Part shown: positions 1 to 64,000 of the stretch, in pieces
Numbering within the stretch: position 1 is the stretch's first letter
Layout: every line of letters starts with the position of its first letter
Assembly (NCBI GenBank): GCA_937928045.1
Contig: CALFWO010000021.1
Span: 1-64,000, forward strand
DNA: 64,000 nucleotides
Direction: 5' to 3'
Source of the DNA: an uncultured Saprospiraceae bacterium
GTDB lineage: Bacteria > Bacteroidota > Bacteroidia > Chitinophagales > Saprospiraceae
The notes under the pieces: model-generated
What the model saw: the letters and a program-made list of their open reading frames with translations, nothing else
What the model was told of the DNA's origin: nothing
Database searches by the model: none
Position numbers and translations under genes: made by a program

Positions 1-3000
1 AGCGACCCAATCGCCGGACCCCGTTTCTGCTGGGAATGGTCCACATTCTGGAAGCACATTTGATATTTGGTAAGAAGCACATGTAACTGGGGTTGGAATA
101 TCAGTTCCAGCACAAGAACATCCATCTGCTCCGATTACATCATTCTCTGTTCCAGCATCTCCATCGTCACATGCGGATCCTACTGCTGCTGGTAAATTTG
201 GATCGTTATCATCGCAATCGTCTGCTGCGCATATTCCATCTCCATCTGCATCACCTCCTGCTGCAGTACATGGATCTCCACCAAGCACTTGATAGAAATC
301 TTCAATTGCACAAATGAATTGATAAGATGAAGTATAGAAAGCGACTTTAACAAAATAAGTTCCTTCCGTTAATCCATCAACCAATTGTATTGGTGCATCA
401 CAATTAGCGAAACACTTAAATTCTTCCTGCCAGTTTGAGTTGAATACTTGCACACTTGTGATAGGCGCATTCAATCCAGAAATAACTAACTCTCCAATTC
501 CTCCTTCAACATTAATATTTGTACAATCTGGTTCAGAGCTAATTGGTGTTCCTGCACAACTACATCCGTCTGCTCCGATTACATCATTCTCTGTTGTTGC
601 ATCTCCATCATCACAAGTTGTTCCTTGTGCTGCTGGTAAATTTGGATCGTTGTCATCGCAATCATCAGCTGCGCATATTCCGTCTCCGTCGGCATCTCCA
701 CCTGCTGCTGCACATGGATCGATTGTCGTTCCTGCACAACTACATCCATCTGCTCCGATTACATCATTCTCTGTTGATGCATCTCCATCATCACAAGTTG
801 TTCCTTGTGCTGCTGGTAAATTTGGATCGTTGTCATTGCAATCATCAGCTGCGCATATTCCGTCTCCGTCGGCATCTCCACCTGCTGCTGCACATTGATC
901 GATTGTCGTTCCTTCACAACTACATCCATCTGCTCCGATTACATCGTTCTCTGTGGTTGCATCTCCATCATCACAAGCTGTTCCTTGTACTGCTGGTAAA
1001 TTTGGATCGTTGTCATCGCAATCATCCGCTGCGCATATTCCATCTCCGTCGGCATCACCTCCTGAAGTCGAGCACAATGAAGGTTCAGTTACAGTAACAT
1101 TGAAGACACATGTAGTACCTCCTCCACAACCATTTCCAACTCCTACTCCTATAGACTGATATACAACTTGAGTAGTTCCAATCGGGAAAATACTTCCACT
1201 TTCCAAACCTGTAGCTAAATTATTTGAAGCTCCTGCTGGACAATCAGTTACCAACTCGGGTTGATCATAATTCACTATTGCTCCATCGGCTGAAGTACCT
1301 TCTACAGTAATATCTGTTGGACAATTAACATATTCAAATGTTGCAAACCAAAATTGTTCGGTCACCACAAATGAACAGGTCTCACTATTACCACAAGCAT
1401 CAGTCGCTTCATAAGTAATTGTATATCCACTATTGTTAGTACTTGAACTTGCCAAAAGTTGTGTTCCTCGATCAGGTCCTTCAATTTGAGTAATTGTCAA
1501 TCCTCCACTTGAACAAGAAGTAGAAACAGTTGGCTCAGGCCAAGTAAAAGTAACGAGGTTTCCTGGAACAGGATCTAGTAGAATATCTGCAGGACATTCT
1601 AAACTCAAAATTCCAATTGGCGTTCCAGAACAACTACATCCGTCTACTCCAATTACATCGTTGTCTGTTGTTGCATCTCCATCATCACAAGCCGTTCCAG
1701 GAGTTGCAGGTAAACTCGGATCATTATCATCACAGTCCTCTGCTACACATACACCATCGCCATCCATATCAGTACAAGCTACACCAACTACTGTTACATC
1801 GAAAGAACATGATTCAAAGTTTCCGCAGTTATCACTAAATGTAAATTCTACCGTTGTAATTCCAATTGGATAATTAGTACCACTTGCTCCTCCTGAAATT
1901 TGCTGAATCATTCCACTTGTTCCTGCAGGACAGTTTGTAGAAAATCCTGGACTTTGGAAAGATACTAAAGCAACACTTTCACCAGGTTCTGTATTGAATA
2001 CTAAATCATTTCCGCAATCTACTACAGTAATTGAAGAAGGTGTTCCTACACAATTACAGTTTCCATCTTCCTGATCATCAATTGTTGTATCATCTCCATC
2101 ATCACAAGGAGTTCCTGCAGCAAAACAAGATGCCTGAACCGAAACATTGAATATACAAATCTCAGTATTTCCACATTCGTCAGATACTAAATAGATTATT
2201 CTTGTAGAAGTTCCCACAGCGAAATCACTTCCTGAAGCTGGACCTTCTAATTGATTAACATTAACTACTCCCGTAAAACAATCTGTTGTTCCAGTAGGTG
2301 CAACCCAAGATACAGCTGCGGATGTAGCACCGGGTGCTGCAATCTCTGTAACGTCTCCTGAGCAGCCTGCCATTGTAATTGAAGAAGGAGTCGCAACAAC
2401 TGTTACATTAAATGAGCAAGTATTGAAATTTCCACAAGAGTCAATTGCATTATACACCACCAATTGTGGTCCGTCTTTTACTCTTTGAATCGATCCAATA
2501 TTTGGACCTAAAGCTTGTTCAACCTCCAATCCGTCATTATAACAGGTTGTAGATGCTGTTACTGGATTCCAAGTTACTGGAGCACTTGTAGCACCAGCCT
2601 CTGTGTTAATAGTAATATCTCCAGGGCAATTGTTAAATGTAATTTCTGAAGGTGTTTGATCAACGGTAACTTCAAAAATACAAATCTCTTGATTGCCACA
2701 ATCATCAGTTACTTCGTAAGCCACTTCAGTTATTCCAACTGCGAAAGCATCTCCATTTTGAGGGCCTCCGATTTGAGTAATTACTGGTGGATTGACTGCT
2801 CCATTTCCGTTCGAACAATTAATTTCCAAAACATATTTTCTTGTTCCTGTTCTTCTGTTGTCATTCCAACGACCACTTGACAATAACTCTACAACATCTT
2901 CCCCCGTTCCATAGTCATTTGGTTCTCCGGAATTCCAATTGGTATAAGTCAGCGCATCTCCGTTCGACCAAACAAAATTTCCTTCATTTGCAATGTCATT

Positions 3001-5610
3001 CAATCCTACCCAAACATTAGAGTTTATATTATCCGCAATAAAGGAATTTTCAGCAGCGTCATTAATTACAACTAAACTTCCTCCACTATTTTCTGCATGA
3101 GCCTTTGCGTCATCCCATGTTGAGGAAGCATTTGAAATGTAATATTTAGAATTATTCAATTCACCGATTAGCGTATAGCCAGAAATATTATTTGGAACAT
3201 TAGTGCAATCTTGGCCTGCTGGCGGTGCATTAGAGCAAGGAATTTCCATTACCACTTCCGCTTCGAAATGAGCATTTCTATCTGTCCATTTTCCGTTTGA
3301 CTTTAGTATTCTAACATAATTCTCATTTCCTCCGCTGTTATTTGGTTCGCCTGCATTCCAATTAAAATAACTTGGTGTATTTCCAAAAACATCTATAAAA
3401 GTACCTTCATGAGCTTCATCTGTTAAACCAAGCCATGCCCAATCTGCTAGAATATTTGTAGCAATAAAATTGTTCTCTGCCGCGTCATTAGCAATTGCAA
3501 GATGTCCTCCATTTGATTCTGCTAATGCTTTAGCTTCAGCCCAAGTGTAATTATTAGTATTTGAACAATAGTATTTGCTATCGTTAAACTCTCCCATGAA
3601 AATAAAACCAGGAATAGCATCTTGATTAGAACATTGAGGAAGAGGACGACATTCGTTTCCGTCTCCTGACAACATGATATTAATATCACCAAATTGAGGA
3701 TTAGAATTATTGAATCTAGTTAAGACCGGTCCATTAGTTGGCTGCGAAACGATGTTTCCATCTAACCATCCACTACCTCCAAAAGTGTTTGTTGTACTAG
3801 TTGCGTTAGCTCCTACCCCTATTTGGAATGCTTCCCCAATTCTAGTAAAAGAAATTGAAGCTCCAGCTAGCAATCCTGTACCTGATGCTGTTCCTGTAGT
3901 TCCGGTGTAATAGTACCAATCTGAAGTATTGACATTAAGGCAAGAATGATCTTTAGGTGCTCCTGGAGCAGTAAAAGTTCTCCCTGTCAAATTAAAAGAA
4001 AGATCAAACGTATAATCCGAATTTGAATTATTGGTAGCTGTTGCTGTATACAGCGCACTTCCATCCTCGTATTCTTCTAGCGTACCATTTGAAATTGCAT
4101 AATGATTATTTACTCCTTCTAACTTCAGATAAAAACCATATACTTGGCCTGAATTGCATTGAGTTGTATTAGTAGCTTGTCTAGTAACACACGGTGCCGC
4201 TCCAACACAAGTTGAAGATACATCTGTTGGTGTAGTCCAAGAGGCCACTGCAGTAGTTGCCCCAGGCAAAGTTGAAACCAAAACATCCTCTGGGCATTCA
4301 AAAGTAATTTCTGAATTATCAACAGGAATTATTGGTGCCACATATGGTAAGATGGTAACAATTGATTGACAAGAAGAACTAATTCCTATGTTATCAACCA
4401 CGGTTAAGGTAACCAAGTTTGACCCTAAGTCAGCTTCAGTGTAATTTGTTTTATCGATAGTAACACTTGATAAAGATGCTCCACAAGATCCATAAGAACC
4501 TTTGTCAACTTGGCTTGCTTGAACAGTTGCTTCTCCGTTGGCATCAAGGCTTACAAAAATACCCGGTAAACATCCAGCTACCGGAGGTTTTGTAGAATTG
4601 ATATTCGTAAATTCATTTCCGAATTCAACGTTAGTCCATTCAACATCACCGTTTAATAAATAAATCAAACCGTCATTTTGAATAGGAGCAACAATTGTGT
4701 TATTGGCGTTCTGAACTAAAGCACCACAAATAGAAAGAGTAATCGTTCCGTTATTTGTAACGGTATTATTATTAGTCAATGTTCCACCATCTTTTATTGC
4801 CAAAGTGCTATTATTAATAATTGAAGATTCATTGACTAAAGAACCTGATACATCAAACATACCATTATTAGTAATGATAGCTGTTGAAGTTCCGATGGTA
4901 GCTGATTGAATTTGAAATTCTCCACCATTTGTAAATGGAGCATTGTTCGTAAATTCTCCATTTACTACTAAAATACTTCCTGAAGGATTTGAAATTGTTC
5001 CGTTGGTGTGGTTTTTAAATACACTACCGAAAGGAGATTCAAAACTATTTTTATTTTCAAGCGTACCAAAGTTTTCAAATACGTTTGTGCTTCGCATATT
5101 TGAAGTATTGATAGTGGTTCCATAATTCATAAATGGTCCTGCAGCTTTGAAAAATAAACCTGCATGCGTGAAGGTAGCTCCAACGGCAACATTGACTCCA
5201 CCTGAAAGAGCCAAATCAAATGTTCCGTAATTAGTAAACACGGCATTATTATTTAGGATACCGTCATTGTCAAAAACCCCCATACCAGCATTGAAAAAGT
5301 CCCCATCGTTATTGATAGTACCTCCTCCAAAATTGATAATTGTACCATTATTATACACCAAAGAATTGAAGGTTAATGTACCTGCATTCTGAATGGTATA
5401 GTCTATAATTGGTCCACCAGAAAATACTGGGAAGTTACCACCAGCAGGATTTCCTGGGATGGTAATGGTCATTCCTGATGTTGGAATTCCTGCAGACCAG
5501 TTGTCTGAATTTTGCCAATCTGAGTCAGTGTTTCCTAACCAAACTGTTTGTGCCGTTAGTGAAAATGTTGCAAAAACAATTGCAACAAGCGTGTAAAAGT
5601 ACGCCTTCAT
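1..5610 (-). CDS. Giant secreted modular protein with lectin, HYR and Ca-binding-like repeats (3' end outside window)
   Basis: I translated this frame by eye from the ATG at 5610; it stays open to the window edge, giving at least 1,870 residues with no stop. It begins with a signal peptide (MKAYFYTLVAIVF...LTAQ). Residues about 25-330 are Asn/Gly-rich with recurring N-x-G-T/F steps, as in beta-helix adhesins. Two C-type lectin-like domains follow, about residues 659-792 and 795-932, each with WxGL/VGL, an EPN triplet and a WTD or WND motif, the residues that bind Ca2+ and sugar in mannose-type lectins. About residues 937-1507 are HYR modules (CPxDI start, DxCGN near the end). Last come DxDxDG...DCDDNDP repeats, as in MopE-type metal-binding and thrombospondin type 3 motifs. 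A surface or secreted T9SS cargo is inferred; the sorting domain would lie outside the window. The exact ligand is unknown. Confidence 0.85.
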   Translation of the reverse strand, partial: MKAYFYTLVAIVFATFSLTAQTVWLGNTDSDWQNSDNWSAGIPTSGMTITIPGNPAGGNFPVFSGGPIIDYTIQNAGTLTFNSLVYNNGTIINFGGGTINNDGDFFNAGMGVFDNDGILNNNAVFTNYGTFDLALSGGVNVAVGATFTHAGLFFKAAGPFMNYGTTINTSNMRSTNVFENFGTLENKNSFESPFGSVFKNHTNGTISNPSGSILVVNGEFTNNAPFTNGGEFQIQSATIGTSTAIITNNGMFDVSGSLVNESSIINNSTLAIKDGGTLTNNNTVTNNGTITLSICGALVQNANNTIVAPIQNDGLIYLLNGDVEWTNVEFGNEFTNINSTKPPVAGCLPGIFVSLDANGEATVQASQVDKGSYGSCGASLSSVTIDKTNYTEADLGSNLVTLTVVDNIGISSSCQSIVTILPYVAPIIPVDNSEITFECPEDVLVSTLPGATTAVASWTTPTDVSSTCVGAAPCVTRQATNTTQCNSGQVYGFYLKLEGVNNHYAISNGTLEEYEDGSALYTATATNNSNSDYTFDLSFNLTGRTFTAPGAPKDHSCLNVNTSDWYYYTGTTGTASGTGLLAGASISFTRIGEAFQIGVGANATSTTNTFGGSGWLDGNIVSQPTNGPVLTRFNNSNPQFGDINIMLSGDGNECRPLPQCSNQDAIPGFIFMGEFNDSKYYCSNTNNYTWAEAKALAESNGGHLAIANDAAENNFIATNILADWAWLGLTDEAHEGTFIDVFGNTPSYFNWNAGEPNNSGGNENYVRILKSNGKWTDRNAHFEAEVVMEIPCSNAPPAGQDCTNVPNNISGYTLIGELNNSKYYISNASSTWDDAKAHAENSGGSLVVINDAAENSFIADNINSNVWVGLNDIANEGNFVWSNGDALTYTNWNSGEPNDYGTGEDVVELLSSGRWNDNRRTGTRKYVLEINCSNGNGAVNPPVITQIGGPQNGDAFAVGITEVAYEVTDDCGNQEICIFEVTVDQTPSEITFNNCPGDITINTEAGATSAPVTWNPVTASTTCYNDGLEVEQALGPNIGSIQRVKDGPQLVVYNAIDSCGNFNTCSFNVTVVATPSSITMAGCSGDVTEIAAPGATSAAVSWVAPTGTTDCFTGVVNVNQLEGPASGSDFAVGTSTRIIYLVSDECGNTEICIFNVSVQASCFAAGTPCDDGDDTTIDDQEDGNCNCVGTPSSITVVDCGNDLVFNTEPGESVALVSFQSPGFSTNCPAGTSGMIQQISGGASGTNYPIGITTVEFTFSDNCGNFESCSFDVTVVGVACTDMDGDGVCVAEDCDDNDPSLPATPGTACDDGDATTDNDVIGVDGCSCSGTPIGILSLECPADILLDPVPGNLVTFTWPEPTVSTSCSSGGLTITQIEGPDRGTQLLASSSTNNSGYTITYEATDACGNSETCSFVVTEQFWFATFEYVNCPTDITVEGTSADGAIVNYDQPELVTDCPAGASNNLATGLESGSIFPIGTTQVVYQSIGVGVGNGCGGGTTCVFNVTVTEPSLCSTSGGDADGDGICAADDCDDNDPNLPAVQGTACDDGDATTENDVIGADGCSCEGTTIDQCAAAGGDADGDGICAADDCNDNDPNLPAAQGTTCDDGDASTENDVIGADGCSCAGTTIDPCAAAGGDADGDGICAADDCDDNDPNLPAAQGTTCDDGDATTENDVIGADGCSCAGTPISSEPDCTNINVEGGIGELVISGLNAPITSVQVFNSNWQEEFKCFANCDAPIQLVDGLTEGTYFVKVAFYTSSYQFICAIEDFYQVLGGDPCTAAGGDADGDGICAADDCDDNDPNLPAAVGSACDDGDAGTENDVIGADGCSCAGTDIPTPVTCASYQISNVLPECGPFPAETGSGDWVA
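548..1075 (-). repeat. 180-bp tandem repeat array encoding Asp-rich Ca-binding-like motifs
   Basis: Three nearly identical units start at about 548, 728 and 908, exactly 180 bp apart, and differ at only a few positions each. Each unit encodes about 60 residues with GGDADGDGICAADDCDDNDP, then CDDGDA.TENDVIGADGC.C. Diverged copies of the same module lie at about 105-275 and 1620-1770, and half a module at about 2050-2120. The acidic DxDxDG and DCDDND loops resemble MopE or thrombospondin type 3 calcium-binding repeats. High DNA identity between units suggests recent duplication or recombination-driven copy-number change. Confidence 0.9.
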
Positions 5611-6114
5611 AGAAGTGTAATTTTGATATTAATTAATTGTGTTATTGTTAAGATGCTGGGCATCAGAAATTCCAATATTGTAATCAGCCGGGGAAGATGT
5701 TTTCTTTGTGGTTCCTTGTAGGGTAGGATATTTCTCTCTCTGAATGCGAAAATGTTATGACTAATTTTCGCCCTTTTCCGAACATAAAAGTACGACTTCA
5801 GAAACAGTAATGATATATGATAATCTTGTATTTTAAGGATAGATAATTAGTTGCATATAACTAATAACCTAAATAAGTTAGGTACTTATACAGAGGTTCT
5901 ATTGAATAGAGAAAGACTTAGCAAAATCTTAGAAGGACTGCAAATGTTTAACTGACCAAATATTGAGGAACAAGGTTTGATAATTATTGAGGGATTTGCT
6001 AAGCGAATCCCGGCTTCCCGAGGTCAAAAGCAAATCTAACTTATTCAGACCGAGTCTAATATTTTGTTGCTTTGAATGAAAATTCGAATGAATTCGATTT
6101 TCACTCATAGCAAC
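5611..6114. other. Intergenic stretch with a long imperfect hairpin
   Basis: No convincing gene lies here. It contains the upstream region of the giant gene (minus strand) and, at 6062-6118, a hairpin with a perfect 10-bp outer stem (TTTTGTTGCT with AGCAACAAAA). The inner stem is TGAAAATTCGA paired with its near complement, and there are small asymmetric bulges. The hairpin abuts the tmRNA terminator. Confidence 0.5.
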
Positions 6115-6137
6115 AAAAAAGAGCCCTGTCGGGCTCT
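6115..6137 (-). terminator. Rho-independent terminator of tmRNA
   Basis: Perfect 7-bp stem AGAGCCC/GGGCTCT with a 4-base loop, followed on the minus strand by a run of T residues. It begins about 22 bp after the tmRNA 3' end. Confidence 0.9.
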
Positions 6138-6158
6138 AGGAGAGATTTGATTCTCTAG

Positions 6159-6533
6159 TGGAACTGCCGGGATTTGAACCCGGGTCCAGAGAAAGCTTTT
6201 CTGGGCTTTCTACATGCTTAGATATTACTTAAATTTTCGAAATATAAATTGGCGTAAAATCAAACCGGCTATATTCTTATTCTCTAAATTTTCGATCAAA
6301 TAGCCGAGACGACTCTATTCAACTTATCCCGAGGGTTTGGTAATGCGTAGACAGCTGTGTATCGGGTATCAAGCTATGAACACAATGGTGTTTAAGATCT
6401 AATCTTAAGCAGCCATACGGTAACTTTCGTTGCCATTTATAGTTGTTTGCGTTTCCTTTTTTACGAGAGTCATACGCTTGTCTCGGCATGCTTACGTCAA
6501 AAACAACGATCCTGTCGATTCCAGAACAGTCCC
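6159..6533 (-). ncRNA. ssrA: tmRNA (transfer-messenger RNA)
   Basis: This RNA rescues stalled ribosomes by adding a degradation tag. The 5' end GGGACTG pairs over 7 bp with CAGTTCC at the 3' end (one G-U), followed by discriminator A. The genome does not encode CCA. The T-arm (GGGTTCAAATCCC) and the 5' signature TGGAATCGACAGG are both present. The tag reading frame lies at 6434-6405 and reads GNESYRMAA then TAA, assuming the resume codon is GGC. The last residues AA match tmRNA tags in general; the order Y-x-M-A-A resembles tags of Bacteroidota relatives. A terminator follows directly. Confidence 0.93.
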
Positions 6534-6748
6534 TTCGAATTGAGTGTTAAAGGTATAACTATATAAGTTAATAGAAAGTTCCAACGGAATTATTTTACAT
6601 ATAATTGAATTAGAACAAAATGCTGCCCATAATAAATTCTGTTTTAATAGCTTAGATGAAAATTTCATAACTTAAACAAAAAAAATCGCCCTATTTACAT
6701 AGAAGCGATTCATCAGAGAAATTCCAAAAAAAACAAACTTTTCAGGCT

Positions 6749-7120
6749 TTAGTAAACCTTAATATCTTTTTGAATCTTAATACCATCTTGGGTCACTAGT
6801 TCCAGAACGTAGTCACCGGGACGGATAATATCCAGATTTAATTCGTAGATGGTGTTTTTAGGTAAATCCGCGACTCGATCAACTAGAAATACTTTTTGAT
6901 CCTGTCTCAAGCTAATTTCAACCAAGGGATTATTGATGGCTTGAAAATCGATAAATAGCGTTTCTTCATCTTCTCCGTGGAAAAAGATGTTGTTAAAATC
7001 AATGTCAAATAAAGTTAAATCGGAAGTTTTAATCGGAATCCCTACACTTATGGAGCCATAAGTGGCAATTGAATATATCGTCAGCAGTGCACCGACGACA
7101 AGAGGTCGAATCAATTTCAT
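6749..7120 (-). CDS. Small secreted protein of unknown function
   Basis: 123 residues with a clear N-terminal signal peptide (KLIRPLVVGALLTIYSIATYG), followed by about 100 residues of predicted beta-strand character. The C-terminal half (YELNLDIIRPGDYVLELVTQDG) has the look of a small immunoglobulin-like sandwich, similar to the fold of T9SS C-terminal domains, but there is no canonical sorting motif. It stands alone: the tmRNA gene lies 215 bp downstream on the same strand and the next gene is divergent. I do not recognise a named family; export to the periplasm or outside the cell is inferred from the signal peptide only. Confidence 0.7.
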   Translation of the reverse strand: MKLIRPLVVGALLTIYSIATYGSISVGIPIKTSDLTLFDIDFNNIFFHGEDEETLFIDFQAINNPLVEISLRQDQKVFLVDRVADLPKNTIYELNLDIIRPGDYVLELVTQDGIKIQKDIKVY

Positions 7121-7247
7121 GTTATGTTGGTTATGTTGCCCAAAGGGCTTAATGGTACTTCTATTGGAGGGCTGTTCGCATTTCGGAATTTATCATTAGT
7201 CATCAATGCGAACATTCAGGTATAGCCAATATCCATGCCAAAAGAAA

Positions 7248-7299
7248 GTGACTGTCACAACTGATAATAATTTCTGGCCCGTTTTTTTATCTATTTTTG
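7248..7299 (+). promoter_or_regulatory. Promoter -7 box and upstream palindrome of the dehydrogenase gene
   Basis: TATTTTTG at 7292-7299 matches the Bacteroidota -7 consensus TAnnTTTG, 38 bp before the ATG. No good TTG -33 box is seen at the expected distance. A perfect palindrome GTGACTGTCAC lies at 7248-7258 and could be an operator. Confidence 0.45.
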
Positions 7300-7336
7300 C
7301 ATCGTTCGTATACCAAATAAAAGAAAGAAACCGAAT

Positions 7337-8542
7337 ATGAAAATTGGAGTGATTAGAGAAGGAAAGGTACCACCAGATAGCCGTGTACCGTTAACCCCTG
7401 AGCAATGTTTAGTTTTAAAGGAAAAGTTCAATCATGAAGTGGTCGTGCAACCTAGTCCTGGGAGATGTATAAAAGACGAAGAATATCTTAAAGCAGGCAT
7501 AACAATGACAGAAGATTTGAGTGATTGCGATATTCTAATGGGGGTAAAAGAAGTTCCTAAAGCGCAATTGGTATCAGATAAAATCTATTTCTTCTTTTCC
7601 CATACAATTAAAGAACAAGTCTACAATAGATCCCTACTTCAAAAGATATTAGCGGAAAACATTCAACTTTTGGATTATGAAGTATTGACCGATGAAAAAG
7701 GGAAAAGATTGATTGCATTTGGAGTATTCGCCGGAATGGTAGGAGCCCATAATGCTTTATGGACTTTCTCGCAGCGAACAAAATCATTCGATTTTCCGCG
7801 AATGAAAGATATGTATGATTATAATGCAGCAAAGGAACTCTACAAGCAAACGAAATTCCCAGCCGTTAAAATCGCTCTGACTGGAAGTGGTAGAGTCGGA
7901 TCCGGGGCGGCACAAGTTTTAAGAGATATGGGCATCAAAGGTGTAAAGCCAGCAGATTTCCTAAAAGAGACTTATGATCATCCGGTATTTACAATTCTGA
8001 ATTGTTACGATTATGCAGCTGCAAAAGATGGAAGACCATTTGTTAAATCTGAATTCTATGAGTCGCCAAAAGAGTTCAAAAGCATTTTCCAGCCATATAC
8101 CGAGGTTGCAGATATTATGATCAACGGAATTTATTGGGACAATGATGCTCCCGCTTTTTTTACCGTGAAAGATATGCAATCTGATAAATTTAATATTAAA
8201 GTAATCGCAGATGTCACTTGCGACATCGCTCCGATATCTAGTATTCCTTCTACCCTTTTCGCATCAACAATTGCTGACCCAATATTTGGTTTTGACCCAA
8301 ATAAAAATGAAGCTGTAGAGCCACATGGAAAAGGAATTATTGACATGATGACAATTGATAATCTTCCGAACGAATTGCCTAGAGATGCATCCCTTTCTTT
8401 TGGACAACAATTTTTAGATAAAATTGCGCCGGAATTAGCAGACTTTGATACTTCCGACATCATCAGAAGGGCTTCTGTCACAAAAGGAGGTAAGCTAGGA
8501 GAATGTTTTGATTACTTGAAAGATTATGCTGCTGGAAAATAG
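7337..8542 (+). CDS. NAD(P)-dependent alanine/saccharopine dehydrogenase-like enzyme
   Basis: 401 residues with the alanine dehydrogenase/transhydrogenase N-terminal domain (REGKVPPDSRVPLTP at residues 7-21, GVKEVP near 70, FSHT near 88). A Rossmann NAD-binding motif GSGRVGSGA follows at residues 183-191. The overall form is closer to the lysine-forming saccharopine dehydrogenase (LYS1-like) branch than to classical alanine dehydrogenase: it has long insertions after the Rossmann motif and the late motif IADVTCDI. The likely reaction is NAD(P)-dependent oxidative deamination or reductive amination of an amino acid, in the cytosol. The substrate cannot be fixed from sequence. It is transcribed alone, divergent from the small secreted protein upstream and convergent with the ABC exporter downstream. 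Confidence 0.8.
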   Translation: MKIGVIREGKVPPDSRVPLTPEQCLVLKEKFNHEVVVQPSPGRCIKDEEYLKAGITMTEDLSDCDILMGVKEVPKAQLVSDKIYFFFSHTIKEQVYNRSLLQKILAENIQLLDYEVLTDEKGKRLIAFGVFAGMVGAHNALWTFSQRTKSFDFPRMKDMYDYNAAKELYKQTKFPAVKIALTGSGRVGSGAAQVLRDMGIKGVKPADFLKETYDHPVFTILNCYDYAAAKDGRPFVKSEFYESPKEFKSIFQPYTEVADIMINGIYWDNDAPAFFTVKDMQSDKFNIKVIADVTCDIAPISSIPSTLFASTIADPIFGFDPNKNEAVEPHGKGIIDMMTIDNLPNELPRDASLSFGQQFLDKIAPELADFDTSDIIRRASVTKGGKLGECFDYLKDYAAGK

Positions 8543-8638
8543 TTTAAAATGAAATAGATTATAAATTTTAAATATTTTTGAGTTGTAAGAGAAAACATTG
8601 AAGGTGACCAATGCTTTTGAATTCCTAGCGTACTAAGT

Positions 8639-10432
8639 TCATAATTTTTCGCCGATTTGAACATTCCATAAATTGTAATAAGCACCACGCTTATTCAGTA
8701 ATTCTTCGTGTTTTCCAGATTCAATGACAGCTCCTTCACCGAGAACAATAATGTTATCCGAATGGCGCACCGTTGACAACCTATGAGCGATCACAATCAA
8801 TGTTTTTTCCTCAACAATTTCTTCTAAATTTCTCTGAATTGATCTTTCCGTTTCAGTATCAACAGCGGAAGTTGCTTCATCCAAAATCAGAATCGGAGCA
8901 TCCTTGAGTAAAGCACGGGCAAGGCTCAAGCGCTGTCTTTGTCCACCGGATAATTTAATTCCACGCTCTCCTATCAAAGCGTCATATTTATTTTCTAAAC
9001 TGTCAACGAAAGCATGAAGCTCTGCTTTTTTGGCTACGGCAATAATCTCTTCTAAGCTTTTATCAACCATGCCGTAAGCGATATTTTCCCAAATGGTTCC
9101 ATGAAATAAATATACTTCTTGACTCACTAAAGCCATTTTATTTCGCAATTCAGATTTTTTAATAGACTTTACATCTTGCCCATTAATCAATATACTTCCC
9201 TGGGTTACATCATAAAATCGCAAAAGTAACTTAATCAATGTCGTTTTTCCGGCACCAGTCATTCCGACAATACCCAAGTATTTGCCATGAGGAATTAATA
9301 AATCTATTCCATCTAAAATTTTGGTTCCATTAGAATACTCAAAAGAGATGTTCTTTAATTCTAGTGTTCCATTGTCCTGGTCTTTCAAAATTTCATTTCC
9401 TTCCGGAATAGCATTATCACTATCTAACAAAGCAAAAATTCTACGGGCCGAAGCTCTTGCTCTTTCATATTCATTGAAAACTTGTCCTAGTCTAGTAACT
9501 GGCCACAACAATCTTTGGGTCATCATTGCAAAAAATGCCAATGCACCGAGCGTTAATCCTCCTATACCCAAATGTATCCACCATGCACCTAACCCCAAGG
9601 TTCCGACAAATCCAATAGCAATTATCATTCTGATGATTGGCACATAAACTGCATTCCATCTGATTGCTTTAAAATTGGCGGCCTGATAATTTTCAGAAGC
9701 TTGTTTCACTCGATCCAACTCAAACCTTTCTGCAGTAAAACTTTTGATGACTTGAATTCCCGAAATATTATTTTCCAATCGACTTCCCAATCCGCCTACT
9801 TTTTCTCTCACTTCCTTGTAATAAGGAGCTACCTTTTTTTGATAATAAATACTGCCCAGAATGATGAATGGAATGGGAACCATGGCAAGTAATCCAAGCG
9901 GAATATTGACCATACACAAAGAAGCTCCTGCTACCACTACTAGAACTATCAGTTGCAGTAAGGTGTTGAAACTATCATTTAGGAAACGCTCTAATTGATT
10001 AATATCATCATTTAGAATTGACATCAGGTTCCCAATTCGTTGATCCTCGAAATAAGTCAATTCTCGATGTTGCAAGTGATCATACACTTGAATTCTTAAA
10101 TCATGTTGCACTCGCTGGGCCAATCTCATAAAACCACGCTTAAATAACCATTCGAAAAAACTCTCCCCGAAGAAGATAAAAATGGTGAGTAAGAGCAAAA
10201 AAATTATGATACTTGGCACCTCAGTAATTCCAATACCTTTGGAAATCCATGAAGGAATATTGCCACTGACAACGTCAATAAACCAAGCCGTAAGAACCGG
10301 CGGCATCAAATCAAAAAGTTTATTGATTATTGATGCCGACGATGCGCCAAGCAAAGATTTCCGATACTTTTTTAGGAAAAGAAATAATCGATTCATCGGA
10401 TTGAACTCCGAAATTTCACTGCTTTTGGACAT
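8639..10432 (-). CDS. ABC exporter, fused permease and ATPase (MsbA-like)
   Basis: 597 residues, the usual length for a half-size exporter that works as a homodimer. The N-terminal 330 residues form the six-helix transmembrane domain, with the coupling segment TYFEDQRIGNLMSILNDD. The ATPase domain has Walker A GMTGAGKTT (about residue 389), signature LSGGQRQR (about 493), Walker B ILILDEATSAVD (about 509) and the H-loop AHRLSTV. It sits in the inner membrane. Lipid A (MsbA), a lipid or a drug could be the substrate; the family is too broad to tell. It is read away from the T9SS cargo gene upstream, 34 bp apart, possibly co-transcribed with it. Confidence 0.9.
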   Translation of the reverse strand: MSKSSEISEFNPMNRLFLFLKKYRKSLLGASSASIINKLFDLMPPVLTAWFIDVVSGNIPSWISKGIGITEVPSIIIFLLLLTIFIFFGESFFEWLFKRGFMRLAQRVQHDLRIQVYDHLQHRELTYFEDQRIGNLMSILNDDINQLERFLNDSFNTLLQLIVLVVVAGASLCMVNIPLGLLAMVPIPFIILGSIYYQKKVAPYYKEVREKVGGLGSRLENNISGIQVIKSFTAERFELDRVKQASENYQAANFKAIRWNAVYVPIIRMIIAIGFVGTLGLGAWWIHLGIGGLTLGALAFFAMMTQRLLWPVTRLGQVFNEYERARASARRIFALLDSDNAIPEGNEILKDQDNGTLELKNISFEYSNGTKILDGIDLLIPHGKYLGIVGMTGAGKTTLIKLLLRFYDVTQGSILINGQDVKSIKKSELRNKMALVSQEVYLFHGTIWENIAYGMVDKSLEEIIAVAKKAELHAFVDSLENKYDALIGERGIKLSGGQRQRLSLARALLKDAPILILDEATSAVDTETERSIQRNLEEIVEEKTLIVIAHRLSTVRHSDNIIVLGEGAVIESGKHEELLNKRGAYYNLWNVQIGEKL

Positions 10433-10466
10433 AAAAGTGAAATTAGGGATATTAAACTCAATGTTG

Positions 10467-11384
10467 CTACATTACCACTAACTTTTGTACAATTCTATCA
10501 GTCTTTGTTTGAAAGATCACGAAATAAACATCAGGGTTTAGACCTTTCAGTAAAACTTGCTTTTCAATTTTTCCAGATTGAACAAATTCATGGTTCATAA
10601 CTTGTTGAACGTTCCTTCCTGTGGAGGCTTGAACAATCTGAAGCGATACAAAATCCTTTTGTTTCAATTCAAAAGAAATATTGACTGCAGACAAATTTGC
10701 GGGATTTGGAAAAATTTCAAGATTCAAATCATTTTTATCTTGCTGAAGTCGTAACTCCGGAGGGCCAGCTTCCCCTGGAGGAAGTTCTCCTTCACTTGTC
10801 GGCATTTCAGTCAAACTAATGTCCTTTTCAATAATAATGATAAAGTATCCACTTTGCTCTGAGTCACAGACGGAATTAAAAGCGTACATTTTTTTAGGAA
10901 GCCTTCCGTTAACTAATAATGAAATTGAGGGTCTTCTTTTAAAAAAGTAATCAGTGTGGGAAGTTTTAAAGTCCAAATAAGATGCTGTATATCCGATACT
11001 TGAATTGCTACTCGAATTCCAATCGACATCCATTTCAGATATTCCTGATGGATCATTATTATTTAATATGTTACTGAATTTAGGATATCCAGAATAACAA
11101 CCTGCAAGGCTCACATTTTTCAGATCAAGCAGGCTTTGCAAAAAATTTCTTGCCAATGTATCAATTGCATAATCAACGGAAGGAACATTTGTTCCTAGTC
11201 CATCATTTGAATCCGGATTATGACAACTGTAGAAAGCAGCCGCTGAATCAAGGACAGTCTCCAAATTATCTTCATTCAAAAACGCATAATAAAAATTTGG
11301 ATCTTGAGTACATTGGGCCGCCAAGGACAATGAGCTAGATAGATAAATAAATACACAGAAAAGTGTGGTAATGATGTTCTTCAT
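10467..11384 (-). CDS. Secreted protein with T9SS type A C-terminal sorting domain
   Basis: I chose the ATG at 11384 (MKNIITTLFCVF...SLAAQC) because it starts a clean signal peptide and follows an AT-rich leader typical of this phylum; the frame is open 26 codons further upstream. The protein is 305 residues. The passenger domain (residues about 25-215) has several cysteines and no family I recognise. A Pro/Glu/Gly-rich linker (GELPPGEAGPPE) leads to a C-terminal domain of about 80 residues starting IFPNPAN, with the final strand KLVVM, as in type A cargo of the type IX secretion system. It should be exported, cleaved and attached to the surface or released. The gene ends 34 bp before the ABC exporter on the same strand. 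Confidence 0.85.
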   Translation of the reverse strand: MKNIITTLFCVFIYLSSSLSLAAQCTQDPNFYYAFLNEDNLETVLDSAAAFYSCHNPDSNDGLGTNVPSVDYAIDTLARNFLQSLLDLKNVSLAGCYSGYPKFSNILNNNDPSGISEMDVDWNSSSNSSIGYTASYLDFKTSHTDYFFKRRPSISLLVNGRLPKKMYAFNSVCDSEQSGYFIIIIEKDISLTEMPTSEGELPPGEAGPPELRLQQDKNDLNLEIFPNPANLSAVNISFELKQKDFVSLQIVQASTGRNVQQVMNHEFVQSGKIEKQVLLKGLNPDVYFVIFQTKTDRIVQKLVVM

Positions 11385-11524
11385 GGTTTTTATTTTTTTG
11401 TTCAGATCAGAATTTTCTTGATCTGTTTTAGCGTTCCCCTTATTACTACGGAAAATTAACAAATCTCAAACATATTTTTCATTACATTTTTGACTAACTT
11501 TTCCGGTATAATCAATTGATTCGT

Positions 11525-12976
11525 ATGCATAAAAGTAAACTGATTACCACCTTACAGTTATTTACAAGACAGGAAATCAGTCGTTTACAAGAGTTTCTTC
11601 AGTCACCTTATTTCTATTCGGAAAAAGAACGAAACCAAATCTTGCCATTGTATCAACATATTTTGGCTCATTACGGGAACTGGAATCATCCAAATCTCAG
11701 TAAATCCCATACACTTACTGTAATTTATTCAAAAGAATCTGGGTCTACCATTAAGTTAGAAAAATTGATGTCCAAATTGCAGCAATGTATTCATAAATTC
11801 ATAGCAATAGAATATCAATCTAATAAGGATTCACTTGTAGAAGACTCCATCGCCACAATTCATTTTTTTCGAAAGCATGGAAAATTCAACATAGCAGATC
11901 ATCAATTGGCAAAAGCAAAGAAAAATCAAACAAGTAAGAAGATTAAGGATAGCATTTATTATTTAAATGAATTCAAATTGAATCGCGATTTCTTTTTAGA
12001 TGATGCATTAAAAAGTAAGACTCCAGAAAAAAACTCCTTTGGCGTAGCTCAAGAGCCACTAGACATTTATTACCTACTACACAAATTAGAGTATGCTTGC
12101 ACCTTGCTTTCCTTTAGCCGGTTTCGCAAGCCGATAGACTTAGATAAAATAACACAGTTTCTTGAAAACGTAAAACCTATTTATGCACAAAGTGGAATAT
12201 TAGAAGTTCCTATTTTAAAAACTTACTACTACACTTTTGAAATCCTTCGCAAACCAGATTTTGCTAAAGAAGATTATAGTAATTTAAAGTTAATGATTCA
12301 AAAGTATACTAACGTCATTCCGAAAAAAACTTTAATAATTTTAAAAAGTTTACTAAGGAATTTGATTATTAGAGCCTTTAATCGTGGTGCAACAGAATTA
12401 GCGTCAGAAATATTCGAAAATCAAAAGATTGACCTAGCGTCAGGTTTTCTTTCAACGGAAACTGGAATTCTGCCCAGTACTTTTAAAAACATTGTAACAA
12501 TGGGTTTAAGAGCAAAAGATTTTGTTTGGGTCGACAATTTTTTAGAAAAATATAAGGATAAAATTATTGGAGCCAAATCTTCAAAAGAAATCTATAACTA
12601 CAATAGAGCCTGTTATTATTTCGAACAGAAAAAGTATGACGAAGCATTAGCGCTTTTAAATGATCAATATGTTGACATCTTTTACAAAAATGCTACAAAG
12701 CGATTGGAATTGAAAATACTATATGAAACAAATTCAGAAATTCTAGACTCAAAAATAGATGCCTTCAAAATTTACATCTACAGACTTTCAGAAAAATCAA
12801 TTCTCCATCACAAAAGGGAAGGCAATAATAATTTTATAAATTTTTTGCGCCAACTGAGAAATCCAAAATCTACCTTTTCTCAAACACGAAAGGATAAACT
12901 TAAAGCTAAAATTAAGGAATGTAAATTCATTACGGAACAGATCTGGCTTTTGGATAAAATTTCTTCAAATAAATAA
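11525..12976 (+). CDS. Helical-repeat protein of unknown function
   Basis: The frame opens at a TTG at 11516, but the first ATG, three codons later at 11525, is the better start, giving 483 residues. There is no signal peptide or membrane segment. The sequence is Lys/Glu/Leu/Phe/Tyr-rich and almost wholly predicted alpha-helical; a segment near residues 355-385 (YNYNRACYYFEQKKYDEALALL) is a clear tetratricopeptide (TPR) unit. The opening KLITTLQLFTRQEISRLQEFLQSPYF recalls a family of long cytosolic proteins that I associate with Saprospiria, function unknown. It is transcribed alone, divergent from the T9SS cargo gene. A scaffold role is only a guess. Confidence 0.7.
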   Translation: MHKSKLITTLQLFTRQEISRLQEFLQSPYFYSEKERNQILPLYQHILAHYGNWNHPNLSKSHTLTVIYSKESGSTIKLEKLMSKLQQCIHKFIAIEYQSNKDSLVEDSIATIHFFRKHGKFNIADHQLAKAKKNQTSKKIKDSIYYLNEFKLNRDFFLDDALKSKTPEKNSFGVAQEPLDIYYLLHKLEYACTLLSFSRFRKPIDLDKITQFLENVKPIYAQSGILEVPILKTYYYTFEILRKPDFAKEDYSNLKLMIQKYTNVIPKKTLIILKSLLRNLIIRAFNRGATELASEIFENQKIDLASGFLSTETGILPSTFKNIVTMGLRAKDFVWVDNFLEKYKDKIIGAKSSKEIYNYNRACYYFEQKKYDEALALLNDQYVDIFYKNATKRLELKILYETNSEILDSKIDAFKIYIYRLSEKSILHHKREGNNNFINFLRQLRNPKSTFSQTRKDKLKAKIKECKFITEQIWLLDKISSNK

Positions 12977-13187
12977 TAGATTTCACTATTCAAGAAAACT
13001 TAGCCTGATTTGTAATGGATTTTTAATTCCTCATATTTTGAAGAAAAAATGTTTTACATGATTACTAATTTCTTAAAGACATTTTGAATTAAAAATCCAT
13101 TCATACTTCAATTCCGTTGAATTCCGCCCAAGAAAACAAGCATCAAATTGTAATTTCTACCGCCAAGCACAGTCTCTACCTTGTGCA

Positions 13188-13208
13188 TATACTCATTTCA
13201 AGAGTATA
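13188..13208. promoter_or_regulatory. Perfect 7-bp inverted repeat upstream of the CARDB lipoprotein gene
   Basis: TATACTC and GAGTATA are separated by 7 bases, 38 bp before the ATG at 13246. It could be an operator or a leader hairpin. No close promoter match is seen around it. Confidence 0.35.
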
Positions 13209-13245
13209 AATGAACTCAATTTTTTCACTTTAAAATCTATTCGTA

Positions 13246-13785
13246 ATGAAAAACTTATTATTATTTTTTTGCTTGGTTACACTATTTGCGTTTGGCCTAA
13301 GCTCATGTGCAACATCGGATGAATCAGAACTCATGGAACTTACAGAAATTTCTCAAGATGAAATGCAAGATAGAACATTACAACTTTTACCACCCGACCT
13401 TAAAGTATCATTGGTAACTTCAAACCTACCGCTTGGTTGTACTGATAGTCCATTGTCGGGAAATGCAGTTTGTTTCGGACCTGGAAGTACTGACATCATT
13501 ATCACTGCTAAAATTGAAAATGATAGTCCTACCAACATTACTAGTCAGTTTGAGGTGGAGTTTTGTATAGTGGGTATAGGTTGTACGAGTTTTACTGTCC
13601 CTGGCCTTAATGCAAATAGCTCCACAACTGAAGATTATCAATTTTCAGTACCATGTGCTTCAGGAACTCCTCCATTTCAATTGGTACAAGAACAAATAGT
13701 AGTAACGGCAGATGCTACAAATGTTATCAATGAGACGAATGAAGGCAACAATTCTAGACGCTACTTTATTTGTAGAGCAATTTAA
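13246..13785 (+). CDS. Lipoprotein with a CARDB-like adhesion domain
   Basis: 179 residues with a type II signal peptide: charged start, hydrophobic core and lipobox LSSC with the lipidated Cys at residue 21. The rest, from PDLKVSLVTSN on, has the pattern of a CARDB (cell-adhesion related, immunoglobulin-like) domain: an opening PDL, a middle segment on asymmetric pair strands, and the late motif ATNVINETNEGNNSRR, a typical CARDB ending (D..N.v.E.nE.NN). Two cysteine pairs may form disulfides. It is expected on the outer membrane. The gene stands alone, with a terminator hairpin behind it. The function, probably binding or structural, is unknown. Confidence 0.75.
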   Translation: MKNLLLFFCLVTLFAFGLSSCATSDESELMELTEISQDEMQDRTLQLLPPDLKVSLVTSNLPLGCTDSPLSGNAVCFGPGSTDIIITAKIENDSPTNITSQFEVEFCIVGIGCTSFTVPGLNANSSTTEDYQFSVPCASGTPPFQLVQEQIVVTADATNVINETNEGNNSRRYFICRAI

Positions 13786-13823
13786 GGCTGTCTATATTTT
13801 ACACTTCTAATACTGTAGATCTT

Positions 13824-13859
13824 GAAAAGATTTTCTGAAACAATTCAGGAAATCTTTTC
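13824..13859 (+). terminator. Terminator-like 16-bp hairpin after the CARDB lipoprotein
   Basis: The arms GAAAAGATTTTCTGAA and TTCAGGAAATCTTTTC pair over 16 bp with one G-T pair around an ACAA loop. The T-run that follows is weak (TGCATTTATATATTTT). Confidence 0.65.
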
Positions 13860-14019
13860 TGCATTTATATATTTTAAACCTGATGAAATACAAGCAATTT
13901 TTTGCTTTTCGATATTTTTCAAATGCCTTTCTCCATTTTAATTGGAAATAATAATCAAGATATTTAGCTCATGATCTACGCCAAAATGATTATTTTTCGG
14001 CCGAATTAAAATGTAGGTT

Positions 14020-14973
14020 ATGAGCGAGATAGAAGATCATTGCATCTTGAGTACAAATTTTGAATTTCCTGGTCAAACTGCTTTTTACAAAGGCAAAGTT
14101 AGGGATGTATATACTTTAGAAAATCAGTTGGTCATGGTAGCGAGTGATCGCATATCTGCATTTGATCATGTCTTGCCTCGTCCTATTCCATTCAAAGGAC
14201 AAGTTCTCAATCAGATCGCTGGGCATTTCTTGGAGGCTACCAAAAATCTAGTTCCTAACTGGGTGCATGCGCAGCCGGACGCCAATGTCACTGTAGGAAT
14301 CGCTTGTGAAGCATACAGAATTGAGATGGTAATCCGTGGATATCTGACTGGCCATGCTTGGAGAACCTACAAATCTGGAAAGCGCATCCTATGTGGTGTA
14401 AGATTGCCAGAAGGTATGAAAGAGCATGATAAGTTTCCTGCTCCAATTATTACCCCTGCGACCAAAGCTGAGGAAGGTCATGATGAAGATATTTCCAGAG
14501 AAGAGATATTAGAACAAGGGATTGTTTCCGAAGAGGATTATGCACAATTGGAGCAGTACACCAGGGCCTTGTTTGCGAAGGGTACTGAAATGGCAGCTGC
14601 CCAAGGGTTGATTTTGGTAGATACCAAGTATGAGTTTGGGAAAAAAGATGGTAAGATCTATCTTATCGATGAAGTTCATACGCCTGATAGCTCGAGATAT
14701 TTTTACCTAGAAGGATATCAAGAACGACAAGACAATGACGAGGCTCAAAAGCAATTGAGCAAAGAATTTGTTCGAGAATGGTTGATGGCAAACGGATTTC
14801 AAGGATTGGATGGGCAAAAGATGCCAGAAATGCCAGATCATTTTGTTTGGGAAGTTTCCGATCGATATATCGAATTATACGAACAAATTACTGGAAAGAC
14901 TTTCGAAAGAGCAGAAAGTGGAGACGTTAATAATCGGGTGAAAAAAAATGTGTTGGAATATTTGCAGGGCTAA
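14020..14973 (+). CDS. purC: Phosphoribosylaminoimidazole-succinocarboxamide synthase
   Basis: SAICAR synthase joins CAIR and aspartate with ATP in purine synthesis, in the cytosol. The 317 residues fit the longer, yeast Ade1-like form of the family rather than the 240-residue E. coli form. Visible family motifs are GKVRDVY (residues 26-32), [12 protein letters not shown] (about 41-52), [10 protein letters not shown], the nucleotide-handling [11 protein letters not shown] segment, and LVDTKYEFG with [12 protein letters not shown]. It is transcribed alone, with TATTTTTC at the -7 position upstream. No other pur gene is in the window. Confidence 0.96.
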
Positions 14974-15002
14974 TTAAACCAGGCCATTTGATTATTCCTT
15001 CA

Positions 15003-15033
15003 ATACACTTTAAAAGACTCGTCTTGCGTGTAT
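15003..15033. repeat. Small inverted repeat between convergent genes
   Basis: ATACAC and GTGTAT enclose a second palindrome, AAGAC-TC-GTCTT. It lies between purC and the convergent Nudix-like gene. No clear T-run follows on either strand, so it is at best a weak bidirectional terminator. Confidence 0.3.
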
Positions 15034-15089
15034 GAAAACTGCAGACAGTTTAAGGGTTAGATAGGCCAGAAGATGATACTATTTTATGA

Positions 15090-15518
15090 TTAGATATAAC
15101 GTATCGAATTGCGCTCTTTGATGATGTCCTTTAATTCTTTAATCATTCCGTATTCGTGAGGCATTGCCTTCTTAAAACATTCTTTTACAGCGACATAAGT
15201 TCCTTTTTCCAATTCAGGAATTCGTTGTTTGATTTCGTTCTTAACTATTCTTACATCTTGCTTGATCATAGAGCGAATAGAAGGAACGTCATGCCAATCA
15301 CCTTCAATTGCGATTGTGTTGGTTTTCACACCGTCTTGATCTTCAATTGGGTCTAATTGAATCATTTTGGAATCAGAAGCAATTTGATTACTTGTTAGGT
15401 CATTTGCTGGGCCTTGAGGAAATGACCATGCTTCTTTGCCGTCATTCACCATAAACACCTCTAATCCTCTTTGATTTACCCTGTAGATCACTATCCTGAC
15501 CTGATCAAGTACTTTCAT
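15090..15518 (-). CDS. Degenerate Nudix-like protein
   Basis: 142 residues. The first strand-loop-strand (VRIVIYRVNQRGLEVFMVNDGKEAWSFPQGP) closely resembles the N-terminal part of Nudix hydrolases, where the substrate-side W.fPgG follows a short beta hairpin. The Nudix box GX5EX7REUXEEXGU, which binds the catalytic metal, is not present anywhere after it. Instead there is an acidic loop and a basic helix (SMIKQDVRIVKNEIKQRIPEL), then GTYVAVKECFKKAMPHEY. It therefore probably lacks pyrophosphohydrolase activity and could bind a nucleotide or protein. No signal peptide. It is convergent with purC and lies between purC and the secreted-protein operon. Confidence 0.6.
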   Translation of the reverse strand: MKVLDQVRIVIYRVNQRGLEVFMVNDGKEAWSFPQGPANDLTSNQIASDSKMIQLDPIEDQDGVKTNTIAIEGDWHDVPSIRSMIKQDVRIVKNEIKQRIPELEKGTYVAVKECFKKAMPHEYGMIKELKDIIKERNSIRYI

Positions 15519-15624
15519 AACATCATTTTCTGATTATAAAAGTATAACAACCAACTAAGCGATTGGTTGAATACCTGCCAAATGTATAAAAATCTAATGG
15601 TATGTAGTAGAAATTGATCTCGAT

Positions 15625-16131
15625 CTAAATTTTATAGATCTTTTTTTTCTTTTGCCCAGACTTTTTGGGTGTACTTTCTAAATCATCCGGCCGAATACCG
15701 TTTTGCTCCAATTGACGCTTCAGTTCTTCTAAGTCCATAAAATATTCTGGACCAAAATCGTCTAGAGATTCAAACATTTGATTTAATTGATCTTGAAATC
15801 CATTTCCGAACATTCCTCCATTGAGATCAAAACCACGCATTAACATACTGTCGGATTGCATATCTGGAAAGGCAAAAGAAAAACTTTGCATCATGCTATC
15901 CAAAGGAATATTCTCTAAGTCATTAAAAAGAAGGGTATCTGAAAAGAAAAAATTTTCAACGCCTCCCATGTCACCAAAGCCTTTCATCATTTGCTCCATT
16001 TGTTGCTGGAGTTCATTCAATTGATCTTGCATTTCAGATGGAGCATCCTGATCTGTTTGGGCTTGAATGTGTGTACCCAAAGCCAAGGCTAACACCAACA
16101 AAATGAATTTAATATTTGCCGACTCTTTCAT
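15625..16131 (-). CDS. Small secreted Met/Gln/Asp-rich protein with a polybasic tail
   Basis: 168 residues with a signal peptide (FILLVLALALGTHIQAQ). The mature part is low-complexity: a Gln/Met-rich amphipathic helix (QLNELQQQMEQMMKGF), then Phe/Asp/Met/Leu-rich repeats, and a C-terminus of nine mostly basic residues (GQKKKKIYKI). No family recognised. It overlaps the upstream lipoprotein gene by 23 bp, so the two are surely co-transcribed, and probably act together at the envelope. Confidence 0.65.
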   Translation of the reverse strand: MKESANIKFILLVLALALGTHIQAQTDQDAPSEMQDQLNELQQQMEQMMKGFGDMGGVENFFFSDTLLFNDLENIPLDSMMQSFSFAFPDMQSDSMLMRGFDLNGGMFGNGFQDQLNQMFESLDDFGPEYFMDLEELKRQLEQNGIRPDDLESTPKKSGQKKKKIYKI

Positions 16132-17236
16132 TCAAATAAATTTTATTCGTTTTAGGATCATCAAATTGCCTGATTCTATTTTCTATGGCTTGTTGTTGTT
16201 CTTCAGTTAAAAAAGAAAAATGAGCGTCCTTAATCTTATTGATCTCCGCAAGGACAGCATCTTTGCCTCTTTTGTATCCTGACTTATTGCTAACAATGTC
16301 AGCAACCATAAGGTTACATTCTTCGCGAATTAAATCGTCTTTGAATATATTATTCGCATCAAATAACGATTGTGCTGCTTCAAGGTGTTGAAAATGTTTA
16401 TTTGATCCCAATCTTGAAACGCCTCCAAAATCAGTGGTCTGATCAAACCAATCTCTAAACCTTAGCCTAATACTAAAGCTGCTGTTGATTGATTTCAGAA
16501 ACTTAAATGCCTCATCATCATCTGTTTCTTTTGTAAGCTCAGCCATTTCAATCATTTGATTCAAGTCTTGCTCAAATGCTACCTCTGTAGCTTCATGTAC
16601 TAACAATAGTGCAAATCCCGGAAAAGCAGTTTTTATCCATTTTAAATCAATGTCCATGGGGAGCTCAGAAATTCTGCATCGCTTTTGAAACGCCACTGAT
16701 GCAGCATCCTTAATTTCACCTCCCTTTTCAAAGGCAAACTTCAAATCTTCTGCAGTCTTGATATTAGAGAACAAGTCTCGATAGTTGTCAATGTTTTCTT
16801 TACTCGATCCAAAAAACCGCTTCAAACGATTGTCAAATAATTCCTTTGCAAATTGACTGCTTTTAGGATCTAAGTCAATAGCTCCAGCGTATAGCCATCC
16901 AGTAATTTTTTCATCTACTTTAACCTCGATCCAAGGTTCGTTGTAAGAAAGTCCTCTAAGCGAAACTACCTGCTTGAGATCCGTTTTCTCTCCCGTTGGA
17001 ATCACAACAGACTTTTCAGGAAGTCGCATTAACTCCTTTCCATCCGAACCGGGTGTCTCTCGCAAGCGAAGGTTGTCCACAGAAGTGGTCATTTCCGCGA
17101 GCAGTGGCAGTTCCTTTTTAAGTTTTGGAGCAGGAGTTGAATCAGTTACTTTGGTTTCGGGGGTTGGATTTTCTTCCTTGGGAGTATTGCAAGCAAAGCA
17201 AAAAAGGCCCAGAACAATGATGATGTTCTTTTTCAT
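16109..17236 (-). CDS. Lipoprotein with bacterial SH3 domain
   Basis: 375 residues. The lipobox CNTPKEE follows a short hydrophobic signal (residue 16 is the lipidated Cys). A Pro/Thr/Glu-rich linker leads to an SH3b-like domain at residues about 50-125 (VDNLRLRETPG...ELMRLPEKSVV...EPWIEVKVDEKITGWLYAGAI). This is a module that commonly binds peptidoglycan or peptide. The remaining 250 residues are alpha-helical and unrecognised. It overlaps the small secreted protein gene by 23 bp in one operon. Outer-membrane or periplasmic localisation is inferred. Confidence 0.8.
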   Translation of the reverse strand: MKKNIIIVLGLFCFACNTPKEENPTPETKVTDSTPAPKLKKELPLLAEMTTSVDNLRLRETPGSDGKELMRLPEKSVVIPTGEKTDLKQVVSLRGLSYNEPWIEVKVDEKITGWLYAGAIDLDPKSSQFAKELFDNRLKRFFGSSKENIDNYRDLFSNIKTAEDLKFAFEKGGEIKDAASVAFQKRCRISELPMDIDLKWIKTAFPGFALLLVHEATEVAFEQDLNQMIEMAELTKETDDDEAFKFLKSINSSFSIRLRFRDWFDQTTDFGGVSRLGSNKHFQHLEAAQSLFDANNIFKDDLIREECNLMVADIVSNKSGYKRGKDAVLAEINKIKDAHFSFLTEEQQQAIENRIRQFDDPKTNKIYLNERVGKY

Positions 17237-17333
17237 AATGTAAAGATAAGAAATGAAAAATGCTAGATGGCCTAAGAATGGTAAAAGTCAAACAAGTTTG
17301 AATCCGAGAATATTGTATTATTCTCAATTTTTC

Positions 17334-18800
17334 TTATTCAGATTTCGGGCCAAGTATTTGTAGAAGTTGATAATTCTTCGAAGTCAACAACGGTTTAGAA
17401 TAAAAATTTTGATTGATAAAATTCAAGAGAGATTTTCTACCAACTGCTACTTTCATCCCGACAGGAAATTTATTCTTTTGGGTTACTCTAAAAACATTCT
17501 TCCCATAGTATATTTCTCGCTTGATGTGAAAATCGACATGTGCATCATATCCCTCTATCATTATTCCATAGCTGGAATGCTTTTCTAACATTCGAGAAAA
17601 TTCTCCGAATGACAATTCATTATGCGCTTTTTTGGCGTTTGGTGCCAAATGAATGCCATCGACTAACATTCCAATCGGGACTAATATTAAAAAAACAAAT
17701 ACAACTATTTCAACGATTTTTTTACCACCCCATTTATTCTCAGTGAAAAATCTAATCATCTGATGCGCTATCCAAAAAAAACCAAGACCAACCAAAATGG
17801 AAAACAATGGATATATTGGAGCCAAATACCACTGCAGTTTTGTAGCCGCGGTAGAAATAATGATAAAAAAAGTAATGCTAACTATTCCAAGTAGTTGAAT
17901 AATTTCCTTTTGTTCACCTAAGGACTTTCTGAATTTTGGAGTTATAAAAATAAGAAGGAACCACATCCAATAGCTAAATTGGAATTGAATCATTGTTTGA
18001 AGATAAAACCAAAATGGTCCTGTGTTTTCTTCTTGAGCAATATTAAATCTTCCTCCAAGTTCATTTTCCCAAACTTTCTCCAAATATCCTGGGGTTAAAT
18101 TTTCTCGATAGAAATAATAGGCTGCGATACTTGCCAAGACAGCAAGAATTGCGAAGTACAACTGTGGATTTAAAAATATTTTCCAATTCCTTTTTATCAA
18201 TACAAATACCAGAAAACCTGGAATAAAAAATAAACCCGCAATGCTCTTGGTAAAAACCGCAAGAAAAACAAACAAGGCCAATAACCAAAGCGATCTGTTT
18301 TCTCTTTTTTTAATGTATCTGTAAAAACATACGAATTGAAGAAATAAAAAAAGTACTAACAGACTGTCATAATCTCCAGACCTGACAACATGCTTTCCAA
18401 AATAACCAGGCGTACTGATTAAAACAAACGATGTCAACAGCGCTAAATTAAGCTTCTTGAAATGATTAGCAACAAAATTAAATACTATCAATACCGTTGC
18501 AACTCCAGCTATTGCTGAAGGAAATCTAGTAGCAAATTCATTCACTCCAAAAATTTTAAAAGAAAGTGCTTGACACCAAATCATCAAAGGAGGTTTAACT
18601 GACCATAGATCTGGTTTATTATTGAATGTGACGATCCAATAATTTTTATTCTGCATCATTTCTAATGCGCTGACCGCAAGGCGAGATTCATCAAAACCTT
18701 CTAACGGCATGAACCCGAGTCTATACAAAAATGTAAAGGCTGATGCCAGTAATACAAGCAGGAAATAAATGCGATATTTTTTAATTTGACCGGATTCCAA
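17334..18800 (-). CDS. Membrane glycosyltransferase, ArnT/PMT-like (GT39/GT83 fold)
   Basis: 488 residues with about ten to twelve hydrophobic helices. The motif DESRLAVSALEM (residues about 37-48) has the acidic residues at the first extracytoplasmic loop that mark polyprenyl-phosphate sugar transferases, and VKPPLMIWCQALSFKIFG follows, as in ArnT. It would transfer a sugar from a lipid carrier to an envelope acceptor on the outer face of the inner membrane; donor and acceptor are unknown. It is on the same strand as the SH3 lipoprotein operon, with 98 bp between. ArnT itself is longer (about 550 aa), so this is a relative, not necessarily lipid A arabinosyl transferase. Confidence 0.85.
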   Translation of the reverse strand: MESGQIKKYRIYFLLVLLASAFTFLYRLGFMPLEGFDESRLAVSALEMMQNKNYWIVTFNNKPDLWSVKPPLMIWCQALSFKIFGVNEFATRFPSAIAGVATVLIVFNFVANHFKKLNLALLTSFVLISTPGYFGKHVVRSGDYDSLLVLFLFLQFVCFYRYIKKRENRSLWLLALFVFLAVFTKSIAGLFFIPGFLVFVLIKRNWKIFLNPQLYFAILAVLASIAAYYFYRENLTPGYLEKVWENELGGRFNIAQEENTGPFWFYLQTMIQFQFSYWMWFLLIFITPKFRKSLGEQKEIIQLLGIVSITFFIIISTAATKLQWYLAPIYPLFSILVGLGFFWIAHQMIRFFTENKWGGKKIVEIVVFVFLILVPIGMLVDGIHLAPNAKKAHNELSFGEFSRMLEKHSSYGIMIEGYDAHVDFHIKREIYYGKNVFRVTQKNKFPVGMKVAVGRKSLLNFINQNFYSKPLLTSKNYQLLQILGPKSE

Positions 18801-18870
18801 AGGAGAAGGGAGAATTAGATATTAATCTTTGAAGCTAAAGTAACCATAACATTAAGTTTTAGAATAAAAT

Positions 18871-18900
18871 AAGAGGTTACCTTTTGCAAAGTAACCTCTT
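18871..18900. terminator. Bidirectional-looking hairpin after rpoD
   Basis: Perfect 10-bp stem AAGAGGTTAC/GTAACCTCTT with a 10-base loop, 40 bp after the rpoD stop on the minus strand. The T-run on the minus strand is weak (ATTTTATT). Confidence 0.7.
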
Positions 18901-18939
18901 CTAGCTTTGAATTTCTGTTCTGACAAATGTCAGGAATAT

Positions 18940-19806
18940 CTATCCTAAATATGATTTTAGGTTATTTCTGTTGTATGATTTTCTTAATCTTCTTATCGCT
19001 CTTTCTTTGATCTGCCTGACACGTTCTCTTGTAAGACCGTATAGTTCTCCAATTTCTTCAAGCGTTAAAGATTTATAACCATTAAGGCCATAGTAAGAAC
19101 TCAATACTTCTACTTCTCTAGGCGAGAGAATATTTAAACCTTGTTGCACTTCTTCTTTCAAAGAAATTTCCATAAGGTTGGTATCAGGTGGATCGATTTG
19201 ATCACCAGCAACAACGTCGAGCATTGTGCTGTCTCCATCTTCTCCACCGATTGGTGCATCAAATGAAAGGTGGCGACCTGAGCCTTTCAACATGTTTCTA
19301 ACCTCTTTGGCCGTCATGTCTAAGATCTCTCCTAACTCTTCGTGAGTAGGTTCTCTTTCAAATTCTTGAACAAAAGTCAAGAAGGCTTCATTCACTTTGT
19401 TGTAAGAGCCCACTTTATTAAGCGGCAGTCTTACGATCCGTGAGTATTCCACAATTGCTTGAAGGATAGATTGTCTGATCCACCAAACGGCATATGAAAT
19501 AAATTTGAAACCTTTCGTTTCATCGAATCTTCGACCGGCTTTCATTAAGCCTACATTCCCTTCATTGATTAGATCAGAAAGAGAAAGTCCTTGATTCTGG
19601 TATTGTTTTGCAACAGATACTACGAAACGTAGATTTGATCTGGTAAGAATATCCAATGCTTCATTATCTCCGGCGCGAATTCTGCGAGCCAAATCGGCTT
19701 CACCTTCGGCACTTAGCATTGGGATTTTCCCGATATCATTGAGGTACTTGTCTAAAGCAAGACTCTCTCGGGCAGTAATTTTGTTGGTTATCTTCAGCTG
19801 ACGCAT
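18940..19806 (-). CDS. rpoD: Primary RNA polymerase sigma factor
   Basis: 288 residues, the compact size of the Bacteroidota housekeeping sigma. Region 1.2 (DKYLNDIGKIPMLS) is followed by region 2 (NLRFVVSVAKQYQNQGLSLSDLINEGNVGLMKAGRRFDETKGFKFISYAVWWIRQSI), region 3 (VRLPLNKV) and region 4 (LSPREVEVLSSYYG, then EEIGELYGLTRERVRQIKERAIRRL). It lacks the long region 1.1 of the E. coli protein. It directs transcription from the TAnnTTTG promoters seen throughout this window. The gene is flanked by its own terminator and the terminator of pnp, so it is a single-gene unit. Confidence 0.97.
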   Translation of the reverse strand: MRQLKITNKITARESLALDKYLNDIGKIPMLSAEGEADLARRIRAGDNEALDILTRSNLRFVVSVAKQYQNQGLSLSDLINEGNVGLMKAGRRFDETKGFKFISYAVWWIRQSILQAIVEYSRIVRLPLNKVGSYNKVNEAFLTFVQEFEREPTHEELGEILDMTAKEVRNMLKGSGRHLSFDAPIGGEDGDSTMLDVVAGDQIDPPDTNLMEISLKEEVQQGLNILSPREVEVLSSYYGLNGYKSLTLEEIGELYGLTRERVRQIKERAIRRLRKSYNRNNLKSYLG

Positions 19807-19951
19807 TCGGACATGGATTTTGGATATGAGTTCATGAATTATTACGGGTTGAATTCTTTAAAAGTTGCCGTTTCAAAAAAAAAACTTGACTTTTTTAAGA
19901 ATTCTTTTATAGCACTACAAAAGCTTTAGCGAAAAAGTTTCTTCAAGCACT

Positions 19952-19992
19952 AAAAAAATCCCCCTTAGACAAATATTTGTCGTAAGGGGGAT
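19952..19992 (-). terminator. Strong Rho-independent terminator of pnp
   Basis: On the minus strand ATCCCCCTTA pairs with TAAGGGGGAT around a 15-base loop that itself is partly palindromic (GACAAATATTTGTC), followed by seven T residues. It is about 80 bp after the pnp stop. Confidence 0.92.
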
Positions 19993-20070
19993 ACTATCTC
20001 TATATCCAAATATGGCGCCAAACTCCAATTATTTACAGTGAATAACTGGAAAGTGCCCTAAATACAGGTA

Positions 20071-22305
20071 TTATCTACGTCTATCGTCTCTTCGATCGCG
20101 ACCACCTCCTCGACGGTCATCTCTTCCACCACCTCTGCGATCATCTCTTCGAGGTCTTTCTTCTCGCTCAACATATCCTTCTGGCTTTTCCAACAAAGCT
20201 TTTCTACTTAAACGAAGTTTTCCAGTACGTTGGTCAATTCCGACTAATTTCACTTGAACCGCATCTCCTTCTTTGAAAAAGTCCTCTACGCGCTCTACTC
20301 GCTCGTAAGCGATTTCTGAGACGTGAAGTAAACCTGATCCTCCATTGAAATCCACAAAGACTCCATAAGGCTGGATGCTAGCAACTTTTGCATCAAATAC
20401 ATCTCCTACCTCCGGAGTGAAGGTGATTGACTTGATACGTTCCATTGCTGCTTTCATTCCTTCAGCTCCAACGGATGCAATTGTAACTACACCTTTGTCA
20501 TCAACTTCTTCAATATTGATTACGGTATTTGTTTCTGCTTGAATCTCTTTGATAATAGATCCTCCAGGTCCGATTACGGCACCAATGAAACTCTTATCAA
20601 TTCTGATTTCAGTGATTCTAGGTGCATGATCCTTATAATCTTCACGAGCATCGGCAATAGTTTTCGCCATTTCGCCCAAGATGTGGATTCTACCCTCCTT
20701 CGCTTGCTCCAAGGCTTTTATCAAAAGATCGTAAGGTAAACCATCGATTTTAATATCCATTTGGCAGCCAGTGATTCCTTTCTCGGTACCCGTTACCTTG
20801 AAATCCATATCTCCAAGTGCATCTTCATCACCCAGTATATCCGTCAAAATAGCTTTTCGAGTGTCGTCAGCGATCATCCCCATTGCGATACCTGCCACTG
20901 GTGCTTTGATCTTAACTCCTGCATCCATTAAAGACATTGATCCAGAACAAACTGTTGCCATCGAAGACGAACCATTAGACTCCAAAATGTCAGAAACGAT
21001 TCTAATTGTGTAAGGATTATCTTCTGGTAAAACTTGCTTTAGTGAACGTGCCGCTAGATTTGCGTGTCCAACTTCTCTTCTACCCGGCCCTCTCATAGGC
21101 TTAATCTCACCTACTGACAATGCTGGGAAGTTATAATGTAAGATGAAGTCATCGAACCCTTGGTGAAGGGCCGTATCTACCATCTGATTGTCTTTCTTCG
21201 AACCTAATGTCAAAGAAGCTAAGGCCTGAGTTTCTCCTCTTGTGAAGATTGCAGACCCGTGAGTTGAAGGCAAGTAATTCACCTCAGTCCAAATTGGTCT
21301 TACTGTATTTAGGGCTCGACCGTCAAGTCTGATTTCTTCTGCCATTACCATTTCTCGGATAACAGTCTTTTTATGCTTTTCAAAGTACGCACTTATGAAA
21401 CCACCATGCTCTTCTTTCCACTCATCATCTTTAGTTTCCTCAACATGAGCTTTCAATTCTTCTTTGATCGCTTTGAACTGTGCTTTTCTTGTATGCTTTT
21501 CTAATTTTCCCTTAGCTACAGCATAAATCTTATCAGTAGTAAATGCTTTTACTAACTCGTGTGCTTCTTCTGAAGTTGGAACTGGCGGAATCTCTCTTTT
21601 CACCAATGCTTTATCTCCAACCTTTTGAGCCAATTCAACTTGTGCAGCACAAGCCAATTTTATCGCTTCATGACCTACTTTGATTGCTTCAACAAGATCA
21701 GCTTCTGAACATTCTTGAGCTTCTCCTTCAACCATAGCGACATCTTTATCAGTTGCCCCAACGATAATTTCCATATCGGCCATTTCCAAATCCGATCGAG
21801 AAGGATTAACGACAAATTTGCCATCAATTCTAGCGACTCTTACTTCTGATAAAGGTCCGGCGAAAGGAATATCAGAAACCATCAAAGCTGATGAAGCAGC
21901 AAGAGCAGCATAAGCGTCTGGTAATGTTTCAGCATCGCCACTAATTAAATTAATGATGATTTGAGTCTCGTACATGTATCCATCAGGAAAAAGAGGTCTC
22001 ACAACTCTATCTACCAATCTTGAGGTCAAGATTTCATAGTCATTAAGTCTAGTCTCTCTTCTAAAGAAGTTACCAGGAATTCTACCTGCAGCGGCGAATT
22101 TTTCTTGATAATCCACTGAAAGTGGGAAGAAGTTTTGTCCATCTCGTAGTTCATGTGAAGAAACTACAGAACAGAACAACATCGTATCTCCAATACGAAC
22201 GACGACAGATCCGTCGGCTTGAGCGGCAAGTTTGCCAGTCTCGATGACTACTTCAGTGCCATCAGGCAAATTGAATGAAGCAGTAGTAGGAATTTTTACT
22301 CCCAT
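20071..22305 (-). CDS. pnp: Polyribonucleotide nucleotidyltransferase
   Basis: PNPase degrades RNA 3' to 5' using phosphate, as a cytosolic trimer. The 744 residues contain the two RNase PH-like domains (GNFFRRETRLNDYEILTSRLVDRVVRPLFP in the first; LGSKKDNQMVD, FDDFILHYNFP, GRREVGHANLAARSL in the second). A KH domain (DKSFIGAVIGPGGSIIKEIQ) and an S1 domain (GDVFDAKVASIQPYGVFVDF) follow. The tail is unusual: about 30 residues of Arg, Asp and Gly (RRDDRRGGGRDDRRGGGRDRR), an RG-rich region likely to bind RNA or partners. It lies downstream of rpsO, the common bacterial order, but with a terminator between them, so it may also have a promoter of its own. Confidence 0.97.
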   Translation of the reverse strand: MGVKIPTTASFNLPDGTEVVIETGKLAAQADGSVVVRIGDTMLFCSVVSSHELRDGQNFFPLSVDYQEKFAAAGRIPGNFFRRETRLNDYEILTSRLVDRVVRPLFPDGYMYETQIIINLISGDAETLPDAYAALAASSALMVSDIPFAGPLSEVRVARIDGKFVVNPSRSDLEMADMEIIVGATDKDVAMVEGEAQECSEADLVEAIKVGHEAIKLACAAQVELAQKVGDKALVKREIPPVPTSEEAHELVKAFTTDKIYAVAKGKLEKHTRKAQFKAIKEELKAHVEETKDDEWKEEHGGFISAYFEKHKKTVIREMVMAEEIRLDGRALNTVRPIWTEVNYLPSTHGSAIFTRGETQALASLTLGSKKDNQMVDTALHQGFDDFILHYNFPALSVGEIKPMRGPGRREVGHANLAARSLKQVLPEDNPYTIRIVSDILESNGSSSMATVCSGSMSLMDAGVKIKAPVAGIAMGMIADDTRKAILTDILGDEDALGDMDFKVTGTEKGITGCQMDIKIDGLPYDLLIKALEQAKEGRIHILGEMAKTIADAREDYKDHAPRITEIRIDKSFIGAVIGPGGSIIKEIQAETNTVINIEEVDDKGVVTIASVGAEGMKAAMERIKSITFTPEVGDVFDAKVASIQPYGVFVDFNGGSGLLHVSEIAYERVERVEDFFKEGDAVQVKLVGIDQRTGKLRLSRKALLEKPEGYVEREERPRRDDRRGGGRDDRRGGGRDRRDDRRR

Positions 22306-22540
22306 TTTAATTTTTTTGAACGGTTAACAAAGTTTCAGGAACCCTGTAAAAGCTCCTAATTGCCCCAATGAAGGGCTCACGCATGAGAGAAAAAGGTGAG
22401 TAAAGAAAAACTTTGAAATAGGACCGCCCAATTAATTGCTTTTTTCCAAGGCGACCAGGATTGTGTGTCTTATACAAATTATCTTTTATCTCTTTGTTCG
22501 CTTTTATCTTATGTATATGTATTACAGTAGCGCAAAAATG

Positions 22541-22577
22541 AAAAAAGTGTTTCACAATTTCTGTAAAACACTCTTTT
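22541..22577 (-). terminator. Terminator between rpsO and pnp
   Basis: On the minus strand AAAAGAGTGTTT and AAACACTTTTTT pair around a 13-base loop and end in a T-run. It lies just after the rpsO stop, so rpsO can be expressed independently of pnp. Confidence 0.75.
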
Positions 22578-22585
22578 CTTTTTGT

Positions 22586-22861
22586 TTATTTTCTGATACC
22601 GAGCTTCTCGATAATCGCACGATATTTTGTGATATCCTTTTTTGAAAGATATTGAAGCAACCTTCGTCGCTTTCCTACAAGCGATAGAAGTGTTCTTCTG
22701 CACGAGTGATCTTTCTTATTAGTCTGAAGATGTGCACTTAATTCCTTGATACGGAATGTAAACAATGCGATCTGGCCTTCAGTTGAACCAGTGTTTTTTG
22801 CAGTCCCACCATATTCAGCGAATATTTCTTGGACTTTTTCATTTGTCTTGTAAGCTGACAT
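22586..22861 (-). CDS. rpsO: 30S ribosomal protein S15
   Basis: 91 residues, the normal length. Recognisable S15 motifs are [42 protein letters not shown] and the ending [16 protein letters not shown] stands where most S15 proteins have HSRRGL. S15 binds 16S rRNA early in small-subunit assembly. It has a good promoter upstream and a terminator downstream, and is followed by pnp on the same strand. Confidence 0.98.
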
Positions 22862-22911
22862 AATTTCTTTGTTTTACCAATAGTGATTACTAAAATCAGT
22901 TATAGCGGGCG

Positions 22912-22942
22912 CAAAGGTACCACTTTTTGAAGTTGATAGCAA
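22912..22942 (-). promoter_or_regulatory. Promoter of rpsO (-33 TTG, 20-bp spacer, -7 TACCTTTG)
   Basis: On the minus strand TTG at 22942-22940 is followed after exactly 20 bp by TACCTTTG at 22919-22912. This fits the Bacteroidota consensus TTG-N19-21-TAnnTTTG. The likely transcription start is about 45 bp before the ATG. Confidence 0.85.
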
Positions 22943-23033
22943 AAATGTTGTGATTTTATTTAATTAGAATAGGAAAGCTACTCGGAATCAATATCAAATG
23001 CTCCTAGCCCCTTGGTAATCATAGTCTTAAAAA

Positions 23034-24356
23034 CTAGTCAATTGTTTCCAAGGCAGCCCTAACTTCCGTTCTAGACGGTAGATGATCTTCCTTGTTGACA
23101 GGTAACATCACTCTAAATGAAGAACCTCTTCCTAAAGCAGAAATTAATTTTATAGTTCCACCCAGCCTTTCAACACTTCTTTTGGTAGTGGCTAGTCCAA
23201 TACCCGACCCTTTAAATTCAGATTGATTATGCAATCTCTGGAACATTTCAAATATTTTTTCAGAATGTTTAGCTTCAATTCCAATTCCGTTATCGCTAAA
23301 TTCAAAATGGTGTTGATTATTTCTACAATGGTATCTAACATCTACTTTTCTAATTTCAGACTTGTTATACTTTAATCCATTTTCTACCAAATTCTGAAAT
23401 ATTTGATGAATTCTTGTTTGGTCAGTGATTATATTTGGTAGAATATCTGCGTTAACTTTACAGTTTGGAAATGTATTCACATTAGCAATTTGAGATTGGA
23501 CGATATTCATAATCTTGTTTAGATCGACCATTTCTTTCTTATTATCAGCACCATTTGACCTAGAATATTCCAAAATGTCACCAATCAAATTGGTCATAGA
23601 GTTAGCATTAGATTCAATGATATCCAGAAAATTCAATGCCTGCGGTTCTAAACTAGCGCTGTGCTTTTTCCTCAACATCTGCAGAAAGCCAGTAATATTT
23701 CTCAAGGGAGTTTTTAGATCATGTGAAGCTACTGAAGCGAACTTTTCTAGCTCAAGGTTAGATTGCTGTAGTTTTTCATTCATCCTGGCCATTCGCTTAG
23801 TATTCCAAGCATTGGCAACTTTGAAGTTATAAACGATATAAATGAACGCAGCACTTAAAGCCAATATATTAGCCAAGTTTACCCATGGAATTATTTTCTC
23901 TCCTAATAAGCTGGGCGGAAAAATATTTGCTAAATCCCCTGCTACAAAACCTAAGACAATGCAAATACAAATAACTGACCACATCCAAGTTAGCTGTTTA
24001 TCTAAATAGAATATGCCAATTGGAACTATGGTAATGGTCCAAAATAAGAAGCTTGAATTTACACCTCCTGTATAAAAGGACAATCCACAGAATACGCTCA
24101 AGGTGGCAAAACAGAAAAAATGAATTGGAATTTTTATTCCGTCGAAACGGTACATCAAATATGGATGTATCAAAGAACTAACGAAACTAAAAACAGCAAT
24201 ATAGACGCCTGGCAAGAAACCCGAAAAAAAACACAAAGCAGCAATCAATACAGAAAAAAATGCAATTGTTGCATCTAGCTGTAGGATCATTTTTGCAGTA
24301 ACCAATGCCTTCCTATTGGTCTGCAAGGCCTTTGGTACAAAATATTTCAGTTTCAT
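23034..24356 (-). CDS. Membrane sensor histidine kinase
   Basis: 440 residues. The N-terminal 190 residues form about six membrane helices with short loops and no periplasmic sensor domain, so it may sense the membrane or an integral signal. A short coiled linker (MNEKLQQSNLELEKFASV) leads to the phospho-acceptor region SHDLKTPLRNITGF (His about 214), then a HATPase domain with QIFQNLVENGLKYNK (N box), FSDNGIGIE (G1), IFEMFQRLH (F) and GSGIGLATTK (G2). It has no receiver domain and no response regulator is next to it. It is read alone; a LacI-like palindrome lies just upstream. Confidence 0.9.
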   Translation of the reverse strand: MKLKYFVPKALQTNRKALVTAKMILQLDATIAFFSVLIAALCFFSGFLPGVYIAVFSFVSSLIHPYLMYRFDGIKIPIHFFCFATLSVFCGLSFYTGGVNSSFLFWTITIVPIGIFYLDKQLTWMWSVICICIVLGFVAGDLANIFPPSLLGEKIIPWVNLANILALSAAFIYIVYNFKVANAWNTKRMARMNEKLQQSNLELEKFASVASHDLKTPLRNITGFLQMLRKKHSASLEPQALNFLDIIESNANSMTNLIGDILEYSRSNGADNKKEMVDLNKIMNIVQSQIANVNTFPNCKVNADILPNIITDQTRIHQIFQNLVENGLKYNKSEIRKVDVRYHCRNNQHHFEFSDNGIGIEAKHSEKIFEMFQRLHNQSEFKGSGIGLATTKRSVERLGGTIKLISALGRGSSFRVMLPVNKEDHLPSRTEVRAALETID

Positions 24357-24432
24357 TTATGTCGGGTTGATAAGGAGGTCGGGGTAGCTATTCCAAAATC
24401 TGTTCCGAAAATGAAAATTCATTGTTTTATTT

Positions 24433-24444
24433 GAAAACGTTTTC
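24433..24444. promoter_or_regulatory. LacI-type 12-bp palindrome upstream of the histidine kinase
   Basis: GAAAACGTTTTC is a perfect palindrome with the central CG typical of LacI/CcpA-family operators. It sits in the 100-bp gap between mazG and the kinase gene. Confidence 0.35.
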
Positions 24445-24457
24445 GATGGCAGAAAAC

Positions 24458-25234
24458 CTACTTCATTTTTTCTTTGGCTTCATTCCAAAGTTCATCCATT
24501 TCGGGAAGTGACATTTTCTCTAGGGGCCTTGTAGCATTGGCTTCTATATACTCAAAACGAGCTTTGAACTTCCGATTGACCTTCTCCAAAGCTGTTTCTG
24601 GATCAATACCCGTGAACCTTGCGTAATTAATCATTGAGAATAAAACATCCCCAAATTCTTCTTCTCGTTCAGCTTTTGTCAAATTGGCTTCAGCCTCTTT
24701 AAATTCTTGGATTTCTTCTTCAACTTTTTCCCAGACTTGATGCTCATTTTCCCATTCAAATCCAACTTGTTTGGTTTTGTCTTGCATTCGATAAGCTTTC
24801 ACCATTGCGGGAAGCGATTTTGGCACCCCACCTAAAACCGATTTTTTGCCTTCTTGTAGCTTTAGTTGTTCCCAATTCTTTTTCACCTCCTCTTCATCAG
24901 CAACTTTAAGATCTCCATAGATATGAGGATGGCGTTTAATCAATTTATCTGATACTGCATTTAAGGCATCTCCTATATCCCAGGATTTTTTTTCTTCTGC
25001 GATTTTGGAATAAAAAATCATATGTAGCAATAGATCTCCTACTTCTTCCTTAATATCTTCTAAATCTTCTTCTAAAATCGCATCTGCCAACTCATAAGTT
25101 TCTTCGATAGTAAGATTGCGTAATGATTCAAAGGTCTGTTTTCTATCCCATGGGCAGCCTGCCCTTAGTTCGTCCATTATTTGAAGTAAACGACTAAATG
25201 CTTCTAACTTTTTCTTTTCATTCGAAGTTGACAT
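24458..25234 (-). CDS. mazG: Nucleoside triphosphate pyrophosphohydrolase MazG
   Basis: MazG hydrolyses nucleoside triphosphates to monophosphates and pyrophosphate, a house-cleaning step in the cytosol. The ATG at 25234 (MSTSNEKKK) is preferred over the TTG seven codons upstream because a -7 box sits just before that TTG. The 258 residues hold the two MazG halves: residues about 15-110 with DELRAGCPWDRKQT and EETYELADAI...EEVGDLLLHMIFYSKIAEE, and a second half with WEKVEEEIQEFKEA and EEEFGDVLFSMINYAR. The acidic EExxE...ExxD residues that bind Mg are intact in both. It is divergent from the small tetracysteine protein. Confidence 0.93.
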   Translation of the reverse strand: MSTSNEKKKLEAFSRLLQIMDELRAGCPWDRKQTFESLRNLTIEETYELADAILEEDLEDIKEEVGDLLLHMIFYSKIAEEKKSWDIGDALNAVSDKLIKRHPHIYGDLKVADEEEVKKNWEQLKLQEGKKSVLGGVPKSLPAMVKAYRMQDKTKQVGFEWENEHQVWEKVEEEIQEFKEAEANLTKAEREEEFGDVLFSMINYARFTGIDPETALEKVNRKFKARFEYIEANATRPLEKMSLPEMDELWNEAKEKMK

Positions 25235-25252
25235 AATGCTTAATTTAAACAA

Positions 25253-25327
25253 CAAAAGTAGCTAAAGCAACTATCTCTAGATAGTTGTTTTGACAACTAT
25301 CTTTAATCTAAAACTGTTGTATCTTTG
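25253..25327. promoter_or_regulatory. Divergent promoter region with nested palindromes (mazG / small membrane protein)
   Basis: TACTTTTG on the minus strand (25260-25253) serves mazG and TATCTTTG on the plus strand (25320-25327) serves the small membrane protein. Both match the TAnnTTTG -7 box, but neither has a clear TTG at the expected spacing. Between them lie nested inverted repeats: CAACTAT-CTCTAG-ATAGTTG, then GATAGTTGT-TTTG-ACAACTATC (9-bp arms). Confidence 0.55.
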
Positions 25328-25344
25328 CATCAAATAACTAACGC

Positions 25345-25557
25345 ATGCAGTTCGTAGCAATATTCGGTATCATCTTCGTTGTTTTTGGAATCTCCTTTAT
25401 TTTGATCAACCTACGTCAGGTAGTAACTGGACAAGAATTCAGAGGAACTTGTTCTACCAACAATCCAATGATTAAAGACAAGTTTGGTGATTGTACTGTT
25501 TGTGGAAAAACGGCTGATGAAATGTGTAAAATGCCAGAAATAGATAATGCTAAATAG
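25345..25557 (+). CDS. Small membrane-anchored tetracysteine protein, NqrM (DUF539)-like
   Basis: 70 residues: an N-terminal membrane helix (FVAIFGIIFVVFGISFILINL), then a short soluble tail with four cysteines, GTC, DCTVC (CxxC) and MC, spaced over about 30 residues. NqrM, which helps build the Na+-pumping NADH:quinone reductase, has the same build: one membrane helix and a Cys-rich tail with GxC and CxxC-like motifs. The similarity is in layout rather than in strict sequence, so the assignment is an inference, and no nqr gene is in the window. It might bind iron or another metal at the membrane. It is divergent from mazG. Confidence 0.6.
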   Translation: MQFVAIFGIIFVVFGISFILINLRQVVTGQEFRGTCSTNNPMIKDKFGDCTVCGKTADEMCKMPEIDNAK

Positions 25558-25622
25558 CTGATTATCTTTTCGTTTGTTCCAATCCAAATTTTTATGGATA
25601 TAACTTTAACAGGAATTCAAAA

Positions 25623-26225
25623 TTACTTCTTTCCTGTAGGCAGAAGGTGTCCCATGAGATCCTTCTTGGTTTTGAGGTAATCTATGTTCTCTTTTTGAGG
25701 TTTAATTATCAGAGGTACTCTATCCAATAGTTTTAGCTCACTCTTTTCGATCGCTGCAATTTTCTCAGGATTATTGGTCAATAGCTGAATTGTTTTTATA
25801 CCCAGAGATAGAAGCATTTCAATTGCGATATCATATCCTCGATCATCCACTTCAAGGCCTAAATGTAAATTAGCATCTGCAGTATTCAGCCCCTTGTCTT
25901 GAAGCTGATAAGCCTTTAGTTTGTTGATCAGTCCAATACCCCTGCCCTCTTGTCTCAAGTAAATGATAACTCCTCCATTTTCTGCAGCCAGTTCAAGGGA
26001 TTTATCCAATTGTTCTCCACAGTCACATCTTTTTGAACCAAAAAGATCACCCGTCAAACATTCTGAATGAATTCTAACCAAAACTGGTCCTTTTGATGGG
26101 TCAAAGCTCTGAGCGACCATAGCCAAATGAGGCATTGAATCTTCAACCTCCGTGGAATAAGCTTGCAATAGAAATTCTCCCCAGGGAGTAGGAATAGTAG
26201 CTTCGCTTTGTTTTTTCAAATCCAT
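25623..26225 (-). CDS. ribA: GTP cyclohydrolase II
   Basis: The ATG at 26225 is chosen over a TTG three codons upstream. The 200 residues carry the RibA zinc site CLTGDLFGSKRCDCG (three Cys) and the catalytic/GTP region YLRQEGRGIGLINKLKAYQLQD, DTADANLHLG-like TADANLHLGLEVDDRGYD and the motif LLTNNPEKI. It starts riboflavin synthesis by opening GTP to the diaminopyrimidine. In many bacteria it is fused to RibB; this one is stand-alone. A -7 box TACTTTTG (26239-26232) lies only 6 bp before the ATG, which suggests an almost leaderless transcript. Confidence 0.95.
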   Translation of the reverse strand: MDLKKQSEATIPTPWGEFLLQAYSTEVEDSMPHLAMVAQSFDPSKGPVLVRIHSECLTGDLFGSKRCDCGEQLDKSLELAAENGGVIIYLRQEGRGIGLINKLKAYQLQDKGLNTADANLHLGLEVDDRGYDIAIEMLLSLGIKTIQLLTNNPEKIAAIEKSELKLLDRVPLIIKPQKENIDYLKTKKDLMGHLLPTGKK

Positions 26226-26417
26226 GTTCTGCAAAAGTAGATTAATTAGTTATTGTTTTAGAAACATCAAGAAGCATCAAAAGTTCTATTTGAATCATCA
26301 ATTTTAATAGAAATTCATCAAGACAATAATGAATCTTGCAAATGAACAAAGCATTTTATTTTACATTGTTCCGCAAGGAGTTCCGTATTTTGAGCTTTGT
26401 AATTAAATCCTTAAGTC

Positions 26418-27248
26418 ATGAGTTATTATAGAAGAAACCCATATGGAATGGGTCGTCGATCTGGAATCAACAAAGGAACCTTGATCATCGCCCTAATATT
26501 TGCGGGCGTCGCTCTTATAAAATATTTTGGGGCAAGTGAATACAATGAGATTACTGGAGAAACTCAAAGAATATCATTAAGTGTTGACCAAGAGATTACT
26601 TTAGGATTACAATCTGCTCCGCAGATGATGCAACAACATGGCGGTTTGCATCCCGATCAAGCTGGACAAGATTTAGTAGATAAAGTAGGACAACGACTCA
26701 TCCAAAATTCTGTAGCATCTCAAACTCTGTACAAATGGGACTTTCATCTATTGGCGGATGAAAAAACTGTAAATGCATTTGCCTTGCCGGGTGGTCAATG
26801 CTTTATTACTGCCGCCTTAATGAATAGATTGGAAAACGAAGATCAGTTGGCTGGTGTAATGGGTCACGAAATTGGTCATGTGGTAGCACGTCATGGAGCT
26901 CAAAGAATGGCTAAGCAACAATTGACACAAGGATTGACCGGAGCTGCAGTTATTGCTGCCGGAGATTATGGATCGCATCAAGCCGCACAGATGATCGCCA
27001 ATATGGTCAATATGAAATATGGCCGAGATCAAGAATTACAATCTGATGACCTTGGTGTACGTTTTATGATAAAAGCTGGATATGATCCAACTCAAATGAT
27101 TGGAGTAATGAAAATTTTGAAGGAAGCGAGCGGAGGAGGATCCAAAAATCCGGAGTTTTTTAGTACGCACCCCGATCCGGAAAATCGAGTAGAAAAAATT
27201 CAAGAGTCAATAGATAAATATTCAAAACGAACAGAACTCCAAGGTTAA
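26418..27248 (+). CDS. Membrane-anchored M48 family metallopeptidase (HtpX/Oma1/BepA-like)
   Basis: 276 residues. One membrane helix near the start (KGTLIIALIFAGVALIKYFG) anchors the catalytic domain, which carries the zinc motif HEIGHVVARH (about residue 153) and the third ligand region YGRDQELQSDDLGV. LADEKTVNAFALPGGQCFI and HPDPENRVEKI complete the M48 pattern. It probably degrades or processes envelope proteins. The first gene of a run on the plus strand; the DUF192 gene follows after 34 bp. TTG, 17 bp, TATTTTGA near 26365-26392 may be its promoter. Confidence 0.92.
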   Translation: MSYYRRNPYGMGRRSGINKGTLIIALIFAGVALIKYFGASEYNEITGETQRISLSVDQEITLGLQSAPQMMQQHGGLHPDQAGQDLVDKVGQRLIQNSVASQTLYKWDFHLLADEKTVNAFALPGGQCFITAALMNRLENEDQLAGVMGHEIGHVVARHGAQRMAKQQLTQGLTGAAVIAAGDYGSHQAAQMIANMVNMKYGRDQELQSDDLGVRFMIKAGYDPTQMIGVMKILKEASGGGSKNPEFFSTHPDPENRVEKIQESIDKYSKRTELQG

Positions 27249-27282
27249 TCACAATCAGTGTTTTCTCCAAATCAAAAAAATT

Positions 27283-27855
27283 ATGGGAAGAAAAAATAAG
27301 CACCAGCCAAAAAGGAATTGGATGGTTGGATTTCTGTTATTCGCTATGGTGGCATTTATAGCAAGTCAAATTCCTTGGAATAAATTTAAATCTAAAGGAA
27401 ATGATAGAGTATCAACCGAAGCGAATACAAAAGTGAATAGTCAATCAAAATCAAATAGTTTGAACAAGACTTTCAATCCGGTTACTACAATAAATATTAT
27501 CAAACAATCAAGTAATGATTCGATTAAAGTTGATGTCGAGTTGGCTTTGAACAAACAAGATATCGCAAGAGGATTGATGTATAGAAAAAGTATGCCTGAT
27601 CATGGCGGCATGCTGTTCGTAATGCCTATAAATGAACCTCAAAACTTTTGGATGAAAAATACCTATCTCCCATTGGATATCATTTTTATCGATACTGAGA
27701 AAAAAATTGTTAGTATGGGTAAGAACACCACTCCATTGTCTGAGAAGCAAGTTCCTTCGGAAGGAGCAGCGAAATACGTGTTGGAAGTTAATGCTGGATT
27801 TGCCGATGCTTATGGTTTGAAGAAAGGTGATATTGTTGACTTCCATCTAAACTAA
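27283..27855 (+). CDS. DUF192 protein with N-terminal membrane anchor
   Basis: 190 residues: basic start, one membrane helix (WMVGFLLFAMVAFIASQIPW), a Ser/Asn/Lys-rich linker, and a DUF192 domain from about residue 75. The domain shows VELALNKQDIARGLMYRKSMPDHGGMLFVM, then NFWMKNTYLPLDIIFID and YVLEVNAGFADAYGLKKGD, the hallmark pattern of this family. The function of DUF192 is not established; the W-M-K-N-T and L-D-I-I-F residues are the most conserved. It lies 34 bp after the M48 peptidase and 5 bp before the VWA gene, so all three are probably one operon. Confidence 0.88.
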   Translation: MGRKNKHQPKRNWMVGFLLFAMVAFIASQIPWNKFKSKGNDRVSTEANTKVNSQSKSNSLNKTFNPVTTINIIKQSSNDSIKVDVELALNKQDIARGLMYRKSMPDHGGMLFVMPINEPQNFWMKNTYLPLDIIFIDTEKKIVSMGKNTTPLSEKQVPSEGAAKYVLEVNAGFADAYGLKKGDIVDFHLN

Positions 27856-27860
27856 TTCTT

Positions 27861-29084
27861 GTGTTTATTAATTTCTTTTACGCACTAAGATCGGAAGGAA
27901 TAAAGGTGAGTTTGCATGAATATTTAGCATTACTTGAGTCCTTTAAAATGAGTCCAATCGGATTTTCTGTTCAAGAATTCTATGGTTTGGCTAAATCTAT
28001 ATTGATCAAATCAGAACATGAGATTTATCGATTTAATAAAGTATTTGAATCATTTTTCCAAAGACTTACTTCAATTGAATTAAAAGACTTATTTGGTCAG
28101 ATTCCTGAAGATTGGCTAAAGGATGTTTTCAAGAACGAACTAACTGAAGAAGAGAAAAATAGAATTGACAAATTAGGAGGTCTAGATGCATTACTGGAAC
28201 GACTTCGTGAATTATTAGAAGAACAGAACGAAGCTCATCATGGTGGAAACAAGTGGATAGGAACCGGCGGAACGAGTCCTTTTGGCCATAGTGGATTTCA
28301 TCCAGAAGGATTAAGAGTAGGTGATAAAAGCCGAGGAAATAGATCTGGAATTGGCGGAAGACATGCTGGACAGTACAAGGATCTTGATGGGGATTCAGAA
28401 ATTAATACTAGAAATATAAAGGTAGCGCTTAAGAGTTTGCGTCAATTTATTCGCCAAGGACCGGCAACAGAGTTGGATTTAGATGGGACAATAAAAAAGA
28501 CTTCCAAGAATGCAGGTATGTTGAATATCTCGATGCAAGCCAATAAAAAGAATAGAATTAAGGTATTGATGTTGATGGACATTGGAGGTTCAATGGATGA
28601 GCACATCAACACTTGTCAAAAATTATTTTCAGCTGCAAAGAATGAATTCAAACATCTAGAGTTTTTGTATTTCCATAATTGTCCCTATGATCGTCTTTGG
28701 AAATCAAATCATCGGAGATATCAAGAGATCATTCCTACATTAGAACTCATCCGAAAATACAACCGCGATTATAAATTAATTTTTGTTGGAGACGCGGCGA
28801 TGTCTCCTTACGAAATATTTTATAAAGGAGGTTCAGTGGAGCACTTCAATGAGCAACCAGGGATATTCTGGTTACGTATGTTGCGAACCAATTACCCTGA
28901 CATGATTTGGTTGAATCCTAATGCCGAATACACTTGGGAGATGTATGAAACTACAGAAATTCTCCGCGATTTTATAGGCAATAGAATGTTTCCCCTTACA
29001 CTCAACGGTATAAAGCAAGGCATGGATTGTTTAAAAAACCCAAAGCGGGTTTTCAAAAGGAAGTTTTGGAAAGAAGATCAGTAG
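27861..29084 (+). CDS. VWA domain protein of the CoxE-like family (COG3825)
   Basis: The start is GTG at 27861, only 5 bp after the DUF192 stop; no in-frame ATG gives a full N-terminus. The 407 residues begin MFINFFYALRSEGIKVSLHEYLALLESF, the usual start of this family. A Gly/Asn-rich loop (GGNKWIGTGGTSPFGHSGFHPEG) follows and a VWA domain with LMDIGGSMDEH, where Gly replaces the first Ser of the DxSxS metal site as is common in this family, and FVGDAAMSPYEI. Such proteins usually work with a MoxR-type AAA ATPase; none is nearby. Function not known. Confidence 0.87.
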   Translation: MFINFFYALRSEGIKVSLHEYLALLESFKMSPIGFSVQEFYGLAKSILIKSEHEIYRFNKVFESFFQRLTSIELKDLFGQIPEDWLKDVFKNELTEEEKNRIDKLGGLDALLERLRELLEEQNEAHHGGNKWIGTGGTSPFGHSGFHPEGLRVGDKSRGNRSGIGGRHAGQYKDLDGDSEINTRNIKVALKSLRQFIRQGPATELDLDGTIKKTSKNAGMLNISMQANKKNRIKVLMLMDIGGSMDEHINTCQKLFSAAKNEFKHLEFLYFHNCPYDRLWKSNHRRYQEIIPTLELIRKYNRDYKLIFVGDAAMSPYEIFYKGGSVEHFNEQPGIFWLRMLRTNYPDMIWLNPNAEYTWEMYETTEILRDFIGNRMFPLTLNGIKQGMDCLKNPKRVFKRKFWKEDQ

Positions 29085-29514
29085 TTTAAATTTGGCTCTT
29101 ACTAGGGTGTTCGGTAAGTTTCTAGCAATTTAATTGGTTCTTCTGTTTTTCGAAAATAGAGAAGAAGTCACAAAATATAGGAGTCCTACCGCTAGCGCCC
29201 CTATTGCTACATAAAAAATGAGCATTTAGTGTTTATTTTTTTGGTGAATAATTCCGGTAGAACGATGAAGATATAGATTCTTATTATTAATCCAAATATT
29301 TCAATAGAATTCCATAATAAATTGACGACGAAATCCAGTAATTAACTGATTTAGGGTAGAAAAGAATAGTAACAGTTATTGTGGCTAAGAATTAATTTAA
29401 TCTTGTCTGTGCATTGTTTAGTTTTGCTACCATGGTGTATCTTAAAGTTATAATAATGTAAAAAAACTTGACGCCATTGGCAAAAGTGGAACATGTCAAT
29501 GGCACGAAGAGTAG
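29085..29514. other. Gene-free stretch between VWA and rhodanese genes
   Basis: No ORF of quality. A TAGTTTTG box (near 29418-29425, plus) and an inverted repeat GCCATTG/CAATGGC near 29472-29505 are visible, which could mark a short transcript. Neither alone is convincing. Confidence 0.4.
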
Positions 29515-30027
29515 TTACTGATTCATCAATTTTTTAAGATTTGACATGGTTCCAATGTTATGAACATCTGCAATATTATTACTTGTCAAAATTCCTTTTG
29601 CTTGGCCACTGCGCATCCCTGATCGACAATACAAAAAAATTGGACCATCCATTTTCTTGAGCTTATCGATGTCTTGAGATAAGCTGGACAAAGGAAAATT
29701 AATTGCTCCCTCAAAATGCCCACTTTTGAATTCGCTTGGTTCTCTAACATCAATGATTTTGGCATTGGGATCTTTGAGTGCCTTTCGAATTTTTTCCATT
29801 TCTGCTTTGTAGGCTTTAGAGAAAAATAGTTGGTACGCAAAATAAAGCAAGAGTACCCAAGGAGCGCCATGCATAACAAGGTCCCAATAATCCAAAAACT
29901 GCATACCTTCTCCCCCACCAAGTAACCATCGTACTTTTCCAAATAAGTGAGGTTCAGGACTAAAGGGCGCTAAGCCAAGTGTAAGAGAAGCAGCCAAAGC
30001 AAAGAAAAAATTCCTTTTAGTAGTCAT
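29515..30027 (-). CDS. Rhodanese domain protein with membrane anchor
   Basis: 170 residues. A signal/anchor sequence (FFFALAASLTLGLAPF), a second membrane helix (MHGAPWVLLLYFAYQLFF) and then a rhodanese domain with KIIDVREPSEFKSGHFEGAINFPL and the active-site loop YCRSGMRSGQAKGIL, where the Cys would carry sulfur in sulfurtransferases. GHxxGAxNxP is the second conserved element. It likely moves sulfane sulfur or acts as a redox protein at the envelope. It is alone between two long gene-free stretches. Confidence 0.88.
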   Translation of the reverse strand: MTTKRNFFFALAASLTLGLAPFSPEPHLFGKVRWLLGGGEGMQFLDYWDLVMHGAPWVLLLYFAYQLFFSKAYKAEMEKIRKALKDPNAKIIDVREPSEFKSGHFEGAINFPLSSLSQDIDKLKKMDGPIFLYCRSGMRSGQAKGILTSNNIADVHNIGTMSNLKKLMNQ

Positions 30028-30471
30028 ATGAAGAACTGGTTAGGTCTGCAACAAAATTAGGAATTAAAATGACTTGTAAAAAGTAAAAGAACCTTCCCCT
30101 TACAAGGATGGTCCTTTTTACTTTTGGGTATTAAAACGTATTATTTTTTGTCTGATTAGGAACATTCTAGCCGATCAGGACATATAGTTAAAACATTATT
30201 GATTTATTTTCTGCGCTGGCCATTTTCCTTTTTACTAAATACAACTCGCCAACCTTATGAATTTCATAGAGATATAATTCAATAATGAAGGAGTAGAATT
30301 AAAAACCATTTTCAGGCCAATCTTGAAGTCGCTTGAATATAAAATGAATGGTATGTGACAATGATCAAAACAGGGTTACCAGCATCAATGTTTGCTATGT
30401 CTATTCAAATTCTGCTTACGAAAATAAAGTGCGGATGATTTGTGACTCGGAAGAAAAACATCGTTAAAAAC
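30028..30471. other. Gene-free stretch upstream of the rhodanese gene
   Basis: No ORF, RNA gene or strong repeat seen. The sequence is AT-rich throughout. Confidence 0.4.
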
Positions 30472-30500
30472 AAAAAGAGCCCAGTTAAAAACTGAACTCT
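30472..30500 (-). terminator. Rho-independent terminator of tRNA-Lys
   Basis: On the minus strand AGAGTTCAGT pairs with ACTGGGCTCT over 10 bp with two G-T pairs, followed by five T residues, 9 bp after the tRNA 3' end. Confidence 0.85.
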
Positions 30501-30508
30501 TTTTTATG

Positions 30509-30581
30509 TGATCCGGCCGGGGTTCGAACCCGGGACCCTTTGATTAAAAGTCAAATGCTCTACCAGCTGAGCTACCGGATC
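30509..30581 (-). tRNA. tRNA-Lys (anticodon TTT)
   Basis: 73 nt. Acceptor stem GATCCGG/CCGGATC with discriminator A, D-arm GCTCAGCTGGTAGAGC, anticodon stem-loop TTTGACTTTTAATCAAA with anticodon TTT, and T-arm CCGGGTTCGAACCCCGG. CCA is not encoded. Confidence 0.97.
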
Positions 30582-30745
30582 AACTACTTTTAGAAAGCGA
30601 GTGCAAAGATACAATCCTTTCATATATTTTCAAGCAAGATTTTAATTATTTTAAAATCTTTTCTTCTCCATTCTTTTTCTTCTAAAAATTGTTTGTTTCC
30701 TTGATTTTGTTTGGCCAAATCATCAATCAGAGATAATTAATATGG

Positions 30746-31444
30746 TCAAACTGGTACCTTAATATCATTCAATACAGCAATAAAATCACCTATTTGTAAA
30801 TAATCACTCATCACATGAGAAGCGCCAGCATCCAATAATTGCTGATGATCCCCTTTAATTTTGATACCTAGCAGCGGCAAATTCATTTCTCTACAGGTCT
30901 TTACATCCCAAAGGGCATCACCGATGTATACTATTCTCTTCCATAGATCTCCCCTATTTTTGCAAGCCTCTATGGCAGTTGAAATAATGTCAATTCTTGT
31001 AGGCTGCTCATCTGCAGCACTTAAGACCAAATCTTCGTACCACAATCCAACATGTTTAAGCTTTACTGTGGCTGGCGCATGCCAGCCCCCAGTTGCCACA
31101 CCAAAGGGAATTTTATTTTCTTTCAAATAGTCAAAAACCGCTTCGGCACCAGGGACAATCTTGAAAGCTTCTGGTGTTTCAATACGGGCCCTTTTAATTT
31201 TATTCACAAATAATTTGCAAAAACGATGTATTTCAGAAAGCTCAGGATAAACGCCGTGTAACTGACAATAAGCTTCTGAAAAAATTGTATGATCAGTCAC
31301 ATGACTGAAATAATTCCAATCTATAGTAGGAAATTTTGCTCCATACTGCTCGCTAAATGTTTCAGAGAAGCACTTGCTATCTATTTTCTCTGAGAAAAGT
31401 AATGTTCCATCGATATCAAATAAAACTAAAGTATCTTTAATCAT
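30746..31444 (-). CDS. HAD-superfamily phosphatase
   Basis: 232 residues with motif I LFDIDGTLLFS (both Asp), motif II FGVATGGW (Thr), Lys in KLKHVGLW and motif IV YIGDALWDVKTC. The helical cap between residues about 15 and 90 is of the phosphoglycolate phosphatase/beta-phosphoglucomutase kind. It should dephosphorylate a small metabolite in the cytosol; the substrate cannot be read from the sequence. Its start overlaps the end of dinB by 4 bp (ATGA), so the two are translationally coupled in one operon. Confidence 0.85.
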   Translation of the reverse strand: MIKDTLVLFDIDGTLLFSEKIDSKCFSETFSEQYGAKFPTIDWNYFSHVTDHTIFSEAYCQLHGVYPELSEIHRFCKLFVNKIKRARIETPEAFKIVPGAEAVFDYLKENKIPFGVATGGWHAPATVKLKHVGLWYEDLVLSAADEQPTRIDIISTAIEACKNRGDLWKRIVYIGDALWDVKTCREMNLPLLGIKIKGDHQQLLDAGASHVMSDYLQIGDFIAVLNDIKVPV

Positions 31445-32514
31445 TTTAAATCTAATTTAAGTTGAATTCCAGCTCCTTGATGCTCCTTTTCTAAGTTGCT
31501 CACTGATAAGCCAATTAGTCGTATACTGCCGGCTTCTTTCCAATGATCTGCTACCAATTGGTTTGCAATTTCTTTAAAGGTTGGGAGATCGCGAATTTCA
31601 TTATTAAACGTCCGTGACCTTGAGATAGTTTGAAAATCAGATTTCTTCATTTTCAATGTCAATGTTCGACCATAATTTTCGATTTTCTCCATGTAGCTAA
31701 AAACGCGATCTATTATTGGTGCTAATGCTTTTAGCATTTCTTCCAACTTGTCAATGTCATTGGAAAATGTATTTTCTGCACCGATCGATTTACGGATACG
31801 ATTGGGATTTACAGGACGATCATCTTGGGCTCGAACAATCCGATAATAATACGCACCCATTTTGCCAAACTTTTGGCCCATTTCGATTTTGGAAAATTGC
31901 TTAAGATCTGCTCCTGTTTCAATTCCCATACGATGCATTTTTTCTGCCGTGACCTTTCCAACTCCAAAGAATTTCTTAACGGGTAATTGTTCAACAAATT
32001 TTACTGCATCATCAGGCATTATAACTTTTAGCCCATTTGGCTTATTAATATCTGAGGCAACTTTAGCTAAAAACTTATTGATAGAAACACCGGCTGACGC
32101 AGTAAGCTGAGTTCGCTCCCAAATCTTTTGTCTAATTTCCATTGCTATTTTTATGGCAGATGCTATCTGTTTTTTGTTGATAGTTACATCAAGAAAGGCT
32201 TCATCTAAGGATAATGGTTCTACCAAATCGGTATATTCAAAAAATATCTCGCGAATCTGAGCACTGACTTCTTTATAAACATCAAAGCGATGTTTAGTAA
32301 AAATTAAATTGGGACATAATCTGGCTGCAGTAATTGATGGCATAGCTGATCTTACTCCGTAGGCTCTAGCTTCATAGCTGGCTGCGGCCACAACTCCCCT
32401 TTTGGCACTGCCACCAACAGCGACAGGTTTACCACGAAGTTCGGGGTTGTCTCTTTGCTCGACCGAAGCAAAGAATGCATCCATATCTATATGTATAATT
32501 TTGCGGTGAACCAT
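31441..32514 (-). CDS. dinB: DNA polymerase IV
   Basis: The error-prone Y-family polymerase for lesion bypass. 357 residues, usual length. Palm motif HIDMDAFFASVEQ (residues 8-20), GVRSAMP, the second catalytic motif SLDEAFLDV (about 103), and LPVKKFFGVGKVTAEKM of the thumb helix-hairpin-helix are intact. The C-terminal little-finger domain is present, but there is no obvious extra beta-clamp peptide at the very end (GIQLKLDLK may serve). It is first in a two-gene operon with the HAD phosphatase; a terminator hairpin and RNA candidate sit immediately upstream. Confidence 0.95.
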   Translation of the reverse strand: MVHRKIIHIDMDAFFASVEQRDNPELRGKPVAVGGSAKRGVVAAASYEARAYGVRSAMPSITAARLCPNLIFTKHRFDVYKEVSAQIREIFFEYTDLVEPLSLDEAFLDVTINKKQIASAIKIAMEIRQKIWERTQLTASAGVSINKFLAKVASDINKPNGLKVIMPDDAVKFVEQLPVKKFFGVGKVTAEKMHRMGIETGADLKQFSKIEMGQKFGKMGAYYYRIVRAQDDRPVNPNRIRKSIGAENTFSNDIDKLEEMLKALAPIIDRVFSYMEKIENYGRTLTLKMKKSDFQTISRSRTFNNEIRDLPTFKEIANQLVADHWKEAGSIRLIGLSVSNLEKEHQGAGIQLKLDLK

Positions 32515-32522
32515 ACTTACAT

Positions 32523-32557
32523 AAAAAACCAGCGAACGAGTTTAAGCGTCCGCTGGT
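32523..32557 (-). terminator. Rho-independent terminator immediately upstream of dinB
   Basis: On the minus strand ACCAGCGGACG pairs with CGTTCGCTGGT over 11 bp (one G-T) around an 8-base loop, followed by six T residues. The T-run ends 9 bp before the dinB ATG. Confidence 0.88.
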
Positions 32558-32696
32558 CATACGGTTTTTGGGATGGAAACTGGAGTTTCAGCATTTTCCA
32601 ATGCTATCCTCAATACCTGGTATAGTTCCATCTTCCTTTTTACCAGGCTGTCTCAGGAGTTATTTCTTAGATCGGTTTTGAGATATTTAACTCCGG
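32523..32696 (-). ncRNA. Candidate structured RNA or dinB leader ending at the terminator
   Basis: This stretch has no ORF but many nested complements on the minus strand. There is a possible three-way junction, 32572-32632, closed by GATGGAACT/AGTTTCCATC (one bulge). One arm inside is AGCATT-GGAA-AATGCT (32590-32605) and another is ATAC-CAG-GTAT. Outside it, CCTGGTA (32647-32641) could instead pair with TACCAGG (32622-32616), and GGAGTTA with TAACTCC (32694-32656). Competing pairings and a closing terminator are the pattern of an attenuator or riboswitch, but a free small RNA is equally possible. I do not recognise a known class. Confidence 0.5.
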
Positions 32697-32882
32697 TAAT
32701 CCAAAGAAACAAATTTTTGATCATAACCGGTAATATGTAAAGGATTAATAATCATACATTAAGACCAAAATGACTAAAAATTCTGGCCAAATTTAGAGCC
32801 TATAGATGTTATTAGACTTTAGTTTATCACAAAAAATAGCTTTCTTACTTTCCTTTGAGAGGATAATTAAAAATAGAATAAA

Positions 32883-33176
32883 ATGTCAGGTGGAGATTGG
32901 AAAGCCATGTTTAAAGGAATTCAAGAAAACGACTTGGAACTTGTTAGGTTCTATTTGAATTCAGGCATTGATCCAAATTATCAACATCCTGAATATATGG
33001 CTTTGCCACTGTCTGAGTGTATTCGATATGATCATTTAAAAATAGCAGCGTTGTTACTTCAAAAAGGAGCTAATCCATCCATTATAGAAATGGAATCTGG
33101 AGTGACCTCATTAGAAAATGCGAAGAAATTAGACAAAAATAACTTCGTAAAATTGATTGAGCAATTTACAAAATAG
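32883..33176 (+). CDS. Small ankyrin-repeat protein
   Basis: 97 residues with about two ankyrin units: NDLELVRFYLNSGIDPNYQHPEYMALPLSECIRYDHLKIAALLLQKGANPSI shows the L..LL..GADPN pattern twice. No signal peptide. Such proteins mediate protein-protein contacts in the cytosol. It is a single gene between the dinB leader and a bidirectional terminator. Confidence 0.8.
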   Translation: MSGGDWKAMFKGIQENDLELVRFYLNSGIDPNYQHPEYMALPLSECIRYDHLKIAALLLQKGANPSIIEMESGVTSLENAKKLDKNNFVKLIEQFTK

Positions 33177-33193
33177 TCTTACCTAAAGGCATT

Positions 33194-33234
33194 AAAAAAA
33201 GTCCTATTGCTAAATAGAGCAATAGGACTTTTTT
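33194..33234. terminator. Bidirectional terminator between ankyrin and PorP/SprF genes
   Basis: Perfect stem AAAAGTCCTATTGCT/AGCAATAGGACTTTT with a 6-base loop, A-run on one side and T-run on the other. It serves the ankyrin gene (plus) and the PorP/SprF gene (minus). Confidence 0.93.
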
Positions 33235-33255
33235 CCAAACTACAATAAATAAAGA

Positions 33256-34272
33256 TTAGAAATATCTGGGCGTTGCCACTTTCTTTGTGTTGTAGACAAA
33301 ATCGTATCCCAGCATTACTTCATAAGTGCCTTTGGTAAAATCATTTAGTTCACTTAAAGTATAATCATAGCTAATTCCTACGCGCATTCCGTTCTTCAAA
33401 TTATAAGAAGCCCAAATATCTGCTGAGTCAAAAGAACTTTTTCCACCAAAAGCTTTTGCCGCTATTGCAGATCGAAATGAAGCTCCAACCCACAATGCTT
33501 GGTAGAATAAAAAACTAATATCAATATCAAATTCCGCAGGAGCGCCTATCTTTTGAGGATCTTTTATATTTGTATTAAAATCACCAAGAAGTCCGACAGA
33601 TTTTAACAATATTGATGGTTTAAAAACAATGATATCTCCTTTAACTGGTATTACACCTCCAGCTGTAAAATAATAATGCCGATATGTTCTTGCCCATTCA
33701 GCAGAAGTGATCTGATCCACTCTTCTCAAATCAAACCCAAGCAATCTTGGAACTGAAATACCTAAATAGAATTTCTGAGTGGAATAATACATTCCTGCTC
33801 CAAAATTTGGGAACCATCTATTATAACCAAGATCTTCAAAAACTTCATCGTTGGCTGCAGGATCTTTATATCTCAAATTAGAAAAGTCTGATCTCCAATT
33901 CATCACACCGGCTTGAAGACCAATGGATAAATTTCCTTCTCCAAAAGGAACTTTATAAGCGTAAACACCATTCAAAATCGTAGAACCTGAAGAACCGATC
34001 TGATCATTTCCTACACTAAGGCCGACACCTACTCTTTTCTTCCAAGGGCTGTGAATGGTAAAAGTTTGTGATAATGGGCCACCATCAATTCCTAGCCATT
34101 GCTGTCTGTGCAAAACTCTCGTTGACATATAGCCTAAGCTACCGGCATATCCAGGATTGGTTGCCATACTATTGAACATATACTTCGTATACATTGGCTC
34201 TTGCTGAGCGCTCATTTGAGTGATTCCTGCAAAAAAGCAGAAGCATAAAATAAGCCGTGTTGTTCTTTTCAT
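33256..34272 (-). CDS. PorP/SprF family type IX secretion-associated membrane protein
   Basis: The ATG at 34272 (MKRTTRLILCF) is chosen over a TTG two codons upstream. The 338 residues open with a signal peptide ending at SAQ, then QEPMYTKYMFNSMATNPGYAGS, the strongly conserved N-terminus of PorP/SprF proteins. Alternating beta-strands suggest an outer-membrane barrel of about 14 strands. SprF works with SprB-type adhesins and is needed to secrete or hold them on the cell surface. Here it lies directly downstream of the 4,565-residue adhesin gene on the same strand, the usual pair order. Confidence 0.93.
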   Translation of the reverse strand: MKRTTRLILCFCFFAGITQMSAQQEPMYTKYMFNSMATNPGYAGSLGYMSTRVLHRQQWLGIDGGPLSQTFTIHSPWKKRVGVGLSVGNDQIGSSGSTILNGVYAYKVPFGEGNLSIGLQAGVMNWRSDFSNLRYKDPAANDEVFEDLGYNRWFPNFGAGMYYSTQKFYLGISVPRLLGFDLRRVDQITSAEWARTYRHYYFTAGGVIPVKGDIIVFKPSILLKSVGLLGDFNTNIKDPQKIGAPAEFDIDISFLFYQALWVGASFRSAIAAKAFGGKSSFDSADIWASYNLKNGMRVGISYDYTLSELNDFTKGTYEVMLGYDFVYNTKKVATPRYF

Positions 34273-34617
34273 CTTCAATTCATGTGCTGTTTAATAAATA
34301 CCAATACACCTGACTATTTTTTCTAATTAGTCATGGTAGGTGTGTTGATTTATTACAGTTAGGAAGTAGGATACCTAAGAATTATTCAAAAATCATGCCT
34401 TTGGCTAGGAAAAGTTGACTTCTTTGTGTTAAAAAAAGTTGATTGTAATTAAAGCGCCGGAACTGGCTGAATACTAAACTTTTAAACATAGTTTGAAAAC
34501 TTAATATGGAGTATATATTTTAAATAGAAAAGCCCTTTAAAATTGATAAAGCTTAGAATTTCTAATCCTTATCAACCTCAAAGAGCTTCTCTTAGGTCCT
34601 ATATTAAATACGCCTTT
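34273..34617 (-). other. Gap between giant adhesin and PorP/SprF genes, with two hairpins
   Basis: No ORF. At 34543-34575 (minus) TTGATAA and TTATCAA enclose TTAGA-TCTAA, a weak terminator-like hairpin just after the adhesin stop. At about 34301-34345 CAATACACCT and AGGTGTGTTG (one G-T) with inner GACTA/TAGTC form a second hairpin ahead of the PorP gene. Whether PorP is expressed from the adhesin promoter is open. Confidence 0.5.
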
Positions 34618-37600
34618 CTAGCGGTGTATCTGAACATATCCACTGAAGGTATTCCCTTCTCCATCCTCCACTACATAGAAGTAAGTTCCGTCTGGAAGAT
34701 CTTTTCCATCAAATGTTCCTCTCCATCCTCGATCATTGGTATATCCTTTCTCATTATGTACTTGACTTCCCCATCTGTTGAATACACAAACTTGATTGTT
34801 CGGGAAGCTTTCTATTCCGAGAATTGTAAATACATCATTGATGTTGTCATTATTTGGCGAAAATCCTGAGAAAATAATCAGCTCTTGGCACAATACCTCA
34901 ATAGTAACTGTTGCAACGTCCGTTCCAAATTCATTAGAAATTGAATACATGAAACTGTCCGTTCCTCCACAGAAGGTTGGGTTCGGAGTATAAGTAACTG
35001 TGCCATCAGGGTTGATGATTACTGTTCCGTTTTGTGGTCCTCCGATAATTTCAAAACCTTCTAAACTACCATTTATTGTATCATTTAATAATATCTCTAT
35101 AACTACTGGACTTCCTATTGTAGTTGTAGTATCATCATTAATAGCTACTGGAATTAAATTGGTGAATACATCGAAGAAAATTGTAGTTGTATCACATACT
35201 TGATTTGCGTCACAGATTACAAAACACGCAGTATCCTGACCAACGGTTGATCCTGTATAGAAAATACAATTTGTAGTCGGATCAACAATGATATCTGCAT
35301 TTTCTCCTACTGATTCTGGACAAATATTAATAATAGATTGAATCGGTCCACTTAGTTCAGAATCATCCAAGCAAATTGTGTCAGTCGTTCCTACTAAGAT
35401 TGGCAATGTTAAAGTATCCAAGCTCGGTACTAGAACATTCACTATTAAAACAGTTGTATCACAAAATCCAAGGCTATCACAAATAACCAAACATGCTGTA
35501 TCTTGACCAATCAAGTCTCCAGTGAAATCTACACAATAAGTTTCTAAGTCAAGATTAAAGTCAACACTAAGGTTAAATGGATTCGAACAATCATTTATGA
35601 ATACATCCATTGCATTCTGGAAAATTGTCGTGTCTAAACATAGTGTCTCAGTCAATCCAAGATTTACGATTTCATAAATCGTATCAGTAACAGGAACTAC
35701 TGCTATCTCAATATTAACTGTTTCACAAATTCCTGTAATCGTATCACAAGCAGTCAAACAATATTGATCACTTCCTAAAAGTAATCCATCGATAGCGATA
35801 CAATTAGAATTTGGAATTAAAGAGATTCCAGTATTTCCATCGTTTTCATCAAGACAGTCGTTAACAATACTATTAACAACACTTAAATCAAAACAGAAAG
35901 TATCTACTGTTCCAACCTGAACACTTATCAAAGTATCAACCACGACTGGCGGATCAACACAGGTCACATCTAAATCAATCTCTTGCACACAACCGTCAAC
36001 CATGTTTTGTACTATTAGATTGTGATTACCTTCTGATAAATAAATAATTGTAGCATCCGGAATTATTTGGTTAGGAACTTCAAACTGTGGAACAGAATTC
36101 GCAGATATGAATAACGATCCGTAATCGCTTCCGCCATTACCACCAACAATTACAAAACCAAACACTTCCCAATTCCCAGTAGGATCCCAAACATTCATCG
36201 AATCCGCTAGTTGCTGCGTAGATGTGAATAAACCTAGTGTATATGTTTGACCGTTCGCTTGCCATTCATCTAAAGTATAAGCTCCTGGAGCTCCAAGCTG
36301 GAAGGCTACATATTGATATTGCGTATCTATAACACATACATCAAAGGCTCCATCATATGCTGCACCATTATCAGTGATTTGATAATCAAATAAATCGCCA
36401 ATTTCGAAATCCAAACACACCGGAGCTCCTTCTTGACAATCTTCAGCAACCAAATCTGTTGGTCCTGTATAGAATGGATCACAATTAGACTGATCAGGTA
36501 ATATTGATAAAACAATTACTGTTGTATCACATGCTGGGATATTATTGTTACAAAGAATTACAGTAACTGTATCTATGAACATTCCTGTTTCTCCTGGATT
36601 TGGAATGTACCTGTAACACTCTCCACTAGTAATGAAGAATACACCATTGTCGGCATTCGAATTCGTCGTCGAACCTGTAACTACTCCGCCGATATCATCA
36701 ATATTCAAGCATGAATCCAATGTAACATCTATATCAGTACTTACATAAATTGTATCAAGCATTGGGTTGCTCATCGGAGCCTCAATAATTGAGAATGAGA
36801 TACATGTTGTATCTGAATTAGTTCCGTCAAATGCAATAATGCAAATTTGATCAACATTCATTCCTGCTACTCCTTGCGCACTGTAGGTTAAACAACCCGC
36901 AGCATCCAATTGCCAATTTGCAAAACTTGACGAACCGTTCATCATGCCATCTCCTAAAACAAAACTTACTTGATTTGGATCGAAGCATGATTCTAGATCG
37001 AAGCAGTATTGATCATCACTGTTCAATTCCAACTCAATTGCTGTAAAGTCTGGCTGTCCACAATCGACACAATCATCTGCTATTTCAATATTTTGGACTT
37101 CAACAATACATCCATTTACGTCGGTTACCGTTAAACTATACGATCCCACAGTTAATCCAGTACGGTCTCGAATATTATCATTTCCAGTAAGATCTGCCCA
37201 ATTGTAAATATAACTTGGCTCACCACCAGTCGTAACAACTAAGATAGATCCCCCATCGTCACAGCTCGCCGCAGTAATTGCAACATCTAATTTCAATTCT
37301 TCAGCATCTACCACTTCGAATGCCAATGTATTCGCTAAACAACCGTTCACATCTGAAACCAGTAATGTATAATCTCCTGCGCTTAAAGTTCCATTATTTA
37401 TTTCATTCCCGTTAATATCTTCGATAGTAACTTGGGCCGGTCCTTCAAAAGAAGCCGAAGGTACAAGTGAGAAATCTATTTCAATATTAGAATCTCCTGC
37501 ACAGTTCGTATTCAATGGTAAAATATCATTCACCAAAATTTGAATATCACCTTCCACTTCTCCAACCAATCCGAAAGAATAGGTAAAGCTACATCCTGTA

Positions 37601-40600
37601 GTTTGATCAGTAATTTCAACGGAATAAGAACCATCAGAAAGATCTGACCTTAGTTGGCTTGTAGTACCATCTTCCCATAGATAAGTGTAGTTACTTGATC
37701 CTCCGAGAACATTGATAATTACCTCGCCATTGTTAGATCCACAATCAGGTGCATTTATAACTTGCGCATTTGCTTCCAAGTTATTTTGCTCCAATATTTC
37801 AATTGCTTGAACATTTGAACAACCCGTAGCAGGATCCGTAATGGTAACAAAGCAATTACCTGCAGGTAAATTGGAAGGATTAAAATCCGTTACTCCATTA
37901 CACCATTCGTAGATCAAATTAAATGGAGACATTACCGCTGTACCATTATTCATTCCACATTGTGCAGGGGCAGATTGTATTAAGTTCGCTTGAGGTCCAT
38001 CAGCATTTTCAACAACAACAATTTGAGAAATTGAACATTGATTATCATTTTTATCTTCAATTACAATCTCATAGGCTCCGGCAGGAAGATTTGCAAATAC
38101 ATTTTCATTTGCATTTCCTAGGTTTGGAATTAAATTATAAACATAATCTGTATTGCTTCCAACCATTTCGATTTGAATTGCACCTGTCGCCAATCCACAG
38201 TTTGATTCAATAACTACAATATTCGAAACTACCGGCTCATCACAATTCGAAGTCAAACAAGCGTTATTTACTTGGATTTGATCGATTCTTAAATCACAAC
38301 CAGCCGCGTCAGAAATGATTAATTCATAAATGCCTTCCTCAATATCAAATCTATCTTGAACATTATCAGCACCACTTATATCAGCCCAATCAAAAGTATA
38401 GTCTGCTGTTCCTCCTGTGATTTCTACATCAATTTGAGATTCTTGATCACAAGTTTCGTCCAAGACGCCAATATTAATCTTTAATGCTGTTGCCTCGTTG
38501 ATTGCAAATGCTAAATTACCAGCGACACATCCATTAGCATCTTCCACTAACATGAAGTAATCACCAGGTGCCAAGCTGTCTTCATCAACCAAATCACCAG
38601 TTCTATTGATAACCAATGTTGTTGCAGGGCTTACAAAGTTTGGTTCCAAATTATAAGTAAAAGCAACGGAACCATTGTTCAATCCAACACAGGATTCATT
38701 CTCCAAATTTTGCAATGATAATTCTGCTCCAGATACATCGTTGTTTAATACAAATATTAACTCCTTTTCACAACCATTATCATTATCAGTAACCAGTACT
38801 GTATGAAGTCCTTGGCTCAATTCATCTCTCGTTGATTCAGATTGCGCGAACAGTCCATCCCATAGGAAAGAGTAATTCCCAGAACCATTTTCTACGTTAA
38901 TCTTTACTTCTCCATTTTCAACATCACAATCAGGTGCAACTAAGGTTTCTGCAGAAAGTGTCAATGGAACAGAAGAACCTACTTCTACTTCAATGATATC
39001 AGCACATGGTGGAACATTTCCATCCAAAACAACAACATAGTATTTACCTGGAGCCAAATCTGAACGACTGTTTCCTGTGAAATTATCGAATTCCCAAACG
39101 TATGTGTTTGATGTTGGTAAAAACGAGACTGAACCATCTGCAGCTTCACAGTTCGCATCTGTAACAAGAAGATCTTCTACAATAGGTCCTCCGATTGTTC
39201 CAACAACAACTGAAACTACTGTTTTGCAATCTGTAAAATTGTTGTTTGAAACTTCCACTTCATAAATTCCTGGAGCTAAGCCAGATCGCTTATTTCCAAT
39301 TCCATTAGGAGTTCCATTAATTGTGGACCAAGCATAAGAAAAGTTAGCAGGGTTCCCGACTGGAATAACTTCTGCTGAACCATCTAAGAATCCACAATGT
39401 GCTTCAAAAACAACGATATCACTGATTAATGGTTCTGTACATGTGCAGCTTCCACCAATCGATACTGTTACGCTAGTGGTACATCCCTCAGGTGAAGTTC
39501 CTTGAACGGTATAAGTTCCTTCTTTAAGATCATTTCTTATAGCCCCCGTACCGCCATCGCTCCAATCAAAATCATATGTAGCTGGACTTAAGCTTGCTAA
39601 ACCATCCTCATTGCCACAATTTTCGTCAGCTGTACTTAGCACATCAATGCTTGGTGAAGTCACAACGAAAGAGGCTCCGGTAACATCTAGGTTTCCACAG
39701 ATTGTTCCTGCGCCTTGAGTTAATAAATTGTAAACATCAAAACCAGTGGTTTGACCAATTTGCACAATAGATAAATCTAAAGTTGATGGATCGTAAACCA
39801 AAGTATGAATGGTATAATTTCCTTCAACTGAGATTTCAAATGATGGCACATCTTTTACATCAACTATTGTCAAATCTGACCCACTCGTTAGAACAAAAAT
39901 TGTTTCAAATCCCGCAGGAATAACCGCATCTCCATTAGCGATGGCCGTTATTATTGCTGCTCCTTGATCTAAGCAAGCATTATCATTTGCCTGATCCAAT
40001 GTTCCCGCAAAAGCATCGCATTGACAAGCATCTATAATTTCTAAATCTTGAATCTCAATTGTACATCCAATTTCGTCAGAGACAATTACATCATAACTTC
40101 CTGGAACCAAATCGTCGCGTTCTGCAGGATTATTTGAACCAGGTAGATCAGCCCAATCAAATGTAATTGTTCCTGTCCCACCGAATGCACCTACTGAAAT
40201 TGAGCCTAGCACTCCGCATTCTTGAGGAAAAATGCTAAAGTCTGCAGTTAGTTGTTCTCCAACAATTACATTCACTGTTAAAGTACTAGTGCATGTACCG
40301 TTGGAAATATTTACAATATAATCTCCAGCGTCAGCTATGGTTGCATTTGGAATAATAGGATTCTGTTCACTTGAAGTAAACCCATTTGGACCAGTCCACT
40401 CATAAGCCGTGCCGCCTTCAGCAGTTAACTCAATAGTTTCATTATAACATAAAGGAGAATTTGCATTCGCAGATCCATTTGCAGGATCTTCTACAACTAT
40501 TTGAGATTTTAGAATAGCTTGGCATCCGTTGTCATCAGAAACTACAACCTGTATGATATAAGTTCCTGCTGATTGGGAAGAAAAGATTGCACTTGCATTA

Positions 40601-43600
40601 TTGGGGACCACGGTACCTCCAGTAACATCCCAAGTATATGTGTAACCAGAACCTTGAGCAATTACATTGAACTCAGTTTCCTCACCCGCACAAATGTTGG
40701 CTTGAGAAGGAGTTAACGATGCGCTCAATTGGCTAAGAACGGTAATGGTCTGAGTATGACTTGCTACATTACCGCAAGCATCTCTTGTTCTCCATGTTCT
40801 GATAATTAAATTTCCGCAGTTCCCTAGCGGCTCTTCTGATTCTTCAAAATCCAAACCGGGATTTGTATCACATTCGTCAATAGCTACGACAGATTCCGCA
40901 GCTGGTACTTGTTCTCCTACGCCCAGATCAACAGTAAGATCTGTGGGCATTGGAGAAAGCACAGGAGCTTCGTTATCTACTACTTCTATTATTTGACTTT
41001 CACTAGACTGATTTCCACAATCGTCAGTTGCAGTCCAGGTTCTTGTGATCGTATAATTTCCGATACAGCTTCCTGGTTCATTCGTTTCTAAAAATTGAAC
41101 AGTTACAATATCTTGACATCCATCAGTAGCAGTAACGTTCGCAGGAGCTGGAACTTGACCGCAGAACGTTGACATATCACTAGGTACGCCTGATAAAACA
41201 GGATCAACATCATCGGTAACCTCAATATTCTGATGCTCGGTATTCGTGTTTCCACAGGCATCAATTGCCGTCCATGTTCTTTTCAAGGTGTAAGTATTCG
41301 GACAGTTGCCTGGAATTACTTCTTCGTTGAATTCCAAAATAGCATTTTGATCACAATTATCGGTAATGGTAACAGTTGGCAATGTAATATTATCATCACT
41401 TCCACAAGTATAAAATTCATCAGCTGGCACTCCTGAAATAACAGGGGCAATGTTGTCTGAAACCGTAATTTCTTGTGACTCCGTCGCTTGATTACCACAA
41501 GCATCTGTCGCCGTCCATGTTCTTATTATTACATAATTAAATGTACATGAGCCAGGTTGAATTATTTCAAGAAAATCAGCCTCAAAAGTACCACCACAAT
41601 CATCACTGGCCATCAAAGTAACCGCGGAAGGAATATTATTACAATCAACAGTCACATCCGCAGGAGCAGATTCTAATGAAGGATCCAAATCATCTCCAAC
41701 CTCAATTCTTTGTTCTTCCGAAGTAGTATTTCCGCATTCGTCAGTAGCTGTCCAAGTTCTTACAATTGTATAAGAGAATTCACAAGCCCCTGGGATAATA
41801 TTTTCTAAAAAGTCTACTTGAATATTAGCTGTACAATTATCTTCTGCTTCGACGTTAGGAACTACCACAGGCAGGGCTCCACATGACACATTCACATCTG
41901 TAGGAACTCCAATTAAAATTGGATCTTGTACGTCACTAACGAATATTTTTTGCTGTTCGACTGTTTGATTTCCACATTCGTCAGTTGCCGTCCATACTCG
42001 ATTTATTAAATATTCATTCGAGCAACCTCCCTCAATAACAGTTTCCAAATAATCGACAGCAATGTTCGCTGTACAATTATCCGCTGCAGTAATATCAGTA
42101 CCAACAATTGGAGCATCAGGTACATTATTACAATCGACTTCTAGATCCGCTGGGACTCCAAAAATCTCTGGTGCAATATCATCGACAACAGTGATCTCTT
42201 GATTATTTGTTGAAGTATTTCCGCAAGCATCAGTTGCCGTCCATGTTAATCTCAGAACAAATCCATTTACACAAGTCGATTCTAAAGTTTCTTCTAAAAA
42301 CGCTACTTGAATATTATCAGTACAATTATCTGTGGCCGTTACTACGTTTGAATCGTATCCTGTATAATCTTCACATGAAACCGTTACATCAGCAGGAACT
42401 CCAAATAATTGTGGTCTTTGATCATCTTTCACGGTGATTAACTGAGATTCACTTGTACTATTTCCACAGGCATCAGTCGCTGTCCAGGTTAATTTCAATT
42501 CAAAAGTATTTTCACATTCCTGAGAAAGGACTTCCTCCAAGAATACAACTTGAATTGCATCAGTACAATTATCTGTTACAGTAACAACATCAGCGTCATA
42601 ACCAGTATATTGATCACATGACAAGGTTACATCAGACGGTACTCCGTTTAATATTGGAGCCTCTTCGTCAGAAACTGTAATCAGTTGTGATTCGCTTGTA
42701 CTATTTCCGCAAGCATCGGTTGCTGTCCATGTCAACTTTAATTCAAAAGTATTTTCACAAGTTTGAGACAACAATTCTTCCAAAAATTCAACTTGAATAT
42801 TATCTGTACAGTTGTCTGTGGCTGTTACTACATTAGGATTATAACCTGTGTATTGCTCACATGAAATATTTACATCCGATGGTACTCCGTTTAATACTGG
42901 AGCTTCTTCATCAGTAACCGTTATCAATTGTGATTCGCTTGTACTATTTCCGCAAGCATCGGTTGCTGTCCATGTCAACTTTAATTCAAAAGTATTTTCA
43001 CAAGTTTGAGACAATACTTCTTCCAAAAATTCAACTTGAATATTATCTGTACAGTTGTCTGTGGCCGTTACTACATCGGGATCATAACCTGCGTATTGCT
43101 CACATGAAATATTTACATCCGATGGTACTCCGTTTAATACTGGAGTTTCTTCATCAGTAACTGTAATCAGTTGTGATTCGCTTGTACTATTTCCGCAAGC
43201 ATCGGTTGCAGTCCATGTTAATTTTAATTCAAATGTATTTTCACAAGTTTGAGACAATACTTCCTCCAAAAATTCAACTTGAATTCCAGCTGTACAATTA
43301 TCTTCCGCTGTTACATTTGGAGTAACATAGTTGGCATATTCTTGGCAAGTCAAAACAACATCTCCGGGAACGCCAATCAATGTTGGATCAGAATCATCAA
43401 TTACATTAATTATTTGTGATTCGCTAGTTGAGTTTCCACATTCATCTGTTGCAGTCCAAGTTAGTTTTAATGTAAATGTATTATCACAAGTTTGACTAAT
43501 TGTTTCTTGAACAAAATCCACAACAATGTTATCGGTGCAATCATCTCCAGCAGAAACTACGGGAATTTGATAGCCTTGAAAGTCTTCGCAACTTAAATCC

Positions 43601-46600
43601 AAATCTGCAGGAACACCAGTTAATTCTGGGTCCTCGTTATCTTCTACCTTAATTCTTTGTGTACCAACTTCTTGATTTCCACATTCGTCAGCAACTGTCC
43701 ATGTCCTTACAATTACATAATCATTAGCGCATGATCCCTGTTCCACAACTTCACCGTAAACTACATCAAGATCAATTGTACAATTATCTTCCGCAGTAAC
43801 ATTAACAACAGCTGGAATTTGATCACAGCTGACTGTTATGTCTGCAGGAACATTATTTAGCTGAGGCAAACTATTATCTTGTACGACAATTCTTTGTTCT
43901 TGAACTTCATTATTTCCACAAGCATCGGTTGCAGTCCATGTTCTTACTAAGGTATACTCATTAAGACATGTTCCGTCAATTCTAATTTCAGAAAAAACTA
44001 AGTTGGCTTCGTCATCGCAGTCATCCAATACTTCAGGGTCAACTGGAGCAGGAACTTCGGCGCAGTCAATTGTGATATCCGCCGGTACTCCTGTTATAGA
44101 AGGCGCTATATTGTCAACAACAGTTATTGTTTGAATTACTACTAAACTATTTCCTGAGTCATCAGTCGCTTCCCACGTTCTAATAATTTCATAGTCATAT
44201 GCTCCGCAATCGTTTCCGGCTACTTGAGTAGATGTTTCCGTAAAGACAATTACAACATCTTGATCCAAATTATCTTCAGCAAAAATTTCAGTATATAATG
44301 CTGGCACGTCAGGTACATCTGCGCAACTTACTGTGGTGTCTACTGGCACACCCACCAAAACAGGATCGGTAGCATCAATAAACCCGGCGTCAATATCAAA
44401 AATATCATCCCCTGAATTCAAGGTAATAACTTCAGTCATTCCAGTAGCAGGATCAATATCCGAATCAGATGCCGAGTCTCCAATATTAGGAATTGTAACC
44501 TCTAATCCAATTGGAGTTAAAGGATATTCAAAAGTTAATTTATAATTTCCCGGAAGTAAATTATCGAATAAGTAAAAACCATTTGCATCGGTGGTCATGG
44601 TTAAATTAACGACTTGGCCTAAACCATTAGTTCCTGTCAAGGTAACCATTACCCCGCTCAAAGGACTTTCATCAACATCTTGAGTTCCATTTTTATTGAT
44701 ATCAATCCAAACATAGTCTCCAATTTTTCCAGTTTGGTACAGACCAGCATCAATATCATCAATATTATCTCCTGGATTCAAAGAAAATAATTCAGTCATG
44801 AAATTAGAAGGATCAAAATCCGAATCTATAGCATCATTTCCTCCAACATTCAATGCCGACAAATCAAAATCAGCAGGCAGGTTCAAAGTTATTTTATATT
44901 CCCCTGGAAGTAGGCCATCAAAGCTATAATTTCCATTATCGTCAGTTGTAACATTTCTTGTTATTACTGTTCCATTCGATGCTATTCCCGTAAGTATTAG
45001 TTCAACATTAGGAAATCCAGTTTCGCCTGCATCATACACTCCATTTCCATTTAAATCTAGCCATACTTGATCACCTACTTTAGCGGGATCTTCTAATGTT
45101 ACAGAAGCTGAACAGTTACATCCATTTTCATCCGCTACTACCACTTCATAAGTCCCTGCCGACAGGTTTTCTATACTTTCCGTCGTACCGCCATTTGACC
45201 ATTGATAAGTAATATTTCCTGTTCCACCTGCCACAGTAATTGAAGCAGCTCCGTCGCTGCCACCCTGAGAAGAAATTGTAACCCCTTCAAAATAGTTTGA
45301 ATTAATATTTGCATTACAAGTTAGCGCTTCAGGTTCATCAATCTGAAGACTTGTGGACTTCTGACATCCATTCGCATCGATTACTTCGACTGTATAATTT
45401 CCTGGTGCTAGGTCCGCAATAATTTGAGTATTCTCTCCATTCGACCAATTTATTGTATAAGGTGCTAATGCTCCTGTTATAATTACTTGCGCGCGCGCAT
45501 CATTTGCACCTGTACAAGAAATACTAGCTCCGTTATAATCAGAAATTACCAAAGCTTCGATTTCTAAATCAGTAGGCTCAGTTACTGTTATTGATTTCTC
45601 AATAGAACAACCATTTTCATCTACCACTAACAATGTATAAGTTCCCGCCGTCAATTCATCAATATTAACGGAAGAAGATCCATTGCTCCAAGTATAGGTC
45701 AATGTTCCAGTTCCACCTGAAGCAAATGCAGTAATTGCAGCATCATTTTGTCCAAAACAAGAAATATTAAATCCATTAAAATCTGTAGTCACTGTCAAAT
45801 CTAAAGTCAAAGGATTTGGCTCATCAATACTAACCGTTCTTACGAAAGAACATCCATTGGCATCTTCAACAGTAACGGTATAAGATCCAGGTCCAAGATT
45901 TTCAATAGTAGCTGTAGTTCCACCATTTGACCAATTATAAATATAAGGCACCGTTCCACCTGAAGCATTGATGCTTAAAATTCCATCTTCAGCTCCCGAA
46001 CAAGAAATAAAAGCTCCATTGTAATTTGCAACGACATCAATTTCTTCTGCTGTAAATTCGGCTGGTTCTTCAACTGAAATGTTTGCATTTACGATACAAC
46101 CATTGGCATCTGCAACTTGTACTTCATAAGTTCCTGGTGCTAGATTATTCAAGGCTTCAGCGTTTGAGAAATTTCCAGAAGCTCCCCATTGATAAATATA
46201 TGGTGCAGTTCCTCCAGAAGCAATAACTCGGATAGATGCATCATTGGCTCCACTACAGCTAATAGGAGAACCATTGTAATCTGAAGTAAATTCTATAATA
46301 GCAGTCACTGGTTGAGGTTCATCAATCGTAACAGAAGCTGCAGTGGCAGTACAACCAAAGCGATCTGATACAGTTACTTCATATGTTCCCGGTGCGATAT
46401 CACTTACGATCTGTCCAGTCTCTCCATTGCTCCAAGTGTATGTAAACGGTGGAACACCTCCACTAATTAAAGCTTGTAATCTACCATCAGCTGCTCCATT
46501 ACAACTAATACGAGACCCGTTGTAATCAGAAATAATTTCTGAGGAAAGTGCGATATCCGAATCATCACATGTTTTACACTCTGGATTTGCCTTTACCGCT

Positions 46601-48315
46601 CCAGAATAAACCAAAGATTGGCCATTCGGTGTAGTCGCTGTTTCAAATGGTGACTCTACACAAATTTCAATTTCATCTTCTAAAGGCGCGACTCCCTCTA
46701 ATACCAATTTAGCAATGTACAAAGCATCACCTTGATTTACATCGTTAATAATTACTTCAGCATTAATTGATGGATTGTCAACAACTTCTGCTCTAACAAT
46801 AGCTATTCTGCCATCTGTTGTAATTTCTGAAAGTGGAACTTCAATTTCTACATCTCTTGTTGCAGGCGCAGTTGGAATTTCTAAAGTTTCACAATGAGTA
46901 TCATGATAAATCCATGTCTGAACGAACTGTCCTGTGCTAGCTGTAGTCTGTCCACCTTCACGGAAAACATACAAGATCAAAGACTGAGCTTGACAAGCAT
47001 TTGGAATATGTTCTAAAGTTATCTGGCTTGCAGGTCCAAATGTAGTTCTAAAATAAAATGCTCTTGCAGGATTTGTAAATTCTGCCGGAACAATGGCCGT
47101 CTCATTGTCGGTTTTAATCGTCAATTGAGATGGGTTGGCCGATTGTCCTTTATAAACTACCTCAGCTACTATTTGTACCACGTCGTTTGCATTGGGTATA
47201 TTAATATTGTAGCTATTTTGGCATCTAATTCCTTCTCCAATAATTTCAACCGATTGATCATCTTCACAATTCAAAGTCCATCCAGTCGGTGCAGGTTCTC
47301 CGCAGCTTTCGTTGAAATCAATTCTTACGCAATTTGACTCCCCAAAATCAAACGAAGTGCATCCCGCTCTTCTTGCACATCTTCTAAACCAGGTTGTTTG
47401 ATCAATTGGTCCTGGATTATAGTTCGCTTCATTTGCTCCACTAATTACGGTCGCATTTGATTGCTCACAATCGATTGTTGATTTCAACCAGATATATTCA
47501 ATATCTCCTGATCCTCCTGAAGGAAGTGATATTGATGTGATAAGTCCTGGATCGTTCAATCCAAAACATACCGGATTCGGTGCTGCTATTTCTCCACCAT
47601 CTGTAACATTCAAACAAGATGAAAGAGGATCACCGGATAAGTTAATATTAACATCACCCTTTCTTAAGCCATTAGACACATTAAAATCTAAGTGATTATT
47701 ATTTGGTTGACTTTCCACAGTAACTTGAAGCCAACCACTGCCACCAAAGCTACCAGATGGATCAGTGACATTTGCACCATGACCGAGTTGCATTGTTGGA
47801 CCATTTCCAACAAAAGATAGCAATGCACCTTCATAACCATTTGAACCAATTGCCGTTCCTGAGTTTGAAGTATAGTAGTACCAGTCATTTGTATTCATGG
47901 TTGAACACGAATTTTCCTTAGGAGAATTAGCAGGTGTAGAAAAAGTTCTTCCCGAATAATTCATTGACACGTCAAATCTTAAATTACTGTTGTCAACATT
48001 GACAACCTGCATTTCTAAGACCGCCGTTCCATCATCAAATTCAGTAAAGGTTCCATTTGTTGCCCGAAAAGATCTGCTCAAACCATTGAGGTCCAACCAA
48101 AATGCATAATCTAGATTTGAATGACAGCTCTGAGTATTCATAACTGTTCGAGCAGCAACCGTCTCTAACAATGAACTGTTACTGTGATTTTTCTCGGAAA
48201 CGGAAAAGGCCGTAATTCCTAAGAATAGGAATACGACAACAATTGTTTGCAAGAAATTAAGTTTTTGTGAATTCAGTCTTAAAGCTGAATTAAACTTGGG
48301 TGTAAAAATTCCCAT
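34618..48315 (-). CDS. Giant SprB-like surface adhesin, T9SS type B cargo
   Basis: 4,565 residues, the largest gene in the window. A membrane-spanning signal peptide (LQTIVVVFLFLGITAFSVS) is followed by an N-terminal region that also contains a jelly-roll-like module. Residues about 590-1077 are six SprB repeats (GG..PYTY.WSNG...GTYEVTVxDANGC). Residues about 1080-1312 are two SdrD B-type domains (VGDQVWLDLNGNGVYDAGE). Residues about 1313-2527 are fifteen HYR-like domains. Residues 2528-4390 are PKD/Ig- and SprB-like modules. The end has a cadherin-like VAINDDTTTT module and a CHU_C gliding-type sorting domain (FSPNNDNINDVF...NRWG). It should be a surface adhesin for gliding or attachment. 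Confidence 0.93.
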   Translation of the reverse strand: MGIFTPKFNSALRLNSQKLNFLQTIVVVFLFLGITAFSVSEKNHSNSSLLETVAARTVMNTQSCHSNLDYAFWLDLNGLSRSFRATNGTFTEFDDGTAVLEMQVVNVDNSNLRFDVSMNYSGRTFSTPANSPKENSCSTMNTNDWYYYTSNSGTAIGSNGYEGALLSFVGNGPTMQLGHGANVTDPSGSFGGSGWLQVTVESQPNNNHLDFNVSNGLRKGDVNINLSGDPLSSCLNVTDGGEIAAPNPVCFGLNDPGLITSISLPSGGSGDIEYIWLKSTIDCEQSNATVISGANEANYNPGPIDQTTWFRRCARRAGCTSFDFGESNCVRIDFNESCGEPAPTGWTLNCEDDQSVEIIGEGIRCQNSYNINIPNANDVVQIVAEVVYKGQSANPSQLTIKTDNETAIVPAEFTNPARAFYFRTTFGPASQITLEHIPNACQAQSLILYVFREGGQTTASTGQFVQTWIYHDTHCETLEIPTAPATRDVEIEVPLSEITTDGRIAIVRAEVVDNPSINAEVIINDVNQGDALYIAKLVLEGVAPLEDEIEICVESPFETATTPNGQSLVYSGAVKANPECKTCDDSDIALSSEIISDYNGSRISCNGAADGRLQALISGGVPPFTYTWSNGETGQIVSDIAPGTYEVTVSDRFGCTATAASVTIDEPQPVTAIIEFTSDYNGSPISCSGANDASIRVIASGGTAPYIYQWGASGNFSNAEALNNLAPGTYEVQVADANGCIVNANISVEEPAEFTAEEIDVVANYNGAFISCSGAEDGILSINASGGTVPYIYNWSNGGTTATIENLGPGSYTVTVEDANGCSFVRTVSIDEPNPLTLDLTVTTDFNGFNISCFGQNDAAITAFASGGTGTLTYTWSNGSSSVNIDELTAGTYTLLVVDENGCSIEKSITVTEPTDLEIEALVISDYNGASISCTGANDARAQVIITGALAPYTINWSNGENTQIIADLAPGNYTVEVIDANGCQKSTSLQIDEPEALTCNANINSNYFEGVTISSQGGSDGAASITVAGGTGNITYQWSNGGTTESIENLSAGTYEVVVADENGCNCSASVTLEDPAKVGDQVWLDLNGNGVYDAGETGFPNVELILTGIASNGTVITRNVTTDDNGNYSFDGLLPGEYKITLNLPADFDLSALNVGGNDAIDSDFDPSNFMTELFSLNPGDNIDDIDAGLYQTGKIGDYVWIDINKNGTQDVDESPLSGVMVTLTGTNGLGQVVNLTMTTDANGFYLFDNLLPGNYKLTFEYPLTPIGLEVTIPNIGDSASDSDIDPATGMTEVITLNSGDDIFDIDAGFIDATDPVLVGVPVDTTVSCADVPDVPALYTEIFAEDNLDQDVVIVFTETSTQVAGNDCGAYDYEIIRTWEATDDSGNSLVVIQTITVVDNIAPSITGVPADITIDCAEVPAPVDPEVLDDCDDEANLVFSEIRIDGTCLNEYTLVRTWTATDACGNNEVQEQRIVVQDNSLPQLNNVPADITVSCDQIPAVVNVTAEDNCTIDLDVVYGEVVEQGSCANDYVIVRTWTVADECGNQEVGTQRIKVEDNEDPELTGVPADLDLSCEDFQGYQIPVVSAGDDCTDNIVVDFVQETISQTCDNTFTLKLTWTATDECGNSTSESQIINVIDDSDPTLIGVPGDVVLTCQEYANYVTPNVTAEDNCTAGIQVEFLEEVLSQTCENTFELKLTWTATDACGNSTSESQLITVTDEETPVLNGVPSDVNISCEQYAGYDPDVVTATDNCTDNIQVEFLEEVLSQTCENTFELKLTWTATDACGNSTSESQLITVTDEEAPVLNGVPSDVNISCEQYTGYNPNVVTATDNCTDNIQVEFLEELLSQTCENTFELKLTWTATDACGNSTSESQLITVSDEEAPILNGVPSDVTLSCDQYTGYDADVVTVTDNCTDAIQVVFLEEVLSQECENTFELKLTWTATDACGNSTSESQLITVKDDQRPQLFGVPADVTVSCEDYTGYDSNVVTATDNCTDNIQVAFLEETLESTCVNGFVLRLTWTATDACGNTSTNNQEITVVDDIAPEIFGVPADLEVDCNNVPDAPIVGTDITAADNCTANIAVDYLETVIEGGCSNEYLINRVWTATDECGNQTVEQQKIFVSDVQDPILIGVPTDVNVSCGALPVVVPNVEAEDNCTANIQVDFLENIIPGACEFSYTIVRTWTATDECGNTTSEEQRIEVGDDLDPSLESAPADVTVDCNNIPSAVTLMASDDCGGTFEADFLEIIQPGSCTFNYVIIRTWTATDACGNQATESQEITVSDNIAPVISGVPADEFYTCGSDDNITLPTVTITDNCDQNAILEFNEEVIPGNCPNTYTLKRTWTAIDACGNTNTEHQNIEVTDDVDPVLSGVPSDMSTFCGQVPAPANVTATDGCQDIVTVQFLETNEPGSCIGNYTITRTWTATDDCGNQSSESQIIEVVDNEAPVLSPMPTDLTVDLGVGEQVPAAESVVAIDECDTNPGLDFEESEEPLGNCGNLIIRTWRTRDACGNVASHTQTITVLSQLSASLTPSQANICAGEETEFNVIAQGSGYTYTWDVTGGTVVPNNASAIFSSQSAGTYIIQVVVSDDNGCQAILKSQIVVEDPANGSANANSPLCYNETIELTAEGGTAYEWTGPNGFTSSEQNPIIPNATIADAGDYIVNISNGTCTSTLTVNVIVGEQLTADFSIFPQECGVLGSISVGAFGGTGTITFDWADLPGSNNPAERDDLVPGSYDVIVSDEIGCTIEIQDLEIIDACQCDAFAGTLDQANDNACLDQGAAIITAIANGDAVIPAGFETIFVLTSGSDLTIVDVKDVPSFEISVEGNYTIHTLVYDPSTLDLSIVQIGQTTGFDVYNLLTQGAGTICGNLDVTGASFVVTSPSIDVLSTADENCGNEDGLASLSPATYDFDWSDGGTGAIRNDLKEGTYTVQGTSPEGCTTSVTVSIGGSCTCTEPLISDIVVFEAHCGFLDGSAEVIPVGNPANFSYAWSTINGTPNGIGNKRSGLAPGIYEVEVSNNNFTDCKTVVSVVVGTIGGPIVEDLLVTDANCEAADGSVSFLPTSNTYVWEFDNFTGNSRSDLAPGKYYVVVLDGNVPPCADIIEVEVGSSVPLTLSAETLVAPDCDVENGEVKINVENGSGNYSFLWDGLFAQSESTRDELSQGLHTVLVTDNDNGCEKELIFVLNNDVSGAELSLQNLENESCVGLNNGSVAFTYNLEPNFVSPATTLVINRTGDLVDEDSLAPGDYFMLVEDANGCVAGNLAFAINEATALKINIGVLDETCDQESQIDVEITGGTADYTFDWADISGADNVQDRFDIEEGIYELIISDAAGCDLRIDQIQVNNACLTSNCDEPVVSNIVVIESNCGLATGAIQIEMVGSNTDYVYNLIPNLGNANENVFANLPAGAYEIVIEDKNDNQCSISQIVVVENADGPQANLIQSAPAQCGMNNGTAVMSPFNLIYEWCNGVTDFNPSNLPAGNCFVTITDPATGCSNVQAIEILEQNNLEANAQVINAPDCGSNNGEVIINVLGGSSNYTYLWEDGTTSQLRSDLSDGSYSVEITDQTTGCSFTYSFGLVGEVEGDIQILVNDILPLNTNCAGDSNIEIDFSLVPSASFEGPAQVTIEDINGNEINNGTLSAGDYTLLVSDVNGCLANTLAFEVVDAEELKLDVAITAASCDDGGSILVVTTGGEPSYIYNWADLTGNDNIRDRTGLTVGSYSLTVTDVNGCIVEVQNIEIADDCVDCGQPDFTAIELELNSDDQYCFDLESCFDPNQVSFVLGDGMMNGSSSFANWQLDAAGCLTYSAQGVAGMNVDQICIIAFDGTNSDTTCISFSIIEAPMSNPMLDTIYVSTDIDVTLDSCLNIDDIGGVVTGSTTNSNADNGVFFITSGECYRYIPNPGETGMFIDTVTVILCNNNIPACDTTVIVLSILPDQSNCDPFYTGPTDLVAEDCQEGAPVCLDFEIGDLFDYQITDNGAAYDGAFDVCVIDTQYQYVAFQLGAPGAYTLDEWQANGQTYTLGLFTSTQQLADSMNVWDPTGNWEVFGFVIVGGNGGSDYGSLFISANSVPQFEVPNQIIPDATIIYLSEGNHNLIVQNMVDGCVQEIDLDVTCVDPPVVVDTLISVQVGTVDTFCFDLSVVNSIVNDCLDENDGNTGISLIPNSNCIAIDGLLLGSDQYCLTACDTITGICETVNIEIAVVPVTDTIYEIVNLGLTETLCLDTTIFQNAMDVFINDCSNPFNLSVDFNLDLETYCVDFTGDLIGQDTACLVICDSLGFCDTTVLIVNVLVPSLDTLTLPILVGTTDTICLDDSELSGPIQSIINICPESVGENADIIVDPTTNCIFYTGSTVGQDTACFVICDANQVCDTTTIFFDVFTNLIPVAINDDTTTTIGSPVVIEILLNDTINGSLEGFEIIGGPQNGTVIINPDGTVTYTPNPTFCGGTDSFMYSISNEFGTDVATVTIEVLCQELIIFSGFSPNNDNINDVFTILGIESFPNNQVCVFNRWGSQVHNEKGYTNDRGWRGTFDGKDLPDGTYFYVVEDGEGNTFSGYVQIHR
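40735..44380 (-). repeat. Array of fifteen HYR-like domain repeats in the giant adhesin
   Basis: Units of about 81 residues (about 243 bp) each contain GVPxDVxxSC, ATDNCT, TFELKLTWTATDACGNSTSESQ and a conserved D at the joint. Units 5-8 (about 42430-43390) are almost identical in DNA over long stretches, for example TGATTCGCTTGTACTATTTC near 42685, 42925 and 43170. Outer units are diverged. Near-identical inner units suggest recent tandem duplication. Confidence 0.9.
45085..46545 (-). repeat. Six SprB repeats near the N-terminus of the giant adhesin
   Basis: Six units of about 81 residues, each with SDYNGxxISCxGAxDG, GG..PYTY.WSNG, and GTYxVxVxDANGC then a Pro-rich joint (IDEPxxL). These match the SprB repeat family. 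Confidence 0.88.
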
Positions 48316-48743
48316 GGCGTAAGTTGTAAGTCTAAATCGGTTATTGTAATATTTTAAAGCGCCTGGGGGAGTGACGAATTAGTCTTTACATAGAGCGGAT
48401 CTAATTTTAGATCTTCTTTTAAATAGGAAATAGAATAAGCAGGAGTGAATTGATCTTATTGTCAATTCTTTTTTTTGGAATTTCTCTGAAAAATTTGCCA
48501 TAGTTTATATGGCTAAAAAGGTAGGATGTGGTGTATGTGTTTAACTAACTAAATACAAATATATGGGGAATATGGGCTTGAGTAAATAGCTCCGGAAAAA
48601 TGTCAAGGTTTTTTTTTGTTAAAAAAAAAGACAATTAAGACAAATGGATAAAGGTCATTTGATTACGAATAGTAATTAAATATCATGCTTGAAAAAAAAA
48701 ATCTGGAGTGCAGTCACAAAAATTGAAAAACTACCCAAAAGTT
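48316..48743 (-). other. Gene-free upstream region of the giant adhesin
   Basis: About 430 bp with poly-A and poly-T tracts and no ORF. It should hold the adhesin promoter, but I see no clean TTG-N20-TAnnTTTG pair. Confidence 0.4.
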
Positions 48744-49124
48744 TTAGTCATCACTGCCAGATTGCAGTTCTCTTTCTATTTCTTCCATTAAAACATAGTC
48801 GATAGACTCTTGAGTCGTAGGAATAATATTGAAAACGGTATCCAACCTTGAAATTTTAATTAATTGCTGAACATTCTCATTAACAACATTAGTCAATACT
48901 AATGTTCCTTTTCCTTCCCATAGTCTATTTGCTGTAAGGATAGCGCTCAGTCCAGAAGAATCAACGTATTTAATATCTTTGAAATCAAGAATAAGGTTAG
49001 TGACTCCCTCGTTGTGAAGAATTACAAACTCCGATTTGAGATGAGGAGCATTCAGCGTATTCAGATTTTCTTCGTTTACACTTAAGACAGTATATCGCTC
49101 ATTTTTATCAACAGTAAATTTCAT
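48744..49124 (-). CDS. STAS domain protein (anti-sigma factor antagonist-like)
   Basis: 126 residues spanning one STAS domain. The phosphorylation motif YVDSSGLSAILTA (Ser about 57-58) is intact, with LDFKDIKYV before it and GTLVLTNVVNENVQQLIKISRLD after, as in SpoIIAA and RsbV. Such proteins are switched by a serine kinase and phosphatase. No RsbW- or SpoIIE-like gene is close by, so the partner is unknown. A TACTTTTG -7 box (49174-49167) lies 43 bp upstream of the ATG. The gene is divergent from clpC. Confidence 0.9.
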   Translation of the reverse strand: MKFTVDKNERYTVLSVNEENLNTLNAPHLKSEFVILHNEGVTNLILDFKDIKYVDSSGLSAILTANRLWEGKGTLVLTNVVNENVQQLIKISRLDTVFNIIPTTQESIDYVLMEEIERELQSGSDD

Positions 49125-49523
49125 CGTCAGTTTGCTTTTAGTAAAATTCTAAGTCTAAGACTGCTTCAAAAGTAATTATAAAATGGTATTTGGCCTTTAT
49201 GGCCGACCTATTTTTAATACAAATCTACAAACAGTTCAAATCTAAAAGGAATCTTGTCCGTAATTATACATGATTTAAACTTTAAGATATTATTAATTCA
49301 TTTCTCGGCAACTAGAGCTAGGAAAAACTGTTATTTTAGAAACAATCATTAATGGATGATTGACCAGATTGGCAGCCCAAATCCATTAAAACGGCATTTG
49401 TGGCAGTGATTTGGTGAAATATGCAAAATACGGGTACACAAATAGGCAGAATTGACCTAATGGCATCATTTTTATTGCATATAAGATGTACCTCAAAAAA
49501 TATTTTGGTCAAGTAAAGTTAGG
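49125..49523. other. Divergent intergenic region between STAS and clpC genes
   Basis: No ORF. It contains the STAS -7 box TACTTTTG (49174-49167) and a small palindrome GGCCTTTATGGCC (about 49192-49204). The clpC promoter lies just beyond its right edge. Confidence 0.45.
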
Positions 49524-49556
49524 TTTTGAAATGCTGGCTATTTATAGCTATAATTG
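49524..49556 (+). promoter_or_regulatory. Promoter of clpC
   Basis: TTTTG at 49524-49528, a 20-bp spacer, and TATAATTG at 49549-49556 match the Bacteroidota -33/-7 layout with one mismatch. The ATG at 49590 follows about 30 bp after the expected start. Confidence 0.6.
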
Positions 49557-49589
49557 CTTTGCTTACCACTAACGGTAGAATCTAGACAT

Positions 49590-52124
49590 ATGAACAGGAA
49601 ATTTTCACCGAGGGTAAAGAAAATTATTACCCACAGTCAAGAAGAAGCCCAGAGACTTGGGCAGGATTATATCGGCACTGAGCACATCCTCTTAGCCGTA
49701 GTCCACGAGAAAGATAGTTTAGCCGTAAAGGTACTAGACTCCTTAGACGTTGACGTCACTGATCTGAAGCAGACCGTTGAAGAATCAGTTGGTCGCAATA
49801 AGACACCTAAGGCATCTTTGAACTTAGGCAATTTTCCCTTAAACAAGCATGCTGAAAAAGTACTTAAGGTTACTTTTCTTGAAGCCAAAGCTTTGAAGAC
49901 AGAGGAAATAAGTCCAGAACACTTGATGTTATCTATCTTGAAGCATGAGGACAATCTAGCAAGCAGAATATTGAATCAATATGATGTTAACTATGAGATT
50001 TATAAATCTGAATTGGAATACGTAAAGCAAGATAGCGACGTATCTGATCCAGGGTTGTTTGCGCAGTCCTCCGAATCTGAAGAGCCTTTTGAGGAAGAAG
50101 ATCCAGGAAGATACCAGCGAAAAGGAGGGACAAAGTCAAGAACTCCAGTATTGGACAACTTTGGCCGTGATGTTACGAAGCTAGCTGAAGAAGATAAATT
50201 GGATCCAATTATTGGTAGAGAGAGCGAAATCGAACGTGTTTCTCAGATTTTAAGTAGAAGAAAAAAGAACAATCCCATACTTATAGGTGAACCAGGAGTT
50301 GGTAAAACTGCTATTGTCGAAGGATTAGCTCTTCGCATCCAACAAAGAAAGGTATCAAGAACGCTTTTCGGAAAGCGGATTGTAATGCTTGATTTGGCTG
50401 CACTAGTAGCAGGTACCAAGTATCGTGGTCAATTCGAAGAAAGAATGAAAGCGATTATGAATGAATTGGAAAAATCACGTGACGTGATCCTTTTCATCGA
50501 TGAGATTCATACAATTGTAGGAGCTGGAGGAGCCACAGGTTCTTTAGATGCTTCTAATATTTTCAAACCTGCTTTAGCGAGAGGTGAATTACAATGTATT
50601 GGTGCTTCTACTCTGGATGAGTATAGACAACATATTGAAAAGGATGGAGCTTTGGATCGTAGATTCCAGAAAGTAATTGTAGATCCACCATCTCCAGAAG
50701 AAGCGGTGCACATTTTACAGAATATCCGTCCTAAATACGAAGATTTCCACAATGTGAAATATAGCGACGAAGCTATTGAAGCGTGTGTAAAGCTTTCAGA
50801 TAGATATATCAGTGATCGCTTTTTACCAGACAAGGCAATTGATGTCTTGGATGAGGTTGGAGCGCGCGTTCACCTAAAGAATATTAATGTTCCTAAGCAC
50901 ATTGAGGAACTTGAGAAAAGCATAGAAGACTTAAAGGAAAGTAAGAATCAAGCGGTAAAGAACCAACAGTATGAAAAAGCTGCTGATTTGAGAGATGATG
51001 AGTCTAAATTGGTAAGACAATTAGAGTTTGCCAAGTTAGAATGGGAAGAAGAGTCTAAAACGAAGCGTTATCCTGTTGAAGAAGAGGACATTGCAGAAGT
51101 TGTGAGTATGATGACTGGAATTCCAGTCAGAAGAGTTGCTCAAAGCGAAAGCAATAAATTAGTCGGAATGACTGATGATTTGAAAGGATACATCATTGGT
51201 CAAGATCCTGCAATCGTTAAGATCACAAAGGCGATTCAGCGAAACCGAGTTGGATTGAAAGATCCTTCTAAGCCGATTGGTTCCTTTATTTTCTTAGGTC
51301 CAACTGGAGTAGGTAAAACTGAATTGGCTAAGGCTTTAGCAAAATATATTTTCGACTCAGAAGATTCTTTGATTAGAATAGACATGAGTGAATACATGGA
51401 AAAATTCTCTGTTTCAAGATTGATTGGAGCTCCTCCAGGATATGTTGGATATGAAGAAGGTGGCCAGTTGACTGAAAAAGTAAGACGTAAGCCCTACTCT
51501 GTTATTCTTTTGGATGAGATTGAAAAAGCACATCCAGATGTATATAACATTCTTTTGCAAGTACTTGACGATGGTCAGTTAACTGATGGTATGGGCAGAA
51601 AAGTTGATTTTAAAAATTCATTGATCATTATGACCTCTAATATTGGTGTGCGCCAATTGAAGGACTTTGGTCAAGGAGTTGGTTTCAATACCAAGGCAAG
51701 AAGAGACGGAGCAGAAGATGATTCTAAATCTGTAATTCAAAATGCATTGAAGAGAACCTTCTCTCCAGAATTCTTGAATAGAATTGATGATGTAGTCATC
51801 TTCAACAGTCTTAATCAGGATGATATTCATAAGATCATTGATATCACTTTGAAAGATTTACATGCTCGTTTAGATGGAATGGGGTATCAATTGACATTAT
51901 CTGATCCAGCAAAGAAATTTGTTGCTGAAAAAGGATTTGATCCGCAATTTGGAGCAAGACCGTTACATAGAGCTATTCAGAAGTACTTAGAAGATCCTTT
52001 AGCGGAATTTATTTTGAATGAAAATCCAGCAGAAGGTTCTATTTTTGAGGCAGTTATGAACAAGACTGAGGACGGTCTTGAAATTAAATTGTCTAAAAAA
52101 TCAAGTACCAACGTAAAGAAATAA
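49590..52124 (+). CDS. clpC: ATP-dependent Clp protease ATP-binding subunit ClpC
   Basis: The ATG at 49590 ([13 protein letters not shown]) is preferred over the upstream TTG at 49554, as it gives the usual ClpC N-terminus. The 844 residues hold the Clp N domain (twice ~70 residues, [19 protein letters not shown]), AAA1 with GEPGVGKTA and [14 protein letters not shown], the UVR coiled-coil ([19 protein letters not shown]), and AAA2 with [27 protein letters not shown] and SNIG. It unfolds proteins for ClpP and helps refold or remove aggregates, in the cytosol. It sits under a divergent promoter region shared with the STAS gene and has a strong terminator. Confidence 0.97.
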
Positions 52125-52142
52125 ATCCAAGTAAATAATAAG

Positions 52143-52181
52143 GTATGCCCTTGGCTTGATGCTGAGGGCATACTTTTTTTT
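52143..52181 (+). terminator. Rho-independent terminator of clpC
   Basis: Perfect 9-bp stem GTATGCCCT/AGGGCATAC with a 13-base loop, followed by eight T residues, 18 bp after the clpC stop. Confidence 0.95.
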
Positions 52182-52230
52182 ATAAAACCTTTTAAGTGCT
52201 AGTTCAAATTATCATATTTGTCTAACTTTC

Positions 52231-52276
52231 AGGAGAAAACATGCGCACGACGCGCTTTATTAAATCATATAATTAA
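52231..52276 (+). other. Shine-Dalgarno-bearing mini-ORF in the infC leader
   Basis: AGGAG at 52231-52235 is followed, 5 bases on, by an ATG at 52241, a spacing ideal for a ribosome binding site. The ORF is 11 codons (MRTTRFIKSYN) and stops with TAA at 52274-52276, 7 bp before the likely infC start. Such SD sites are rare in this window. It is on the plus strand and overlaps the open infC frame, so it may be a translated leader peptide that couples to infC, or chance. Confidence 0.4.
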
Positions 52277-52283
52277 ATTTCAT

Positions 52284-52889
52284 TTGGCAAGACCTAGAAG
52301 AAAATCGTTTAAACCGGAAGCTCCTAAGTTTAAATTCAGAACAAATCTTTACATCAAAGTTCCCGAAATTAGATTGGTCGGAGACAATTTAGACGAAATC
52401 AGCGAAGTTGCTGGAAAAACTATCGAGCCAGGAGTTTATAGAACCCGAGATGCTCAAAGCTGGGCGAATGCTTTAGACTTAGACCTTGTTGAAATATCCC
52501 CAAAAGCAGCTCCTCCCGTTTGTAAAATCATTGATTACAAGAAATTCCTTTATCAAAAGAAGAAGAAGGACAAAGAATTGAAGGCGAAAACTGTGAAAAC
52601 AGTTATCAAAGAAATTCGATTTGGTCCGAATACGGATGATCATGATTTTGAATTCAAACTACGTCATGCCAAGAAATTCTTGGAAGAAGGTAGCAAAGTA
52701 AAAGCCTATGTTCACTTCCGTGGCCGTACCATTGTCTTTAAAGATCGTGGACAACTATTGTTGCTTAGATTTTTAAAGGAATTGGAGGAACATGGTGGCG
52801 CTGAAGCACTGCCAAAGATGGAAGGACGTAGAATGATCGTAATGATTGCTCCAAACAAGACCGCTAAAAAGAAGAAAAAGGCCGAATAA
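52284..52889 (+). CDS. infC: Translation initiation factor IF-3
   Basis: No ATG lies at the expected start. The frame runs back to a TTG at 52218, but the family N-terminus begins at LARPRRKSF, so the TTG at 52284 (or the ATT at 52272) is the likely start, giving about 201 residues. Rare start codons are known for infC and allow IF-3 to repress its own translation. The N domain shows VPEIRLVGDNLDE, and ALDLDLVEISPKAAPPVCKIIDYKKFLYQ; the C domain shows VKEIRFGPNTDDHDFEFKLRHAKKFLEEGSKVKAYVHFRGR. IF-3 checks start codons on the 30S subunit. It begins the infC-rpmI-rplT operon. Confidence 0.95.
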   Translation: MARPRRKSFKPEAPKFKFRTNLYIKVPEIRLVGDNLDEISEVAGKTIEPGVYRTRDAQSWANALDLDLVEISPKAAPPVCKIIDYKKFLYQKKKKDKELKAKTVKTVIKEIRFGPNTDDHDFEFKLRHAKKFLEEGSKVKAYVHFRGRTIVFKDRGQLLLLRFLKELEEHGGAEALPKMEGRRMIVMIAPNKTAKKKKKAE

Positions 52890-52976
52890 TCGGAATTCTT
52901 CCCATTTCGTAGCAAGAATATCAAAAATAATGTCAATTAGATGCGATAGAGTCTTTTATCATAAAGGATATCTTCG

Positions 52977-52984
52977 TACCTTTG
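52977..52984 (+). promoter_or_regulatory. Promoter -7 box upstream of rpmI
   Basis: TACCTTTG is a perfect TAnnTTTG match, 35 bp before the rpmI ATG; the -33 region is TTT rather than TTG. It suggests rpmI-rplT can also be transcribed without infC. Confidence 0.65.
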
Positions 52985-53018
52985 CGCACCTAAATTAAGA
53001 GCATTAAAGAAAACTGTT

Positions 53019-53213
53019 ATGCCAAAGATGAAAACCCACTCCAGCGCAAAGAAGCGTTTCAAAGTAACTGGAAGTGGTAAAATTAAGAGATTTAAGGCGC
53101 GTACTTCTCACATGATGCGTAATAAGACTAAGAAAGCGAAGTTGAGACTTCGTCATGCTGGATTGGTTGACAAAGCGGATGAAAAGAGAATCAAAGCCTT
53201 ACTTTGCTTGTAA
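53019..53213 (+). CDS. rpmI: 50S ribosomal protein L35
   Basis: 64 residues, usual length. The sequence starts MPKMKTHSSAKKRFKVTGSGKIKR and continues with HMMRNKTKKAKLRLRHAGLVDKAD, the classic L35 pattern of dense basic residues. It is the second gene of infC-rpmI-rplT, with a promoter -7 box of its own just upstream. Confidence 0.97.
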   Translation: MPKMKTHSSAKKRFKVTGSGKIKRFKARTSHMMRNKTKKAKLRLRHAGLVDKADEKRIKALLCL

Positions 53214-53230
53214 AATCAATTTTTTAACGA

Positions 53231-53265
53231 GGATACAGGATAAAAGCTTTCCAAAAGGAACCCTG
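53231..53265 (+). promoter_or_regulatory. Hairpin between rpmI and rplT
   Basis: ATACAGG and CCTGTAT (7 bp) enclose an inner hairpin TTCC-AAAA-GGAA. L20 is known to control this operon by binding mRNA in other bacteria; this hairpin is a candidate site, by position only. Confidence 0.4.
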
Positions 53266-53287
53266 TATTGTACTAAAAACATCAATT

Positions 53288-53632
53288 ATGCCTAGATCGG
53301 TAAATTCGGTAGCATCGCACCGAAGAAGAAAGAAAATCTTAAAAATGGCTAAAGGGTATTTCGGTGCCCGTTCAAAAGTCTATACAGTTGCAAAAAACGC
53401 TGTAGAAAAAGGATTAACGTACGCATTTCGTGATAGAAGAAATAAAAAGCGTGCCTTCCGTAGACTTTGGATTGCCAGAATTAATGCAGGTGCAAGACAG
53501 CATGGAATGAGTTATTCAAGATTAATGCACGCCCTTTCAACCAAAGGAATTGACTTGAATAGAAAAGTATTGGCAGATATGGCCATGAACCATCCAGCGA
53601 CATTCAAAAATATCGTTGATTCTGTGAAGTAG
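53288..53632 (+). CDS. rplT: 50S ribosomal protein L20
   Basis: 114 residues. [71 protein letters not shown] is the unmistakable L20 sequence. It binds 23S rRNA early in assembly and, in other bacteria, represses its operon. It is the last gene of infC-rpmI-rplT, with a strong terminator directly behind. Confidence 0.98.
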
Positions 53633-53654
53633 TCAAGCACAAACAAATAAATAA

Positions 53655-53688
53655 AAAGGGAGTTGATTCATTTCAGCTCCCTTTTTTT
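53655..53688 (+). terminator. Rho-independent terminator of rplT
   Basis: GGGAGTTGA pairs with TCAGCTCCC (one G-T) around a 6-base loop, followed by seven T residues. The T-run ends at the first possible ATG of the next gene, which argues that the next gene starts later. Confidence 0.92.
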
Positions 53689-53736
53689 ATGTCCAATTCG
53701 TACCTTTCCAACATGTCCTCCATCCCTTCGGTTATC

Positions 53737-56700
53737 ATGGAAGCGCAAGCTGCAAAAGAGGTCTACCGCAACTTACTGCGTGTGGCCACTCAGCCCAATT
53801 TAGAACTGGGACAACAATTTGCACTACTCCACCGCATATTCACCGAGTGTTATATCGACATCTGTAGAGTTGAAAAAATTCCTTTCAATAATCTTTACAG
53901 CAGAATGGCTTTTATCGAGCATAGATATCGCCTTCCAAGATGGTTATCGAGTAGATTGCACAGCTTTAGGATCTTTAGTAAAAAAGAGCAAAAGGAAGAT
54001 CAGGAAAAAAAAGAGGCCTATGACCTCGGCATGAGCGCACTAATGCAATTGGTGGAATTCCTTTCTAAACAACAACCTCCAGCATCTTTAGTAACACTTT
54101 TCCCTGATGATAAAACAGCCATTTGGTATCCAAACTACAAAAAGGAATATCGAGAATCCATACGAATAACAGTACTAGAGATTGACGATCAACAGAAATT
54201 GATTGTTGCCAAAAGTGAGATCAGTCCAAGCGAAACGATTACCGTGCAATACGACATCGCCGATTACAACGATAATTTTACCGAACAGATCGAACAATTG
54301 CCAGCATTTATTGGCTTGCCATGCATCGTTCAATTGCTAAAGGTCAAAACCAACAAAGCTGGAGTGTTGGAACCTAAGATGTTTATTATTGAGCCGGACC
54401 TGCTTATCGATATTTCGGCAATTTCGGAGAGCTTTCAACCTTTCGAGGTGCTTCCCGAATTTTATATGTTGAAAAAATATTTGCCATTTTCTCCTGGGAT
54501 TCCACTGCTGGTTGGAAACATTGCAAATGCTTTTCTAGATGAATTACTTTTGAATGATGAGGCGGAGTTTAAAGATCTCGTCAAAAATATTTTCAAACTA
54601 CAACCGCTTTCCTTAGTTACTTTAAACGATGATGAAGTAAGGGAATTGGTTCAAAAAATAAAAACTCATTTTTTAGTCCTAAAAGAAATTGTAAAAAATG
54701 GATTGCCAAGAGCGGATATTGACCCCAATCAGATTTGCTTGGAACCCACCTTTTTCTCATCCGATCATGGCATTCAAGGGCGATTGGATTTATTCTATCC
54801 CGATCCAGAAAAACCTGCTATGATAGAATTGAAATCGGGAAAAGTTTACAAGCCCAATACCTATGGACTGGCCCGCAACCACTATACGCAAACCTTGCTT
54901 TATGATCTTCTGATTAAATTTACTTCAAAGCAACAGCTGAAGCCAACCAATTATATTCTTTATTCTCAAATGGCTGAAGCTCCACTTCGCTTTGCGCCAC
55001 CGGCTTTGAATCATCAAGTTCAAGCCATGGTAGTTCGAAATCAAATAGTATTTTCTGAATTCAAATTATCAAAATTAAATCTTGAAGATAAATTCGATGA
55101 AACCAATTGGATTTATGATTTAAATCCGCACAACTATCCTCAACTTAAAGGATTTCATCAAAGAGATTTGCAACGCTTTTCAAAAATTTTGAATGAGGCC
55201 AGTCCTTTAGAGAAAAAATTCTTTTTCAACTTTACCAGTTTCATTGCTCGGGAACAATTGATTGCAAAGATTGGAATTCATGGTTCGGATCGGAGCCAAG
55301 GGCAAGCGGCACTTTGGTTAGATACTTTGGAGACTAAGCAAAATCGATTTGATATTCTTGAAGGATTACATTTGCTAAAAAATGATTCTTCGGAAGAAGA
55401 GCCTCTACTCCACTTTGACAGAAGATCAGCACATAGTCTATCCAACTTTAGAAAAGGTGACATTGTTATTTTTTACCAAACTCCAGAAGTTGATGAGTCG
55501 CCACTTCATTATCAATTATTCAAAGGAACTATTTTAGTGTTGGAGGCAAAAACCGTTGTTATTCGATTGCGATACAAACAATTCAATTCAAAGGTATTTG
55601 AAACAGGAACAGCTTGGCGCGCGGAGCATGACATCATGGATGTTTCATTTACAAATTTGCATAAGAATCTTTTCCGATTCCTGGCAGCAGCGACTAAAAA
55701 GAAATCTTTGCTTTTGGGATTGGCTACACCAAAGCCTTATCACTACGCCAACAAGATTCCTAAGCCTGATGACTTAAGTGATCATCAGTTCAATGTTCTA
55801 CAAAAGACGTTGACTTCAGAAGATTACTTTTTGCTTTGGGGGCCTCCAGGCACTGGAAAAACTTCCGTTCTACTTCGGCATTTAGTCAAACATATTTTAG
55901 CTGAAGAAAAAGAAGATTTGATGCTTTTGGCATACACTAATCGTGCAGTGGATGAAATGTGCGAAGCCATAGAACAAATAGGAGACCACATTCGAGATTT
56001 ATATTTAAGAATTGGCTCTCGCTATTCCACTAAGGAAAATTTTGTGGATCAATTGCTACAAATAAAATTGGAAACAATTGACAATAGAAAAGAATTGCAT
56101 AATTTGATTGGAAAAAAAAGAATCATAGTTGGAACGGTAGCTTCGATGTTAAGTAAGCCAGAGTTGTTCAAGCTAAAACGATTTGGAACGGTGATTATTG
56201 ATGAAGCTTCCCAGATTCTGGAACCGATGTTGGCCGGTTTGTTACCAAAGTTTAAAAAGTTCATTTTAATTGGAGATCACCAACAATTACCCGCTGTGGT
56301 ACTTCAAAGTCCTGATGATTCTAAGATCGATGATCCTGCGCTACACGAGCTCGGCTTATTCAATATGCGACATTCGTTATTTGAGCGATTGTACAGACGA
56401 GCTCGGGAATACAATTGGCATTGGGCTTACGATCGCTTGAATGAGCAAGGTCGATTGCATAAAAAATTGATGCACTTTAGCAATCAGTTTTTCTATGAAG
56501 GATGTTTGGATTTAATTCCGAATCAAATCATGGGATCGGATCGGCAAACGGCTCCGTTGGTATTCAAAGCCTTAGATCAAGCTTCGGAAATAGGTCAACA
56601 GATTCAAACCCACCGGGCCTTGTTTATAGATACACCACCGGATCTCAATAGTCCCTCGGGAAAGACCAACCATTTTGAAGCAGCCAAGGTTGCCGATGCC

Positions 56701-57087
56701 GTCGACCACTTTTTACAGTTGTATAAAAGTTCAGGGAAATCATTGCATGATAATTCGATTGGAATTATAACGCCCTACCGTGCGCAGATTGCGACCATTC
56801 AAGCAGCATTGATCGAACGAAAAATTCCTTACGACAATATTAGTATTGACACTGTAGAACGTTACCAAGGTGGCGCTAGAGATATTATTTTATTATCACT
56901 TTGCACCAATAGCAAACGCCAACTTCAGCAATTGATATCAACTTCAGATGATGGCATTGATCGGAAATTGAATGTAGCCATCACGCGATCAAAAGAGCAA
57001 TTAATAATTTTCGGATCAGAAGAAATCTTGTTGGAGAATGAGTTGTATAGGAACTTGATATTTTGGGCAGGGCGAAAATCAGAATAA
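53737..57087 (+). CDS. Dna2-like nuclease-helicase (PD-(D/E)XK nuclease fused to SF1 helicase)
   Basis: The frame is open from an ATG at 53689 that sits in the rplT terminator T-run, so the ATG at 53737 (MEAQAAKEVYR) or 53713 is more likely. The protein is about 1,116 residues. In the middle, GRLDLFYPDPEKPAMIELKSGKVYKP carries the PD-(D/E)XK nuclease motif (D and ExK), with LARNHYTQTLLYDLL after it. From about residue 690 there is an SF1B helicase of the Dna2/Upf1 kind: GPPGTGKT, AYTNRAVDEM, IIDEASQILEP, IGDHQQLPAV, IGIITPYRAQI, VERYQGGARDIILLSL and LNVAITRSKEQL. It probably processes DNA ends or flaps. The Fe-S cysteines of Dna2 and Cas4 are not seen. Confidence 0.88.
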   Translation: MEAQAAKEVYRNLLRVATQPNLELGQQFALLHRIFTECYIDICRVEKIPFNNLYSRMAFIEHRYRLPRWLSSRLHSFRIFSKKEQKEDQEKKEAYDLGMSALMQLVEFLSKQQPPASLVTLFPDDKTAIWYPNYKKEYRESIRITVLEIDDQQKLIVAKSEISPSETITVQYDIADYNDNFTEQIEQLPAFIGLPCIVQLLKVKTNKAGVLEPKMFIIEPDLLIDISAISESFQPFEVLPEFYMLKKYLPFSPGIPLLVGNIANAFLDELLLNDEAEFKDLVKNIFKLQPLSLVTLNDDEVRELVQKIKTHFLVLKEIVKNGLPRADIDPNQICLEPTFFSSDHGIQGRLDLFYPDPEKPAMIELKSGKVYKPNTYGLARNHYTQTLLYDLLIKFTSKQQLKPTNYILYSQMAEAPLRFAPPALNHQVQAMVVRNQIVFSEFKLSKLNLEDKFDETNWIYDLNPHNYPQLKGFHQRDLQRFSKILNEASPLEKKFFFNFTSFIAREQLIAKIGIHGSDRSQGQAALWLDTLETKQNRFDILEGLHLLKNDSSEEEPLLHFDRRSAHSLSNFRKGDIVIFYQTPEVDESPLHYQLFKGTILVLEAKTVVIRLRYKQFNSKVFETGTAWRAEHDIMDVSFTNLHKNLFRFLAAATKKKSLLLGLATPKPYHYANKIPKPDDLSDHQFNVLQKTLTSEDYFLLWGPPGTGKTSVLLRHLVKHILAEEKEDLMLLAYTNRAVDEMCEAIEQIGDHIRDLYLRIGSRYSTKENFVDQLLQIKLETIDNRKELHNLIGKKRIIVGTVASMLSKPELFKLKRFGTVIIDEASQILEPMLAGLLPKFKKFILIGDHQQLPAVVLQSPDDSKIDDPALHELGLFNMRHSLFERLYRRAREYNWHWAYDRLNEQGRLHKKLMHFSNQFFYEGCLDLIPNQIMGSDRQTAPLVFKALDQASEIGQQIQTHRALFIDTPPDLNSPSGKTNHFEAAKVADAVDHFLQLYKSSGKSLHDNSIGIITPYRAQIATIQAALIERKIPYDNISIDTVERYQGGARDIILLSLCTNSKRQLQQLISTSDDGIDRKLNVAITRSKEQLIIFGSEEILLENELYRNLIFWAGRKSE

Positions 57088-57090
57088 TAA

Positions 57091-57127
57091 AAATAGCTCG
57101 CCGGCTGTTGAAACCGATGAGCTATTT
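57091..57127. terminator. Hairpin between convergent genes
   Basis: Perfect 9-bp stem AAATAGCTC/GAGCTATTT with an extra CGG/CCG inside, between the Dna2-like gene (plus) and the M49 peptidase gene (minus). T-runs are short. Confidence 0.65.
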
Positions 57128-57153
57128 GATGAAACTAACCAAATATTAAATAA

Positions 57154-58800
57154 TTACAAGCCCAACACCTTCACCCCTTGCTCAAATATTACATCCACAG
57201 GAATTCCCAATTCAGTCAAGCGATCCAAATCACTTTGCAATTGAGACTTGATGACTCCTTTGTTTTTTACTAAGGCTGCTACCCCATCATAATTTCCATC
57301 CCCTTGAAGCGTTAGGATTTTCTCAGACAATGCATCCATAGCTTTCTGGAAATTTTCAAAGTTAACTTTGTAAGTTCCTGCATTTTCATCGCGGGTAAAA
57401 GCATTCATTTCATCAAAGAAATTAAATCGAATCATGTTTGCTTTTCCATGAGCAGAAGAAGCTCCAAAGCGAACCGACCTAAAAATTCCGGCCATAAAAG
57501 TCACGATGTAATCATTTAGATCTCCATCTAATTCTCCTTTTTTGTGTAATTGATTGATCATGTACAACCCAAGCATATCGGCCTTACCTTCTTCCAATGC
57601 AGAAGCATGTTCTTTAAGCGCTTTTCGTACCGTCCCTTTTCCATCAATGGTATTTTTAATTCCTAGTCCATGTGCCACTTCATGAAACATGGTATTCGAA
57701 AAGAAAGCATCAAACTTTATATGCTTGCGCTGCGTTGGATCAATCAATTCCTGAGCTATCGGAATTAAGATTTTATCAAACTTTGCCTTCATTGCATTTT
57801 TCAATTGCAAACGACGTGTACCTTTCTTGAGCTGAACTTCTTCATCATTTGGTAGATTAATTGCAATGGTTTTAGAGCCAGCATTACAATCTCCCGCGTA
57901 GTATACCACATCGTAAGCATTCAGTTCGGTATCTCGTCCAGGTTTTTCTTTTTTGTATGCTGCAGGAACTGGCAATCCAGTTTGCAACTCGGGAAGAAAA
58001 GCGGCGTACTTTTCTAAACGCTTACTCCATTCCATATCTTTGATTAAAATATAAGCTTCGTGCGCAGCTTTATAACCAAAGAGCTGATCCTCATACGTTT
58101 CGATTGGTCCGATGACGACATCAATCGGATTCTTCTTCATATCCAACCAGGCAAAATCAGATTGCTGATATTCATCATCGAGCATGGCTTTAGATCTTAG
58201 ATTCAAATAATTTTTAAGTCCAGGTTCTTGGGCCAAGTCTGCAGCTTGCTTTAGCAAATCAGACACCTTGGCTACCTGAGACTTAAATTGTTGGTGATAA
58301 GGAACAGAAGTTAAGTTTCCTTTTTCATCTCTTCTTATAAAATTGTAAAGCCCAGATTTACCAGCCAAAGATGAAGCTTCAAATTCTTCTTTAGACATAT
58401 CCTTTGGATAATAATTAGCACCTTCTGGCTTGGCTCCTACTCCATCTACAAACGGCTTATTTCCATCTAATCGATCCCATGGTCCGTAATTAATATTTAC
58501 GAATTGCTTGATTTTTTCATCCTTGATAGTAGACATCAATTCATTTTTGTCTCCATAAGACTCAAACCAGAAAAGTTCGTTCATGACTTCTCCAGCATCA
58601 ATAAGCAATGGAATCATTTTACGATCATTTGCACTCAGCGAAGATAGATCTGCCTCTAATTTAAAAGTTGTATACTTCGACAGTAATTTGTCTATCTCGC
58701 TAGTGGTAGCTTCGGATGAAATTTTTTCAGCGGTTTCCTCCACTGGATTACAAGCGAAGAAAAAAACTGAGGTAAAAATGATTAAGATTGAGTTTCTCAT
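57154..58800 (-). CDS. Lipoprotein of the dipeptidyl-peptidase III (M49) family
   Basis: 548 residues with a lipobox after FFFAC, Cys 17. The metal centre is HEVAHG (HExxH) and, about 25-30 residues on, ALEEGKADMLGLY (EExxxD) for the third ligand. Classic M49 enzymes have HExxGH, a six-residue HExxxH; the shorter HExxH is also known in some bacterial members. GAGDCNAGSKT-like DCNAGSKTIAINLPND and FFSNTMFHE precede. It should cut dipeptides or longer peptides at the cell envelope. Transcribed alone; the Dna2-like gene is convergent. Confidence 0.85.
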   Translation of the reverse strand: MRNSILIIFTSVFFFACNPVEETAEKISSEATTSEIDKLLSKYTTFKLEADLSSLSANDRKMIPLLIDAGEVMNELFWFESYGDKNELMSTIKDEKIKQFVNINYGPWDRLDGNKPFVDGVGAKPEGANYYPKDMSKEEFEASSLAGKSGLYNFIRRDEKGNLTSVPYHQQFKSQVAKVSDLLKQAADLAQEPGLKNYLNLRSKAMLDDEYQQSDFAWLDMKKNPIDVVIGPIETYEDQLFGYKAAHEAYILIKDMEWSKRLEKYAAFLPELQTGLPVPAAYKKEKPGRDTELNAYDVVYYAGDCNAGSKTIAINLPNDEEVQLKKGTRRLQLKNAMKAKFDKILIPIAQELIDPTQRKHIKFDAFFSNTMFHEVAHGLGIKNTIDGKGTVRKALKEHASALEEGKADMLGLYMINQLHKKGELDGDLNDYIVTFMAGIFRSVRFGASSAHGKANMIRFNFFDEMNAFTRDENAGTYKVNFENFQKAMDALSEKILTLQGDGNYDGVAALVKNKGVIKSQLQSDLDRLTELGIPVDVIFEQGVKVLGL

Positions 58801-58857
58801 GTATTGAAGGACTGGTTTTACAATAAGTTAAAGATAGTAAAAAGGAAAGGCTATCTA

Positions 58858-59670
58858 TTAAAATCCCATTATGCTTTTGTCAACGAAGTAAGGAACAACC
58901 AATCCATTTTCGAATCTATTCTTTTCATAGTAATTAGATTCAATTATTCCAGTCCATTCATCAATCAGTTTCAATTGCCTAGAATCATTTTTCTGCACAA
59001 AGAAATTGTAAACATTGCCAATTTCTATTTGACTATTCATACAAATGCAGTGCAAACGAGATAGGATAACCGTTCTGGTCCTGTCTAACATTTTCACCTT
59101 TAAGTGATATCCATCTTTCTTCTCTTTTATGGATTGAATAGAACCAATTAGAACATCGTAGTCCTTGCCCATCATGGTTGAAAAAGCAATACTGCTTGTG
59201 CCTGTTGTTGAAATTTTATATGATTGTCGGTAACTCAATAAAATTCTTTCAAGTTCTTTGGAAAAAGGAATTCCTTCTATCCGCGGTTCCACCAGCCAAG
59301 TATAACCTGACTTCTTATCATTTGATTGGACCAATTTATTTACAAAAAAGAAATAGGATGCATCCTTCTCCATCTGGATACCATAATCCATGATCATGGT
59401 ATCCAATTCTAAATCTATTACATCTAATTTATCAACACCAAATTTTATCGTTTCATAATCTCTTGCTCCTTTATAATATTTTTGAATGGATACTTTGAGC
59501 GTGAATGCACTTCCATCTCCATCTGACTCCTCATATTTAATATCCGACAATTTACCTTTGAAAACAGTATGCGCTTCATCAAAAAGTATTCTCGTGATTA
59601 GCGTTTGAGTTGATGCGAAAGTGGACAGCAGCGTAAATATAAATAGTAAGAGGTAAGTTGGTTTCATCAT
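58858..59670 (-). CDS. Secreted protein of unknown function
   Basis: The frame is open back to 59856, but that part overlaps queE, and the ATG pair at 59670/59667 (MMKPTYLLLFIFTLLSTFAST) starts a clean signal peptide, so I start there: 270 residues. The mature part has many Tyr, Lys and Asp residues with beta-strand character (VFKGKLSDIKYEESDG, VGSIQSIKEKKDGYHLKVKML) and repeats a motif of G-K/S-x-x-x-I near residues 35 and 160, suggesting two related beta domains (similar to OB or tissue-inhibitor-like folds). No known family recognised. It is 111 bp after queE on the same strand. Confidence 0.65.
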   Translation of the reverse strand: MMKPTYLLLFIFTLLSTFASTQTLITRILFDEAHTVFKGKLSDIKYEESDGDGSAFTLKVSIQKYYKGARDYETIKFGVDKLDVIDLELDTMIMDYGIQMEKDASYFFFVNKLVQSNDKKSGYTWLVEPRIEGIPFSKELERILLSYRQSYKISTTGTSSIAFSTMMGKDYDVLIGSIQSIKEKKDGYHLKVKMLDRTRTVILSRLHCICMNSQIEIGNVYNFFVQKNDSRQLKLIDEWTGIIESNYYEKNRFENGLVVPYFVDKSIMGF

Positions 59671-59780
59671 TGAATTCATTATTAATGAAACGAAAATTAG
59701 AACATAATATTTCTTAGAAAGATAAGAGCAGAACAGCGTGTCTGCAATTCCGAAGCTTTGATCACCTTCAATGTTTTTCC

Positions 59781-60413
59781 CTACTTCAATCCTACCACCT
59801 TGTGCATCTGCACACTCAGTTTCCACTTTGGATTTTCTAAGCAGTAGACAATGCAAGCTTGAATATTGGCATCTTGGTTTTCATTGTCCATCGGCTGGAG
59901 GTAATAATTTTCGAAGTCGAGTTGCTCCCAATCTTCAGGATTCATTTTTCCTTGTGGATAGACCAATTTTAATTCATGACCTTTTTTAACAATCACTTCA
60001 CTCCCCTCTTTTGGACTCATGCAAATCCAATCTAGTCCCTTGGGGATTTCGATTGTTCCATTGGTTTCGACACCTACTTCAATGTTATATTGATGAAATA
60101 CTTCGATCAATGATTCGTCCAATTGCAAGAGCGGCTCGCCTCCGGTACAAACAACATATTTTTTCCCTTCATCCTCATCAGGCCAACAATCGCTTATTTT
60201 TTGGGCAAGTTCTTCCGCGGTGTATTTGCCACCGTTAACACCGTCAATGCCCCAAAAGTCTGTATCACAAAATTTGCAAATGGCTTTGTGTCGATCTTCC
60301 TCCCGACCTGACCAAAGATTACATCCCGAAAAGCGGCAAAAAACCGCTGGACGACCGGCATGAGCGCCTTCTCCTTGTAGGGTGTAATAAATCTCTTTGA
60401 CCTTATAATTCAT
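59781..60413 (-). CDS. queE: 7-carboxy-7-deazaguanine synthase (radical SAM)
   Basis: It makes 7-carboxy-7-deazaguanine for queuosine synthesis. 210 residues with the QueE form of the radical-SAM cluster, C-x14-C-x2-C (CNLWSGREEDRHKAICKFC, residues about 31-49). Also LQGEGAHAGRPAVFCRFSGC, TGGEPLLQLD, VETNGT and HELKLVYPQ. The insertion between the first and second Cys is typical of this enzyme. No other que gene is nearby. Confidence 0.95.
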   Translation of the reverse strand: MNYKVKEIYYTLQGEGAHAGRPAVFCRFSGCNLWSGREEDRHKAICKFCDTDFWGIDGVNGGKYTAEELAQKISDCWPDEDEGKKYVVCTGGEPLLQLDESLIEVFHQYNIEVGVETNGTIEIPKGLDWICMSPKEGSEVIVKKGHELKLVYPQGKMNPEDWEQLDFENYYLQPMDNENQDANIQACIVYCLENPKWKLSVQMHKVVGLK

Positions 60414-60420
60414 AGATGCG

Positions 60421-60453
60421 CAAAGTTAACGCTTTATTCCCTCCAATGACCAA
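60421..60453 (-). promoter_or_regulatory. Promoter of queE inside the methyltransferase 3' end
   Basis: TTG (60453-60451), 22-bp spacer, TAACTTTG (60428-60421, perfect TAnnTTTG), with the queE ATG 8 bp on. The transcript would be nearly leaderless. It overlaps the stop of the upstream methyltransferase gene. Confidence 0.7.
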
Positions 60454-61064
60454 TAGTCGAAGATAAACTCTGACTTCAATTTAATGCTCGATTGTAAATG
60501 GAATCCAGCCTTAGTCATCATGACCTGATAATCAGCAAGGTCGTATTGGTGCGGATGTAATATATCGCCTGGAATCAGTTGAAAAATCTTCTTCAACAAT
60601 CCATAATTATGGGCGTCAATAGTCATGATCAATTTCCCATTAGGTTTTAGGCAATCGCTAAGGTTAGCCACCGCTTTGTTGATATCGTCCACATGGTTAA
60701 TAGCATTTATACAAAATATCAAGTCGAAAGGCTCCTTGCTTATGAATCGCTCTAAGGATTGATTTTCGAATGTACAAAAGGGATAATCAGCTGGATTAAA
60801 GTGCGGAAGGTCAATTGCATATTTGTCTAAAAGCGGGTCTATCGCCGTGACTTCGTGCTTGTCGAGTATGGTGAAAATCCCTGCCGGTCCACAACCTGCA
60901 TCTAAGATTTTGCTCCCAGGATTCAAATCAACTGCCAATTCCGCCAAGGTCTTTTGCCAATAGTCCTTCTTCCAAGCCAAGTACTCCTCAGGAGACTTTC
61001 CTTTTAAGTAGTTCTTCCACCATCTAAGCTCGATATTCTGAGCAATTTTCCAACGCAAGGACAT
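60426..61064 (-). CDS. Class I SAM-dependent methyltransferase
   Basis: 212 residues. SAM motif I ILDAGCGPAGIF (residues about 53-64), motif II VTAIDPLLDKY, motif IV DLIFCINAINHVDD and post-motif LKPNGKLIMTIDAHNYG are all visible. The N-terminal part (LRWKIAQNIELRWWKNYLKGK) recalls small-molecule or lipid methyltransferases. The substrate is not identifiable. It is next to queE on the same strand, 12 bp upstream, but queE has its own promoter. It is divergent from the Smr gene. Confidence 0.88.
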   Translation of the reverse strand: MSLRWKIAQNIELRWWKNYLKGKSPEEYLAWKKDYWQKTLAELAVDLNPGSKILDAGCGPAGIFTILDKHEVTAIDPLLDKYAIDLPHFNPADYPFCTFENQSLERFISKEPFDLIFCINAINHVDDINKAVANLSDCLKPNGKLIMTIDAHNYGLLKKIFQLIPGDILHPHQYDLADYQVMMTKAGFHLQSSIKLKSEFIFDYWSLEGIKR

Positions 61065-61168
61065 CTTTTCGAATAATTTGAGGCGAAGTTAATGGAATGT
61101 AGGATATTTGCAGGCATAGCTGTTGAAAACTGAAAAGTTGTCGAATCAACAGTAAAAATGGAAAAGAT

Positions 61169-62164
61169 ATGATGATTGGCGAAGGTTCTAGGGTACGATT
61201 GATTTATACCGGTGATGTAGGGAAAATCATCCGGATTGATGATGATGTGGCTCAAGTAGAATTATCGGATGGCGATGTCATTCCTTGTCCGATGGAGAAT
61301 TTAGAATCTGTGACTGCTGTTGCCGCAAAGCCATCAAATGAGTGGCAATTGAATGGGGAAAAAAGTTGGTTGTTATCGAAATCTACGCAGATTGGCTCGG
61401 GTGTTCATATGGCTGCGGCTTTTGATGAAAATGATCCTCAAAATTTCGAATTGTTTCTAATTAACAATACTGATCAATCCGCCCTATTTAGTTTTCAAAT
61501 CAAATCAAAGATCAAGCAGCAAGGCAAACTTAATGGGAAGATCGGTGCAATGATGGTTTACCATTTGGATAAAATTGGATTCACTTGGTTAGGAGAAGGA
61601 ACAAAGGCTTATTTTGAATTTTGGCCAGTGTTACAGAATGGAACAGGTAAAAAATTAGATCCGGTTGTAAATATTAAGGTTCCTCAATTTTTTGAAAATC
61701 ATCAAACGCATGCTGAGATTCATCCGCAGCCTTTGAAGCTTTTTCCGTTGTTTAAAAAGTGGGTAGCTGAGCCGACAGAGATGTCAAAAGAAAGTCTTCA
61801 GTCTTATACGAAAGAAAAAATGCGTTGGCGAGAATGGGAAGGGATTATGGACAACCATGAGGTAGAAGCCAAGGCCGCATTTAACCACAAGATTGATCTC
61901 CATGCGGAATCCTTAACGGAGATGTACGATCAATTGGGAAGCCTTGAAATCCTAAAATTGCAGATTCGGCACTTTGAGAAATACATGACCGAAGCGATAA
62001 AAATCAATGCTGATCGCGTATTTATTATTCACGGAATTGGCAAAGGAAAACTTAGACAAGAGATTGCAACGAGGTTGGCAAGATATCCTCAAGTTGCTTC
62101 TTACGTAAATGAATATCATCCAAGGTATGGCTGGGGAGCAACGGAGGTGGTATTTAGGTCTTAG
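61169..62164 (+). CDS. DUF2027 protein with C-terminal Smr domain
   Basis: 331 residues. The N-terminal part (residues 1-60, GSRVRLIYTGDVGKIIRIDDDVAQVELSDGDVIPCP) is an SH3-like tract of the DUF2027 family known from Bacteroidota; a central beta-sandwich follows. The C-terminal Smr domain has DLHAESL (about residue 240) and VFIIHGIGKGKLRQEI, the residues that in the MutS2 Smr domain cut nucleic acid. The role is not established; a part in RNA or DNA handling, such as ribosome rescue, is an inference. It is divergent from the methyltransferase. Confidence 0.87.
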   Translation: MMIGEGSRVRLIYTGDVGKIIRIDDDVAQVELSDGDVIPCPMENLESVTAVAAKPSNEWQLNGEKSWLLSKSTQIGSGVHMAAAFDENDPQNFELFLINNTDQSALFSFQIKSKIKQQGKLNGKIGAMMVYHLDKIGFTWLGEGTKAYFEFWPVLQNGTGKKLDPVVNIKVPQFFENHQTHAEIHPQPLKLFPLFKKWVAEPTEMSKESLQSYTKEKMRWREWEGIMDNHEVEAKAAFNHKIDLHAESLTEMYDQLGSLEILKLQIRHFEKYMTEAIKINADRVFIIHGIGKGKLRQEIATRLARYPQVASYVNEYHPRYGWGATEVVFRS

Positions 62165-62314
62165 CTGCTTGTTGCGGAATGCTTGGATTTTCGATTTGGG
62201 CAATTCAATAAGAATTGAGTTCTTTTTTATTATTAAAACCAACTAGAAAACAGAAATTAGCCTCAAAATTAGTAACACTATTATTTTGTGATCGTCATTA
62301 AATAAACAGATTAG

Positions 62315-63511
62315 ATGAAACATCTTGCGCTTTTAATTTCACTTGTAATACTTACATCAACTACATCCAATATTTTGGCTTGTAGTATGTATAAGATAAC
62401 TAAGGATGGGAAGACTATAGTTGGAAATAATGAAGATTGGCTAAGTCCCAATAATCAATTTTGGTTTGAAAGTGGCACAAAAACCCAACTAGGAGTGATG
62501 TATATGGGGCAACTAGATAATTTTGCTCAAGGTGCTATTAATGAAGCGGGATTAGTTTTTGATGGTTTTTTCGAACCAATATATTTACCCGTAAACAATA
62601 CTGCTGGAAAATTAGAAATTCCAATTGCCGAAGCTCTAAGGAATGTAATGCAATCTATGACCCAGGTCGAAGAAGTTAAGGCCTACTTGGAAACTATTAA
62701 TTTATCGACTTTAACTCAAAGTATGCTTGTCTTTGTGGATAGATCTGGAACATATTTAATGGTAGAAGGAGATGAAATTTTTATAGGAGACGAGTCTGAA
62801 AAAACTTTTTCCAACTTCTATTACTCACAGATTGAAGATGTAGATAGTGTAAATATTGATTATTATCAAAACGGACGAAAATTTATTAATTCTTCAAATG
62901 GACAAGCCACTCTGAACTATTGTGGAGATGTAATGAATAAATTCGCGCAAGCCAAAAACAAATTAGCTGCAACACAATACACCACTATTTATGATTTAGA
63001 GCAATTAATAATAAGAGTTTATCTCTTTAACGATCATTCAGATTTTATAGAAATTGATTTAAAAAAGGAACTTAAGGAAGGTAATCATAAGATCATGATT
63101 CCAGAATTATTCCCTAAAGGATCGATTGGTTATAGACATTTCGAAAAATATAATAATGAAAATCATCCAACCTTTTTTATAGAAGAATTGATAGGAAATG
63201 AAAAATTCTCCGAAGAAGAATTCAACGCTATGGGATTTTCAGAAATTTTAAAGCCAATTGGAAATGATTGGTTAATAAATAAAAAAAATGCGGATGCTGC
63301 AATTAAAGTATTCCAATACGGAATTACTTTAATGCCTAACAACTCAAATCTCTATGACAGACTTGGCGAGGCCTATTTTAAAAATAAGAATTGGAATAAG
63401 TCTATAATACATTTCGCCAAATCGTTAGTTCTGAATCCAGAAAACACAAATGCCATATTGAGAATTTCAAAAATTTATCAGTTGAAAATGGAGTCAGAAG
63501 TTATGGACTGA
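62315..63511 (+). CDS. Secreted Ntn-hydrolase with C-terminal TPRs
   Basis: 398 residues. The signal peptide ends at ILA, and cleavage would leave Cys 23 (CSMYKITKDGKTIVGNNEDW) as the N-terminal nucleophile, as in choloylglycine hydrolase and penicillin acylase-type Ntn-hydrolases; the GNNEDW motif supports this. The region up to about residue 250 is the hydrolase fold (GAINEAGLVFDGF, MLVFVDRSGTYLMVEGDE). The last 90 residues contain tetratricopeptide units (AIKVFQYGITLMPNNSNLYDRLGEAYFKNKNWNKSIIHFAKSLVLNPENTNAI). The natural substrate is unknown, perhaps an amide or acyl homoserine. It is transcribed alone. Confidence 0.82.
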   Translation: MKHLALLISLVILTSTTSNILACSMYKITKDGKTIVGNNEDWLSPNNQFWFESGTKTQLGVMYMGQLDNFAQGAINEAGLVFDGFFEPIYLPVNNTAGKLEIPIAEALRNVMQSMTQVEEVKAYLETINLSTLTQSMLVFVDRSGTYLMVEGDEIFIGDESEKTFSNFYYSQIEDVDSVNIDYYQNGRKFINSSNGQATLNYCGDVMNKFAQAKNKLAATQYTTIYDLEQLIIRVYLFNDHSDFIEIDLKKELKEGNHKIMIPELFPKGSIGYRHFEKYNNENHPTFFIEELIGNEKFSEEEFNAMGFSEILKPIGNDWLINKKNADAAIKVFQYGITLMPNNSNLYDRLGEAYFKNKNWNKSIIHFAKSLVLNPENTNAILRISKIYQLKMESEVMD

Positions 63512-63578
63512 TATTAATTTGAATACCTTTGCCAAGAATTGGATTTTTTTGAAGAACTGTATGTTAAAAAACACTCCG

Positions 63579-64000
63579 CTAAATACCTTGATCCTCATTC
63601 AACGCTTGAGCAAACTCAAACAAAGAAGCATACCTGCCATCCACAGGATAATCTGTCAATAACTCAACATCCTCGGCTTTACCTTCAATCAAAATACATT
63701 TCATCCCTAAGGCTTTTCCGAATTCCATGTCGCTGTGGGAATCTCCGACCATGATAGATTTACTAAAATCAATTTCAGGAAAATCTTTTTTTGCTTGATG
63801 CCCCATTCCAACCGCGGGTTTTCGGCATGGAGAATTCGTATCTGCAAGATCTGGACAATGATAATATTTATGAATTCGAGCATGAAATTTCTTCAACTCT
63901 AAAGCGATATAATTGTGAACAGCAGTTAATTGTTCTGGTGTCGTCAATCCTTTTGAGATTCCCGCCTGATTGGTGACCACAACTATTTTACTGAAGTAAT
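63579..64000 (-). CDS. HAD-IIIA phosphatase, GmhB/histidinol-phosphatase-like (5' end outside window)
   Basis: About 140 residues are visible; the frame continues past the right edge (YFSKIVVVTNQAGISKG). VTNQAGISKG is motif II of the HAD-IIIA family, KKFHARIHKYYHCPDL with Cys near CRKPAVGMG is the metal loop (zinc-binding Cys as in GmhB), and IMVGDSHSDMEFGKALGM is motif IV. Motif I (DxDxT) must lie beyond the window. It likely dephosphorylates heptose 1,7-bisphosphate or histidinol phosphate. Convergent with the Ntn-hydrolase. Confidence 0.8.
   Translation of the reverse strand, partial: YFSKIVVVTNQAGISKGLTTPEQLTAVHNYIALELKKFHARIHKYYHCPDLADTNSPCRKPAVGMGHQAKKDFPEIDFSKSIMVGDSHSDMEFGKALGMKCILIEGKAEDVELLTDYPVDGRYASLFEFAQALNEDQGI

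Follow-up and report, generated by a model that had tools for sequence, protein, structure and literature searches.

A candidate stand-alone small RNA with its own terminator upstream of dinB in an uncultured Saprospiraceae bacterium

The window, meaning the whole stretch of DNA that was analysed, comprises 64,000 nucleotides of contig CALFWO010000021.1 from an uncultured Saprospiraceae bacterium (genome G000; below, G numbers are genomes, g numbers genera and L numbers loci). An earlier note had proposed a riboswitch or attenuator in front of a dinB-HAD operon, with a stand-alone small RNA as the alternative. The locus contains the following features:

30746-31444: HAD hydrolase gene, overlapped 4 nt by dinB
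31441-32514, minus strand: dinB (IMS family DNA polymerase), next gene downstream of the RNA, from the list of open reading frames and domain identification
32523-32701, minus strand: proposed small RNA gene of about 180 nt, with the terminator as its 3' end
32523-32558, minus strand: intrinsic terminator, a 12-pair hairpin (32558-32527) with a T-run to 32523
32561-32574, minus strand: unpaired, conserved motif ATCCCAAAAACCGT, proposed as the seed (the core pattern match in G000 spans 32523-32574)
32590-32605, minus strand: small hairpin AGCATT/AATGCT, from the predicted fold
32616-32647, minus strand: hairpin CCTGG...CCAGG with loop GATGGAA, in the window genus only
32656-32694, minus strand: 5' hairpin GGAGTTA/TAACTCC, whose arms compete with CTCC before the motif
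32673-32680, minus strand: second CAAAACCG box, inside the 5' hairpin
33256-34278, minus strand: porP/sprF-type gene (PF11751), the upstream neighbour on the same strand as the RNA

The 5' end of the proposed RNA (about 32701) was estimated from the start of the well-conserved alignment with G001. The stretch is free of genes as described earlier, with no open reading frame (ORF) of at least 50 aa on the dinB strand in 32523-32701; two mechanically called ORFs (56 and 55 aa) overlap this stretch on the other strand. The T-run ends at 32523 and the dinB ATG starts at 32514, so that 8 nt separate them (counted as 9 bp in the earlier note), which in this genome leaves no room for a promoter between terminator and dinB, a feature that would have spoken against a leader. 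Between porP and the RNA we found a separate hairpin with a T-run 3' of porP (33185-33236, read by eye) and a 97-aa ankyrin-repeat ORF (32883-33176, plus strand); no such ORF is listed there in G001 or G002. A 4565-aa ORF with many repeats (34618-48315, minus strand) lies upstream of the porP/sprF-type gene. Elsewhere in the window, Rfam gives a tmRNA gene (6158-6533, minus strand, tag GNESYRMAA) and one tRNA outside the RNA region.

We compared the region with Rfam at permissive settings. The results showed seven matches with E no higher than 10, none of them anywhere near its gathering score, and no credible family, in agreement with the earlier statement that no known class could be recognised. 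No riboswitch family matched the region, nor did 6S or another known RNA.

The terminator proved as strong as had been claimed, with −19.2 kcal/mol, a z of −6.5 and none of 200 shuffles as stable. The 188-nt strand was also more stable than its shuffles (z −4.1, 0/200), with a smaller excess in the 140-nt part without the terminator (z −2.4, 1 of 200 shuffles); the opposite strand of the 188-nt region folded well too (z −3.7). The three-way junction described earlier was present in the predicted fold of the 140-nt part of the window, but G001 and G002 fold differently there, and at the place of the AGCATT/AATGCT hairpin both carry a hairpin of other sequence. The competing pairings were recovered for the window genus: the minimum-energy and centroid folds of the 140-nt part differ, and the GATGGAA loop and the 5' GGAG compete for the block before the motif. 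As judged from the sequences and predicted folds of G001 and G002, this loop can pair with TTTCCATC just 5' of the motif. In G344, the upstream part is no more stable than its shuffles (z +0.25, 120/200). No structure upstream of the motif common to the genera was found among the predicted folds of the homologs, and the sequence there is neither conserved nor alignable between genera. A leader structure upstream of the terminator could be compared among the three sequences of the window genus only, which differ in predicted fold and are too few to test for covariation.

The terminator stem is the sole part conserved as structure. In a MAFFT alignment of seven sequences (A3, in register only after trimming the 3' bases of A2), 56 of 56 stem cells were paired and 17 were changed on both sides, and none of 500 shuffles reached either value; in alignments A4 and A5 the window-genus rows were out of register. 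When 14 sequences were aligned with covariance model R1 (see below), an alignment that leans towards the stem, all 112 cells were paired, 26 of them with two-sided changes (0/500 shuffles). Without the window genus, the signal was weak (A6, nine sequences: 93.5% paired; two-sided changes in four pairs and five cells; 16 and 21 of 500 shuffles). Covariation, which the earlier note had suggested as support for a leader, is thus present in the terminator stem but only there, and it is expected of a stand-alone RNA too; a covarying terminator is a sign of a transcript end, not of function. G344 and G519 retain the stem but have a poor T-run, suggesting that the hairpin may do more than terminate.

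The conserved core consists of the unpaired motif (A/U)UCCCAAnAACCGU, with small variants, and the terminator hairpin directly after it. Twelve of the 14 motif positions are identical in 12 aligned homologs; G433 differs at further positions. We accepted the core in 13 genomes of seven genera (g1, g203, g205, g186, g185, g17 and g10), all within one Saprospiraceae-like family, with G339 (C34, 34.8 bits) and G359 (32.5 bits) as tentative members outside the 13. A DNA search of 60 related genomes recovered the window itself, G001 (75% over the query) and part of the region in G002; a 22-base match in G019 was taken as chance. The window-genus alignment contains the CCTGG hairpin with a GATGGAA-type loop and the 3' block CTCCArTTTCCATCCCAAAAACCGT before the terminator.

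The core pattern ATCCCAAnAACCGT followed by a T-run was found in 16 of 398 family genomes, whereas the reversed one matched a single genome of the 398. A common neighbourhood links seven of the 16 (G000, G001, G002, G362, G364, G345 and G410), and their sequences were used to build model R1. The other nine (G291, G339, G351, G372, G395, G423, G433 at C147, G455 and G592) were not accepted, as judged from sequence and, at L129 and L141, also from neighbouring ORFs. R1 matched 66 of the 398 genomes at E ≤0.1, many weakly; 18 new loci were read and five accepted (G494, 42.5 bits; G409, 41.3; G344, 34.8; G505, 33.6; G519, 29.2), each with the full TTCCCAATAACCGTTT. The first four have dinB in the same stretch as the RNA, and the contig of G519 is short. 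G517 (37.5 bits), G531 (34.8) and G561 (35.0) were not accepted despite similar R1 scores because their motif is incomplete; the border at 27-38 bits is a judgement. G000 has one R1 copy. A second model, R2, was built from nine sequences, none of them from the window genus. At E ≤0.02 it matched 15 of 209 family genomes and added G433 (40.4 bits), with the order porP-RNA-dinB and the motif TTCCCATAAACCGT. R2 misses E 0.02 in G000 and G001 because the window genus was left out of it, and its scores for its own nine source sequences, including four of the five g185 genomes, hold by construction. Among 198 phylum genomes there was no accepted R2 match outside the family; two of them gave weak matches, one outside the family.

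The motif is more widespread than the core. With up to two mismatches, an 18-mer occurs in at least 127 of 298 genomes of the order; 30 loci (L012-L041) were scanned for motif and T-run, and the two that turned up (L036 and L038) were not accepted. The exact 18-mer was found in 14 stretches of the genome collection, including the two known congeners, and in one stretch among viral contigs; when read, the remaining thirteen were alike in the motif alone. A second motif copy upstream is weak in the window genus (26, 3 and 45 of 500 shuffles in G000, G001 and G002) and elsewhere (39 in G344, 62 in G409 and 133-429 in the other six of the 11 tested). In g10 and g180 (L136, L137, L139 and L140), the same 14-mer lies in a repeated element with a hairpin and T-run on its other side (opposite strand), present in tandem copies at L137.

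We assessed the relation to dinB at 70 dinB loci, drawn from 88 genomes with dinB at E ≤1e-60 (18 of the 88 left out), some of them with only a short upstream sequence (90 nt in L084, 170 nt in L094). The RNA was present at four of the 70 (G000, G002, G362 and G364), with which R2 agrees, and a general dinB element was rejected on this count; a 19-bit R2 match in L108 was not accepted. The order porP-RNA-dinB with dinB directly downstream occurs in six genomes (G001 and G002 among them), porP lies upstream of the RNA in eight accepted genomes, and five of 30 porP loci carry the RNA. In L154 (G336), where a dinB start identified by eye lies at most 258 nt after porP, R1 detects no RNA. Elsewhere, other genes follow the RNA. 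Between RNA and dinB lie one metallopeptidase-like gene on the same strand in G410 and G494, two same-strand ORFs, the first reprolysin-like, in G409, and, on the opposite strand, a T9SS-sorted peptidase in G344 and an AAA gene in G505; in G345 the peptidase of G410 and G494 follows the RNA and dinB is on another contig. The g185 copies follow a fatty acid hydroxylase gene. The RNA is thus kept independently of the downstream gene, and relatives lack the constant downstream gene expected of a dinB leader. At all 11 loci for which both RNA and dinB were seen, the two share a strand, with the RNA on the upstream side and no more than about 6.4 kb away; we take this shared order as ancestral. At L127, L128, L189, L190 and L226 (g185 and g186), the RNA adjoins metallopeptidase genes that are reprolysin-like or that we take to be M43, and one such neighbour carries a T9SS sorting tail.

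These data bear on the proposed cis-acting leader of dinB-HAD, in which alternative upstream folds would decide whether the terminator forms. Such a leader would fit the short distance from T-run to dinB start in G000 (8 nt), G002 (3 nt) and G362 (10 nt; gaps as used in the alignments), the competitive pairing of loop and 5' GGAG with the block before the motif, and the constant strand and order, which a former leader might also show. However, 66 of the 70 dinB loci lack the RNA (a few hold little upstream DNA), the gap to dinB widens to about 69 nt in G001, 65 nt in G433 and 126 nt in G364, and no riboswitch family matches. Since the next gene in G344 and G505 is on the opposite strand, the RNA is not a leader there, and a dinB leader would hardly be kept where other genes intervene, as in g185, g186 and g17 and with the same-strand peptidase genes of G410, G494 and G409. 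The riboswitch or attenuator was therefore not borne out, and we regard a dinB leader as unlikely, although it may apply to those few genomes in which the RNA almost adjoins dinB.

The motif and hairpin might instead belong to the gene upstream, as the 3' end of its mRNA, perhaps cleaved off as a small RNA. This fits G505, where a 954-aa upstream ORF ends 12 nt before the motif, the tentative core match of G359, which starts just a few nt beyond the stop codon of a porP paralog, the eight accepted genomes with porP upstream, and the window genus, where no promoter was found. For the promoter search we used the Bacteroidetes consensus (TTTG near −33, TAnnTTTG near −7; PMC7366714). Exact TTTG-N17-20-TATATTTG sites were found in all four g185 copies examined, starting 209-150 nt before the motif, with 4, 2, 4 and 8 of 200 mononucleotide shuffles as good. 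No site scoring at least 9/10 was found in G000, G001, G002, G362, G345 or G505, and single 9/10 sites in G364, G410 and G433 were within chance (28-49 of 200 shuffles); any promoter of the window RNA's own is thus hypothetical. Against such a 3' UTR origin, the g185 copies carry a predicted promoter of their own and come after a different gene (fatty acid hydroxylase), and the window porP has its own hairpin and T-run, followed by the opposite-strand ankyrin ORF before the RNA is reached. We consider this origin rather improbable.

It is also a long shot that the RNA is dual-purpose, a trans-acting small RNA whose terminator became a regulated gate of dinB-HAD where the two nearly touch. If so, target mRNAs or a protein binding AUCCCAAnAACCG would also set read-through into the error-prone polymerase, linking the mutation rate to the regulon of the RNA.

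A diverged 6S RNA is very unlikely: the region resembles 6S in being a putative stand-alone gene of similar length (about 180 nt), and the 6S RNA of G000 is otherwise unaccounted for, as no 6S class reaches its cut-off in that genome, but no 6S model is among the region's matches up to E 10, the long rod of closing stem, central bubble and terminal stem is not predicted in the homologs, and two family members have sub-threshold 6S-Flavo matches at a different locus. Among the relatives, 0 of 60 matched RF00013, a model that found 4 of 14 known genomes as a control; the cut-off of RF01685 was reached in 0 of 60 (best sub-threshold matches in G030 and G016) and that of RF01693 in 0 of 11. The two 6S-Flavo sites (L005 1501-1649, minus strand, 38 bits; L006 1501-1635, minus strand, 35 bits; cut-off 85) adjoin a 358-aa outer-membrane-type ORF of similar sequence and are possibly the 6S RNA of this family; we think that the 6S RNA of G000 lies elsewhere than upstream of dinB.

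We favour, with moderate confidence, reading the region as a small non-coding RNA, stand-alone and about 180 nt long, on the dinB strand with its own intrinsic terminator. This alternative of the earlier note is better supported than a leader, the core being kept whatever gene follows; we take the RNA feature as real, and its nature as plausible and ordinary. Transcription would run on the dinB strand as far as the RNA's own terminator, and the comparison supports motif and hairpin being kept as a unit in a Saprospiraceae-like family. The best-conserved sequence adjoins the terminator and in the predicted folds is largely unpaired; by analogy with FopS and GibS, we suggest that it is a seed, through which the RNA probably acts by base pairing with target mRNAs, as other intergenic small RNAs of Bacteroidetes do. 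Three antisense sites for the motif occur in the window where 1.6 are expected, and the RNA itself accounts for one of the three. dinB would be mainly a neighbour, with terminator read-through perhaps adding to its transcription where the two lie 3-10 nt apart (G002, G000 and G362). The riboswitch guess for an error-prone polymerase thus gives way to a testable stand-alone RNA, and to a candidate small-RNA family of Saprospiraceae-like bacteria that comes with a defined core, with gene contexts and with covariance models. In the full text of open-licence PMC papers we found no report on small RNAs in Saprospiraceae; papers of the same collection gave none on 6S RNA in Saprospira or a dinB riboswitch in Bacteroidetes.

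Among known small RNAs, the C-rich RsaE type of Firmicutes has an unpaired UCCC-containing motif as a possible seed. The window RNA shares such an unpaired UCCC-containing motif, a likeness of motif type only and across different phyla. Rfp18 of Flavobacterium, whose predicted targets include secreted metalloproteases (PMC9723704), is likewise a conserved stand-alone RNA of Bacteroidetes; the protease link of the window-type RNA is one of gene neighbourhood (the metallopeptidase genes of g185 and g186), and the two were compared by description, not sequence. In Bacteroides thetaiotaomicron, small RNAs include FopS and GibS (PMC11697453, PMC7366714), and Bacteroidetes are not known to encode an obvious homologue of Hfq or ProQ. 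FopS and GibS, as described in these two papers, have a conserved unpaired stretch followed by a terminator hairpin, as does the window RNA; the likeness is of architecture only, and no family of this type is among the Rfam matches to the region. FopS has a seed of other sequence at its 5' end and 14 paralogs, in contrast to the one R1 copy in G000. On our best reading, the window RNA would be built like Bacteroides FopS.
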